Below, piece by piece: positions 1 through 48,007 of a DNA stretch of 48,007 nt. The position numbers were made by a program, and so were the translations under genes. The first letter of the stretch is position 1. Every line of letters starts with the position of its first letter. The notes under the pieces were generated by a model. The model did no database searches. It saw only the letters and a list, made by a program, of their open reading frames with translations, and had not been told where the DNA came from. Source of the stretch: Acidobacteriota bacterium (GTDB lineage: Bacteria > Acidobacteriota > Terriglobia > Acidiferrales > UBA7541); NCBI GenBank assembly GCA_003167215.1, contig PMTV01000032.1, positions 1 through 48,007 on the forward strand, given 5' to 3'.

Positions 1-168
1 GGAGACGTGAAGCTGCCGGCGGGAGTAGAGATGGTGATGCCGGGAGATAACGTGTCGGCGGAAATCACGCTGATCACTCCGGTGGCCTTGGAGAAGGGGT
101 TGCGGTTCGCGATTCGCGAAGGCGGCCACACGGTGGGAGCCGGCGCTGTCGCCGAGATCATCGAGTAA
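1..168 (+). CDS. tuf: Elongation factor Tu, C-terminal end (partial)
   Basis: The window opens inside this gene: 55 codons and a TAA stop are present. The translated tail (beta-barrel domain 3, including [22 protein letters not shown] and a final EIIE) is the canonical EF-Tu C-terminus. EF-Tu is the GTPase that delivers aminoacyl-tRNA to the ribosome. It lies two bases upstream of rpsJ, the standard str-S10 junction, so it is probably co-transcribed with the ribosomal protein genes that follow. The GTPase domain lies outside the window. Confidence 0.95.
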
Positions 169-170
169 AT

Positions 171-506
171 ATGCCCAACGGAGAAAAAATTCGAATTCGT
201 TTGAAGGCATACGATCACCGCATCCTAGATCAATCGACGCGGGAGATTGTCGAAACCGCCAAGCGTACCGGCGCAGATGTAGCCGGCCCGATTCCTCTGC
301 CCACGGTTATCAACCGCTGGACAGTTTTGCGCTCGCCGCACGTGGACAAGAAATCACGCGAGCAATTTGAAATGCGCACGCACAAACGGTTGATCGATAT
401 TCTCGATCCCACTCCGGACACGGTAGACGCGCTGATGAAGCTGGATCTGCCGCCGGGAGTGGACGTTGAAATCAAGGCTTTTGGACGAGAACACACAGGC
501 AAGTAA
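171..506 (+). CDS. rpsJ: 30S ribosomal protein S10
   Basis: The 111-residue protein matches S10 across its length: [16 protein letters not shown] near the N-terminus, the [17 protein letters not shown] loop and the [13 protein letters not shown] end. S10 sits in the 30S head and, in bacteria that have NusB, also takes part in antitermination. It is a few residues longer than the usual 102-105. Only two bases separate it from the tuf stop, so translation is likely coupled to tuf. It is the first gene of the S10 cluster. Confidence 0.97.
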
Positions 507-545
507 CGAACGCGAAATAAAAACGCGAAGGAAAGAGCGAACGAA

Positions 546-1187
546 ATGGCAGTCAACGGCATACTCGGAATAAAACTTGGCATGACGCAGGTGTTCGCCG
601 ACGACGGTACCGCGGTTCCCTGCACGGTTCTGCAAGCAGGACCGTGCGTGGTAGTCCAACGGCGGACGAAAGACAAAGATGGCTACGACGCGGTGCAATT
701 GGGTCTCGTCGAATTCATCAAGCCGCAACGCGTAAACAAAGCGTTGACCGGCCACTTCAAGAAGGCTGGCGTCGCGCCGCTGCGATACGTTGGCGAATTT
801 CGAATCGACGATTCGAAGGATGAAGCCAAGGCCGGCGACCGAATTCTCGTAGATCATTTCAAAATCGGCGAGTTTGTGGACGTCACCGGAGTCAGCAAGG
901 GCAAAGGTTTTCAAGGCGGCGTGAAACGCTGGCACTTCCGCGGCGGCGACGCTTCGCACGGTTCCATGTTTCATCGCGCTCCCGGCGGTATCGGCGCCAG
1001 TTCGTTTCCGTCACGTGTGTGGCCCGGCCAGCATTTTCCGGGGCACATGGGAAATGAGCGCAAGACTTCCAAGAATTTGCGCGTTGTAAGAATCGATTCA
1101 GAAGAAAACTTGCTGCTCGTTTGCGGCGCGGTTCCCGGCCCGGCGGGCAGATACATTTTCATTCGCAAGGCCAAGCCGGCCCTGTAG
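546..1187 (+). CDS. rplC: 50S ribosomal protein L3
   Basis: The 213-residue product has the L3 hallmarks: N-terminal [17 protein letters not shown], the [19 protein letters not shown] stretch and the [10 protein letters not shown] extension loop that reaches towards the peptidyl-transferase centre. L3 binds 23S rRNA and is an early assembly protein. Length is normal for the family. The start ATG at 546 follows a purine-rich GGAAAGAGCGAACGA region. It lies between rpsJ and rplD as in most bacterial S10 operons. Confidence 0.97.
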
Positions 1188-1197
1188 AGAGACGACG

Positions 1198-2031
1198 ATG
1201 CCCGTAGCGGACGTAAAAAATCTTGAAGGCAAGAAAATCGGAACGATTGACCTGGCCGACGATGTGTTTGGCGTGAAGGTAAACGCGCACCTGCTGCATG
1301 AAGCGGTGCGGCACTATCTCGCGGGTAAGCACGCCGGAACGCACAAGACCAAAGACAAGAGCGAAGTCAGCGGCTCGGGCAAGAAGCTTTGGAAGCAGAA
1401 GGGAACCGGCCGCGCGCGCGTTGGCTCGATTCGTTCTCCTCTCTGGCGTCATGGTGGCACGGTGCACGGCCCCACGCCGCGCAGCTATTCGTATGCGCTG
1501 CCGAAGAAAATGATTATCGGCGCGTTGCGCTCGGCGCTTTCGTCAAAACTGGCCGAACAGAAAATGACGATTGTGGATGCCTGGGAGCTCGAAACGCACA
1601 AGACCAAACCATTTCGACAGACCCTGACGCGGCTCGAAAAAGAGACACCTTCGATCCTGCTTGTGGACAACAGCTCCAACGTGAATTTGGAACGCGCCAG
1701 TCGGAACATTGAAGGCCTGACGCTGGTACCGACGAATGCTCTCGAAGCATACGACTTGTTGCGGCACGATCATTTGATGATGTCGCGCGAGGCAGCTGTG
1801 AAGTTGAGCCGAGCCCTTTCCGCGACGCCGCAGGAAGAGCCCATACAGATTCAACCAGCGCCGTCTGCGACAACGAAACACGCAGCCGGCGAGAAGAGCG
1901 AGCACGCGAAAGCCCCGGCGAAGACGCATGCCAAGGCTCACGCCGCGCCGAAAGCCGCCAAGAAGCACGCGGCTGAAAAGAAAGAAAAGCCCAAGGCCAA
2001 AGCCAAGCCCAAAGCGAAAAAGGATAAGTAA
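1198..2031 (+). CDS. rplD: 50S ribosomal protein L4 with long Lys/Ala-rich tail
   Basis: Residues 1-210 are a normal L4: the KQKGTGRARVGSIRSPLWRHGG loop that enters the exit tunnel, and the ILLVDNSSNVNLERASRN region of the globular domain. L4 lines the nascent-peptide tunnel, and in some bacteria it represses its own operon. Residues 211-277 are an added tail made almost only of Ala, Lys, Pro, His and Glu. Typical L4 is about 200-210 residues. The stop codon overlaps the rplW start by one base (TAATG), which suggests coupled translation. Confidence 0.96.
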   Translation: MPVADVKNLEGKKIGTIDLADDVFGVKVNAHLLHEAVRHYLAGKHAGTHKTKDKSEVSGSGKKLWKQKGTGRARVGSIRSPLWRHGGTVHGPTPRSYSYALPKKMIIGALRSALSSKLAEQKMTIVDAWELETHKTKPFRQTLTRLEKETPSILLVDNSSNVNLERASRNIEGLTLVPTNALEAYDLLRHDHLMMSREAAVKLSRALSATPQEEPIQIQPAPSATTKHAAGEKSEHAKAPAKTHAKAHAAPKAAKKHAAEKKEKPKAKAKPKAKKDK

Positions 2032-2327
2032 TGGATACCAGGCTTTATCAAGTGATCAAGCGGCCCATCATCACCGAGAAGGGGCTCGGCGTGAAAGAAA
2101 CGCAGCATACCGTGGTATTCGAAGTTGCCTCGGACGCCACCAAGACGGAAATCAAGGAAGCAGTACAGCGAGTTTTTAAAGTGAAAGTGGATCACGTTCG
2201 CACCGCGAATTTTCACGGCAAGTTTCGGCGACGCGGGCGCGCTGAAGGATTTCGAAGCGACTGGAAGAAAGCGTACGTGCGGCTGGCTGAAGGCGAAAAG
2301 ATGATCGAGTACGCCGACAACATTTAG
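2031..2327 (+). CDS. rplW: 50S ribosomal protein L23
   Basis: The 98-residue protein carries the L23 pattern: an N-terminal VIKRPIITEKG, then VFEVASDATKTEIKEAVQRVFKV, and a basic loop (HGKFRRRGR) before the final strand. L23 lies at the tunnel exit and is the docking point for trigger factor and SRP. The ATG overlaps the rplD stop by one base. Length and position in the operon are standard. Confidence 0.96.
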   Translation: MDTRLYQVIKRPIITEKGLGVKETQHTVVFEVASDATKTEIKEAVQRVFKVKVDHVRTANFHGKFRRRGRAEGFRSDWKKAYVRLAEGEKMIEYADNI

Positions 2328-2378
2328 TTCCGGCGAGGGTTGGGAGCGCAGGCGCTCCGAAGCAGGCAAGAGGCAACG

Positions 2379-3200
2379 ATGCCACTAAAGACGTTTAAAC
2401 CATACACACCGTCAAGACGTTTTCTCACCATGCTCGATAAGAGCGAGGTGACCAAACAAACGCCGGAAAAATCGCTGGTGGAATCCAAGAAACGCACCGG
2501 CGGCCGCAATGCCCAGGGCGAAATTACTTCCTGGCACCGCGGCGGCGGGCACGCGCGGAAGTATCGCAACATTGATTTCCGCCGCGACAAGACAGGCATC
2601 CCGGCGAAGGTGGCTTCGATTGAATACGACCCGAACCGGTCGTCGCGAATCGCATTGCTCCATTATGCGGATGGCGAGAAGCGTTACATTTTGCAGCCGG
2701 TGGGCTTGGAAGTCGGCATGACGGTACAGAACGGCGAAGGTGCCGACATTCTTCCCGGCAACGCCATGAAGTTTCGGCATATTCCGCCCGGCACGATGGT
2801 CCACAATCTCGAGCTTTTCCCCGGCAAAGGCGGTCAAGTGGTTCGCGCCGCCGGTGGAGCAGCGCAGCTCTTGAGCAAAGAAGGCGATCTCGCGCTGGTG
2901 AAGCTACCTTCGGGTGAGGTCAGGCGATTCAGCGTTGAGTGCATGGCTACAATCGGCCAGCTTGGAAATCTGGATCACGAGAATGTGACCTACGGGAAAG
3001 CAGGCCGCACGCGATGGCATGGCAAGCGTCCCACGGTGCGCGGTGTGGCGATGAACCCGGTGGATCATCCGCACGGCGGTGGTGAGGGCCGTGTGAAGGG
3101 AAATCATCCGCAGACTCCGTGGGGTTTTCCGACTCTTGGTGCGAAGACTCGCAAGAAGCGTAAGAGCAGCAGAATGATCGAACAACGGCGCAAGCCGTAA
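2379..3200 (+). CDS. rplB: 50S ribosomal protein L2
   Basis: The 273-residue protein matches L2: N-terminal [14 protein letters not shown], the RNA-binding core with [18 protein letters not shown], and the C-terminal [14 protein letters not shown] segment that contains the His needed at the peptidyl-transferase centre. The frame is open from a TTG at 2340, but the ATG at 2379 gives the family N-terminus and is preceded by GAGGCAACG, so it was chosen. In most bacteria rpsS follows directly; here a 104-codon gene intervenes. Confidence 0.97.
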
Positions 3201-3223
3201 GTTTGAAAACAGAGAGCAACCTG

Positions 3224-3538
3224 ATGACAGCCACTCGAACATCACGACGGTCAACACGACGGGCGCCAAGAAGGGCGGCCCGGGAGCGAAAATCTACTCC
3301 GCGGCGCGCAGCGAAACCGGCGGCGAAAGTAGTTTCGAAACTTACGCCCGCTCCGCAAGTGCAGCTTCGGTTGTGCAAGTCAGGCTGGGCGGTGATTGTG
3401 GAAAAGATTCAAAATGCGCAAGGGACCCGTTTCGTGTGCCCATTCTGTCCGCTTTCGCATCGCGTCTCTGGCCCGGTGCGTGGATTTAAAAAAGTTCGCC
3501 GCGCGCAGTGGATTAAGCTGCGCCGCGTGGAGGAGTAG
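3224..3538 (+). CDS. Unknown small basic Cys-containing protein inside the S10 operon
   Basis: I do not recognise this gene. The 104-residue product has two parts. Residues 1-40 are an extremely Arg/Lys-rich, Ala/Ser/Thr-containing tail (15 basic residues). Residues 45-104 look globular and carry C51, then C72-P-F-C75 with H79, a possible metal site, and a basic end ([16 protein letters not shown]). The start is taken at the ATG at 3224, with weak GAGAG upstream; a TTG at 3203 is also in frame. It fills the gap between rplB and rpsS, with rpsS starting 8 bases after its stop. Composition and place suggest a ribosome-associated or RNA-binding role, which is inference only. Confidence 0.65.
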
Positions 3539-3546
3539 GAAGCCCG

Positions 3547-3900
3547 ATGCCGCGCTCGCTAAAAAAGGGTCCGTTTATCGACGACCACCTTCGTGTCAAG
3601 GTGGAAGCGCTGAACACCCGAAACGAAAAGAAGGTTCTGAAGACGTGGTCGCGCCGCTCGACGATTCTGCCGGACATGATCGGCCACACGATAGCTGTAC
3701 ACAATGGCAAGAAATTTATCCCGGTGTACATCACCGAGCAGATGGTGGGACATAAACTCGGTGAATTTTCGCCGACGCGCACTTTTAAGGGCCACGCTGT
3801 GAAAGCGGCTTTGGAGAGGGCGGCTGCGGCGTCAGCTCCCGCTGGAGCACCTGCCGCTGCAGGTGGGGCTGGTAGCGGCGCAGCAGCGCCAAAGGCATAA
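3547..3900 (+). CDS. rpsS: 30S ribosomal protein S19 with Ala-rich tail
   Basis: Residues 1-89 are a normal S19 ([15 protein letters not shown] start, [24 protein letters not shown], and the [17 protein letters not shown] end). S19 forms a complex with S13 in the 30S head and touches the A-site tRNA region. Residues 90-117 are an extra tail of almost only Ala, Gly and Pro, whereas the family usually ends at about 92 residues. The gene is three bases upstream of rplV. Confidence 0.96.
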
Positions 3901-3903
3901 ATA

Positions 3904-4416
3904 ATGGCAACGGCGATACAGGCCCCGACGCAAATTGAAGGCATAGCCAAAGCAAGGTACATCCGCGTCTCGCCGCAAAAGGCGAGGCTGGTGATTGACT
4001 TGATTCGCGGTGAGCGCGCCGAAAAAGCTTTGCACACTCTGCGCTTCACGAAAAAGCGTGTAGCGAAGGAAATCGAGAAGACGCTGCGCAGCGCGATTGC
4101 CAATGCCGAGCGTAAAGCGGAAGACGCCGGCGAATCGCTCGACGTGGACGCGCTCTTCGTGACCCGCTGCTACGTGAACGAAGGCCCGCGATGGAAGCGT
4201 ATGCGTCCCGCGCCGATGGGCCGCGGCTTTCGTTATCAAAAGCGTACCGCTCATATTGTTGTGGAAGTAGCGGAACACCACCGCGCCGCGGCAGATCGAA
4301 TAACTGCAGCCGCCGAGGAAGCGCAAGCATCCAAGGGCGTGCGCGGAGCGGTTCGCAAGGCTCGCAAAGCGTTTGAGAAGCGCGCAAAACAGCAGGCACC
4401 GAAAAAGAAGAAGTAG
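3904..4416 (+). CDS. rplV: 50S ribosomal protein L22, extended at both ends
   Basis: The L22 core (about residues 13-125) shows ARYIRVSPQKARLVIDLIRG, the paired helices, and the tunnel hairpin ending in RMRPAPMGRGFRYQKRTAHI. L22 lines the exit tunnel beside L4. At 170 residues it is about 55 longer than usual: a 12-residue N-terminal extension, and an Ala-rich to Lys-rich tail (residues 127-170, ending in KKKK). A good GGAGGA site for rpsC overlaps its stop. Confidence 0.95.
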   Translation: MATAIQAPTQIEGIAKARYIRVSPQKARLVIDLIRGERAEKALHTLRFTKKRVAKEIEKTLRSAIANAERKAEDAGESLDVDALFVTRCYVNEGPRWKRMRPAPMGRGFRYQKRTAHIVVEVAEHHRAAADRITAAAEEAQASKGVRGAVRKARKAFEKRAKQQAPKKKK

Positions 4417-4425
4417 GAGGACAGT

Positions 4426-5088
4426 TTGGGGCAGAAAACACATCCGTACGGTTTTCGGCTGGGCTACAACAAAGTCTGGAAGTCACGCTGGTTTGCTAAG
4501 CGCGATTATGCCGACTTGCTGCATGAAGACGTTCAGCTTCGCAAGGTGCTGAAGGAGAAGCTGAAGTCGGCCGGCATTAGCGGGATTGACGTGGAACGCG
4601 CGGCAAATAAGCTGGTGATCCGAATCTACACCGCGCGCCCTGGAATCATCATCGGGCGCAAAGGTTCGGAAATTGACAAGTTGAAGAGTGAGGTGCAGAA
4701 GCGCACCAAGCGCGAAGTGCACATCGATATCCAGGAAGTGCATCGTCCCGAACTCGATGCACAACTCGTAGCGGAGTCGATTGCGCTGCAGCTTGAAAAG
4801 CGCGTCGCATTCAGACGAGCCATGCGCAAGGCGGTAGATTCCGCGCTGCGGTTCGGCTGCAAAGGAATCAAGGTGCGCGTCGCGGGCCGGCTGAACGGCG
4901 CCGAAATCGCGCGCAAGGAATGGTACTTGCAAGGGCGCTTGCCGCTTCAGACCTTGCGAGCGGACATTGATTACGGCACGGCCGAGGCGCACACCACGTA
5001 CGGCGTGATTGGCGTGAAGTGCTGGGTGTACCAGGGCGAGAAAATCCCGCAACGTGGCGGGAAAACCGGGACAACCTCGGAAGTTTAG
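4426..5088 (+). CDS. rpsC: 30S ribosomal protein S3
   Basis: The 220-residue protein starts [16 protein letters not shown], the universal S3 N-terminus, so the TTG at 4426 is the start; AGGAGG lies 5-10 bases upstream. The KH domain has the GXXG loop in [14 protein letters not shown], and the C-terminal domain has [22 protein letters not shown]3 lies at the mRNA entry tunnel and contributes to ribosomal helicase activity. Length and order (rplV-rpsC-rplP) are standard. Confidence 0.96.
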
Positions 5089-5114
5089 AAGTTTAAGGAA
5101 ACAGGTCCAATACC

Positions 5115-5531
5115 ATGTTGATGCCGAAAAAAGTTAAGTACCGCAAACAACAGCGCGGTCGCCGTACTGGAAAGGCTTGGCGCGGCGGCTCGCTCGCGTT
5201 CGGCGAGTACGGACTGAAAGCGATGGAGCCGGCCTGGATTACCGACCGGCAAATCGAAGCGGCTCGCGTAGCGATCACGCGGTTCATCAAGCGCGGCGGA
5301 AAACTCTGGATCCGGATATTCCCGGACAAGCCGTTCACCAAGAAGCCCGCTGAAACTCGAATGGGTAAGGGCAAAGGGCCACCGGAGCATTGGGTTGCGG
5401 TGGTAAAGCCGGGCCGGGTGATGTTCGAAATGGCCGGCGTGGATTTGGCGGCGGCGACGGAAGCGATGGCGCTTGCGTCACACAAGCTTCCGATTCGAAC
5501 GAAGTTCGTAAGCCGGGCGGAGGAACTGTAA
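5115..5531 (+). CDS. rplP: 50S ribosomal protein L16
   Basis: The 138-residue protein starts [16 protein letters not shown], matching the MLQPKR-type start of L16, so the first ATG (5115) was preferred to the one two codons later. Other signatures are [16 protein letters not shown], the [22 protein letters not shown] segment (read in two halves) and the [13 protein letters not shown] strand. L16 organises the A-site of the 50S subunit. Its TAA overlaps the rpmC ATG by one base. Confidence 0.96.
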
Positions 5532-5734
5532 TGCCGGGGCGTACTGCAAAACTGCGTGAGATGAATCACAGCGAGCTCGAAGTGCAGCAGCAGGAGCTTG
5601 CCGAGCAGATTTTTCGCCTGCGCTTCCAGCTTTCTACCGGGCAAGCGGAAGGTTTGAAGAAATTGCGGGAAGCGAAGCGCGATCTCGCGCGGATCAAAAC
5701 TCTGCTGCGCGAAGCCGAATTGAGGAAAGCGTAA
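5531..5734 (+). CDS. rpmC: 50S ribosomal protein L29
   Basis: The 67-residue product is a helical hairpin with the L29 pattern: KLREMNHSELEVQQQELAEQ, then IFRLRFQLSTGQ and a basic second helix (EAKRDLARIKTLLRE). L29 sits near L23 at the tunnel exit. The ATG overlaps the rplP stop (TAATG) and its own stop overlaps the rpsQ ATG in the same way, giving a chain of coupled starts. Confidence 0.94.
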   Translation: MPGRTAKLREMNHSELEVQQQELAEQIFRLRFQLSTGQAEGLKKLREAKRDLARIKTLLREAELRKA

Positions 5735-6042
5735 TGGCGAACGAAACAGCAACGAAATCCGCGGCCCTTCAAGAAGGCGCTCACGTACGTGGAGTGCGTC
5801 AGGAACTGACCGGCGTGGTGACCAGCGCGAAGATGCAGAAGACGATTGTAGTGAAGGTTATTCGCGCGGTTCAGCACCCTCTCTACCATCGAGTGGTGCG
5901 GCACGCGAAGAAATATTACGCGCACGATGAAACGGGCGAAGCCCGCGTAGGCGATACGGTACGGATTGTTTCCACCCGGCCGCTTTCAAAACTGAAGCGG
6001 TGGCGCCTGGAAGAAGTCGTGGCGCGCTCAACGCGAGCGTGA
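5734..6042 (+). CDS. rpsQ: 30S ribosomal protein S17
   Basis: The S17 OB-fold is clear from about residue 19: RQELTGVVTSAKMQKTIVVKV, then HPLYHRVVRHAKKYYAHDE, GDTVRI and STRPLSKLKRWRLEEVV. S17 binds 16S rRNA helices early in 30S assembly. At 102 residues it has about 15 extra at the N-terminus compared with the usual 80-85, and no better in-frame ATG is present. It is fused by a one-base overlap to rpmC. Confidence 0.95.
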   Translation: MANETATKSAALQEGAHVRGVRQELTGVVTSAKMQKTIVVKVIRAVQHPLYHRVVRHAKKYYAHDETGEARVGDTVRIVSTRPLSKLKRWRLEEVVARSTRA

Positions 6043-6071
6043 AGCAGAAGCGGCACTAAGGGAGCAAGATC

Positions 6072-6440
6072 ATGGTTCAGATGCGGACATGGCTGACGGT
6101 GGCCGACAATTCCGGCGCCCGCCAATTGACCTGCATTCTTCCGGTGGGAGGAGATGCGGGATTGGTGGCTGGATTGGGCGACGTGATTACCGCCGCCGTG
6201 AAGGAAGCGACGCCTGACAGCCAGGTGAAAAAAGGCAAGGTGGTGCGCGCAGTGGTTGTGCGCACAAGAAAAGAGCACCGGCGCAGGGATGGCACCTACA
6301 TCCGGTTTGACGATAACGCTGCAGTGCTAATCAACGATGCGGGCGAGCCGATCGGGACGCGCGTTTTCGGGCCGGTGGCCCGCGAGCTGCGCGAAAAGAA
6401 ATTCACCAAGATCATCTCGCTGGCTCCGGAAGTGTGGTAG
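6072..6440 (+). CDS. rplN: 50S ribosomal protein L14
   Basis: The 122-residue protein has the L14 signatures: an N-terminal [13 protein letters not shown], the [20 protein letters not shown] segment, and [15 protein letters not shown]14 forms an intersubunit bridge with 16S rRNA and is the docking site for the silencing factor RsfS. Length is exactly the family norm. GGGAGCAAGATC precedes the ATG. It is the first gene of the classical spc operon, here continuous with S10. Confidence 0.97.
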
Positions 6441-6442
6441 CG

Positions 6443-6790
6443 ATGAGAGAACCCAAACTAAAACCCGACGCGCACGGCATTCGCCACGGCGACATGGTGA
6501 AAGTAATGGCCGGCCGCTCGAAAGGCAAGAGCGGGAAAGTGCTGGCCGTGAATCTGTGGAAGAACACGGTCACGGTCGAGCACACGAACATGATCAAGCG
6601 CCACACGCGCCCGAATCCGTCGAAGAACATTAAGGGCGGCATCCTCGAGCGGGAAGGGCCGATTCACGTTTCCAACGTGATGCTGCTCTGCCCGGGATGC
6701 GGGAAACATACCCGCGCAGGACATACCACGCTGCCGGACGGCACCAAAGTTCGCACTTGCCGCCGCTGCGACACGACTTTTGAGAGCTAG
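6443..6790 (+). CDS. rplX: 50S ribosomal protein L24 (zinc-ribbon form)
   Basis: The KOW domain ([19 protein letters not shown], about residues 15-33) and the [14 protein letters not shown] segment identify L24, an assembly initiator at the tunnel exit. The C-terminal part carries C83-x2-C86 and C106-x2-C109, a four-Cys ribbon found in many bacterial L24. The ATG at 6443 is used. A GTG three codons earlier would overlap the rplN stop and gives no family match. Confidence 0.95.
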
Positions 6791-6805
6791 AGGCCGAGAG
6801 AAGAA

Positions 6806-7348
6806 ATGATTACGCGTCTGCATGAAAAGTACCGCAAAGAAGCCATCCCGGCGCTTTCGAAGCGTTTCGGGTACACCAATACGATGGCCGTCCCTCGTGT
6901 TTCGAAGGTGACGGTTAACATCGGCATGGGCGAGGCGAGCGCGAACGTAAAGCTGCTCGACACCGCCGTAGCCGAACTCGGGCAAATTGCCGGGCAGAAG
7001 CCGGTGATTACACGCGCCAAGAAGTCGATTGCGAATTTCAAGATTCGCAAAGGCATGCCCATCGGCTGCATGGTCACTTTGCGCGGCGAGCGCATGTACG
7101 AATTTCTCGACCGCCTTTCCGCCATCGTTCTGCCGCGCGTTCGCGACTTCAAAGGGCTGCCGCCGAATTCCTTCGACGGCCGCGGCAACTACACTATCGG
7201 CATTAAGGACCAACTGGTTTTCCCGGAGATCGATTACACCCGGGTGGACAAAATCAAAGGTATGAACGTCACCATCACCACCACGGCACGAAACGACGAG
7301 GAAGGGCGCGAGCTGCTGAAGCTGCTTGGCGTTCCTTTCCGGGCGTAA
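6806..7348 (+). CDS. rplE: 50S ribosomal protein L5
   Basis: The 180-residue protein shows the L5 pattern: [19 protein letters not shown], the [11 protein letters not shown] strand, [19 protein letters not shown], and the [20 protein letters not shown] segment. L5 binds 5S rRNA and forms bridge B1b with S13. Length is standard. AGAGAAGAA upstream serves as the ribosome-binding site. Confidence 0.97.
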
Positions 7349-7363
7349 GGAGAGCGACAAAGC

Positions 7364-7549
7364 ATGGCGCGTACCAGTCAGTTCGCGAAGATGAAGAAGA
7401 AGCTGAAGTACAAGATCCGTAACCGGAACCGTTGCCGGATCTGCGGACGTCCGCGCGGGTTTCTCCGCAAGTTTGAAATGTGCCGCATCTGTTTCCGCGG
7501 ACACGCGCTCAAGGGAGAAATTCCCGGCGTGGTGAAGGCTAGCTGGTAA
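7364..7549 (+). CDS. rpsZ: 30S ribosomal protein S14, zinc-binding type Z
   Basis: At 61 residues with C24-x2-C27 and C40-x2-C43 this is the short, zinc-binding S14 (type Z) rather than the about 100-residue zinc-free form. The sequence between the pairs ([12 protein letters not shown]) and the end [11 protein letters not shown] are typical. S14 acts in the 30S head next to S3 and S10. The start follows AAGGAGAGCGACAAAGC. Confidence 0.96.
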
Positions 7550-7559
7550 GGAAGGAAGA

Positions 7560-7958
7560 ATGACCACCGATCCCATTGCTGATTTGTTGACGCGAATTCG
7601 AAATGGTTCGCGGGCGAAGCATTCGCGAGTGGATATGCCTTCTTCGAAGCTGAAGATTGAATTCGCGCGTATTTTGAAGGACGAGGGTTACCTCGCGAAT
7701 TACAAAGTCGTGGAAGAGCAGAAGGGAAAGAAAACGCTGCGCTGCTTTCTGCGCTACACGCCGGATCGCCGCAGCGTGATTACCGACCTCAAGCGAATTT
7801 CGCGGCCGGGTTCGCGGCGCTACATCGCGAAGACGGGGATTCGTCCCGTAGTCGGCGGAATGGGCATTTCTATATTGTCCACGCCGCGTGGGTTGATGAC
7901 CGGGCAGTCGGCGCGCAGGGCCGGCGTCGGCGGCGAAATAATGTGCGAAGTTTGGTAG
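7560..7958 (+). CDS. rpsH: 30S ribosomal protein S8
   Basis: The 132-residue protein starts TDPIADLLTRIRNGSRAKH and ends in the S8 signature ILSTPRGLMTGQSARRAGVGGE. S8 binds the central domain of 16S rRNA and, in E. coli, is the translational repressor of the spc operon; whether it does so here cannot be read from the sequence. The ATG follows GGTAAGGAAGGAAGA. Confidence 0.97.
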   Translation: MTTDPIADLLTRIRNGSRAKHSRVDMPSSKLKIEFARILKDEGYLANYKVVEEQKGKKTLRCFLRYTPDRRSVITDLKRISRPGSRRYIAKTGIRPVVGGMGISILSTPRGLMTGQSARRAGVGGEIMCEVW

Positions 7959-7990
7959 GAATTTCGTAACCCAGAGGATTAGAGAGAGCT

Positions 7991-8536
7991 ATGTCGCGAA
8001 TTGGAAATAAAATAATTCCGGTACCGTCCGGCGTAAAAGTACAGATCAAAGCCGACGCGGTCGAAGTGCAGGGCCCCAAGGGCAAAATGCATGTGCCCGT
8101 GCCGCGCGGAATCTCCTTCGAGCAGAAGGACGGCATTCTCGTCGCCAAGCGCGAGTCTGATCAGCAACGCGCTTTGCACGGTCTGGCGCGGGCTCTGGTG
8201 GCCAATGCAGTCACCGGCGTCACCACCGGATTCAAGAAGGATCTCGATATCGTAGGCGTCGGATATCGCGCTGAAGTGAAAGGCAAAAACGTAGTGCTGG
8301 CGCTGGGATACTCGCACCCGATTGAGTTTCCGATTCCCGAAGGCATTTTGATCGCGGTGGAAAAACAAACGCACATGTCGGTTTCGGGTGCGGACAAGAA
8401 TCAAGTGGGACAAGTAGCCGCGAATCTTCGCGCGTTGCGTCCGCCCGACCCGTACAAGCAGAAGGGCATTCGCATCACGGGCGAGCGGTTGAAGAAAAAA
8501 GCCGGCAAGGCTGGCGCGAAGTCGGCGTCCGCTTAG
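7991..8536 (+). CDS. rplF: 50S ribosomal protein L6
   Basis: The 181-residue product starts [17 protein letters not shown] and contains the L6 signature [14 protein letters not shown] near the end, followed by a Lys/Ala end. The two repeated alpha/beta domains are of normal size. L6 binds 23S helix 97 near the GTPase-associated centre. AGAGAGAGCT precedes the ATG. Confidence 0.97.
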
Positions 8537-8554
8537 CCCGGAGGGAGAACTAGA

Positions 8555-8932
8555 ATGGCAGCACCGGTTCGAAGATTATCGAGGGAAGCTCACCGTCGCC
8601 GGATTCACGTGCGCACGCGCCAGACGCTTTCAGGAACATCCGAACGGCCGCGCCTTTGCGTGCATCGCTCTTCCAAGCACATTCGCGCGCAGGTGGTGGA
8701 CGATCAAACGGGCCGCACGCTTGTTTCCGCAAGCTCGCTTGACGGAGAAGTAAAAAAGTTGATCAAAGGCGGCGGAAATATTGCCGCCGCGAAAATCGTT
8801 GGTAAAGCAATCGCCGAGCGCGCACGCGATAAAGGTGTCGAAAAAGTTGTCTACGATCGCGGCGGTTATCAATATCACGGCCGCGTGAAAGCGCTGGCCG
8901 AAGCAGCCCGTGAGGCGGGCCTGAAGTTCTAA
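8555..8932 (+). CDS. rplR: 50S ribosomal protein L18
   Basis: The 125-residue protein has a basic N-terminus and the L18 core: [20 protein letters not shown], then [19 protein letters not shown], and the ending [21 protein letters not shown]18 brings 5S rRNA to the 50S subunit together with L5. A strong GGAGGGAG lies upstream. It is slightly longer than the usual 117-120 residues. Confidence 0.96.
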
Positions 8933-8938
8933 CAAATT

Positions 8939-9475
8939 ATGCCGAAACAAGAGCTCAAAGATACGCTTTCAGTTCGCCGGCTGGTAGAAACCAACCAGGC
9001 GAACCTCAAGGATCAAGTGGTTTCGATTAACCGCTGCACGAAAGTCGTGAAGGGCGGCAAGAACCTCAGCTTCTCTGCGCTCGTGGTAGTGGGCGATCAG
9101 GGCGGCCACGCCGGATTTGGCATGGGTAAAGCGCGCGAAGTCCCCATGGCCATCCGCAAAGCCATCGAAGCCGCGAAGAAGAACATGGTAAAGCTGAATC
9201 TAAAAGGCACAACGATTCCGCACCAAGTTCTCGGAAGTTACGGTTCCGGCCAGGTCCTTTTGAAGCCCGCGCCTGAAGGAACCGGCGTGATTGCGGGCGG
9301 TCCCGTGCGTGCAGTGATGGAGGTTGCCGGAATCCAGAACGTGTTGACGAAGTCCCTGGGCACCTCGAATCCGCACAACGTCATCAAGGCCACGTTTGAC
9401 GCGCTTTTGCATCTGAAGGACGCCGCCAAAGTAGCCGAAAATCGAGGCAAGGGAGTGGAAGAGCCGGCCTCTTAG
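8939..9475 (+). CDS. rpsE: 30S ribosomal protein S5
   Basis: The 178-residue protein contains the S5 double-stranded-RNA-binding fold ([20 protein letters not shown], then [20 protein letters not shown]) and the C-terminal domain ([39 protein letters not shown]). S5 acts in decoding accuracy at the mRNA entry. Only six bases separate it from rplR and no clear Shine-Dalgarno is visible, so translation may depend on rplR. Confidence 0.97.
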
Positions 9476-9496
9476 CCGCTGCTCCCGAAAAAGACA

Positions 9497-9718
9497 ATGA
9501 CGCCGACCAAGAAAAAGCCACGCAGCAAGTCCGATAAACAGTCGGGCACTCTAAAGATCAAGTGGGTCGTAAGCTTTATCGGCTGCCCCCGCGGCATGCG
9601 GCAAACCATCCGCGGTTTGGGCTTTCGCCGCATGCAGCAAGTGGTGGAGCGCCCCGACACGCCGTCAATTCGCGGCATGATCGCGAAAGTTCATCATCTG
9701 GTTAGGATTGAGGAATAA
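9497..9718 (+). CDS. rpmD: 50S ribosomal protein L30
   Basis: The core LKIKWVVSFIGCPRGMRQTI and GLGFRRMQQVVERPDTPSIRG identify L30, a small 23S-binding protein. At 73 residues it has a short Lys-rich N-terminal extension compared with the usual 60. It sits between rpsE and rplO in the conserved spc order, and the rplO ribosome-binding site (GAGGAA) lies in its last codons. Confidence 0.94.
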   Translation: MTPTKKKPRSKSDKQSGTLKIKWVVSFIGCPRGMRQTIRGLGFRRMQQVVERPDTPSIRGMIAKVHHLVRIEE

Positions 9719-9720
9719 GC

Positions 9721-10176
9721 ATGGCCATTAAACCGACACTTTCTAATTTGAAACCTCCGCGCGGCTCGCGTCATCGAAAGGTGCGCGTGGGTCGCGGCAT
9801 GGGCTCAAAACTCGGCAAGACTTCGGGCGCGGGCAACAAAGGCCAGCAATCCCGCCGAGGTTATTCCCGGCGGGCCGGCTTTGAAGGCGGCCAGATGCCG
9901 CTGCACCGGCGTTTGCCGAAGCGCGGATTTTCAAGTCCGTTTCGCAAGGCGTACGCGGTCGTCAATGTGGAAAGCCTGAACGTATTTGAAGCCGGCGAAA
10001 CAATCTCACCCGACCTGTTGTTCGGCCGGGGGATCGTCCGCGTCCAGCGTGAAGCATTAAAGATTTTGGGCAGCGGAGATTTGAAGGTGGCGCTGACGGT
10101 GCAAGCTCACGCGTTCAGCAAATCGGCGGAAGAAAAGATTACAGCCGCCGGAGGAAAATTCGAAGTCATAAAATGA
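9721..10176 (+). CDS. rplO: 50S ribosomal protein L15
   Basis: The 151-residue product begins with the L15 basic, glycine-rich arm (KPPRGSRHRKVRVGRGMGS, SGAGNKGQQSRRGYSRRAGF) and continues with GGQMPLHRRLPKRGF and a globular C-terminal domain. L15 is a late-assembly 50S protein. The end overlaps the secY start by four bases (ATGA), typical of translational coupling. Confidence 0.96.
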   Translation: MAIKPTLSNLKPPRGSRHRKVRVGRGMGSKLGKTSGAGNKGQQSRRGYSRRAGFEGGQMPLHRRLPKRGFSSPFRKAYAVVNVESLNVFEAGETISPDLLFGRGIVRVQREALKILGSGDLKVALTVQAHAFSKSAEEKITAAGGKFEVIK

Positions 10177-11585
10177 ATCCGCTACGAAAGCTTGTCGAGG
10201 CCTTTCGAAATATTTTCAGCACGCCGGACCTGCGTAATCGAGTCTTGTTTACGCTGGCGCTGCTGGGAGTGTATCGCCTCGGCGCTTTCATTCCCACACC
10301 GGGAATCAATACCGCCTTGCTCCAACAGCTCTTCGAACAGGGCCGCGGGTCGGTGTTGGGCATCATCGATCTGTTCAGCGGCGGCAATTTCCGCCGGCTC
10401 ACGATTTTCGCACTTGGCATCATGCCGTACATCACCGCCTCGATTATTTTGCAGTTGATGGTGGTGGTGTGGCCTTACCTGGAGCGATTGCAAAAAGAAG
10501 GCGAACTCGGGCGCCGCAAGATTACGCAATACACGCGCTATTTGACGATCATATTAAGCGCCTTTCAGTCGTTTACCATCGCCGAGACGTTGACGCGCCA
10601 GAATATGGCCGGCCAGGCGCTGGTTTATCATCCCGGCCCGCGTTTTATCATGATGACGATGCTAACCCTCACCACGGGATCCGCATTTATCATGTGGCTG
10701 GGCGAGCAAATCAGCGATCGCGGGATCGGCAATGGAATGTCGCTCATCATCTTCGCCGGCATCGTGGTGGGTTTGCCGCGCGCTGTGGGCGATCTCTGGG
10801 ACAAGACTAAGACAGCGCAATGGGGTTCGTTCACGCCCATCGCCATGATCGGCTTAATAACTCTGATGTTAGCGGTCGTTGCCTTTATCGTGTTCGTCGA
10901 AGGCGGCCAGCGGCGAATTCCTGTCCAGTACGCTAAACGCGTGATGGGGCGCAAAGTAATGGGCGGGCAAATGACTTACCTGCCTTTGCGCGTGAACTCA
11001 GGTGGCGTGATTCCGCCGATTTTTGCGAGTTCGTTGCTGACATTTCCGCAGACTCTGGCGCTGTTCTTTCAGAGTAAGTCGCCTTTTTTTGGCAGGCTGG
11101 CGAATCAGATCAAGTGGGGCGAGCCGCTGTACACGCTGATTTACGTGACACTCATCATCTTTTTTGCTTTTTTTTACGTGGGCATTATTTTCAATCCCAC
11201 GGAGCTAGCGGACAATATGCGCAAATACGGGGGCTTCATACCCGGAATTCGCCCGGGGCGCAATACCTCCGAATACATAAATCGCATTTTGACGCGCTTG
11301 ACGTTTGTCGGCGGAGTTTATCTTGCAATCGTTTGCTTGCTGCCGGAATGGATGATTTCCGGCATTCACTTGCAGCACTTGTGGCTCGTGGGCAATTGGT
11401 TCGATCAGCATATGTGGCGATTTGTGCTCGACGGCTTGAACGTGCAGTTCTATTTTGGCGGCACTTCGCTGCTGATCGTTGTCGGCGTGGCTATGGATAC
11501 GGTGCAGCAGCTCGAAGCCCAGCTCGTCATGCGGAATTATGACGGGTTTGTCCGCAAGGGCCGAGTGCGAGGCCGTCGCAATTAA
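10173..11585 (+). CDS. secY: Preprotein translocase subunit SecY
   Basis: The 470-residue integral membrane protein forms the SecYEG channel. Signatures: RVLFTLALLGVYRLGAFIPTPG at the first membrane segment (read with its gap), the plug-region ALGIMPYITASIILQL, the GGQRRIPVQYAKRV loop and GFIPGIRPGRNTSEYI before the last segments. About ten hydrophobic segments are present. The length is somewhat above the usual 430-445. Its ATG overlaps rplO by four bases; the motor SecA is encoded at 34,017-36,998. Confidence 0.97.
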   Translation: MNPLRKLVEAFRNIFSTPDLRNRVLFTLALLGVYRLGAFIPTPGINTALLQQLFEQGRGSVLGIIDLFSGGNFRRLTIFALGIMPYITASIILQLMVVVWPYLERLQKEGELGRRKITQYTRYLTIILSAFQSFTIAETLTRQNMAGQALVYHPGPRFIMMTMLTLTTGSAFIMWLGEQISDRGIGNGMSLIIFAGIVVGLPRAVGDLWDKTKTAQWGSFTPIAMIGLITLMLAVVAFIVFVEGGQRRIPVQYAKRVMGRKVMGGQMTYLPLRVNSGGVIPPIFASSLLTFPQTLALFFQSKSPFFGRLANQIKWGEPLYTLIYVTLIIFFAFFYVGIIFNPTELADNMRKYGGFIPGIRPGRNTSEYINRILTRLTFVGGVYLAIVCLLPEWMISGIHLQHLWLVGNWFDQHMWRFVLDGLNVQFYFGGTSLLIVVGVAMDTVQQLEAQLVMRNYDGFVRKGRVRGRRN

Positions 11586-11607
11586 TGACGGCTCGGTGGC
11601 GGTGTGC

Positions 11608-12288
11608 ATGACGCTCAAACGGGCGTTGATTTTCTTAGGGCCGCCGGGAGCCGGTAAAGGCACTCAAGCCACGCGTGCCGCAAAACGCTGGGGCTTGCCG
11701 CATCTTTCTACCGGCGACATGTTGCGCGATGCCGTAACGCGCGGCACCGAGCTGGGTCGGCTGGCCAAGCCGATCATGGAACGCGGCGAGCTGGTGCCGG
11801 ACAATATTGTGATGGGCATGGTCGAAGAAAGACTGGCGCGGCCGGATTGCGCTGAAGGATTTATCTTCGACGGTTTTCCGCGCACCGTTCCGCAGGCGGA
11901 ACAGCTTGATTTGATTCTCAAGCGGCGCGGCTTCGGGAAACCGCTGGTGATCGAGTTTCACGTGAGCTACGACATGCTAGTGCGCCGCGTGTCGGGTCGT
12001 TGGACGTGCAGTGTTGGCGGCGAGACCTACAATATTTACGAGCATCCGCCGAAAGTGCCGGGGATTTGCGACGTGGATGGCGGGAAATTGATTCAGCGGT
12101 CGGACGACACCGCGGAGATCGTGAAAGAGCGCCTGGCAGCATACGAGCGCAAGACGAAACCGCTGGCGGATTACTACCGCAAGAACGGTGTGCTGGAAAC
12201 CGTGGATGGTTCGAAGAGTGTGGAAGAAGTCAGTCGTGCACTGAGTGAGATTTTCGCGCGCGCGGCGGGGCGAGATGGTCATCTGTAA
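11608..12288 (+). CDS. adk: Adenylate kinase
   Basis: The 226-residue enzyme converts ATP and AMP to two ADP. The P-loop [10 protein letters not shown] is at residues 11-20; HLSTGDMLR and [14 protein letters not shown] form the AMP site. The LID (about 130-165) keeps C134, C154 and D157 of the Cys3Asp zinc site seen in Gram-positive enzymes, but residue 137 is Gly instead of Cys. The ATG at 11608 was chosen because it directly precedes the family N-terminus; the open frame upstream lies inside secY. Order secY-adk-map is standard. Confidence 0.95.
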
Positions 12289-13048
12289 ATCGCCGAAAGA
12301 ACTCGAAAAGATGTACCAGGCCGGGCAGATCGTCTGGGGTGCGCTTGAGAAGATGCGCACCATCGTTCGGCCGGGCATCTCGACGAAGGAGCTCGACGAG
12401 TTTGCCGAGGCCTTCACCGCGGAGCATCATGCGCGGCCGGCTTTCAAAGGATATCGCGGATATCCGGGTTCGGTGTGCACCTCGATCAATCAGGAAGTGG
12501 TGCACGGCATTCCTTCGTCGAAGCGGAAGGTTCGCGAAGGGGACATTTTGTCCATGGATTTCGGCGTCGAGCTGGACGGTTATTTTGCGGATGCGGCGCT
12601 GACGGTCCCGGTGGGAAAAGTAGCTCCGGAGCGGCAGAAGCTGCTGCGCGTCACGCGCGAATCGCTCGAGCAAGGAATCGAAAAGATTCGGCCCGGCAAT
12701 CGCCTGGGGGATGTTTCGTCCGCAGTGCAACAGTGGGTCGAAAAGAACGGTTTCTCGGTTGTGCGGGAATTTGTCGGCCACGGTATCGGGACAAAGATGC
12801 ACGAGGACCCGCAAGTTCCGAACTATGGTTCGGCGGGACAAGGCGCCAGGCTTCAAGAGGGCATGGTCCTGGCCATCGAACCGATGGTGAACACGGGCGG
12901 CCCGGGCGTGCGGATCCTGGAAGATGACTGGACCGCGGTCACGACGGATGGCAGTGATTCAGCGCATTTTGAGCATACCGTCGCTGTCACCGCCAAGGGA
13001 CCTTGGATTTTAACGCGGCCGCGCGAAGCCAGCGGCCCGTGCTGGTGA
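12275..13048 (+). CDS. map: Methionine aminopeptidase, type I
   Basis: The 257-residue enzyme removes the initiator Met from nascent proteins. The pita-bread metal site is present: [15 protein letters not shown] (two Asp), [20 protein letters not shown] (His), [10 protein letters not shown] (Glu) and HFEHTVAVT (Glu). The start at 12275 overlaps adk by 14 bases and gives the normal [13 protein letters not shown] start; an earlier ATG at 12245 would overlap more and add ten residues with no family match. No N-terminal SEC-C or SH3 extension. Confidence 0.95.
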
Positions 13049-13086
13049 GCGAGATGAATACTCTTTCGAGTTTGAAATAGGAGCAC

Positions 13087-13350
13087 ATGATTAGAAGGCC
13101 AGAGCCGGAAAAAAAGAAATCGAACGAAGGCAGCGGGAAAGAAGACGCCATTGAAGTAATGGCCACGGTGGTCGAGCCGCTTCCCAACGCTATGTTCCGT
13201 GTGGAGCTGGAAAACAAGCATCAGGTGCTGGCCCATATTTCGGGAAAGATGCGCAAGAATTTTATCCGCATCCTGCCCGGAGATCGCGTGGCGGTGGAGC
13301 TTTCACCGTACGACTTGACGCGCGGCCGGATTGTGTACCGGTATAAATAA
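13087..13350 (+). CDS. infA: Translation initiation factor IF-1
   Basis: From about residue 20 the product is a complete IF-1 ([39 protein letters not shown], ending RGRIVYRYK). IF-1 occupies the 30S A-site during initiation. Residues 1-19 are an added hydrophilic, Lys/Glu-rich N-terminus, so it is 87 rather than about 72 residues long. The next in-frame ATG is inside the OB fold, so the extension appears real. GGAGCAC precedes the start. Confidence 0.95.
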
Positions 13351-13379
13351 GTAGCCTCAGACACAAAAGGGAACCGAAC

Positions 13380-13493
13380 ATGAAAGTCAGGGCCTCCGTA
13401 AAGAAAATCTGCATGAAGTGCAAAGTCGTTCATCGGCGCGGCGTGGTGCGCGTGATCTGTGTAAACGCGAAGCACCGCCAGCGTCAGGGCTAG
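13380..13493 (+). CDS. rpmJ: 50S ribosomal protein L36
   Basis: A 37-codon gene starting at the ATG at 13380 and ending with TAG at 13493. The product ([20 protein letters not shown] and onward) has the L36 zinc site C11, C14, C27, H32, so it is the zinc-containing form. L36 is the smallest 50S protein. It lies between infA and rpsM as in most bacteria. Confidence 0.95.
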
Positions 13494-13511
13494 GAACAGG
13501 GAGAATACGAA

Positions 13512-13898
13512 ATGGCGCGTATCGCAGGTGTTGATTTACCGCCGAATAAGAGGTTGTGGGTTGGACTGACGGCCATTTACGGTATTGGCCAGCAGCGCGC
13601 CCGCTCGCTTGCGGCACAAGCGAAAGTGGATCCGACCAAGAAGATTAAAGATCTGACGGAAGAGGAAGTGGCGCATCTGCGCGCCGCCATCGAAGCCGAA
13701 GGCGGCGTGGAAGGCGATCTCCGTAAACAAACACAGATGAACGTGCGCCGGCTGATTGAAATTCAGTGCTACCGCGGCTTGCGTCACCGTCGGAACCTTC
13801 CGGTGCGCGGCCAGCGGACGCACACGAACGCGCGTACCCGCAAGGGCCCGCGGAAGGGCGCTGTGGCGGCTAAGAAGAAAACAATGGCGCGCAAGTAA
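13512..13898 (+). CDS. rpsM: 30S ribosomal protein S13
   Basis: The 128-residue protein shows [19 protein letters not shown], the helix-turn segment [12 protein letters not shown], and the C-terminal [20 protein letters not shown] signature followed by a Lys-rich tail. S13 forms bridges to the 50S subunit and contacts P-site tRNA. GGGAGAATACGAA precedes the ATG. Length is near the family norm. Confidence 0.97.
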
Positions 13899-13934
13899 CA
13901 TTGAACGCGTAAGGAAAATAGGAGAGACACGAGC

Positions 13935-14384
13935 GTGGCAAAAGAACCTAAAGACGCGGCGGCTGCACAAGAAGGAGCAGCTGCGAAAAGTTCGAAGCGC
14001 AAGAAGGAATTTCGCAAGAAGAAGGAAAAGCGCATCGTTCCGCACGGAGTGGTGTGCATTCAGGCGACGTTCAATAATACGATTATCACTCTTACCGATC
14101 CGGACGGCCGCGCGGTGAGCTGGTCTTCGGCCGGTTCCGTGGGTTTCAAGGGATCGCGCAAGGGTACGCCGTACGCCGCGCAGCAAGCCGCGATGACCGC
14201 CGCAGGCGTGGCTCGCGACCAGTACGGAATGAAATCCGTGGAAGTTCGCGTGAAGGGTCCGGGCGCGGGACGCGAATCAGCAGTTCGCGCGCTGGCATCC
14301 TCGGGCTTGCACATCAACGCGATCAAAGACGTAACGCCGGTGCCGCACAACGGCTGCCGTCCGCCGAAGCGCCGCCGCGTATAG
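13935..14384 (+). CDS. rpsK: 30S ribosomal protein S11
   Basis: The S11 core starts about residue 35 ([52 protein letters not shown], and the final [16 protein letters not shown]). S11 shapes the 30S platform near the E-site. Residues 1-34 are an Ala/Lys/Glu-rich extension, giving 149 instead of about 129 residues. The start is GTG at 13935 with TAGGAGAGACAC upstream. Confidence 0.95.
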
Positions 14385-14426
14385 CACGCAAACAGATTTG
14401 GAAGTTTCAGAAAAGGAGACAAGGCT

Positions 14427-15059
14427 TTGGCAAGACATCGTGAAGCAGTTTGCCGCTTGTGCCGCCGGGAAGGGATGAAACTCTTCCTGAAGGGACTGCG
14501 GTGTTTTACTGAAAAATGCGCCATCGAGAAGCGCAATTTCGTTCCGGGGCAGCATGGCCAGTCCCGCCGTCCCAAAATGGTGGGCTACGGAATCCAATTG
14601 CGCGAAAAGCAGAAGGTAAAGCGCACCTATGGGTTACTCGAACGGCAGTTCCGCACCTATTTCGAAAAGGCGGAACGGACCAAAGGCCCCACGGGCGCAA
14701 ACCTGATGGTTACACTCGAACGCCGTCTCGATAATGTGGTCTACCGCATGGGCCTGGCGGGTTCGCGTTCACAGGCACGCCAGCTCGTACTGCACGGCCA
14801 CATTCGCGTCAAGGGACACAAAGTCAACATCCCAAGCTATCTGGTCCAAGTGGGCGAGGATATCGCGCTCAAGGAAAAGATGCATCAGAACACCATGGTG
14901 CTCGAAGCCCGCAACCTGGCGAATAGCCAGGGCGTGGCTCCGTGGCTCGATATTGACCGCGAAAATTTCAAAGCGCGTGTAGTGGCGATGCCTCGCCGCG
15001 AAGACGTGCAGACGCCGCCGATGAACGAGCAGCTTATCGTCGAGTTGTACTCGAAGTAG
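14427..15059 (+). CDS. rpsD: 30S ribosomal protein S4 (zinc-containing)
   Basis: The 210-residue protein begins [18 protein letters not shown] with Cys at 9, 12, 26 and 31, the zinc-binding form of S4. The S4 RNA-binding domain is at about residues 96-160 ([34 protein letters not shown]). S4 nucleates 30S assembly and in many bacteria represses the alpha operon. The start is TTG at 14427, preceded by AAGGAGACAAGGC. Confidence 0.96.
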
Positions 15060-15127
15060 CGCGTAAGAGATCTTAAACGTTGAACAGTTTGTGGTTCGCT
15101 GCGGGCGAACCAGGAGGAATGTCGCAT

Positions 15128-16162
15128 ATGTGGAAGGGATTCCAGAAACCAAAGCGGTTGGCAGCAGAACCGGAAACACTTACGGACAAATTCGGGAAAT
15201 TCTCCGCGCAGCCTTTTGAGCGCGGGTGGGGAACTACGGTCGGCAATTCATTGCGCCGGGCGCTGCTGAGCTCGATTGAAGGTGCGGCCATCACGGCGGT
15301 CAGGATTGAAGGCGTGCTGCACGAATTCTCGCCGATTCCTGGCGTTGTGGAAGACGCCACGGATATCATCCTCAATCTGAAACAGGTACCGCTGAAATTG
15401 AATACCGATCAGCCCAAGACCATCACGCTCATCGTCGATACCCCCGGTCCGGTCACTTCCGCGAAAATCGAAGAAGACGCCGACATCGCGGTGCTCGATA
15501 AGAATGTTTACATCGCGACGGTCAGCGAAGGCGGCAAGCTCGAACTCGAATTGCGCGTCAAGAACGGCCGCGGCTACGTCGCTGCGGATCGCAACTTTGA
15601 CGAGGATTTGCCAATCGGTTACATCCCGATTGACTCGGTGCACTCGCCGGTGCGCAAGGTGAACTACGCGGTCGAGGCTGCTCGTTTGGGTCAGATGACC
15701 GACTACGAGAAGCTCACCCTCGAGGTTTGGACCAACGCCGCGATTACCCCGCAGGACGCTATCGGACTCGCCGCGAAGCTGATGAAGGATCACATGAGCA
15801 TCTTCATCAATTTCGAAGAGCAGCCCGACCTGCCGGAAGAAGTGGTCGAAAATTACAGCGACCCGCGCCTCGAATATCTCGACCGTTCGGTGGAAGAGCT
15901 CGAGCTTTCGGTGCGTTCCTACAATTGCCTGAAGAACGCGAACATTCAGAATCTGCGCGAGCTGGTGCAGAAGACTGAATCTGAAATGCTCAAGACGAAA
16001 AACTTCGGCCGCAAGTCGCTGAACGAGATCAAGGACATCCTGGTGAAGATGGGATTGAGCCTCGGGATGAAATTTGACGAGCACGGACGCATCATCTGGC
16101 CGCCGTTGCCTAGCCAGACTGCTCCGCCGCCGTCCGAAGAAGGGGAGCACGGGGCCCTTTAG
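15128..16162 (+). CDS. rpoA: RNA polymerase alpha subunit
   Basis: The 344-residue protein holds the assembly domain ([40 protein letters not shown]) and, after a linker, the C-terminal DNA- and activator-binding domain ([40 protein letters not shown]). The ATG at 15128 gives the usual start [11 protein letters not shown] and lies 10 bases after AGGAGG. The ATG at 15119 is only one base from that site, and a TTG at 15080 adds an unrelated stretch. It lies between rpsD and rplQ as expected. Confidence 0.96.
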
Positions 16163-16177
16163 GCCGCGGAATAAATC

Positions 16178-16615
16178 ATGAGACACCTCGTTTCAGGGCA
16201 CAAACTCGGAAAGCAGCCCGCTCACCGTCGCGCGGTCTTGCGTAATCTCGTGACCAACCTCATCGAGAAGGAACGCATCCAGACCACGATTCTGCGCGCC
16301 AGAGCAGCTCGCCCGCTCGCCGAGCGCATGATCACGCTTGGCAAGCGCGACTCGCTCCACGCGCGGCGTCAGGCGGCCGCTTTCTTGACCACACCCGGCG
16401 CCACTCAGAAACTCTTTTCTGACTTGGCTCCCCGTTTTGCGGATCGCCCAGGAGGTTACACGCGGATCGTTCGCGTTGGCTGGCGCATCGGCGACGGCGC
16501 TGAACTCGCAATCCTTGAGTTCATCGGCTCGGAGTTGAAGAAGAAGGAAAAGAAGCCAAGGCGCGAAGTGGCGGAAGAAGTACCTGAAGAAAAAGAATTC
16601 GCTGCTAAGAAGTAA
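16178..16615 (+). CDS. rplQ: 50S ribosomal protein L17
   Basis: The first 115 residues are L17: MRHLVSGHKLGKQPAHRRAV, LRNLVTNLIEKERIQTTILR, and the end GGYTRIVRVGWRIGDGAELA. L17 surrounds the tunnel exit. Residues 118-145 are a charged Lys/Glu tail that is somewhat longer than usual. It is the last gene of the S10-spc-alpha run and is followed 21 bases later by a strong terminator hairpin. Confidence 0.96.
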   Translation: MRHLVSGHKLGKQPAHRRAVLRNLVTNLIEKERIQTTILRARAARPLAERMITLGKRDSLHARRQAAAFLTTPGATQKLFSDLAPRFADRPGGYTRIVRVGWRIGDGAELAILEFIGSELKKKEKKPRREVAEEVPEEKEFAAKK

Positions 16616-16636
16616 TCTTCGCCGAATCAATCACGA

Positions 16637-16670
16637 ACGGCCCGCGACTCATTCGAAGCGGGCCGTTTTT
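16637..16670 (+). terminator. Rho-independent terminator after rplQ
   Basis: A 9-bp perfect stem (ACGGCCCGC at 16637-16645 with GCGGGCCGT at 16658-16666) and a 12-base loop, followed by TTTTT and further A/T. It closes the ribosomal operon and separates it from the convergent peptidase gene ending at 16685. Confidence 0.9.
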
Positions 16671-16684
16671 ATTTCAAAAGCCCG

Positions 16685-18529
16685 TCACTTGATCCCCATC
16701 CAACTGTTGTACATCGCCTTCTGCTGGTCTGAAGGGTTTTCCATCGGTTTCAACTTGTAGGCCGGATAAGGGCTCGCGATCAGCGTAACCGGAATTTCTT
16801 TTATCTCCCCCAGCCTGATCACCGTAATGTGCAGCGTGTCGCCCGGTTTGTGCTCTAGGATTGTTTCGTTAAAAGCGTCCTCATCCACGGAGCGTCCGTC
16901 GATTCCGATAACGACGTCGTCGCGGTCCAATCCCGCCGTGCCAGCGGAACTGCCCGGAATCACGTTGGTGATTTTCGCGTGGCCGTCGTCGCTCTTGCTA
17001 TGGCTGACGCCCAGCCACGGCTTTTCGGGATCGAGCTTCTTCTCCACAGCGATTCCGGCATAAGCAAAATACTTTTCGTAGGGAATCGGTTCTTTCCCGC
17101 TGATATATTTGCTGAAGATTTCGCTCACGTCCACGCCGGCCACTTCCGACGCGGCTTTCACCGCATCATCGGGCTGGAATCCGGGCTTGGGGAGCGCGTA
17201 ACGTGAATACAGCAAACGCATCCAATCATCGAGCGACTTCTGATTTTTCGTGTTCTGCCGGATGGCAAAATCCAGAATGTGCCCCATGATCTGCCCGCCG
17301 TCGTAGTAAGAATAATTCGTGTTCTTCAGATTGTTGAGCTGAATCACGGTATCGCCATTGAACCAGGTATCCCAGCTGGTGTCTTCGATGCTCCGCTCGC
17401 GTCGCCCGGGGTTCTGCTCGAAATTTGTGATTGTGTAACTTATCTCGTCCAGGTATTGCTGTGGACTGATGAGTCCGGCACGCTCCAGCGCCAGTTCCCC
17501 GTAATAACTCGTGAGGCCTTCGGAAATCCACAGCGACGGCGTATGGACCATTTGCGAATAATCGAACGGTCCGAGGGGCAGTGGCCGCAGACGCTTCACG
17601 TTCCATGCATGGAGAAATTCATGCGCCGTCACGAATAGCTTCAGGTTGTATTGCGTGCCGTATCCCGGAGCCGGCACCTGTGCGTCCCAACCTCTGGAAA
17701 AATTGATTTGGGTCGAATTCAAATGCTCTAACCCTCCACCGGTGTTCGGCCAAACATGAAATAGAAACCAATAATCCTTGAACGGGGCAGCTTGCTCGGC
17801 GCCCGTAACCGAGCTGAACATCGGCACGATCGTTTCGACAAATTTCTGCGCGTCCTGTGTGAATTTGGAAAAATCTTTCTGGTCTTCCACGTCGTGAACG
17901 ATCACGTGGTATGTCGTCCCGAGCACCTGAAAATCCTTCTCCGCGAAATCGGAAATCTCCAAAGGTGCATCGGCGAACCAGTTGTAGTCAGCCGCACGAA
18001 AGGCATGGTCGGAAGTGCGTTCCATCCCCGTGGCCACCTTCCAGCCCGTAGGCACGGCAATCGTAAGTTCCACCGGCCGCTCTTTTCCACCCACCAGATA
18101 CATCCACACGGACGGTCCGCCGATAAATGCGTGTCGTTCGTTGTACTGGGCCTGATTGTTGCGCAGTGTGTCGCCAAACACCTGGTACGAAACCGTCACC
18201 GCGTTCGCGCCTCCAAGCTCGACGCGCCACGTCTGGCTATCCGTTTTGCGCCAGCTCAATTCTTTGCCGTCTGATCCGACCGCGCGAAATGCCTGCACAT
18301 TCGCGGAATAGTTCTCAAGGTAGTAAGAACCTGGTGCCCAGTCGGGCATGGCGAACTCGACGCTTGGCCCTTCTAGGTCCGCCGCGCGTATTGTCACGTC
18401 CATCAGATGCGTGCTCGGCCGTTCGAACCGCAATTCGTAATGCAGCGGATCAGCGGCTCGGACGACGGAGCAATTCAAAAGGGTGAAAATTGCCAGTGTC
18501 AAAAACGTCTTCAGCAGACCATGGGCCAT
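16685..18529 (-). CDS. Secreted M61-family peptidase with PDZ domain
   Basis: The 614-residue protein starts with an N-terminal signal peptide (about 1-26, cleavage near VRA-AD). An M61 N-terminal beta domain is followed by a thermolysin-like catalytic domain: GGGLEH at 264-269, the zinc motif H303-E-F-L-H307 and the third ligand E337 in WISEG. A PDZ domain lies at about 480-575 (PWLGV, GLDRDDVVIGIDG). Known members are glycyl aminopeptidases of the periplasm. The ATG at 18529 follows AAAGGACACGCT; a TTG five codons upstream is a weaker choice. The substrate is not predictable. Confidence 0.88.
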   Translation of the reverse strand: MAHGLLKTFLTLAIFTLLNCSVVRAADPLHYELRFERPSTHLMDVTIRAADLEGPSVEFAMPDWAPGSYYLENYSANVQAFRAVGSDGKELSWRKTDSQTWRVELGGANAVTVSYQVFGDTLRNNQAQYNERHAFIGGPSVWMYLVGGKERPVELTIAVPTGWKVATGMERTSDHAFRAADYNWFADAPLEISDFAEKDFQVLGTTYHVIVHDVEDQKDFSKFTQDAQKFVETIVPMFSSVTGAEQAAPFKDYWFLFHVWPNTGGGLEHLNSTQINFSRGWDAQVPAPGYGTQYNLKLFVTAHEFLHAWNVKRLRPLPLGPFDYSQMVHTPSLWISEGLTSYYGELALERAGLISPQQYLDEISYTITNFEQNPGRRERSIEDTSWDTWFNGDTVIQLNNLKNTNYSYYDGGQIMGHILDFAIRQNTKNQKSLDDWMRLLYSRYALPKPGFQPDDAVKAASEVAGVDVSEIFSKYISGKEPIPYEKYFAYAGIAVEKKLDPEKPWLGVSHSKSDDGHAKITNVIPGSSAGTAGLDRDDVVIGIDGRSVDEDAFNETILEHKPGDTLHITVIRLGEIKEIPVTLIASPYPAYKLKPMENPSDQQKAMYNSWMGIK

Positions 18530-18580
18530 AGCGTGTCCTTTCAAGAAAAATGAGAATCAATCCGGAGACATTGCGCTCGA

Positions 18581-19048
18581 CTAGGCCGCGCGCGGAGTAT
18601 TGTCTCTTCGTTTCTTTCGAATATCCCCTAGAAGCATCATGAGCGCTACGACCACCTGCGCCGCAATTCCGCCGGCAGTATCGAGCAGCACATCAGCAAC
18701 CGCCGCCGTTCTGTCGGGAACAAACGATTGATGATATTCATCGAGCGCCGCATAACATGCGACGATGGCAATCGCCGCGAGCGCCCAAGCGAGATGCGCG
18801 CCTCGCTTTCCCGCGCGGATTCCGCGCAAAATCAGCAGGCTCAGGATGAAATATTCGGTAAAGTGGCCTGTCTTGCGGATGAAATGATGCATGAAGAATA
18901 GAGTTTCCTGCGACGCGTGCGGGGAAAACCATCTCAGAATCGGAATGATAAACCTGCTGGTGTTATCTGAAGTAAAGACGCCGGTCGAGAAGACCGAGAT
19001 TACGACGGCCCACAGGAGCGCGGGCCACCAACGCTGGAGCCATCGCAT
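18581..19048 (-). CDS. VanZ-like membrane protein
   Basis: The 155-residue protein has about four hydrophobic segments (about 7-25, 60-75, 85-103, 123-142) and the VanZ family pattern: KTGHFTEYFILS and DEYHQSFVPDRTAAVADVLL ending in DTAGG. VanZ proteins are associated with low-level teicoplanin resistance, and most members have no known role. It lies downstream of guaB on the same strand and may be read with it. Confidence 0.85.
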   Translation of the reverse strand: MRWLQRWWPALLWAVVISVFSTGVFTSDNTSRFIIPILRWFSPHASQETLFFMHHFIRKTGHFTEYFILSLLILRGIRAGKRGAHLAWALAAIAIVACYAALDEYHQSFVPDRTAAVADVLLDTAGGIAAQVVVALMMLLGDIRKKRRDNTPRAA

Positions 19049-19114
19049 GCTAGCGAGCCTGCGCCGCGGTGCTTCGCAAAATTCTGGCCGAATGGTTTTC
19101 CGCAGTCTCTCGCA

Positions 19115-20575
19115 TCATTCCAGCCGGTAATTCGGCGCTTCGCGCGTGATAATTACGTCATGCACGTGGCTCTCGCGCAACCCGGCCTGGGAAATACGAA
19201 CGAACTTGCTGCGCTCCTGCAGCTCGGTCAGGTTTGCAGTGCCGCAATAGCCCATTCCACTTCGCAACCCGCCAACAAGCTGTTCGACGAGCGCCGATAG
19301 CGACCCTTTATAGGGAACCTGGCCTTCGATGCCTTCCGGCACGGTCTTACCTCGCGCCGCCCCTTCTTGCGCGTAGCGGTCTGCCGAGCCCGCTTCCATC
19401 GCTCCAATCGAGCCCATCCCGCGATACGATTTGAACGTTCGGCCCTGATACAGAATTGTCTCGCCTGGAGACTCCTCCGTCCCCGCAAAAAGCCCGCCGA
19501 TCATCACCGAAGATGCGCCTGCGGCCAGCGCCTTGCTGATGTCGCCCGAAAATTTAATCCCGCCATCGGCAATCAGCGGCACGCCTGTTCCTTTCGCCGC
19601 GCGCGCACATTCCAGTATCGCTGTGATCTGCGGCACGCCGGCCCCCGTGACCACGCGCGTGGTACAAATTGATCCCGGTCCGATTCCGACTTTCAAACCA
19701 TCCACACCCAGCGCTATCAAGTCGCTCGTTCCTTCGGCCGTGGCCACGTTTCCCGCCACGATCTGCATCTGCGGCAGCTTGGATTTCACCGCGCGAATCG
19801 CGTCCATCACTCGCGTTGTGTGTCCGTGAGCCGTGTCAATGGCGAGCACATCCGCGCTGGCCCGCGCCAGTTCCTGCGCGCGCTCCAGGAAATCGCCGGT
19901 AGCTCCGATGGCCGCGCCGACTCGCAGGCGTCCATGCTCGTCCTTTGTCGCGCTCGGGAACTCGATCTTTTTCTGGATGTCTTTTACCGTAATCAGCCCC
20001 TTCAAATTGAAATCCGCATCCACCACCAGAAGCTTTTCGATACGATGCCGTTGCAGGATTTTCTCCGCTTCTTCCAGCGTTGTGCCCACGGGGACGGTAA
20101 CCAGATTATCCTTGGTCATGATTCCGCTGACCGGCTGGTCCAGATTCCGCTCAAACCTTAAATCGCGGTTGGTCAAGATTCCCAGCAGGTGCGCTCCGCG
20201 CGTCACCGGCAGGCCCGAAACCTTATACTTGTTCATAATTTCCAAAGCCTGCCGCACGGACAGCTCTGGCGCAATCGTGACGGGATCCACAATCATCCCG
20301 CTTTCAGACCGCTTAACCTTGTCCACTTCCTCCGCCTGGCGCTCGATCGACATATTTCGGTGAATAAAACCGATGCCGCCTTGCCGGGAGATGGCGATGG
20401 CGAGACGCCCGTCCGTCACTGTGTCCATCGCAGCGGACACAATCGGAATGTTCAGCGAAATCGTGCGTGTAAGGCACGTACGCGTGTCCGCCTGCGCCGG
20501 AAGCACCGACGACTTTCCAGGCAAAAGCAGCACGTCGTCGAATGTCAACGCTTCAGGGATAGCTCCTTCGATCAT
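19115..20575 (-). CDS. guaB: Inosine-5'-monophosphate dehydrogenase
   Basis: The 486-residue enzyme oxidises IMP to XMP with NAD, the committing step of GMP synthesis. The barrel starts [17 protein letters not shown]; two CBS domains interrupt it (about 92-205); the catalytic Cys is C304 in GPGSICTTR; the flap is near [13 protein letters not shown] and GQVPYKGSL. Length is normal. AGGAG lies five bases before the ATG. A hairpin sits 40-60 bases upstream in the leader. guaA is not in the window. Confidence 0.96.
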
Positions 20576-20601
20576 CTTTGCTCCTGTGTCTCCAACTCAG
20601 C

Positions 20602-20636
20602 CATAAACAACAAAGCCCAGCAAGGTTCGCTGGGCT
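20602..20636 (-). terminator. Hairpin with T-rich side, probable terminator of the sigma/anti-sigma operon
   Basis: On the - strand an 8-bp stem (AGCCCAGC, loop GAACCTT, GCTGGGCT; 20614-20636) is followed by TTTGTTGTTTAT. It lies 130 bases after the anti-sigma gene and about 40 bases before the guaB ATG. It could end the upstream operon or act as an attenuator in the guaB leader. Confidence 0.55.
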
Positions 20637-20765
20637 GCGGAAAGATTCATTTGTCGCGAAAGACCTTCATTAGTGAATTTACGATTTTAGGCTTAACCCG
20701 CGCCGAAATCAAGGCGCTGAACTCGCGGAGTAGATTTGACAGACATTCAGTCCTTCAAGGAATCC

Positions 20766-21521
20766 TCATCGTCGAAGCAGCTGCGAGAACTTGCGGAGCT
20801 CGGCGAGATTCAAATCAGAGGCGGCGCAGAAATTCATGCCGTCGTGCGACCAGTAAACGAGGTTATACCCCTGGATGGTCTGCACTTCCGGTAGCTTCGC
20901 AGCGCTCGATTCTTCCGGCCAGACGAACACGTTGATGAAGTGCTTTTGCCGCTGATAAACAAGCGCAGCGACGTTGCGATGATCGAGGTAATCGAGGCGG
21001 CCTCCCACCAGCGGGAAACCCTGATCCTTAAGGTCCATGACCGGAGGCGCGAAGTCCAGTTTGCCGTCGAACCAGGGTTTCACTGTGTGCTGGTCGGTGG
21101 ATTCGACATCGTACAAATGACCCGGCTGCATCGAGCGAATATGGCTCGCGACGATTTCCTGAGCGACCAGGTTTTGCTTCTGGCCGCCGATATTCGGCAG
21201 CACTTTCGCGCCCAGAAAAACTGCGATCAGGATGGCGGCGGCAACCGCAAGCCACTCGAGCACTGGGCGGCGTGGCATGGCAATCGGCTGCGAACGGGCC
21301 TCCGCCGGAAGTGCGGCGCGGATACGGTTCCTGAGGCTCTCAGGCGCTCGCTCGTATAGATTCGCCGCTCTCAACGAATTGCGCAGAGCTTGCTGATCGC
21401 GTAGCTCTTGAGCGCAATCCGGGCACGTCTTCAGATGCTCCTCGAATTCGAGGTTGCGAACGAGGTCGAGTTCGCCGTCAAAGTATCCGCGGAGCAAGCG
21501 TTCGTTATTTTCGCAGGCCAC
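20766..21521 (-). CDS. Anti-sigma factor with zinc-finger domain and one membrane segment
   Basis: The 251-residue protein has an N-terminal anti-sigma zinc finger (zf-HC2 type): C3 near the start, FDGELD, then H29-x3-C33-x2-C36. One membrane segment lies at about 91-108 (WLAVAAAILIAVFLGAKV), followed by a periplasmic domain of about 140 residues that I do not recognise beyond similarity to acidobacterial and proteobacterial anti-sigma C-termini. Its start overlaps the sigma gene by 17 bases, so the two are translated in step. Likely role: hold the ECF factor at the membrane until a periplasmic signal. Confidence 0.85.
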   Translation of the reverse strand: MACENNERLLRGYFDGELDLVRNLEFEEHLKTCPDCAQELRDQQALRNSLRAANLYERAPESLRNRIRAALPAEARSQPIAMPRRPVLEWLAVAAAILIAVFLGAKVLPNIGGQKQNLVAQEIVASHIRSMQPGHLYDVESTDQHTVKPWFDGKLDFAPPVMDLKDQGFPLVGGRLDYLDHRNVAALVYQRQKHFINVFVWPEESSAAKLPEVQTIQGYNLVYWSHDGMNFCAASDLNLAELRKFSQLLRR

Positions 21522-22062
21522 CTTGCTCCTCCTTCGCGCGCGTGCGCAGCAGTCGCTCGCGCAATTGGGCGCGCGCGCGGGCCAGACCCGACATCACTGT
21601 GCCGATGGGCACCCCGGTCACTTCGGCGATCTCCTTATAGGACATACCCTCGAGTTCGCGCAGCACTATGACCTCACGAAAATTCACAGGTAATTCGTCA
21701 AGCGCCTCGCGAAGCATTCGGCTATCGGCCGATTTTAAGAGTGTCGCTTCCGCTCCCGCCTGCTCGGTCTCCGCCGCATGAATCTTTTCGTCGAATTCCT
21801 CCGCTAATTCAGCGGGGCGATTCTTCTCAAAAAATGAATAGCAAGTGTTGCGCACGATTTTTAGCACCCAGGCGCGGGCGTCGCCTCCCTGGTAACCACC
21901 AAAGAATTTGAACGCGCGAAGATACGCTTCCTGCACCATCTCCTCGGCATCGGATGTGTTGCGGACGAGCCAGCGCGCGAGGTTGTAGGCCGCATCCATG
22001 TGCGGCAGCACAACCTGCTCAAAGGTCCCGACTGGCCCTGACCCGCGTTTCTGTTCCCCCAT
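21505..22062 (-). CDS. ECF-type RNA polymerase sigma factor
   Basis: The 185-residue protein has sigma region 2 at about 14-80 (AYNLARWLVRNTSDAEEMVQ, EAYLRAFKFF, RAWVLKIVRNTCYSFF) and region 4 at about 113-167 (LREALDELPVNFREVIVLRE, GMSYKEIAEVTGVPIGTVMS). No regions 1 or 3 and no extra C-terminal domain are present. It is followed by its anti-sigma factor. Upstream is a GGAAT-N18-GTCTG promoter-like sequence that is mirrored on the other strand, suggesting autoregulation. Confidence 0.9.
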   Translation of the reverse strand: MGEQKRGSGPVGTFEQVVLPHMDAAYNLARWLVRNTSDAEEMVQEAYLRAFKFFGGYQGGDARAWVLKIVRNTCYSFFEKNRPAELAEEFDEKIHAAETEQAGAEATLLKSADSRMLREALDELPVNFREVIVLRELEGMSYKEIAEVTGVPIGTVMSGLARARAQLRERLLRTRAKEEQGGLRK

Positions 22063-22086
22063 ACGCGCATTAGATTCTCAGTCTTC

Positions 22087-22117
22087 CAGACCGGATATCA
22101 ACCTAATTTATTCCCGC
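22087..22117 (-). promoter_or_regulatory. Candidate ECF promoter for the sigma/anti-sigma operon
   Basis: Read on the - strand, GCGGGAAT (22117-22110) is followed by 18 bases and GTCTG (22091-22087). GGAA(C/T) and GTC(T) are common -35 and -10 cores of ECF sigma factors. The sigma ATG lies 25 bases further on. GCGGGAATA forms a 9-bp inverted repeat with 22168-22176. Confidence 0.6.
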
Positions 22118-22167
22118 AAAATTCGTAATAAGTGGTGCGCAGCGGCATCCAGGGCTGATCGCAAATC

Positions 22168-22198
22168 GCGGGAATATTTCGCGGGCATGAGGTGTCTA
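22168..22198 (+). promoter_or_regulatory. Candidate ECF promoter for the metallophosphoesterase operon
   Basis: GCGGGAAT (22168-22175), then 18 bases, then GTCTA (22194-22198). This has the same cores and the same spacing as the opposite-strand site at 22087-22117. A start near 22205 would leave a leader of about 58 bases ending in GGAGGAGAGGAC before the ATG at 22263. Confidence 0.6.
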
Positions 22199-22262
22199 GG
22201 TAGGTGAACGCAGCGCAAAGGGCCCTCTTGGCCGACTCGGCCGCGCAACCGGAGGAGAGGAC

Positions 22263-23222
22263 ATGTCGGACTACATTGAAAAGAATCAAGATAACGATGG
22301 CGTGGATCGTCGTGGCTTCCTGAAGTGCATGGCCTGGGCCGGTACGGGCACCCTATGTCTGGTGCAAGGCGGCGTCCTGAAATCGTTCGCCCTGGCTGAC
22401 GTTTTGCAAAAGAACGTGGGCAACCTGAAAGGCGATCTCAGTTTCGTCCAAATCAGCGACAGCCACATCGGCTTCAGCAAGCCGGCCAACCCGGACGTTA
22501 CCGGAACCCTGCGCGAAGCCATCGCCAAGGTCAACGCGCTTCCGACGCCTCCTTCTTTCGTTCTGCACACGGGCGACCTGACGCACCTTTCGAAGCCCGA
22601 GGAATTCGACACGCTCGCTGAATCGCTGAAGAGCCTGAAGACCGAGCGCATCTTTTACGTTCCCGGCGAGCACGACGTGCTCAACGACAACGGCGCGATG
22701 TTTCACGAGCGTTTCGCCCAGGGGACGCAAGGCGATGGCTGGTACAGCTTCGATCAGAAGGGAGCGCATTTTATCGGCTTGGTCAACGTGCTGAACCTGA
22801 AGGCCGGCGGTCTTGGCAATCTCGGCCACGAGCAGCTCGAATGGCTGGAGAAAGATGTTGCCAAATTAAAGAGCAGCACGCCCATCGTTGTCTTTGCGCA
22901 CATCCCGCTCTGGTCGGTTTATCCGCAATGGGGCTGGGGCACCGATGACAGCGAACAAGCGCTTTCCTACTTGAAGCGCTTCGGCTCCGTGACAGTTCTG
23001 AACGGGCACATTCACCAGACCATGCAGAAAATCGAGGGAAACATCACGTTTCACACCGCCTGTTCGACCGCTTTCCCCCAACCGCATCCGGGCGAAGCGG
23101 ATTCCCCAGGCCCCATGAAAGTACCGGCAGAAAAACTGCGCGGCTTGCTGGGTATCACCGACGTGAATTTTGTTCGCGGCAAACACACATTGGCAATCGT
23201 GGATTCAACACTTCAAGGATAA
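22263..23222 (+). CDS. Tat-exported metallophosphoesterase
   Basis: The 319-residue protein has a twin-arginine signal (D15-R16-R17-G-F-L-K, then a hydrophobic stretch to about 45). The calcineurin-like metal site follows: D66-x-H68 (QISDSHIGF), G104-D105, H213 (FAHIP) and G248-H249-x-H251. The usual GNH(D/E) box reads G135-E136-H137-D138, so the bridging Asn is Glu. Known relatives hydrolyse phosphodiesters or phosphomonoesters; the substrate here is unknown. A very strong GGAGGAGAGG site precedes the ATG. It heads an operon with a cupredoxin and a DUF2231 protein. Confidence 0.88.
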   Translation: MSDYIEKNQDNDGVDRRGFLKCMAWAGTGTLCLVQGGVLKSFALADVLQKNVGNLKGDLSFVQISDSHIGFSKPANPDVTGTLREAIAKVNALPTPPSFVLHTGDLTHLSKPEEFDTLAESLKSLKTERIFYVPGEHDVLNDNGAMFHERFAQGTQGDGWYSFDQKGAHFIGLVNVLNLKAGGLGNLGHEQLEWLEKDVAKLKSSTPIVVFAHIPLWSVYPQWGWGTDDSEQALSYLKRFGSVTVLNGHIHQTMQKIEGNITFHTACSTAFPQPHPGEADSPGPMKVPAEKLRGLLGITDVNFVRGKHTLAIVDSTLQG

Positions 23223-23233
23223 GGAGACTTCAC

Positions 23234-23626
23234 ATGCGACGCAGGAAAATTCAACAAGGCAGGACCGCAGGGATTCTCGGAACCGCAATTTTTGGAGCGG
23301 CGGCGGTTCTTGGGCTCGTACTCGCGAGTGGCGCTTTACGGCCGCGCTCCGCCATAGCAACTCAGGAACAACCCGGCGCGATTACGGTGACCATCGATAA
23401 CTTCAGTTTCGCGCCCATGCAGCTCGAAATAAAGGCTGGCACGGAAGTTATATGGATCAACAAGGACGACGTGCCGCACACCGTCGTAAGCGACGATCAC
23501 AAGTTGTTCAAATCGCGGGCGCTTGATACCGACGAGAAGTTTTCGTTCACCTTCAAGGACCCCGGCACATACGAATACTTCTGTTCGGTCCATCCGAAGA
23601 TGACCGGCAAGATCATCGTGAAGTGA
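23234..23626 (+). CDS. Exported or membrane-anchored cupredoxin
   Basis: The 130-residue protein has a basic N-terminus and one hydrophobic segment (about 13-33), then a single plastocyanin/amicyanin-like domain (about 48-130). All four type-1 copper ligands are visible: H82 (VPHTV), C117, H120 and M123 (FCSVHPKM). It is therefore probably a periplasmic one-electron carrier, free or anchored. It is 11 bases downstream of the metallophosphoesterase and directly upstream of a DUF2231 membrane protein. Confidence 0.88.
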   Translation: MRRRKIQQGRTAGILGTAIFGAAAVLGLVLASGALRPRSAIATQEQPGAITVTIDNFSFAPMQLEIKAGTEVIWINKDDVPHTVVSDDHKLFKSRALDTDEKFSFTFKDPGTYEYFCSVHPKMTGKIIVK

Positions 23627-23634
23627 GGCCAATC

Positions 23635-24084
23635 ATGCACCCATTCAATATTCGCGAAGCGCTGTTGGCCAAACATGCGCAACACGTGGTGTTAATCCAC
23701 TTCCCGATCGCTCTGTGCATGGCCGGCGTGGCGTTTGACTTCGCCGCATACTGGAAGAAGCGCAGCGCTCTCGCCACCGCAGCCTATTACAATTTCACCG
23801 TGGCTGCGGTTTTCACCTTGCCGGTAATCGCTACCGGCCTCCTCGCCTGGCAGTTTCAGCTCGAGGGGCAAAAGCTCAAGGGAATATTGCTGCAGCATCT
23901 GGTGCTCGGCATCGTCTCAAGCATCGTGATCTGCTTAGTCTGGTACGTGCACTTCCGATCGCGCCGCGCGCCGGAGCAAAATCTGCCCCGTTATTGTCTG
24001 GCAATTGAGCTTCTGGCCATGGGCCTCGTCGCGATGACTGCGCACTTAGGCGGATATCTCAGCGGGGTCAACATTCCTGGTTAG
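23635..24084 (+). CDS. DUF2231-type membrane protein
   Basis: The 149-residue protein has four hydrophobic segments and the DUF2231 features: HVVLIHFPIALCMAGVAFDF with a His in the first membrane helix, a paired Gly/Trp-containing second helix (ATGLLAWQFQ) and a late HLGGYLSGV. The family often occurs beside cupredoxins or cytochromes and may bind haem; this is unproven. The ATG at 23635 has GTGAGG six bases upstream. A GTG at 23623 overlapping the cupredoxin stop is the alternative. Confidence 0.8.
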   Translation: MHPFNIREALLAKHAQHVVLIHFPIALCMAGVAFDFAAYWKKRSALATAAYYNFTVAAVFTLPVIATGLLAWQFQLEGQKLKGILLQHLVLGIVSSIVICLVWYVHFRSRRAPEQNLPRYCLAIELLAMGLVAMTAHLGGYLSGVNIPG

Positions 24085-24174
24085 GCTCTCCTGCTGTACA
24101 ACCCGAGAGAGTTCAGTGGGCCCGCCGCGCTATGGCGCAATCGTCTGGACGGCTGCGAGTTCCAGTCGCGTAGC

Positions 24175-25203
24175 TTGCGTGGTGCGCACGAAGTCCCTAC
24201 CATCAGAGTCGTGAAAGAATTCGTCGCGCACAAAAGATTTCGCAATCCCCACGTCATGACCATCGCCGCAACTTTCTGGCCTCGCAAATTTCCGCGGCTG
24301 AGCAAAAGTGTTTCGCGCTTGTTCACAGTTGAGGCAGGCACGCAGATTCGCGGAGAATGCCATTGGCAGGAAAATCCTCAGTCCCACCCAACACTGATTC
24401 TGCTTCATGGCTTGGAAGGATCGAGCGAATCCGGCTATATGCTCGGCACCGCTGAGAAAGCCTTCATTTCCGGATTCAACGTGGTTCGCCTGAACCAGCG
24501 AAACTGCGGCGACACCGAAAAACTGACTACAACTCTTTACCATTCCGGCTTGAGCGGCGATATCAGGGCCGTGCTCCTCGAACTAATCGATCGCGATCGC
24601 TTACCGGAAGTCTTCGCCGCCGGCTTTTCCATGGGCGGCAATCTGGTTTTGAAGATGGCCGGAGAATTCGGAGAAGCCGCGCCTCCGCAATTGCAGGCTT
24701 TCGTGGCTATCGCTCCCGCTCTTGATTTGGCCGCTTGCGCCGACGCTCTAGCCGAGCCGCGAAATTTCCTCTACAACCGCCATTTTGTGAAGAGTCTGAA
24801 GAAACATATGCGTTACAAAGCCAGCTTGTTCCCCGAAGCTTTCCCGCTCGATCTTGCAGCATTTCGGCGCATCAGAACCGTGCGCGATTTCGACGATGTT
24901 GTAACCGCGCGCTTCTGCGGCTTCCAGGACGCGGCTGAGTATTATGCGCGTTCGAGCGCGGCGAATGTCGTCGCTGCCATCCGGCGCCCCACTCTGATTT
25001 TGACCGCGCAGGACGATCCCTTCGTGCCATTCAGGCCATTCCAGAATTCCGCGATTCAAGCGAATCCGAATATCACATTGCTCGCGCCACCCCACGGAGG
25101 CCATTGCGCGTTTATTTCGGATGAAGGTGGTTCAGATCGTTTCTGGGCCGAAGGGCGGATCGTGGAATTCTGCCTGAGCAAATCCTCTGTTCAGCCGCAA
25201 TAG
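24175..25203 (+). CDS. YheT-like alpha/beta hydrolase
   Basis: The frame encodes up to 342 residues of a UPF0017/YheT-type hydrolase. Signatures: FRNPHVMTIAATFWPR near the start, LLHGLEGSSESGYM (oxyanion region), the nucleophile elbow G150-F-S152-M-G-G, the acid in TAQDDPFVP and the His in HGGHCAF. Function in bacteria is poorly known; eukaryotic relatives are lipid esterases. The start is uncertain: TTG at 24175 or GTG at 24211. ATG at 24256 would cut the conserved RNPH segment. Confidence 0.85.
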   Translation: MRGAHEVPTIRVVKEFVAHKRFRNPHVMTIAATFWPRKFPRLSKSVSRLFTVEAGTQIRGECHWQENPQSHPTLILLHGLEGSSESGYMLGTAEKAFISGFNVVRLNQRNCGDTEKLTTTLYHSGLSGDIRAVLLELIDRDRLPEVFAAGFSMGGNLVLKMAGEFGEAAPPQLQAFVAIAPALDLAACADALAEPRNFLYNRHFVKSLKKHMRYKASLFPEAFPLDLAAFRRIRTVRDFDDVVTARFCGFQDAAEYYARSSAANVVAAIRRPTLILTAQDDPFVPFRPFQNSAIQANPNITLLAPPHGGHCAFISDEGGSDRFWAEGRIVEFCLSKSSVQPQ

Positions 25204-25240
25204 CGGGGAATCGCGACCGTTTATGAATTCTAAACTTCGA

Positions 25241-26545
25241 TCAAGCGATAGGTGTCTCGAGGGAAGGTTGAAATCCGCGGGTCAGCAGATGCGCTGCGCC
25301 TGACTCGGCGATCGCCATGTCATCCTCGCACCGCATCCCGTAATCTCCGACCACATAAATTCCTGGCTCATTCGAAAATGTCATACCCGGTTTCAGAATC
25401 GCGCGGTTGCCACGAACCAGGTAGGGAGCCTCATGCCCGTCCATTCCAATTCCGTGTCCGAGACGATGAGAGAAATATTTATAGTCCGGACCGAATCCGG
25501 CGTCGGTAATGACTTTGCGTGCAGCGTCGTCCACCGAGCCGCATTCACGTCCGGCGGTCGCTGCCGCCAGTGCGGCATCCTGTGCATGCCGCACGATTTC
25601 GAACGCGCGCTGCAGCTTTTCAGGTGGTTTACCGATCACTCCCATTCGCGTGACGTCCGACTGATAGCCCTCCACTGTTGTTCCATCATCGATCATTACT
25701 CCTACACCTTCGCGGAGAACTTGCTCCTCGCGCGAGCCGTGGGGAAGAGCGGACGAGGGCCCGAAAAACACGGACGCTTCGCCTCGCAGTCCCATCCGGG
25801 CGTAGCCTCGCACCACCAGATCAGCGACTTCTCGCTGCGTCATGCCTTCTCGCAACGACGCAAACGTGGCCTTATACACATCGAAGGTCGCGCCGCAAGC
25901 AAGCCGCATCAATTCAAGTTCATGCTCGCTTTTTTGCGCGCGGCATCCAACGGTAATGGGATCGCCACTCGTGTATTCGAGCGAAGAAGCCGCATGGCGC
26001 AGCCCATCGTAGAAAACGTAACGCGTCGTCTCCTCTACGCCGACGTTTCCCGTGCGCACGCCACGCTCGCCGAACCATTTTGCTGCAATCGTGTACGGGC
26101 TCTCGTCCTCCTGCCACACGCGTATTTCAATCGGCCATCGAAGCTGTTCGCGCAACCTTGCTTCCTCAAATGCCGGACAAACGATCAGCGGTTCGCCTTG
26201 GCGCGGGATCAATAGTGCGAGGATGCGCTCGCTTGGCCACCAGTAAATGCCGGTGTAGTACAGGAGCGTTGTTCCAGGCGTAACGTATAACGCGCCAAAC
26301 CGAGGCTTCGCGTCGCTCATCAACTGCTGCGAATGTGCCATGCGTCCCTGCAATTCCGGTGTGCTGATCGGCTTCACACGATCGCCCAGCGGCTGCAGCT
26401 TATCGAAAGCAGGCGGGAGCGATTCCGACGCGTGCGCGGCCCCTGCGTTCTGCGCTTCGGTGAAGCCACCAAAAAGTCCGCCGCCTAGAACCGCTCCGGA
26501 TGCGAGCGAAGCCGACCTGAATAAATCGCGCCGCGAAATTTTCAT
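25241..26545 (-). CDS. Tat-exported M24-family (Xaa-Pro type) peptidase
   Basis: The 434-residue protein starts MKISRRDLFRSASLASG, a twin-arginine signal. A creatinase-like N-terminal domain (about 60-200) precedes the pita-bread M24 domain. Metal ligands are visible in MIDDGTTVEGYQSDVTRMG (two Asp), HRLGHGIGMDGHE (His), FSNEPGIYV (Glu) and RCEDDMAI (Glu). Such enzymes cleave Xaa-Pro bonds, here presumably in the periplasm. It is convergent with the YheT-like gene, 37 bases apart. Confidence 0.9.
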   Translation of the reverse strand: MKISRRDLFRSASLASGAVLGGGLFGGFTEAQNAGAAHASESLPPAFDKLQPLGDRVKPISTPELQGRMAHSQQLMSDAKPRFGALYVTPGTTLLYYTGIYWWPSERILALLIPRQGEPLIVCPAFEEARLREQLRWPIEIRVWQEDESPYTIAAKWFGERGVRTGNVGVEETTRYVFYDGLRHAASSLEYTSGDPITVGCRAQKSEHELELMRLACGATFDVYKATFASLREGMTQREVADLVVRGYARMGLRGEASVFFGPSSALPHGSREEQVLREGVGVMIDDGTTVEGYQSDVTRMGVIGKPPEKLQRAFEIVRHAQDAALAAATAGRECGSVDDAARKVITDAGFGPDYKYFSHRLGHGIGMDGHEAPYLVRGNRAILKPGMTFSNEPGIYVVGDYGMRCEDDMAIAESGAAHLLTRGFQPSLETPIA

Positions 26546-26569
26546 TTTTTGCTCCGCTGAGACGCAAGC

Positions 26570-29389
26570 CTAGTGGAAGTGCGAGATCAGTACTGCATCG
26601 GTTGCGTTTATTCCGCTCGAATAAAGGATCTGCTTGCCGTCGGGAGAGATCGTGACTGCCCACACTTGCGTCTCGGCAGGAAAGCTTGCAATACGCTTCG
26701 GAGCGGAAGGTGGTGAGCCGGGAGTGCCAATGGGTTGCGCCCATATACTTGCAACCTCATCCTTGTACACGGCGTAAATCACGTTTTTCCCGTCCTTCGT
26801 CCATTCCAGCTTGTGGCCGCCGTCGCCGGATCCAGTGATAGTTTCGTTGGGGACCTCGTACAGACTGCGGATCTCGCCGCCCTCGAGACCTACGATCGCG
26901 ATCTTGGGCGGCTTCGAAGGATCGGGCCGGTAGAAAGCGGCCATGGTCAGATTGTCCGGCGAAACCTGAGGCGACTGCATGAATTCCTTGGTCAGCGGAG
27001 TGGGTGTTCCGCCGTCGATGCCCACTCGCATCACGCGGCCGGCGCCCGAAGCGTCGGAGTAAAGTACGAATTTTCCGTCGGGTGAGCAAGCCGGGAGAAT
27101 ATCGAGCTCTCCCATGCTCAGTTGCTTCGAGTTTCCGCCATCAATGTCGGCGCGCCAGACGGAGAGGCCTTGCGATTGATTGCGCGCGCTGTACACGAAA
27201 CGAAGGCCGTCGCCGCAGGCATCAGGCCAAAAAGGCTCGACGCCATTTATCGCCAGATCGTGAAGTTTGCTGCCATCCGGAGCAACACTGGCAAGGCGAA
27301 TCGCCCCTCCGGTATAGTAGCCGTAAATTATTTTGTCGCCGGGCGCCCAGGTGATGCCGCCAAGTCCGTCAGCCCTCCCGACTCCGCTAGTAACTTGCCG
27401 TGGCGATGAAAACGAGATGACGCTTCCGAAATTCGTGATCGCAAGGTTCGCCATTAGAGATATCTGAACGGTTGCGAGCGCCGAGCCGTCAGCGGTGATG
27501 GTCGTTCCATTATAAAAATTAAGATCGTTCGTAATCCGGCGCGCTTCAGCCTCCGGATAACTGACTTGCCAGATCTGGGGATTTACTGACCTCTTGTCGG
27601 CAGGGGCAGCAAACGCGATGGCCGAACCGTCAGGAAACCAGGCCATTTGGCGGGGACCGCTCCAATCTTTCGATCCCAGGCGGGATTTAGCGCCCGAATC
27701 CACGGCTACCGTCTCCAGAAAAAACTTCTGGAAGTCGCCGTTGGCAGTTTCGGACACAGCGACACGAGCGCCGTCGGGAGACCACGCCGGGCCGTTGCTC
27801 GAAAAAGAAGCCGGATCCTTCAAGCTCGAAAGAATCTTTTCATTGGTGCCATCCGCGTTGGCGATGATCAGATTGGATGTCTTCATCTTGCCTGCCTGAC
27901 GCACGAACACGAATCGCTTGCCATCAGGCGAAAAACTGATGGGGCTGTCCACGTCCACAACCCTTTGCGTCGGTGTCCCGCCTAGTGACGGAACTTGGAA
28001 AAGAGTTCCGAGCCCGAGCGATTCGTCGCGTTTGACGAAATAAAGATAATTCCCATCGATTGAGAACGTCAGTCCGGCAATTTCCTGCTGCGTTCCAGCA
28101 AGAACTTGCGCGGAACTGCCGGTACCCAACTGATGGACCCAAAGAGCGTGCCCAGCTTTGTCGTCCTGGACATAGGCCAGCCATTTGCCGTCGCTCGATA
28201 TTGCCGCGGAGTGGATGTTCCCAGTGGAAGTCACCGGCGTGATGGTCATTTGCGAAAACGAGGACGGCGTTTCGTGGTGCGAGTTACGATAATGCAGGAA
28301 CAGAACGACCATTGCGGCGAGACCGAAGATCACCGGTACAATTTTCCCAAAAGTGCTCCAGCCTGATTTCGCCGGCGCCGCTGCTACGGCCGCAGTCTGT
28401 GAAGCTGTGGCAGCGACCTGAGAAGACGCAGGCGGCGCGACGTAACTTCCGGATCCGGGGCCCGCGCTCGCGCCGGACCACGCCGCCGCAGTACCGCTCC
28501 CCGCTCGCCCGGAATCTGAATCGCGCTTCAGCCGCTTCAAATCCCCGCGAAGTTCCGCGGCTGTTTGATATCGTAGGTCGCGGTCCTTCTCCAGTGACTT
28601 GCCAATGATTTCCTCCAGCTTCGGCGCCACGTTGGGATTCAAAGAAGATGGCGCCGCCGGCGTTCGGTTCAAAATTGCATCGAAGATCACCGCAGAAGTA
28701 TGTCCGTTGAACGCCGCCTGCCCGGTAGCCATCTCATACAGTACCGCCCCTAGGCTGAAAAGATCGGTGCGAGCATCCAGTTCTTCTCCCCGAGCTTGTT
28801 CGGGTGACATATATGCAATCGTGCCGATCGCAGAACCCGGGCTTGTAAGCAAAAGATTGTCCGAAGTAAGTTCCGACGCTGTGGCCCCGCCGCCCACCGG
28901 TTCCGCGATGCGCCGCGAAGCCGATTGTTTTGCAAGCCCGAAATCCAGAATCTTCGCCTGCGAACGCGTGGTAATAAAAATATTGGCAGGTTTGATGTCG
29001 CGATGCACGATACCTCGCGCATGCGCGGCATCCAACGCATCCGCGATTTGGGTCCCAAAATCCAGCAACGCATCCGCGGCCACAGGCCGGCCCGCGATCC
29101 TTTCCCGCAGCGTCTGCCCCTCCATCAGTTCCATCACTAGAAACGGCCGGCCGTTGTGCGAGCCTACGTCGTAAATTGTGCAGATGCCGGGATGGTTGAG
29201 TGAAGATGCGGAGCGGGCTTCGCGCTGGAATCGCTCCAGTGATGCGGAATCGCGCGCCAAATCCTCAGACAGGAATTTCAGCGCCACCTGACGGCCGAGC
29301 CGCGTGTCCTCCGCGCGGTACACCTGGCCCATGCCCCCGCTTCCCAGGGGCTCGATGATGCGGTAATGCGATATCGTTTCGCCCAACAT
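26570..29389 (-). CDS. Membrane Ser/Thr protein kinase with extracytoplasmic PD40-type beta-propeller
   Basis: A protein of about 939 residues. The kinase domain is at about 8-285: G-loop [10 protein letters not shown]38 (VALKF), H129-R-D131-IKPANI, D149-F-G, and [16 protein letters not shown]. An Ala/Gly/Ser linker is followed by one membrane segment (about 348-367). The outer half is a propeller of repeated blades ([40 protein letters not shown]). All catalytic residues are present, so it should be an active transmembrane sensor kinase. The start is uncertain: ATG at 29389 gives [11 protein letters not shown], the common start; ATG at 29401 is four codons earlier. Confidence 0.9.
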
Positions 29390-29641
29390 TCGCGCAATCA
29401 TCCTAAACAACTCGCGACCACGGCGCAAGCGGCTCCCGCGAGCCAACACGGAGAGTCGTTGCGTAACACTCAAGAAACATTTGTCGGAAATGCCATAAAT
29501 TGGCATGCGCCATTAATTGTCTATCCGTTAAATAGTTATCCGCGCCAGCAACTTTTTTTGGTTGCTTGGGTTTCACACTCAGCAGCCGAAAAGGGCCTCG
29601 GCCCTCGGCAATTATCGAATACCTAAACTAGGAGAAATTTA

Positions 29642-31036
29642 ATGTTGAATCGCAAAGGTATGGGTGTGTTCGTTTCACTTTTCGCAGCGCTCCTGCTTTC
29701 CAGTTGTGGCGGGGGTACGAGTTCTTCATCGACTTCCAACGGCCAGGCATCCGTCTTTACCGTCGGTACCGATGCTCCGCTTCCGAGCGTCGTATCTTGT
29801 CAGCTTATGGTGACGGGCATTACGATTTTCAACGGCACAACCAATGTAAGCGTGCTTTCCACGCCGCAAGTCGTGGACTTCGCACAGTTCAACGGCCTGC
29901 ACCAACTTCTCGATCTCAACGCGGTGCCCAACGGCACGTACACTTCGGCCACGGTGACGATTGCATCTCCCGTGATTGGATACATCAACGTCAATCCGCC
30001 GAATCCGCCTACGGCATCCACAATCAACGGAACTCTCTCGGTTTCTTCCGTGACTGCGAATTTCCCGCAGCCGTTCGTTCTGGACGCCAGCGATCTCGTC
30101 GGCCTTCGTATGGAATTCGACCTGCGCCAGTCGTTGCAAGTTGACGGCAATGGCCAGGTGACCGGCGTCGTCAACCCTGTATTCGAAATGAACTTGCTCA
30201 ATTCCACCGATGCCGGCGTCTCGATTGATGATTTCCACGCGGGTGTCATCGGCGTCACGGGCGCCAACACCTTCACAGTTCAGGGTCCTCATGGACGTCA
30301 GTGGCAGGTGACCACCAACGACAGTACTGTCTTCGACGACCCGGATATTCCGATGAGTTCCTTCACCGCGAGCACGATTGTATCGCTCACCGGCACGCTT
30401 GATCCGGTGTCGCATGCCATCGATGCATCGGAAGTAGAGGTAATCTCCAATGACAAGTTCTTCCTCGGTGGTTTGCTCACATATGTCAATCCCGCCTCGC
30501 CTCAGCCGGCCACGCAAGCAGATATTTACGTACGCGAAGAACTGCCTGCTATTTCCGGAATTTCGGATGGCCAGATCGAAACGCTGACCCTGAACGGGAG
30601 CGAGCGTTACAGAATCGGAAACATCAATCTTCCGCTGACTACGCTCCTCTTCAATAACACTCTGCTGGCTCCGGGCCAGCGCGTGGATATCGGAGGACCC
30701 CTCACCACGTCGAATGGCACGGAAACGCTAACAGTCCACCGCGTCATTCTGCGTCGTCAAGGCCAGTCGGGATCGTGGGTCTCCGGCAGCACGATGGTGC
30801 AGTCTGGCAACGCCGGCAGCTTCCAGTTGACTGATGACTGGACCGCCGGGATTCTATTGCCGGCTCCGCTTACCGTGCTCTCAACCAACGATACAAACTT
30901 CATAAATCTAAGCGGCCTTGGTGCGCTTTCCGGCCCGGGACCGATTCAGATTCGTGTGGTCGGATTCATACTCATCAATCAGGCGAACGGTCAGCCCGTG
31001 ATGGTTGCCCGCTCGGTCGAACAGCTCGGCTCATAA
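29642..31036 (+). CDS. DUF4382-type lipoprotein
   Basis: The 464-residue protein has a lipobox (LLLSSC at about residues 17-22) followed by Gly/Ser/Thr. The N-terminal domain (about 36-190) resembles DUF4382: opening VGTDAPLPSVVSCQLMVTGI and LLDLNAVPNGTYTSATVTI. The middle (GVIGVTGANTFTVQGPHGRQ) resembles DUF5666 beta repeats. It is thus a surface or periplasmic beta-rich protein of unknown role. TAGGAG is upstream of the ATG. A small hairpin AGGGCC-TC-GGCCCT at 29592-29605 lies in the leader. Confidence 0.75.
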   Translation: MLNRKGMGVFVSLFAALLLSSCGGGTSSSSTSNGQASVFTVGTDAPLPSVVSCQLMVTGITIFNGTTNVSVLSTPQVVDFAQFNGLHQLLDLNAVPNGTYTSATVTIASPVIGYINVNPPNPPTASTINGTLSVSSVTANFPQPFVLDASDLVGLRMEFDLRQSLQVDGNGQVTGVVNPVFEMNLLNSTDAGVSIDDFHAGVIGVTGANTFTVQGPHGRQWQVTTNDSTVFDDPDIPMSSFTASTIVSLTGTLDPVSHAIDASEVEVISNDKFFLGGLLTYVNPASPQPATQADIYVREELPAISGISDGQIETLTLNGSERYRIGNINLPLTTLLFNNTLLAPGQRVDIGGPLTTSNGTETLTVHRVILRRQGQSGSWVSGSTMVQSGNAGSFQLTDDWTAGILLPAPLTVLSTNDTNFINLSGLGALSGPGPIQIRVVGFILINQANGQPVMVARSVEQLGS

Positions 31037-31060
31037 CTGGCGCGGAATTCTCGGGCCAGC

Positions 31061-31111
31061 GCCACTGTCTCGTTTGCGGTTCGCCGCGGCGGGACAGTGG
31101 CATTTTCCTTT
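31061..31111 (+). terminator. Rho-independent terminator after the DUF4382 lipoprotein
   Basis: An 11-bp stem with one G-T pair (GCCACTGTCTC at 31061-31071 with GGGACAGTGGC at 31091-31101) holds an inner GCGG/CCGC helix and is followed by ATTTTCCTTTT. It lies 25 bases after the stop. Confidence 0.88.
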
Positions 31112-31151
31112 TCGCCCTCTCAACACTGGTACTCTGAGTTAAAATCGTCGT

Positions 31152-31499
31152 GTGCAGGACCCGCGTACATTCTCGGAATTTTGGCCGTCCTATGTCTTAG
31201 CGCATCGTAAGCCGCTGACGCGCGGTTTTCATTCCGTGGGAACTCTGACCGGCTGGGCGCTCCTGCTTGCGGCTGGTGTTTTCCGGCAGCCGTGGTTCAT
31301 TCTGGCTGCGCTGCTGGTACCGTATGCTTTTGCCTGGGTGTCACACTTCTTCGTTGAACACAATCGTCCGGCATCATTCGATCATCCCTTGTGGTCCTGG
31401 CTCGCCGATCAAAAAACGGTCGCGCTGGTGCTGGCTGGGCGTATGAACCGGGAAGTACAGCGATTTACTGCGATCGACGCTCAGGCGCCAACTCGTTAA
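31152..31499 (+). CDS. DUF962 (Mpo1-like) small membrane protein
   Basis: The 115-residue protein has the DUF962 pattern: FSEFWPSYVLAHRKPLTRGF with its H, HSVGTLTGWALLLA, YAFAWVSHFFVEHNRPASF and a final LADQKTVAL. Two or three hydrophobic segments are present. Yeast Mpo1 of this family is an iron-dependent alpha-dioxygenase for 2-hydroxy fatty acids; the bacterial role is unknown. The start is GTG at 31152, with no Shine-Dalgarno. TAAAAT ends six bases before it, so the mRNA may be leaderless. Confidence 0.82.
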   Translation: MQDPRTFSEFWPSYVLAHRKPLTRGFHSVGTLTGWALLLAAGVFRQPWFILAALLVPYAFAWVSHFFVEHNRPASFDHPLWSWLADQKTVALVLAGRMNREVQRFTAIDAQAPTR

Positions 31500-31536
31500 T
31501 CGCATCACCGGAAGCGATAGGTTGGTTCAGCGACGA

Positions 31537-32247
31537 CTATTCCATCCGATCCGCTATCACCTGCCTGCCATTTGTGCGAATCTCGATAGCGATGGGCGGG
31601 CGAATCGCCGACCCGTGCACCACTTGCCCTCGAACCAGCCCTCCCGCCGAGTTCGTCCCGTAACGCGTGAGATCGAAAACCGTGTGATGACATGGATCAC
31701 CGACCATCGGATGATCTGCTCGGTAGTGGTACTGCTTCTCGAGTCTCGGCAGGTCTGTTACATATTCCAGCTCGCAAGTCCCGAACGGCTCGCGCAACAA
31801 GATTGCCCAAAAATTTCCGCCTGGCATACGCACCACGATTGCCGGCGTTTGGTCCCCCGTAGAAGTACGATAAACGAACCGCTTTGACGACCATTCTCTT
31901 GCCAGTTCATCAGTTGTCGCGATTTCTCCCGGGGCAGTAGGCAACTGTTCCACGGGTGCCGCCGTCTCTGCGGCGAGTGGTGCGCTTGCCTGTATCGGAG
32001 CAGGCCCTGGTTCTACTACGGCTGGGTCGCGACTCCACCACGCGATTCCGATCCCGGCTACGATCGCAGCTACGATTGCGATTGTGAGCCAGGCCGGAGG
32101 CATTGGCATTTGAGACAGCCTCAACTTCAAAGACGCTAGGGAGAAAGCGCCCGTTGCTTTGCCGCCAGGTCCGGTTTCAGTTGGGACTCCGGGTATCGTC
32201 GGTTGCGCGGGCTTGAAAGGATCGTACGGTTTGTTTTCGTCAGACAT
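31537..32247 (-). CDS. Membrane-anchored protein of unknown function with a possible ligand-less Rieske-like domain
   Basis: The 236-residue protein has a hydrophilic N-terminus, one membrane segment (53-71), a Pro/Ala linker (about 75-110) and a globular end. The end holds G-T-C158 and, 27 residues on, D184-P-C186-H-H-T-V-F-D192, then G.VRG...PPI. This resembles Rieske box II (CPCHGSxFD..G) with the cluster-binding Cys replaced by Asp and only the disulfide Cys pair kept. This is inference from pattern, not a known family match. The ATG at 32247 was chosen; the frame stays open further upstream but overlaps the next gene. Confidence 0.7.
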   Translation of the reverse strand: MSDENKPYDPFKPAQPTIPGVPTETGPGGKATGAFSLASLKLRLSQMPMPPAWLTIAIVAAIVAGIGIAWWSRDPAVVEPGPAPIQASAPLAAETAAPVEQLPTAPGEIATTDELAREWSSKRFVYRTSTGDQTPAIVVRMPGGNFWAILLREPFGTCELEYVTDLPRLEKQYHYRADHPMVGDPCHHTVFDLTRYGTNSAGGLVRGQVVHGSAIRPPIAIEIRTNGRQVIADRME

Positions 32248-32312
32248 AATCGCGTTTCGTTTGCGGTTCGATGACAGGGAAGTGCGTTTGCATTCGCGAG
32301 AATAACTCCGCG

Positions 32313-32651
32313 CTAAGCGGGGCGTTCGACTCGAGCCGAATGGTGCGCGACGTACTCGTGTACGTTTGCAAGAACTAACAGTAACTCCAGCATTCGGTCT
32401 CGCTGTTCCGGCATCGGCTCGTCCGCTCCCTCTTCCAGATTTTTCACCACCGCAAGTGCATCGGAGAGCAGCCACTGAAGCTTATCCGAATCGATCGCGC
32501 GTCCTTCCCGGCATTGGCTCAGCGCTTGGTCCGTACGGACAAATGCTTCATCGACGAAATGGTCCAAGCATAACCGCACGCCGGCTAGCGCCATCGGAAT
32601 CGATTTCGCACATCCAGCCTTTTGACAATTTCCCGCTACGGCCGCGCTCAT
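32313..32651 (-). CDS. Small hypothetical protein with Cys/His motif
   Basis: The 112-residue protein has C9-x4-C14-x13-C28-x2-H31 near the N-terminus, a likely small zinc site, then a helical, acidic remainder (about 40-105) with several Leu-rich helices. No known family recognised. ATG at 32651 follows AGGGG with a spacing of six bases; a GTG lies one codon earlier. It is upstream of the membrane protein ending at 31537 and may be co-transcribed (65-base gap). Confidence 0.72.
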   Translation of the reverse strand: MSAAVAGNCQKAGCAKSIPMALAGVRLCLDHFVDEAFVRTDQALSQCREGRAIDSDKLQWLLSDALAVVKNLEEGADEPMPEQRDRMLELLLVLANVHEYVAHHSARVERPA

Positions 32652-32785
32652 CACATACCCCTGCCTCTCAAGTGGTTATTACCTCAAGGTAAGCGCGAGA
32701 GTAGCACATTTTTTCGGACCCAAGCAGGTATGCGCCGAAAAGCACAATAGCGTATCGAAACAGGGTCCTCGCGGGGAAAATCACG

Positions 32786-32826
32786 AAGAAAAAACAGAAA
32801 TCGAGGGGCGTTCACTGAACGCCCCT
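32786..32826 (-). terminator. Rho-independent terminator after the DUF4097 gene
   Basis: On the - strand, a 10-bp perfect stem (AGGGGCGTTC, loop AGT, GAACGCCCCT; 32804-32826) is followed by a T-rich stretch (CGATTTCTGTTTTTTCTT). It lies 16 bases after the stop at 32843. Confidence 0.9.
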
Positions 32827-32842
32827 CCTGCTTCAAACTCTA

Positions 32843-33823
32843 TCAGCGAATTTCAATGCTTCCTGAACTCGTGCTGAGTTCCACTACCGGCCCTCCTGCT
32901 CCTACTTTGCCTTGCAGTTCGCGAGGACTGATTTTCCCTTGCACACTTATGTTATGCGTCGTCTCGATGTTCCCGGAGCTGGTTCGCGCGACGACGTTGA
33001 ATGCAGCCTGTGGCGGAAAATCCACGCTGACGTTTCCCGATCCACTGCGAAGGCGCCAGTCGCCGGTAGGATCTCCCTGGGCCGTGATGCTGCCGCTGCC
33101 TGTGGACACTTTCGCCGCGCCTTTTACGCCTTTCATCTGTACGTCGCCGGAGCCCGTGCTGATATCCACATCTCCTGCCGCCGTCTGCTCCAGTTTCACG
33201 TCACCGCTGCCGCTCGACGCTGTCAGGCCGCCGGCAATCGCGATCGCGCGAATGGTTCCGCTGCCGGCAGTGGCGTGAGCATTTCCATGAATGCCATCCA
33301 GTTCTATGTCGCCCGATCCTGTTCGCACGCGCGCTTCACCGCCAATATTCTTCGCGTGCAACCCTCCCGAGCCGCTGTTCATGTCCACCGGTCCGCCAAT
33401 TCCATCGACGGTTTGATCTCCCGAGCCTGATTCAGAGCGCAGCTTCGTTTGCACCGGCACAATCAACTCGTAACTGATCGAGATATTGCGCTTCCAATCG
33501 TGGTTTTCGATGTGCCCTACCCGAATAGTGTTCCCGTTTTGTTCGATCGGCGGATCGTTTTCAATTTCGTGGATGCGTTGCTCCGCGTCGCCCCAGCCAC
33601 TCGCGTGAATTTTGGCGTGGATTTCCACTTTCGTCGAATCACCGGTACGTACCGTAATGTCTCCCGATCCCGTTTGCACGTCCAATTCCACCGGGCCGGT
33701 CACGCTCAGCGTACGATCGAAATGTCCCTGGCTCTCTCCAGCCCATGCAGGAAACGCGGCCAAACTCGCAGCCAGCGCCACCAATAAGAACAAACCCGGA
33801 ACTGCGCGCAGACGAACTTTCAT
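32843..33823 (-). CDS. Secreted DUF4097-type beta-repeat protein
   Basis: The 326-residue protein has a signal peptide (about 1-28, cleavage near AWA-GE). The rest is a row of about eleven repeats of 18-24 residues built on (T/S)GSG(D/N/S)(I/V)xx: TGSGDITV, SGSGDQTV, TGSGDIEL, SGSGDVKL, TGSGDVQM, SGSGNVSV, ending TSSGSIEI. This is the DUF4097 pattern, probably a right-handed beta-solenoid outside the cytoplasm. The ATG at 33823 is seven bases after AGGAGG. The frame is open back into secA but that part is not used. Confidence 0.88.
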   Translation of the reverse strand: MKVRLRAVPGLFLLVALAASLAAFPAWAGESQGHFDRTLSVTGPVELDVQTGSGDITVRTGDSTKVEIHAKIHASGWGDAEQRIHEIENDPPIEQNGNTIRVGHIENHDWKRNISISYELIVPVQTKLRSESGSGDQTVDGIGGPVDMNSGSGGLHAKNIGGEARVRTGSGDIELDGIHGNAHATAGSGTIRAIAIAGGLTASSGSGDVKLEQTAAGDVDISTGSGDVQMKGVKGAAKVSTGSGSITAQGDPTGDWRLRSGSGNVSVDFPPQAAFNVVARTSSGNIETTHNISVQGKISPRELQGKVGAGGPVVELSTSSGSIEIR

Positions 33824-34016
33824 CTTCATTCCTCCTATGCGGGATAGAGCTGCCCAAGCAAGAGGTACGCAATGCGCCGCTGAAATGTTCAGACGCAAGA
33901 CAGCATTTCGGGTGAACGTGGACTCGTCGCCAATTCGCCCGCCATGTTCACTTGATTCACTCAGCGTCGTCAGGGAGGACCAAGTCCGCCTGAGAAATGG
34001 AGGGGTTGGGTCGATT

Positions 34017-36998
34017 CTAAGCGGCTGCGCCGTGGCACTTCTTGTACTTTTTCCCCGAGCCGCAAGGGCAAGGATCGTTGCGTCCCACTTTCGCGCCGGC
34101 TCGAACTGGCTTGGGGGCTGTTTCCGCCTGCGCCGGTCCGGCTTGAAACTGCAAATCGCGCTGTTGGCGCTGCTGGCGTTGCTCGATTTTTTTTGCCTCA
34201 TCCTCGGGCCTGGCAGGCTGCATCAGGAACAGGAAACGGACAGCCTCCGTGTCGATGCGGTCCATCAATTCATCAAAGAGTATGAATGCCTCTTTCTTGA
34301 ACTCTACCAGCGGATCCTTTTGGCCGTAGCCGCGCAGCCCGATCCCTTCTTTCAAGTGATCGAGCGTAAGCAGGTGGTCTTTCCACTGCCCGTCCACCAC
34401 GTCGAGCAATATGTGGCGTTCCAGCCAGCGCAGCGTCTGCGGGCTGAAAAGAATTTCCTTTTCTTCGTATCGTGCTTTCACCTTTTCGATCATCGCTTCC
34501 GCGAGCGTGTCGTGATTCAGCGTAGCGAAATCCAGGCCCGCCGCTTTCGGGTCGAAACCGAACTGATTGAGCACCTCGTTGTTGAACTGTGTGATGTTCC
34601 ATTGGTCCGGATGTTGCTCGCGCGGGCAGTACGTTTCAACCAGTTGGTTAGCAATCGCTTCGGCGCGCTCCAGAATAAAATCCTTCTGATCGCGCCCTTC
34701 CAGAAACGAACTGCGCAACCCGTAAATGGTCTCGCGCTGTTTGTTCATTACATCGTCGTACTCCAGTAAATGTTTGCGCGCTTCAAAGTTCTGCGCTTCC
34801 ACCGCTTTCTGGGCATTCTCGATCCGGCTGCTGATTAACTTGGATTCGATCGGCACGCCCTCGGTCATACCCAGTCGGAACATCAGTGCCTTCATGCGAT
34901 CGCCGCCAAAAATGCGGAGCAGATCATCTTCGAGCGACAGGAAAAAACGTGAAGCTCCAGGGTCTCCCTGACGGCCTGCGCGCCCTCTCAACTGGTTGTC
35001 TATGCGCCGCGCCTCGTGCCGCTCCGTTCCCAGAATATGCAAACCACCCATCGCCACCACTTCGTCGTGTTCCGCTTTGCACTGCTCCGCAAACTGATCG
35101 AATATCGGCTTCCACTGATCGAGCGGCACCTGATAAATCTTGCCTTCCTGCTGGAACAGCACCATCGCGTTGGCCGTGGCGCTCGAGCCATTTGACGTGC
35201 TCGCGGCGGTCGAGGTGGAAGTGCTCGTCGTTATCGCCGTCGCTGTGGACGTCGAACTCGCCCCGCCCGCACCGCCTGCAGCCGCGGCATCTGCTTGGCC
35301 CGGCGTTTCCGTTCCCGGAGCCGCCCCAATCACCGAACTCGCCGGCGCGTACGGCATCGCCAGCTTATTCTTCAGGCTGTACTCCCGGGTCATGGCCTCA
35401 GGATTCCCGCCCAGCAGAATATCCGTGCCGCGGCCGGCCATGTTCGTCGAAACTGTTACGGCGCCTTTGCGCCCCGCCTGCGCGATGATTTTTGCTTCGC
35501 GCTCGTGCTGCTTCGCGTTCAGCACTTGGAACGGTATGCCCGTCTTCTTCAGAATCTCCGCGATCTTCTCCGACTTCTCGATGGAAATACTGCCCACCAG
35601 CACCGGCTGCCCGCTCTCGTAATACTGCCGGATTCCACCCGCGCGTGTGCCGTCTTCCTGAATGATGCCGTTCACCGCCGCTTCAAATTTTTCAACTTCG
35701 GTGCGATAAACCACGTCCGGGTTTTCGATTCGAATCAGCGGCACGTTCGTGGGAATAGCCACGACTTCCAGTTTGTAGATTTTGTCGAACTCCGCCGCTT
35801 CCGTATCCGCCGTTCCGGTCATGCCGGAAAGCTTCTTGTACATGCGAAAATAATTCTGGAACGTGATGGTCGCGAGCGTCTGATTTTCGCGCTCGATTTT
35901 CACGCCTTCCTTCGCTTCCACTGCCTGATGCAGGCCGTCGGACCATCTCCGTCCCGGCATTTGCCGGCCTGTGAATTCATCCACGATCACGATCTGGTCG
36001 TCTTTGATCACGTAGTCCACATCTTTCTGAAAAAGCGCATGCGCGCGCAGCGCCTGATAGACGTGGTGAATTACATCCATATTCGCGGGGTCATATAGAT
36101 TCCCCAGGTTCAACAGCCGCTCGCACTTCGACACGCCTTCTTCCGTCAGCGTGGACGTGCGGTGCTTTTCATCCAGCGTGTAATCAATATCGAGGATCAG
36201 CTTCGGAATGATTTTGTCGATGCGGTAATATTTGTCCGTGGATTCTTCCGCCGGCCCGGAAATAATCAGTGGCGTGCGCGCTTCGTCAATCAGAATCGAG
36301 TCCACTTCGTCCACAATCGCGAAGTGATGCCCGCGCTGCACGCAATCCTTCAAATCGTACTTCATGTTGTCGCGCAGATAATCGAAGCCGAACTCGTTGT
36401 TGGTGCCAAAAGTGATGTCCGCGCCATACGCCGCCCGCCGCTGCACGTCATCCAGATCGTGAACGATCACGCCCACGGTCAACCCCAGCATCTTGTAAAT
36501 CGGCCCCATCCACTCCGCGTCACGCCGCGCCAGATAATCGTTCACCGTCACAATGTGAACGCCCTTTCCCGTCAGCGCGTTCAGGTACGCCGGCAGCGTC
36601 GCCACCAGCGTCTTTCCTTCACCCGTCTTCATCTCCGCGATTTTTCCCTGATGCAATACGATTCCGCCGATGAGCTGAACGTCGAAATGCCGCATTCCCA
36701 GCGTCCGTCGCCCGACCTCGCGCACCAGCGCGAACGCCGGAATTATCGCCGGCTCAACCGCCTCTTGCAGCCTCCGTTTGTAGTCCGGATCATCGCGTTC
36801 GAGCCCTTCTAGACGGCCTTGCACCTCGGCCTTCAGCGCCTCAGTCCGCGCCGTAATCTCCGCGTCTGAGAGTTTCTTCATCTCCGGCTCGAGCTCGTTG
36901 ATCGCAGCCACCATCGGCTGGATGGCCTTCACGTCGCGCTCGTGCTTCGTTCCGATAAACCGCGCGACTACCCTATTTATGACCTTCTCGACGTCCAT
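34017..36998 (-). CDS. secA: Preprotein translocase ATPase SecA with low-complexity insert
   Basis: The 993-residue motor drives protein export through SecY. Walker A is in MKTGEGKT (123-130), the DEAD-type box in [16 protein letters not shown] (about 229-244), motif VI in [14 protein letters not shown], and the C-terminal zinc tail [16 protein letters not shown] binds SecB or the ribosome in relatives. Residues 550-611, between [10 protein letters not shown] and [11 protein letters not shown], are an Ala/Gly then Ser/Thr-rich insert. The frame is intact through it. The long divergent gap to the CAP gene holds a likely promoter. Confidence 0.96.
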
Positions 36999-36999
36999 A

Positions 37000-37388
37000 A
37001 CTTCGGTTTTGTCCCTTTAGGTGTTGCGTTTTGAAGTGCGGCAGGCTTGCCCTTACCCGAATCTCGCAAAACCCAACTATCTATTGTAGCCGCTCGCGCG
37101 TTTTCGTGCAAAGTGCCCGCCTCCGCTCCTGCTTGTCATTTTAACGATTGGAATCCGTGTGTCGGGTCCTTTTTTCAGCGTTTTTTCGAGCCGCTAATCG
37201 GGATCGGAAGCCCGCTTTTCAAAAGCACCTGTCCTTCCTTTTTTTGCCTTATTTTCCCTGTCATTTCGTACATGTCCCTTAAGTACCGCGGCCCTTGAAC
37301 TTCTGACCAGCATCTTTCCGCGTGCGCTTCCGCTAGCCTTTCAATAGGCAAATAAGCGATTTAGGCCCATTTTCAGCGGGGTTTTTGC
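37000..37388. other. Divergent intergenic region between secA and the CAP-domain gene
   Basis: No gene was found in these 389 bases. The secA side holds a sigma-70-like promoter (37083-37111, - strand). The rest is rich in pyrimidine runs on the + strand (several CTTTTTT stretches) with no clear hairpin or repeat. No second promoter could be named with confidence for the + strand gene. Confidence 0.6.
37083..37111 (-). promoter_or_regulatory. Candidate sigma-70 promoter of secA
   Basis: On the - strand TTGCAC (37111-37106), 17 bases, TACAAT (37088-37083). The -10 matches consensus at five of six positions and the -35 at three. A start near 37076 would give a leader of about 80 bases before the secA ATG at 36998. 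Confidence 0.5.
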
Positions 37389-38147
37389 ATGTCGCAGTTC
37401 ACACGCATGTTCACTCTACTTGCCGCCATCCTTCTGATGGTTCCCGGAGCCTTGTTTGCCGAGCCGCCGCGGATTACCACCCCGGAAGGCCAGCTTTTTA
37501 GCTCCCTGAACCGTGAACGCGCTTCCCAGGGCTTACCCGCCCTTCAGTGGGACGATGCCCTCGCCTCTGCCGCCCGTCAGCATGCCGTCCGCATGGCTCA
37601 ACTCGATCAAATGTCTCACCAGCTTCCCGGCGAGCCGAACCTGCTTGCGCGGGCGAGTGAAGCTGGCGCGCGGTTCAGCGTCATCGCCGAAAACGTCGCC
37701 ATTGGCCCCGACCCCGCCGTCATTCACACGATGTGGATGCATTCACCCGGACATCGCGCGAACATTCTCAGCCCCCAGCTCAGCGCCGTGGGCATCGCCG
37801 TTGTGCAGGGAAGCTCAGGCCTCTTCGCCACACAAGACTTTTCGCGAAAAGTTGTAACCTCGAATCCCGATCAGCAGGTGCAGCAAGTGGTTTCGCTCCT
37901 CGTCGCGCGCGGCTTGCAAGCCACCGCGGCGGATGATGCCGGCGCGTCGTGCGACGTAAACCACAAATTTGCCCCCAACAGCCCAGCCACTCTAGTCCGT
38001 TACGAAACCCCCAACCTGGACAAGCTCCCGGATGTCCTCGATCAACAGCTCCAAACCCGCAAGTTTCGCGCCGCAACCGTAGCCGCATGTACCGCCAATT
38101 CTGCTCCAGGCTTCTCGCGCTTCCGCATCACCGTCCTCCTTTTCTGA
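37389..38147 (+). CDS. Secreted CAP (SCP/PR1-like) domain protein
   Basis: The 252-residue protein has a signal peptide (about 1-24, cleavage near LFA-EP), then a CAP domain (about 33-155): LFSSLNRERASQGLPALQWD, AARQHAVRMAQ, AENVAIGPD, and WMHSPGHRANILSPQ with its conserved His. A tail of about 90 residues with two Cys follows and is not recognised. Bacterial CAP proteins are secreted and of mostly unknown function. Confidence 0.85.
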   Translation: MSQFTRMFTLLAAILLMVPGALFAEPPRITTPEGQLFSSLNRERASQGLPALQWDDALASAARQHAVRMAQLDQMSHQLPGEPNLLARASEAGARFSVIAENVAIGPDPAVIHTMWMHSPGHRANILSPQLSAVGIAVVQGSSGLFATQDFSRKVVTSNPDQQVQQVVSLLVARGLQATAADDAGASCDVNHKFAPNSPATLVRYETPNLDKLPDVLDQQLQTRKFRAATVAACTANSAPGFSRFRITVLLF

Positions 38148-38217
38148 ACCGTTCCGCCGTTCAACCAGCAGCCATATTTTTCTGGCGGAAGTCGCCCGGT
38201 AACCCACGCTCGCTTCC

Positions 38218-38246
38218 TTGCCGCCGTCGCCTCACAGGTCTATGAT
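38218..38246 (+). promoter_or_regulatory. Candidate sigma-70 promoter of the mrp gene
   Basis: TTGCCG (38218-38223), 17 bases, TATGAT (38241-38246). The match is four of six and five of six. The ATG at 38308 would be about 55 bases from the start, preceded by AAAGGAAAACC. Confidence 0.5.
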
Positions 38247-38307
38247 TGAAGCTCAAACAAAATGATTTGTAGCTGCACGTAAGCGGTACTCATCCGAAAG
38301 GAAAACC

Positions 38308-39162
38308 ATGGCAAGTGGACCAGCAGGACCAGCCGCAGGAAAGCGTTTGCAGGACAAAGCGCCGATCACCGGCGTGAAAAATCTCGTCGCAGTGGCCAGT
38401 GGCAAGGGCGGAGTAGGGAAGACCACCGTCGCCGTAAATCTCGCCATCGCGCTAAAAAACATGGGCCATGCGGTCGGCCTTCTCGACGCGGACGTTTACG
38501 GCCCCAACGTCCCGGTAATGCTCGGTACCAACGAACAGCCGCGCGCCGTTGACGAACGCACCATCATCCCCGTCGAAGCTTACGGCCTGAAAATGATTTC
38601 CATGGGCTTGCTCAATCCGGGCGACAAGCCGCTCGTCTGGCGCGGTCCCATGCTCCACAGCGTGATCCAGCAGTTTCTGCGCAGCACGCAATGGGGCGAA
38701 CTCGACTACCTCATCGTGGATCTGCCTCCGGGCACTGGCGACGTTCAGCTCACCCTGATTCAGAGCGTCTCGGTTAGCGGCGCCGTCGTCGTCACCACGC
38801 CATCCATCGTTGCGCTGGCCGACGTTCGCAAAGCCATCGAAATGTTCCGCCAGGTAAACGTGGAAATTCTCGGCGTGGTCGAGAACATGAGCTATTTTAA
38901 TTGCCCGCATTGCAATGGGCGCATTGATGTCTTCGGCCACGGCGAAGGCCAGCACATGGCGAAATCTTTTGGTGTGCCGTTCTTAGGTGAGATTGAAATC
39001 GATCCGCAGATTCGTATTGGCGGCGATACCGGCAAGCCCGTCGCATCACTAGGCGAAGACGCTCCCGGCAGCAAGAGCATCTACGCCATGGCTCGCAACG
39101 TCGTCGCGCGCCTCGATGTCGTCAACGAATCCGCCAGCGGCCCGGTAGTTCAGATCCTGTAG
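38308..39162 (+). CDS. Mrp/ApbC (NBP35-type) iron-sulfur carrier ATPase
   Basis: The 284-residue protein has the deviant P-loop GKGGVGKTT (about 32-40), the switch segments DADVYGPNVPVMLG and LIVDLPPGTGD, and the paired Cys in FNCPHCNGRIDVFG that bind a bridging 4Fe-4S cluster in relatives. It probably helps deliver iron-sulfur clusters. The N-terminal MIP18/DUF59 domain of longer Mrp proteins is absent. Convergent with cmk, with a 12-base gap and no visible terminator. Confidence 0.92.
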   Translation: MASGPAGPAAGKRLQDKAPITGVKNLVAVASGKGGVGKTTVAVNLAIALKNMGHAVGLLDADVYGPNVPVMLGTNEQPRAVDERTIIPVEAYGLKMISMGLLNPGDKPLVWRGPMLHSVIQQFLRSTQWGELDYLIVDLPPGTGDVQLTLIQSVSVSGAVVVTTPSIVALADVRKAIEMFRQVNVEILGVVENMSYFNCPHCNGRIDVFGHGEGQHMAKSFGVPFLGEIEIDPQIRIGGDTGKPVASLGEDAPGSKSIYAMARNVVARLDVVNESASGPVVQIL

Positions 39163-39174
39163 CGGAAAAGCCTG

Positions 39175-39873
39175 CTAGGTCGCTTTGCTCGCAGTCGCGT
39201 TGCCGTTTGCCAACATCACCACCAGCCGGGCAGCCTCCTCCGGCTCCATGGCCGTGCTATCCACCACCACGGCGTCCCGAGCGCGCACCAGCGGGGAAGT
39301 AGTTCGCTCGAGGTCGCGCCGGTCGCGTTCCCGGATTTCCTCCAGCGTTGTTTTCAGGTCGATGGCGTCGCCTTTTTGTTCGTGCTCGCGCCAGCGGCGC
39401 TCCGCGCGCACTTCTGGCGAAGCGGTAAGGAAAATCTTCAGCCCCGCGTCGGGAAAAACTACGCTTCCGATGTCGCGCCCTTCCATCACCACTCCGCCTT
39501 GCTGTCCCGCGCGCCGCTGCTCCGCCACCAGCACCTGCCGCACTCCCGGATTCACCGCAATCTTTGACGCCGCCTGCGAAACTTCCGGCGTGCGAATCTC
39601 CATGGTCACATCTTCGCCATCCAGAAATACTCGCTGGCCGCCTTCCTCCGCGCGCAGATCAATGCGAGTGTCATGCGCCAGCGTCACAAGTGCGTCCGCC
39701 GCGTCGGGCGCAATCTTCTGCCGCACCGCTTTCAGCGCGAGCGCTCGATACATCGCTCCCGTATCCACATACACATATCCCAGCATTTCCGCCACGCGTC
39801 GCGCAAGCGTGCTCTTGCCTGAACCCACGGGCCCGTCTATCGCGATAATCAATTTTTTCGGCGGTGCGGTCAT
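39175..39873 (-). CDS. cmk: Cytidylate kinase
   Basis: The 232-residue enzyme phosphorylates CMP and dCMP. The P-loop GPVGSGKST is at about 14-22; YVDTGAMYRALALKAV, GEDVTMEIRTPEVS and MEGRDIGSVVFPDAGLKIFL are family signatures. The ATG at 39873 gives the normal start. The upstream frame runs into mutL and is not used. It is 16 bases downstream of mutL and last in the hisS-aspS-mutL run. Confidence 0.94.
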   Translation of the reverse strand: MTAPPKKLIIAIDGPVGSGKSTLARRVAEMLGYVYVDTGAMYRALALKAVRQKIAPDAADALVTLAHDTRIDLRAEEGGQRVFLDGEDVTMEIRTPEVSQAASKIAVNPGVRQVLVAEQRRAGQQGGVVMEGRDIGSVVFPDAGLKIFLTASPEVRAERRWREHEQKGDAIDLKTTLEEIRERDRRDLERTTSPLVRARDAVVVDSTAMEPEEAARLVVMLANGNATASKAT

Positions 39874-39889
39874 GTCTAATGAAGCGCTC

Positions 39890-41863
39890 TCAAATTCTCT
39901 TAAAAGCTCTTTCGATTTCGCGCACGGAATAGCGCAGCACAATCGGACGCCCATGCGGGCAGCTCATGGGGTACTCGGTTTTCGCCAACTCGCCGAGGAG
40001 CCATTCCATCTTCGTGTGGTCCAGCGGAGTGTTCACTTTGATCGCGGCATGGCACGAAGTGGAAGCGGCGATCTTTGCTTGCAGCGAGTCGATCGAGATC
40101 GCCTGATTCTCTCGAGCGATCCCGTCTAGGATTTCATACAGCAGTTTTTCCGCGTCGCCGCTCGTAATGCCTGCCGGCGCAGCCTGAATTGCGACGCTTC
40201 TCGCTCCCATCAGCTCAGCTTCGAATCCGTTCGCGCGTAGCTCATCTCCGATCTGCTCAAAAATAACCAGTTGGCGTGGGTTCAGCTCTACGATTAGCGG
40301 AACCAACATGCGTTGGCCGCCAAGTTCTCCTTCGCGCCGCGCGCGCAAGTGTTGCTCGAAAAGAACGCGCTCGTGCGCCACGTGCTGGTCGATGATCCAC
40401 AAGCCTTCGCTGTTTACCGCCACAATGAAGCTGCTGTTCACTTGTCCCAATGGTTTCAGGTCAACAATCTGGTCGGGAGTCGGCAGCGTGCCCGGAGCGC
40501 TTGCCGGAGCCACAGAGGCCGCCGACTCACCGAGCGTCTCCCGCGTCGGATCTGAAAAATCGCTGCCGTTGCCGGTTCCAAACTGCAAGCGTTGAGCTAT
40601 CGGTCTGTCAGGCGCTCCGGAAAGCTCAAATGCCTCGCCCACTCCGCTCACAATGCCGAGCGCAGTCGGAATCTCCGCGCGCGGCGGTCCGGGAAATGTC
40701 TTCGCGTCCGGCATAGGCGCGTAACCTTGCATGCTTCCCACGGACGACGACGATAAACCGCCGCCGCTCTGTTCACCTGCAGCCGCCGCCGCGCGTGCAG
40801 CAGGAAATCCAGGGATCGGCCGCGCATGCGAGAGCGCCAGCCGTAACGCGTCGCGAGTGAAATCGTGAACGAATTGCGGATGCCGAAAGCGCACTTCGAT
40901 TTTCGCGGGATGGACGTTTACGTCCACTTCCTCGTATGGCAATTCCAGAAATAACAGCACGCAAGGAAAAACTCCGGGCGGCATAATGTTGCGGTACGCC
41001 TCGCCGATCGCATGCAGCAGCAAGCGGTCGCGGACCAGCCGGCGGTTCACAAAAATGTAAATCCCGTTGCGGTTCGTGCGCTGCACTTCCGGCCGCGAAG
41101 TGAACCCGGTCACGCGAAGCGTAGCGGCCCGCTCCTCCGCTTCGAGCGGCGGCTCGGTAATGGCGCTGCGCACGGGCCCTTCGGTCGGCGTAATCTCCGT
41201 CAACTCGTCGAGCGCCTGCCGTCCAAAGATCTGATAGACGCGCTCGGATAGTTTTTCCACCGGCGTGCAATTCAGAATTTCCTGCGTCGGCGTTTTCAGC
41301 AGGAATTGGCAATCGGGATGCGCCAGCGCGTAATGCGTAACCAGTGAAGCAATGTGTCCCAGCTCGGTGGTTTCGGACTTCAAAAATTTCCGCCGCGCCG
41401 GCACGCAGTAGAAAATGTCCGCCACGCTGATGGAAGTGCCCGCAGGAAGACCCGCCGGCTTTACGCTGATCAGTTTTCCACCCGCAAACTCCACGCGCGT
41501 CCCTTGTTCATCCTCGGCCGAGCGCGTTTCAAGCAGCAGACGTGAAATGGAGGCAATCGATGGCAGCGCTTCGCCGCGAAATCCCAGCGTCGAGATAGAA
41601 AGCAAATCGTCCGCGGTGCGCAATTTCGAGGTAGCGTGCCGCTCGAAGGCCAGCAGCGCGTCGTCGTGATTCATTCCCGTGCCGTCGTCAATCACTCGAA
41701 TCATGCGCTTGCCGCCCGATTCGGTTTCGATTCGAATCGAGTGTGCCCCGGCGTCCAGCGCGTTTTCGAGCAGCTCCTTCACCACCGACGCGGGCCGCTC
41801 CACCACCTCGCCCGCCGCGATCTTGTTCGCCACATTTTCCGCGAGTATGCGTATCCGGCTCAT
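39890..41863 (-). CDS. mutL: DNA mismatch repair protein MutL
   Basis: The 657-residue protein has the GHKL ATPase N-terminus: NKIAAGEVVERPASVVKELL, ENALDAGA, DDGTGM and GFRGEALPSI. A long low-complexity linker (about 345-470) follows, then the dimerisation domain. The latter contains DQHVAHERVLFE, matching the DQHA(x)2E(x)4E endonuclease motif except Ala to Val, and CPHGRP near the end, so it is probably a nicking MutL. Its ATG overlaps the upstream small gene by four bases. mutS is not in the window. Confidence 0.95.
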   Translation of the reverse strand: MSRIRILAENVANKIAAGEVVERPASVVKELLENALDAGAHSIRIETESGGKRMIRVIDDGTGMNHDDALLAFERHATSKLRTADDLLSISTLGFRGEALPSIASISRLLLETRSAEDEQGTRVEFAGGKLISVKPAGLPAGTSISVADIFYCVPARRKFLKSETTELGHIASLVTHYALAHPDCQFLLKTPTQEILNCTPVEKLSERVYQIFGRQALDELTEITPTEGPVRSAITEPPLEAEERAATLRVTGFTSRPEVQRTNRNGIYIFVNRRLVRDRLLLHAIGEAYRNIMPPGVFPCVLLFLELPYEEVDVNVHPAKIEVRFRHPQFVHDFTRDALRLALSHARPIPGFPAARAAAAAGEQSGGGLSSSSVGSMQGYAPMPDAKTFPGPPRAEIPTALGIVSGVGEAFELSGAPDRPIAQRLQFGTGNGSDFSDPTRETLGESAASVAPASAPGTLPTPDQIVDLKPLGQVNSSFIVAVNSEGLWIIDQHVAHERVLFEQHLRARREGELGGQRMLVPLIVELNPRQLVIFEQIGDELRANGFEAELMGARSVAIQAAPAGITSGDAEKLLYEILDGIARENQAISIDSLQAKIAASTSCHAAIKVNTPLDHTKMEWLLGELAKTEYPMSCPHGRPIVLRYSVREIERAFKRI

Positions 41864-42240
41864 AGGGTGTGGTTCGTAGGCTTTATGTTCGGAAATCCCG
41901 AATCTGCCGGACCGCGCAGATCCTCTTTGCGTATCTGTTCATCCTCTTCCTTTTCGTCTTGGGCAACGCTTCGGAGAAAAATGCGCGTACCGAATAAACT
42001 GGCGATGAACACTACGAGAAGGAGCAAAACGCCGAGCCATTCCGGAAATTCAGGCATCTGCACCATGATCAAAAAAATGAACCCGATCGAGACAGCCAAA
42101 ATCAGCAGCACCATGAACTGCGCTCTCAGCCTCAGCCTGCGCATGCTTCGGATCAAGAGAGTCACGCCTATTGCCGCGGCAATCGGTATCAGCACCAGCG
42201 CCCGGTAGGAAATCACGCCCTGGCTCGGATCGAAATTCAC
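41860..42240 (-). CDS. Small membrane protein between aspS and mutL
   Basis: The 126-residue product has three hydrophobic segments (about 13-31, 42-60, 66-86) and a charged, hydrophilic C-terminus (from about 92). No family recognised. The GTG start overlaps the aspS stop (GTGA) and its stop overlaps the mutL start (ATGA), so it is translationally tied to both. Role unknown. Confidence 0.75.
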   Translation of the reverse strand: MNFDPSQGVISYRALVLIPIAAAIGVTLLIRSMRRLRLRAQFMVLLILAVSIGFIFLIMVQMPEFPEWLGVLLLLVVFIASLFGTRIFLRSVAQDEKEEDEQIRKEDLRGPADSGFPNIKPTNHTL

Positions 42241-44015
42241 TTTTCCGCTCGCTTGATTGCAATTCCCAATTCGTCGAGCTGGTCGGCGCCCACTTCCGAC
42301 GGCGAATCAGCCATCAAATCTACGGCAGCAGTGGTCTTCGGGAAGGCGATGACTTCGCGAATGGATTTTTCGTCCGCGAGCAGCATAACAACGCGGTCGA
42401 TCCCCAGCGCAATGCCGCCATGCGGTGGAGTGCCATACGTGAGCGCGTCGAGGAAGAACCCGAAGCGCTGGCGCGCTTGCTCGTCGGTCAGACCGAGCGC
42501 TTTGAACATCCGCGCCTGCACATCCTGGCGATGAATTCGAATACTTCCAGAACCGAGTTCGTTGCCGTTCAAAACGAGATCGTATCCCTTCGACCGGCAC
42601 TCCCACGGCGCAGTTTCGAGCTTGTCCAGATCTTCCTCAAAGATTCCGGTAAACGGATGCTGCGCGCTCACCCAGCGCTTATCCGTCGCGCTCCATTCGA
42701 AGAGCGCGAAGCCGGTGATCCACACGAATTCCCACTTGCTGCGGTCGATCAGATTGAGTTTGTCTCCAAGGTACAGGCGAATTTGACCTGCGACGTTCAG
42801 CGATGTGTCGTTGTGCTCGATTTGTTCTTTGGCCGCGGCTGCGACGATCAAATCGCCCGGCTTTGTGCCTAAAACCTCGGCGAGCTTCTTCAATGTTTCC
42901 GGCCCCAGAGTTTTTTCAAGCGGCGAAGTGATTCCTTCGGCCGTGACCTTTACAGTGTAAACGCCGCGCGCTCCGGACGACTTCGCAAACTCGCCAAGTT
43001 CATCAAGCTGTTTGCGCGACCATGCAGCCCCGCCCGGCGCAACCACCGCCTGCACCTTGCCTTCGATTTGCAGTTTTTCTCGCCCCGTCTCGAAGAATTG
43101 CGTCACATCGTGCAATTCCATTCCAAAACGCAAGTCCGGCTTGTCCGACCCGTAGCGCCGCAACGCATCCTTGTAATCCAGATGTCGAAACGGTCCTTTC
43201 ACTTGCACTCCAACGACCCCGCAGCTGCGTTCCATCACGCGCTCGATCACTTCAAAAATATCCTGCTGACGCGGGAACGACATCTCAAGGTCGAGCTGCG
43301 TGAATTCAAGCTGGCGATCGGCTCGGAAATCTTCGTCGCGAAAGCAGCGCACGATTTGAAAATAGCGGTCCATGCCCGAAATCATCAGGATTTGCTTGAA
43401 GATTTGCGGCGATTGCGGCAGCGCATAAAACTTTCCGTGATGGATGCGGCTCGGCACCAGGCAATCGCGCGCGCCTTCCGGAGTCGAGCGCGTCAGCATC
43501 GGCGTCTCAATTTCGAAAAAGCCCAGTTCGTCCAGCGCCTTGCGAATCTCCAGTATCACGCGATGCCGGAGCTCCAGATTGCGATGCGGTTTCGGCCGCC
43601 TCAAATCCAGATAGCGGTAGCGCAAGCGCGTTTCTTCGCTCGCCGTCACTTCTTCTTCGATCTGAAACGGCGGCGTCTTCGAGTTGTTCAGGATATGTAG
43701 CCGCGCAGCCATGACTTCCACTTCACCCGACGCAATCTCCGGGTTCGCCTTTTGCCGCCGAAGCACGCGCCCTTCCACCGCGACCACAAATTCCGAGCGC
43801 AGTTGCTCCGCCTTCGCATGCGCTTCGGGATTCAGCTCTTTGTTGAAAACAATCTGCGCGATTCCGGCCCGGTCGCGCAGGTCGATGAAAATCAGTTGGC
43901 CCAGGTCGCGCCGCCGGTGCACCCATCCCATCAGCACGACGTCTTTATCAGCGTCAGCCGCTCGCAGGTCCCCGCAATAATTTGTCCGCTTTAAATTTCC
44001 CAGCGCTTCAAGCAC
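42237..44015 (-). CDS. aspS: Aspartyl-tRNA synthetase
   Basis: The 592-residue class II synthetase has an OB-fold anticodon domain (VVLMGWVHRRRDLGQLIFID), motif 2 (FRDEDFRADRQLEFTQLDLE), the bacterial GAD insertion (about 290-420) and motif 3 (GGIALGIDRVVMLL). It charges tRNA-Asp; whether it also charges tRNA-Asn cannot be told from sequence reading alone. The length is that of the bacterial type. It lies 29 bases after hisS and overlaps the next gene by four bases. Confidence 0.96.
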   Translation of the reverse strand: MLEALGNLKRTNYCGDLRAADADKDVVLMGWVHRRRDLGQLIFIDLRDRAGIAQIVFNKELNPEAHAKAEQLRSEFVVAVEGRVLRRQKANPEIASGEVEVMAARLHILNNSKTPPFQIEEEVTASEETRLRYRYLDLRRPKPHRNLELRHRVILEIRKALDELGFFEIETPMLTRSTPEGARDCLVPSRIHHGKFYALPQSPQIFKQILMISGMDRYFQIVRCFRDEDFRADRQLEFTQLDLEMSFPRQQDIFEVIERVMERSCGVVGVQVKGPFRHLDYKDALRRYGSDKPDLRFGMELHDVTQFFETGREKLQIEGKVQAVVAPGGAAWSRKQLDELGEFAKSSGARGVYTVKVTAEGITSPLEKTLGPETLKKLAEVLGTKPGDLIVAAAAKEQIEHNDTSLNVAGQIRLYLGDKLNLIDRSKWEFVWITGFALFEWSATDKRWVSAQHPFTGIFEEDLDKLETAPWECRSKGYDLVLNGNELGSGSIRIHRQDVQARMFKALGLTDEQARQRFGFFLDALTYGTPPHGGIALGIDRVVMLLADEKSIREVIAFPKTTAAVDLMADSPSEVGADQLDELGIAIKRAEK

Positions 44016-44044
44016 GAAGTTTTCTCTCCACTAACCGCTCACTA

Positions 44045-45391
44045 CTAGCGGCTGCCTCTTCTCTCCGATTCAAGATATTCGAGCAACTCCAATTCGGAAA
44101 GTTTTTTCTGCTCCGAATCAGCCAGCCGCTTCAGCGTGAAAGTATTCGACGCGACTTCGTCCTCGCCGATGATCAGCGCGTAGCTCGCGCCGAGCTTGTC
44201 CGCGAGCCCCAGCGATTTCTTAAATTTCATTTCTTCCGCCGGCAGCTCGACGGCCAGCCCGGCAGTGCGAAGTTTTCGCGTGATGTTTACTGCTGTAGGA
44301 TACGCAGCCTGTCCCATCCATGCGACGAAGACCGCAAGCCCGGGCAGATGCGGCAATTTCCCGCCCTCTTGCATCGACAAAATTGCGCGGTCGCTGCCGA
44401 TGGCGAAGCCGATGCCTTTCGTTGGCGGCCCGCCGAGCAGTTCGACCAGGCCGTCGTAGCGCCCGCCGCCGCACACCGCGTTCTGCGAGCCAAGGCCTTC
44501 GGCCGTCACCTCAAACGTCGTGCGCGTGTAGTAATCCAGGCCGCGAACGAGGCGCCAGTTCTCCTCGTAAACGATGCCGCGCAAGCCTAATTCTTCGTTC
44601 AGCTTTGCAAAATGCTCGCGACATTCGGCGCAAAGGTGATCGGAGATGCGCGGCAGCTTCGCAATGATGGGCTGCTCCTGCGGCAATTTCGAATCAAGAA
44701 CGCGCAGCGGATTCGTCTCGATGCGCCGTTGGCTGTCCGGGCCAAGCTGGTCTTTCACTTCGCGCAGCTTCTCTCGCAGCAGCTCGACGTATTGCGGTCG
44801 GCAATCTTTGCAGCCGATAGAATTGACGTACAGCGTCGTCCGCGTCAGCCCCACGCGTTTGAAAAACACCACGAGCATCTCGAGCACTTCAGCGTCAATA
44901 GCAGGCGCGTCGGATTGCCCCAGAACTTCCGCGCCGATTTGGTAGAACTGCCGGTAGCGCCCCTTCTGCGGCCGCTCGCGCCGAAACATCGGCCCCATGT
45001 AGTACAGCTTTGCGTTTCCCGGCAGCGTCTGCATCTCATTCTCGATGTACGCGCGTGCCACACTCGCCGTCGCCTCCGGCCTCAACGAATACGTTCGGTC
45101 CGGAGCGCTCTCTCCCGTCGAGTCCGGATCGTGGCCGGTAGAGAACGTAAACATCTCCTTGTTAACGACGTCCGTTTCAACACCTATCGAACGAGCAAAA
45201 AGTTCGGTCTCCTCGAAGACCGGCGTGCGGATGTCGCGGAAACCGTAAGTCTCGAAGACATCGCGCGCAGTCTGTTCGAACCAATTCCATAGCGCGGAAT
45301 CCGGCGGCAAGATATCGCGGGTGCCCTTGATTGCCTTAAATTCGCGTTTTTCCGTCACGAGCGTCGAAGCTTCCCGCGCCCGAGCTGGCAT
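44045..45391 (-). CDS. hisS: Histidyl-tRNA synthetase
   Basis: The 448-residue class II synthetase starts its family region at FKAIKGTRDILPPDS. It shows motif 2 (YYMGPMFRRERPQKGRYRQF), the HisA-type loop LVRGLDYYTRTTFEV, motif 3 (GIGFAIGSDRAIL) and an anticodon domain at the end (about 345-440). The ATG at 45391 has no clear Shine-Dalgarno; a GTG 12 codons later is possible. It is the first gene of the hisS-aspS-mutL-cmk cluster. Confidence 0.95.
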   Translation of the reverse strand: MPARAREASTLVTEKREFKAIKGTRDILPPDSALWNWFEQTARDVFETYGFRDIRTPVFEETELFARSIGVETDVVNKEMFTFSTGHDPDSTGESAPDRTYSLRPEATASVARAYIENEMQTLPGNAKLYYMGPMFRRERPQKGRYRQFYQIGAEVLGQSDAPAIDAEVLEMLVVFFKRVGLTRTTLYVNSIGCKDCRPQYVELLREKLREVKDQLGPDSQRRIETNPLRVLDSKLPQEQPIIAKLPRISDHLCAECREHFAKLNEELGLRGIVYEENWRLVRGLDYYTRTTFEVTAEGLGSQNAVCGGGRYDGLVELLGGPPTKGIGFAIGSDRAILSMQEGGKLPHLPGLAVFVAWMGQAAYPTAVNITRKLRTAGLAVELPAEEMKFKKSLGLADKLGASYALIIGEDEVASNTFTLKRLADSEQKKLSELELLEYLESERRGSR

Positions 45392-45510
45392 GGACGAGCT
45401 TTTAACGGGCTAACCATCACTCCATTGTATCGCGACATGCAAGAGGGACGTTGTTGGGAAGGAAAAAATCAGGACGCCGACCACAAGTGCTGTCGAGCCG
45501 TTCTCCGTAG

Positions 45511-45530
45511 GGGCGCAGCCTGCTGCGCCC
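45511..45530. repeat. REP-like palindrome
   Basis: GGGCGCAGC-CT-GCTGCGCCC, a perfect 9-bp stem with a two-base loop, preceded by GTAG. No T-run follows on either strand, so it is not a standard terminator. It lies between hisS and the hexapeptide-repeat gene. Only one copy was seen in the window. Confidence 0.45.
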
Positions 45531-45594
45531 GCTGCAACCCACGCCAGTCGCCCTGTCGAACAACACTGCTTCAACCCGGGACGGATCGATCAAA

Positions 45595-46113
45595 TTATTC
45601 CCCGGACTGCAACTTGTACGTCTCTTTGTACTCGACGTAGCGCTGCGCATAGCCGTCGATCGATTCAAGGTCCTCGGGGGTAAGCGTGCGGCGCAGTTTC
45701 CCCGGCTGCCCCATGAAGAGGCTACCCGGCGGCACGATGGTGCGCTCCGGCACAAGCGTCCCAGCGGCAATAATGCTTCCAGTGCCGATTTTTGCGCCGT
45801 TGAGAATGATGCTGCCCATGCCGATCAAGCACCGCGATTCGATCGTGCACCCATGGAGGACGACCGCGTGGCCTACCGTGACGTTGTCGCCTAGAATCAG
45901 AGGATTTGTGTCGCGCATCACGTGCAGCACGGAGCCGTCTTGAATATTGGTGCGCGCCCCGATGCGCATGAAATTCACGTCCCCGCGCAGGACAGCGCAC
46001 GGCCACACGCTGGAATGCTCGCCGATGACGACGTCACCGATGACCACCGCTTGCGGATCGATATAAGCCGTTGCAGCAATTTGCGGCGCGTGGCCGAGGT
46101 AGCTACGAATCAT
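45595..46113 (-). CDS. Gamma-carbonic-anhydrase-like hexapeptide-repeat protein
   Basis: The 172-residue protein is a left-handed beta-helix of hexapeptide repeats (about 10-135) with a C-terminal helix. It keeps WPCAVLRGDVNFMRIGARTN, an H in GSVLHV and the two H of VGHAVVLHGC, the three zinc ligands of gamma-class carbonic anhydrases; many members (YrdA/PaaY group) have other or weak activity. The ATG at 46113 follows TTGAGGCCCAA; the longer open frame upstream was not used. Confidence 0.88.
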   Translation of the reverse strand: MIRSYLGHAPQIAATAYIDPQAVVIGDVVIGEHSSVWPCAVLRGDVNFMRIGARTNIQDGSVLHVMRDTNPLILGDNVTVGHAVVLHGCTIESRCLIGMGSIILNGAKIGTGSIIAAGTLVPERTIVPPGSLFMGQPGKLRRTLTPEDLESIDGYAQRYVEYKETYKLQSGE

Positions 46114-46214
46114 TTGGGCCTCAACGAACGAGTGGGGAAAATAACACACGCCCACCCTTGTGGAAAGACCCCGATACGCCTTACAACGCCAGGTCGCGCC
46201 GCGTGGAGAATGAA

Positions 46215-46664
46215 CTAGTTTTGGGCCGATCGCTTGGCCGTAAACTCACGGCTGAACTTCCCGCCGCCCATCGTGCCGGTCATCGTGTCGCCGGTCAACG
46301 TTGCCTTGCACGCGATCTTTCTCGTGTTGCCGTCAGGACCCGTGCGCTCCTCGGTCCAGGAAATTGTGTTGCCTGAAACCATGGCGTCATAGGCATTGTC
46401 ACCGCGCCGCGTTTTGTGGCTCACCTTGAATTTGTCGCCGTCCTGCGTGATTGTCAGCGACTGCGCGCCACCTCGCCCACCGCGGTTTCCTCCTCCTCCG
46501 CCTTGATCGCCATCTTGACCGCCGCCTTGCCCACCGCCCGTTACGGTCATTTCCCACGAGCCGACAAAGCTGGCATCCTTTTGCGCGGCCTGTAAGACTG
46601 TTACCGACAGCAGCAGCAACGCGAACACGTAGAACCCTGCAAACCCGAGTCTAAACTTCTGCAT
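46215..46664 (-). CDS. Small secreted glycine-rich protein
   Basis: The 149-residue protein has a signal peptide (about 1-27, cleavage near LQA-AQ), a short start (FVGSWEMTV), a Gly/Gln/Asp/Arg-rich loop (about 43-67) and a beta-rich end (SLTITQDGDKFKVSHKT, GNTISWTEERTGPDG, GTMGGGKFSREFTAKR). The pattern resembles small lipocalin-like beta-barrel proteins common in soil bacteria. Function unknown. AAGGAG lies upstream of the ATG. Confidence 0.75.
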   Translation of the reverse strand: MQKFRLGFAGFYVFALLLLSVTVLQAAQKDASFVGSWEMTVTGGGQGGGQDGDQGGGGGNRGGRGGAQSLTITQDGDKFKVSHKTRRGDNAYDAMVSGNTISWTEERTGPDGNTRKIACKATLTGDTMTGTMGGGKFSREFTAKRSAQN

Positions 46665-46991
46665 GTCAAATTCTCCTTTGTGTCAACCTTGCTCCCGAAT
46701 CCTTCGGTGAGCGCTAATTGCAAGCTCTCCGGAGGTGCCCTGGCACCAGCGGCCTAATTGTAATTCAGTCTGACAGGGGCAGGAGGTTCCAAAACTTTCT
46801 GCAGTCGGAGTGAAGCTGCTCATCGAGCTCTTCGTTGTCAGCAGTCACTCTGGAATTTTCCTGTGTTAGTATTCTGGGCGTTCAACCCGATTTAGGCAGA
46901 CTTCAACTCGGGGGCGCCGCTACAGTTTGCTTACTATTTGCAGGTTTTGATGCCGGTCCTGGCGCTTAGCGCCGTCCACACGGAGGCTCAA

Positions 46992-47876
46992 ATGCAACAA
47001 GGTCACGGCACCGCGGCAGCGGCTGCGCAGCACGCGTATGCCGAGGTGAACGGCGTCCGCTTGCATTACATGGAGCAGGGCGAAGGGCCGTTGATTCTGT
47101 TTCTGCATGGGTTTCCGGAATTTTGGTACGCCTGGAAAGACCTGCTGCCTGAATTTGCCAAGTCCCATCACGCGGTCGCGGTGGACATGCGCGGCTACAA
47201 CCTTTCATCGATGCCCGAATCAGTGGACGCCTACCAGGTTCCGATTCTCGTCGAAGATGTCCGAGCGCTGGCGGAAAAGTTGGGCGCCAAGAAATTTGTG
47301 CTGGTTGGCCACGATTGGGGCGGCGTGATTGCCTGGGCGTTTGCGGCCGCACATACGGAAATGCTGGAGAAACTGGTTATCATCAATGCGCCGCATCCGG
47401 TGGTTTTCGCGCGGGAACTGGCGAACAATCCCGACCAGCAGAAGGCTTCGGCGTACTTCAACCTTTTCACATCGCCTGCGGCGGAGGCAACACTCAGCCA
47501 GGATGATTTTGCCGTGCTTCAGCAGATCGTCCTCGGAAGCTCGGCGAACGGTGAAGACCGCAAGAAATACTTGGAGGCCTGGAATAGGGGCTTGACCGGC
47601 GGATTAAACTATTATCGCGCTGCGCGCCTCAAGTCACCCGTGGGTGGGGAAAAAGCTGATGCGCCCCCTTTCTCGATTCCAAAGAATCCAATCATCACTG
47701 TGCCTACTTTGGTGATCTGGGGTCTGGAAGATACCGCGCTCTTGCAAGGGAATCTGGACGGGCTCGAGCAGTACGTGAAAGTTTTAAAGATCGAACGCGT
47801 GCCGGAGGGAAGCCATTGGGTCGTGCGCGAAAAACCCGCCACGGTGATCCGGGCGATGCGACTTTTTCTACAGTAG
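46992..47876 (+). CDS. Alpha/beta hydrolase, epoxide-hydrolase-like
   Basis: The 294-residue protein has the soluble epoxide hydrolase signatures: FLHGFPEFWYAWKDLLPEF (oxyanion HGxP), DMRGYNLSS, the nucleophile elbow GHDWGGVIAW with Asp as nucleophile, the acid near VIWGLEDTAL and the His in EGSHWVV. Haloalkane dehalogenases are close relatives, so the exact reaction is open. The ATG at 46992 follows GGAGGCTCAA. The frame is open upstream from TTG 46938 or ATG 46950 and there encodes a short hydrophobic stretch. Confidence 0.85.
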   Translation: MQQGHGTAAAAAQHAYAEVNGVRLHYMEQGEGPLILFLHGFPEFWYAWKDLLPEFAKSHHAVAVDMRGYNLSSMPESVDAYQVPILVEDVRALAEKLGAKKFVLVGHDWGGVIAWAFAAAHTEMLEKLVIINAPHPVVFARELANNPDQQKASAYFNLFTSPAAEATLSQDDFAVLQQIVLGSSANGEDRKKYLEAWNRGLTGGLNYYRAARLKSPVGGEKADAPPFSIPKNPIITVPTLVIWGLEDTALLQGNLDGLEQYVKVLKIERVPEGSHWVVREKPATVIRAMRLFLQ

Positions 47877-47904
47877 CGCAGCTCCCCGGCAAGTTGCCTA
47901 GAGC

Positions 47905-48007
47905 TCAATGCCCGCCCGGCCCCCCTCCCAACTTGAATTTCCGAATCAGAAAGACCAGCGGAACTCCCATCAGCACAAACCACCCAAGCGCTGTAAAGCA
48001 ATCGTTG
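47905..48007 (-). CDS. C-terminal end of a membrane protein (partial), perhaps an MFS transporter
   Basis: On the - strand the last 33 codons and a TGA stop are in the window. The peptide is one hydrophobic helix (FTALGWFVLMGVPLVFLI) followed by RKFKLGGGPGGH. This is how many DHA2-type drug transporters end, but so short a piece cannot settle the family. The stop lies 28 bases after the convergent hydrolase gene. Confidence 0.4.
   Translation of the reverse strand, partial: NDCFTALGWFVLMGVPLVFLIRKFKLGGGPGGH

Follow-up and report, generated by a model that had tools for sequence, protein, structure and literature searches.

The gap between an ECF sigma factor gene and a metallophosphoesterase gene very probably contains two promoters that point in opposite directions and belong to one ECF sigma factor: the first serves the sigma factor's own operon and the second its main target operon. 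The window analyzed here is the whole 48,007-nucleotide stretch of contig PMTV01000032.1 from an Acidobacteriota bacterium, and all positions refer to it. The preliminary description had assigned the sigma operon and the divergent phosphoesterase–cupredoxin–DUF2231 operon to one ECF factor, a reading that the conserved half-sites, the clade-linked spacing and the further targets described below support. The motif and its spacing, their conservation, the independence of the two sites, the covariation with sigma clade and the further targets are all apparent in the sequence itself; that this sigma factor would bind both sites, and that the signal would arise at the envelope, is what we infer.

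Organization of the locus and its predicted promoters

The sigma factor is a short protein that contains regions 2 and 4 only, and the end of its gene is overlapped by the gene for the anti-sigma factor (Table 1). This adjacency is kept in relatives, and the two genes presumably form one operon. A short two-region protein, an anti-sigma gene beside the sigma gene and a conserved promoter motif in front of the latter are features of autoregulated ECF sigma systems, and all are found here. The first product of the divergent operon is a calcineurin-like phosphoesterase that matches solved structures by sequence profile. This match and the Pfam Metallophos assignment relate it to Icc/Rv0805 and the purple acid phosphatases, from which it differs in its Tat-type N terminus and its ECF-linked operon. 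The family names, a secreted phosphoesterase and a blue-copper-type protein, suggest that the module serves an envelope or redox stress response.

Table 1. Features of the gap and its flanking genes, in window coordinates
Feature	Position	Strand	Basis
Anti-sigma factor gene, zf-HC2, 251 aa	20766..21521	-	Domain match
ECF sigma factor gene, 185 aa, sigma-70 regions 2 and 4	21505..22062	-	Pfam PF04542 and PF08281; tree
Predicted -10 element GTCT, sigma operon promoter, 18 bases past GGAAT	22088..22091	-	Motif and conservation
Predicted -35 element GGAATA, sigma operon promoter	22109..22114	-	Motif and conservation in relatives
Left inverted-repeat arm TATTCCCGC, extended minus-strand -35	22109..22117		Repeat search
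Spacer between the two -35 elements, 56 bp	22115..22170		Length fits the whole-helical-turn series of relatives
Right inverted-repeat arm GCGGGAATA, extended plus-strand -35	22168..22176		Repeat search
Predicted -35 element GGAATA, phosphoesterase operon promoter	22171..22176	+	Motif and conservation
Predicted -10 element GTCT, phosphoesterase operon promoter, 18 bases past GGAAT	22194..22197	+	Motif and conservation
Metallophosphoesterase gene, conserved RR (Tat-type) N terminus	22263..23222	+	Pfam Metallophos
Cupredoxin gene	23234..23626	+	Domain match
DUF2231 membrane protein gene	23623..24084	+	Domain match

GGAAT-N18-GTCT is present on each strand of the gap. The minus-strand site, GGAATAAATTAGGTTGATATCCGGTCT, runs from 22114 to 22088 and is followed by a G at 22087, and the plus-strand site, GGAATATTTCGCGGGCATGAGGTGTCT, runs from 22171 to 22197 and is followed by an A at 22198. 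The exact letters bear out the earlier claims of equal cores with an identical spacing of exactly 18 bases on both strands and of a 9-bp inverted repeat. The 9-nt arms of the repeat are 100% complementary and 50 nt apart, and no other inverted repeat was reported in the gap. We also observe that the sigma-side -10 element sits in a short palindrome, GTCTGGAAGAC (22081-22091), which the closest relatives retain, and that a direct repeat, TCGCGGGAAT / TCGCGGGCAT (22166-22188, 13 bp from start to start), overlaps the plus-strand -35 element.

Pattern searches of the organism's own 3.78-Mb genome found GGAAT-N18-GTCT 19 times and the reversed pattern, used as a control, 10 times; two of the 19 forward matches fall within 110 bp, in this gap. 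For GGGAATA-N17-GTCT the counts were 5 against 0 in the same genome and 28 against 5 across 20 genomes of the genus. The paired sites are not due to chance, and their conservation in relatives argues this more strongly than the genome counts do.

Conservation across phyla

At a loose cut-off, 48 of 101 related genomes yielded relatives of the phosphoesterase, of which about two dozen are true orthologues. Relatives were also found in 80 named loci, which belong to Acidobacteriota, Verrucomicrobiota, Bacteroidota, Gemmatimonadota and Armatimonadota, and related modules occur in Gemmatirosa, Burkholderia and Cupriavidus. The module, which consists of the ECF sigma factor, the zf-HC2 anti-sigma factor, the Tat phosphoesterase and often the cupredoxin and the DUF2231 protein, is found in Acidobacteriota, Verrucomicrobiota, Gemmatimonadota, Armatimonadota and Burkholderiales. 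Most phosphoesterase loci outside the Bacteroidota have the ECF and anti-sigma genes adjoining. The Bacteroidota orthologues have neither an ECF gene in the locus nor the GGAATA motif upstream. Bacteroidota loci (L162-L213) have in common a CATCAAG-N16-TGTAAAATA sequence, which lies about 80-200 bp ahead of the phosphoesterase and is perhaps the promoter of another factor.

An unbiased search for dyads (any 4-mer, gap and 3-mer), run without the motif of the preliminary description and with the nearest relatives of the window left out, placed GGAAT-N18-GTC among the top dyads both upstream of the phosphoesterase (18 of 27) and upstream of the sigma gene (11 of 25), with at most 7 in the shuffled sets. 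In the loci whose sigma factor belongs to the same clade as that of the window (clade 1), GGAATA-N17-GT precedes 29 of 33 phosphoesterase genes and 25 of 32 sigma genes, from several phyla, and the reversed motif occurs 0 times in these upstream regions; about a quarter of clade-1 loci have no strict match on the sigma side. Both half-sites, on whose retention in relatives that share this gene order the preliminary description had staked its reading, are kept. Of its motif, GGAAT-N18-GTCT, the GGAATA and the spacing hold, whereas the last four bases vary across lineages, from GTCT near the window to GTTN or GTAN (GTTC, GTTA, GTAT, GTAA) elsewhere.

This conservation bears on whether the ECF factor might drive the phosphoesterase operon only, with a housekeeping sigma-70 promoter (TTGATA-N16-GAGAAT) driving the sigma operon. 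One sigma-70-like match (9 of 12 positions; 0.2 expected) does lie on the minus strand at 22074-22101, where it overlaps the sigma-side ECF promoter. We consider this arrangement improbable: the ECF motif recurs before the sigma genes at the frequency just given, TTGAT is seen in the closest relatives only and ECF factors usually regulate themselves (PMC3817407). The weak TTGATA-N16-GAGAAT match might instead give basal expression of the sigma operon.

Covariation of promoter spacing with sigma clade

Seven loci carry a sigma factor of only 35-43% identity that forms a separate group in the tree (clade 2). Their promoters read N16-GTT on both sides, a spacer one base shorter than the N17-GT of clade 1. 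In held-out loci, fetched after the pattern was first seen, the spacer follows the sigma clade both on the phosphoesterase side (30 to 1 vs 1 to 7; Fisher p=4e-6) and on the sigma side (22 to 0 vs 1 to 7; Fisher p=4e-6). This covariation is, in our judgment, the strongest sequence evidence that the neighboring sigma factor reads both promoters, and it amounts to a natural record of sigma-promoter co-evolution. In a clade-1 sub-lineage (L192, L161, L185 and related Verrucomicrobiota loci), the phosphoesterase promoters show a third spacer/-10 variant, GGAATA-N16-GTAAGGACA.

Independence of the two sites and further targets

The two sites also occur apart from one another. The phosphoesterase site is retained in two loci where the sigma operon follows downstream of the phosphoesterase operon (L014 and L016) and in two where all genes are codirectional (L029 and L031). 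On the sigma side, L016 has only a weak site, and in L029 the site is out of reach. In one genome (G008) the DUF2231 gene is unlinked, on another contig, with its own copy of the promoter motif. The retention of the motif by the phosphoesterase after rearrangement and by the unlinked DUF2231 gene therefore points to two separate promoters rather than one palindrome.

The genome-wide motif search proposed in the preliminary description turned up plausible targets beyond the gap, this DUF2231 gene among them. The five GGGAATA-N17-GTCT matches in the organism's own genome comprise the two in this gap, two within open reading frames and a fifth located 85 bases upstream of a secreted-protein gene on contig 23 (L070:1858-2460) that belongs to no Pfam family. 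Orthologues or paralogues of this gene with the motif are present in four further genomes (G010, G012, G015 and G019), so that its promoter is conserved in five. The other GGAAT-N18-GTCT matches in the organism's own genome are mostly within open reading frames, and these were discounted. Two related genomes encode paralogues of the secreted protein on the same contig.

The inverted repeat could in principle be a palindromic operator for a dimeric regulator, with the likeness to GTCT secondary. In favor of this, its arms are perfect over 9 bp, they face the same helical side in relatives and the center of short spacers is AT-rich. Such an operator calls for a fixed arm spacing and for a single arm without function, whereas the arms here vary in distance from about 1 to 84 bp and lone sites, complete with the -10 element and its fixed spacing, are conserved at non-divergent genes (the rearranged loci, the unlinked DUF2231 gene and the secreted-protein gene). 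The covariation of the -10 spacing with sigma clade likewise argues against an operator. We rejected it because single sites persist at non-divergent genes, and regard it as the most improbable of the alternatives weighed here. The repeat is thus, on the sequence, best described as two extended -35 elements (CGGGAATA) in opposite orientation rather than as a separate operator.

In the two-promoter arrangement that we favor, the anti-sigma factor would release the sigma factor, and RNA polymerase with this sigma factor would initiate both transcripts at promoters with CGGGAATA(AA) as the -35 element and a GTCT-type -10 element. The system would amplify itself and express the envelope/redox module at the same time. 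Through these results, an uncharacterized ECF clade, which connects a Tat phosphoesterase with a cupredoxin in soil bacteria from several phyla, gains a target motif and a first regulon.

Helical phasing of the divergent -35 elements

The number of bases between the divergent GGAATA elements is not spread evenly over its range of about 1 to 84 but clusters at about 12-15, 22-26, 35, 42-47, 54-56, 62-66 and 78. The window has 56. In a sister locus (L011), whose phosphoesterase is 96% identical, the value is 26, shorter by three turns. When one spacer value per cluster was taken and periods of 6-20 were scanned, the best was 10.2-10.4 bp at every clustering level (n=36-66), with center-to-center distances equal to whole turns minus about 1.3 bp. 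Against a smoothed null, 0 of 5000 trials reached the observed periodicity, and the held-out clusters show the same phase (p about 2e-5). The distances from the -35 elements to the start codons show no such period. Between nearest neighbors the spacer changes by 0-3 or at least 8 bp and never by 4-7 bp; limited to pairs above 65% identity, this step test gives a p of only about 0.05.

Shared ancestry together with a few favored indels could leave such phasing as a by-product, without any mechanism and with no bearing on the two-promoter reading. Values such as 25 and 55 do recur among related loci, close pairs give only a weak step test, and the clusters are not fully independent by descent, which could inflate the statistics. 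Descent fits poorly with the constancy of the best period at every clustering level, the agreement of the held-out clusters, the aperiodic start-codon distances and the lack of intermediate changes between nearest neighbors, and we consider it unlikely, if less so than either of the alternatives discussed above.

In the short spacers (22-26 bp; 17 representatives), the center is AT-rich (73/102) relative to the flanks (120/306; p=1e-8), and this segment sits about where an UP element would serve both promoters; lone promoters show no AT peak. ECF promoters are known to become more active with AT-rich UP elements (PMC3817407). From the whole-turn phasing, the AT-rich center and this effect of UP elements, we infer a shared or cooperative polymerase contact. 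The spacing keeps the two -35 elements on one face of the helix while the number of turns varies, and we tentatively propose, at rather less than even confidence, that the polymerases share or compete for an AT-rich UP-like (alpha-CTD) element, or touch. A slightly bolder proposal, which we hold at best as tentatively, is that the two ECF holoenzymes form one phased unit through which the sigma and target operons would be switched on cooperatively, in a layout that recurs in several phyla; the -35 elements would then have to face the same side because of the shared element or contact. If functional, the phasing points to coupling between divergent ECF promoters. Our search of the literature found no report of divergent ECF promoters at helically phased distances across phyla, and the phased distance between them, with the AT-rich center of the short spacers, is what is new here.

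Relation to known ECF systems

The motif and spacing match those of the Sinorhizobium meliloti RpoE1/RpoE4 promoters of the ECF26 group (PMC6180224, PMC3511301). Promoters of the ECF26 type have GGAATA and GT elements (PMC6180224), and by our count of the printed sequence the SMc01418 and rpoE4 promoters read GGAAT-N18-GTCT (PMC6180224). The likeness extends to an autoregulated sigma factor with a COG5662-type anti-sigma factor, and the RpoE4-regulated sorT operon of S. meliloti also has a cupredoxin (pseudoazurin); the target in the window differs in that it is a phosphoesterase operon, not one for a sulfite oxidase.

The GGAATA -35 and GT -10 motif of ECF26 is found at the window promoters, and membership in this group was considered for that reason. 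However, the window sigma factor shares only 35% identity with RpoE6, an ECF26 member. In a quick tree in which ECF26 was represented by two references only, its clade (support 98) stands apart from both of them, RpoE6 and a Sulfitobacter sulfite-oxidase-linked sigma factor, and its best NCBIfam model is PRK12533, not PRK12511. The system is thus to be described, from its sequence, as ECF26-like at the DNA level, and we do not file it as an ECF26 member.

With autoregulated ECF sigma/anti-sigma operons in general (PMC3817407), the module shares an own promoter and a target operon, and it differs from them in the helically phased distances between its divergent promoters across phyla. A literature search that lacked the main ECF classification paper found no ECF factor linked with both a metallophosphoesterase and a cupredoxin. 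On a Janthinobacterium lividum plasmid (L222:1212-3531), a related ECF gene and a gene pair for a c-type cytochrome and a cupredoxin are arranged divergently.
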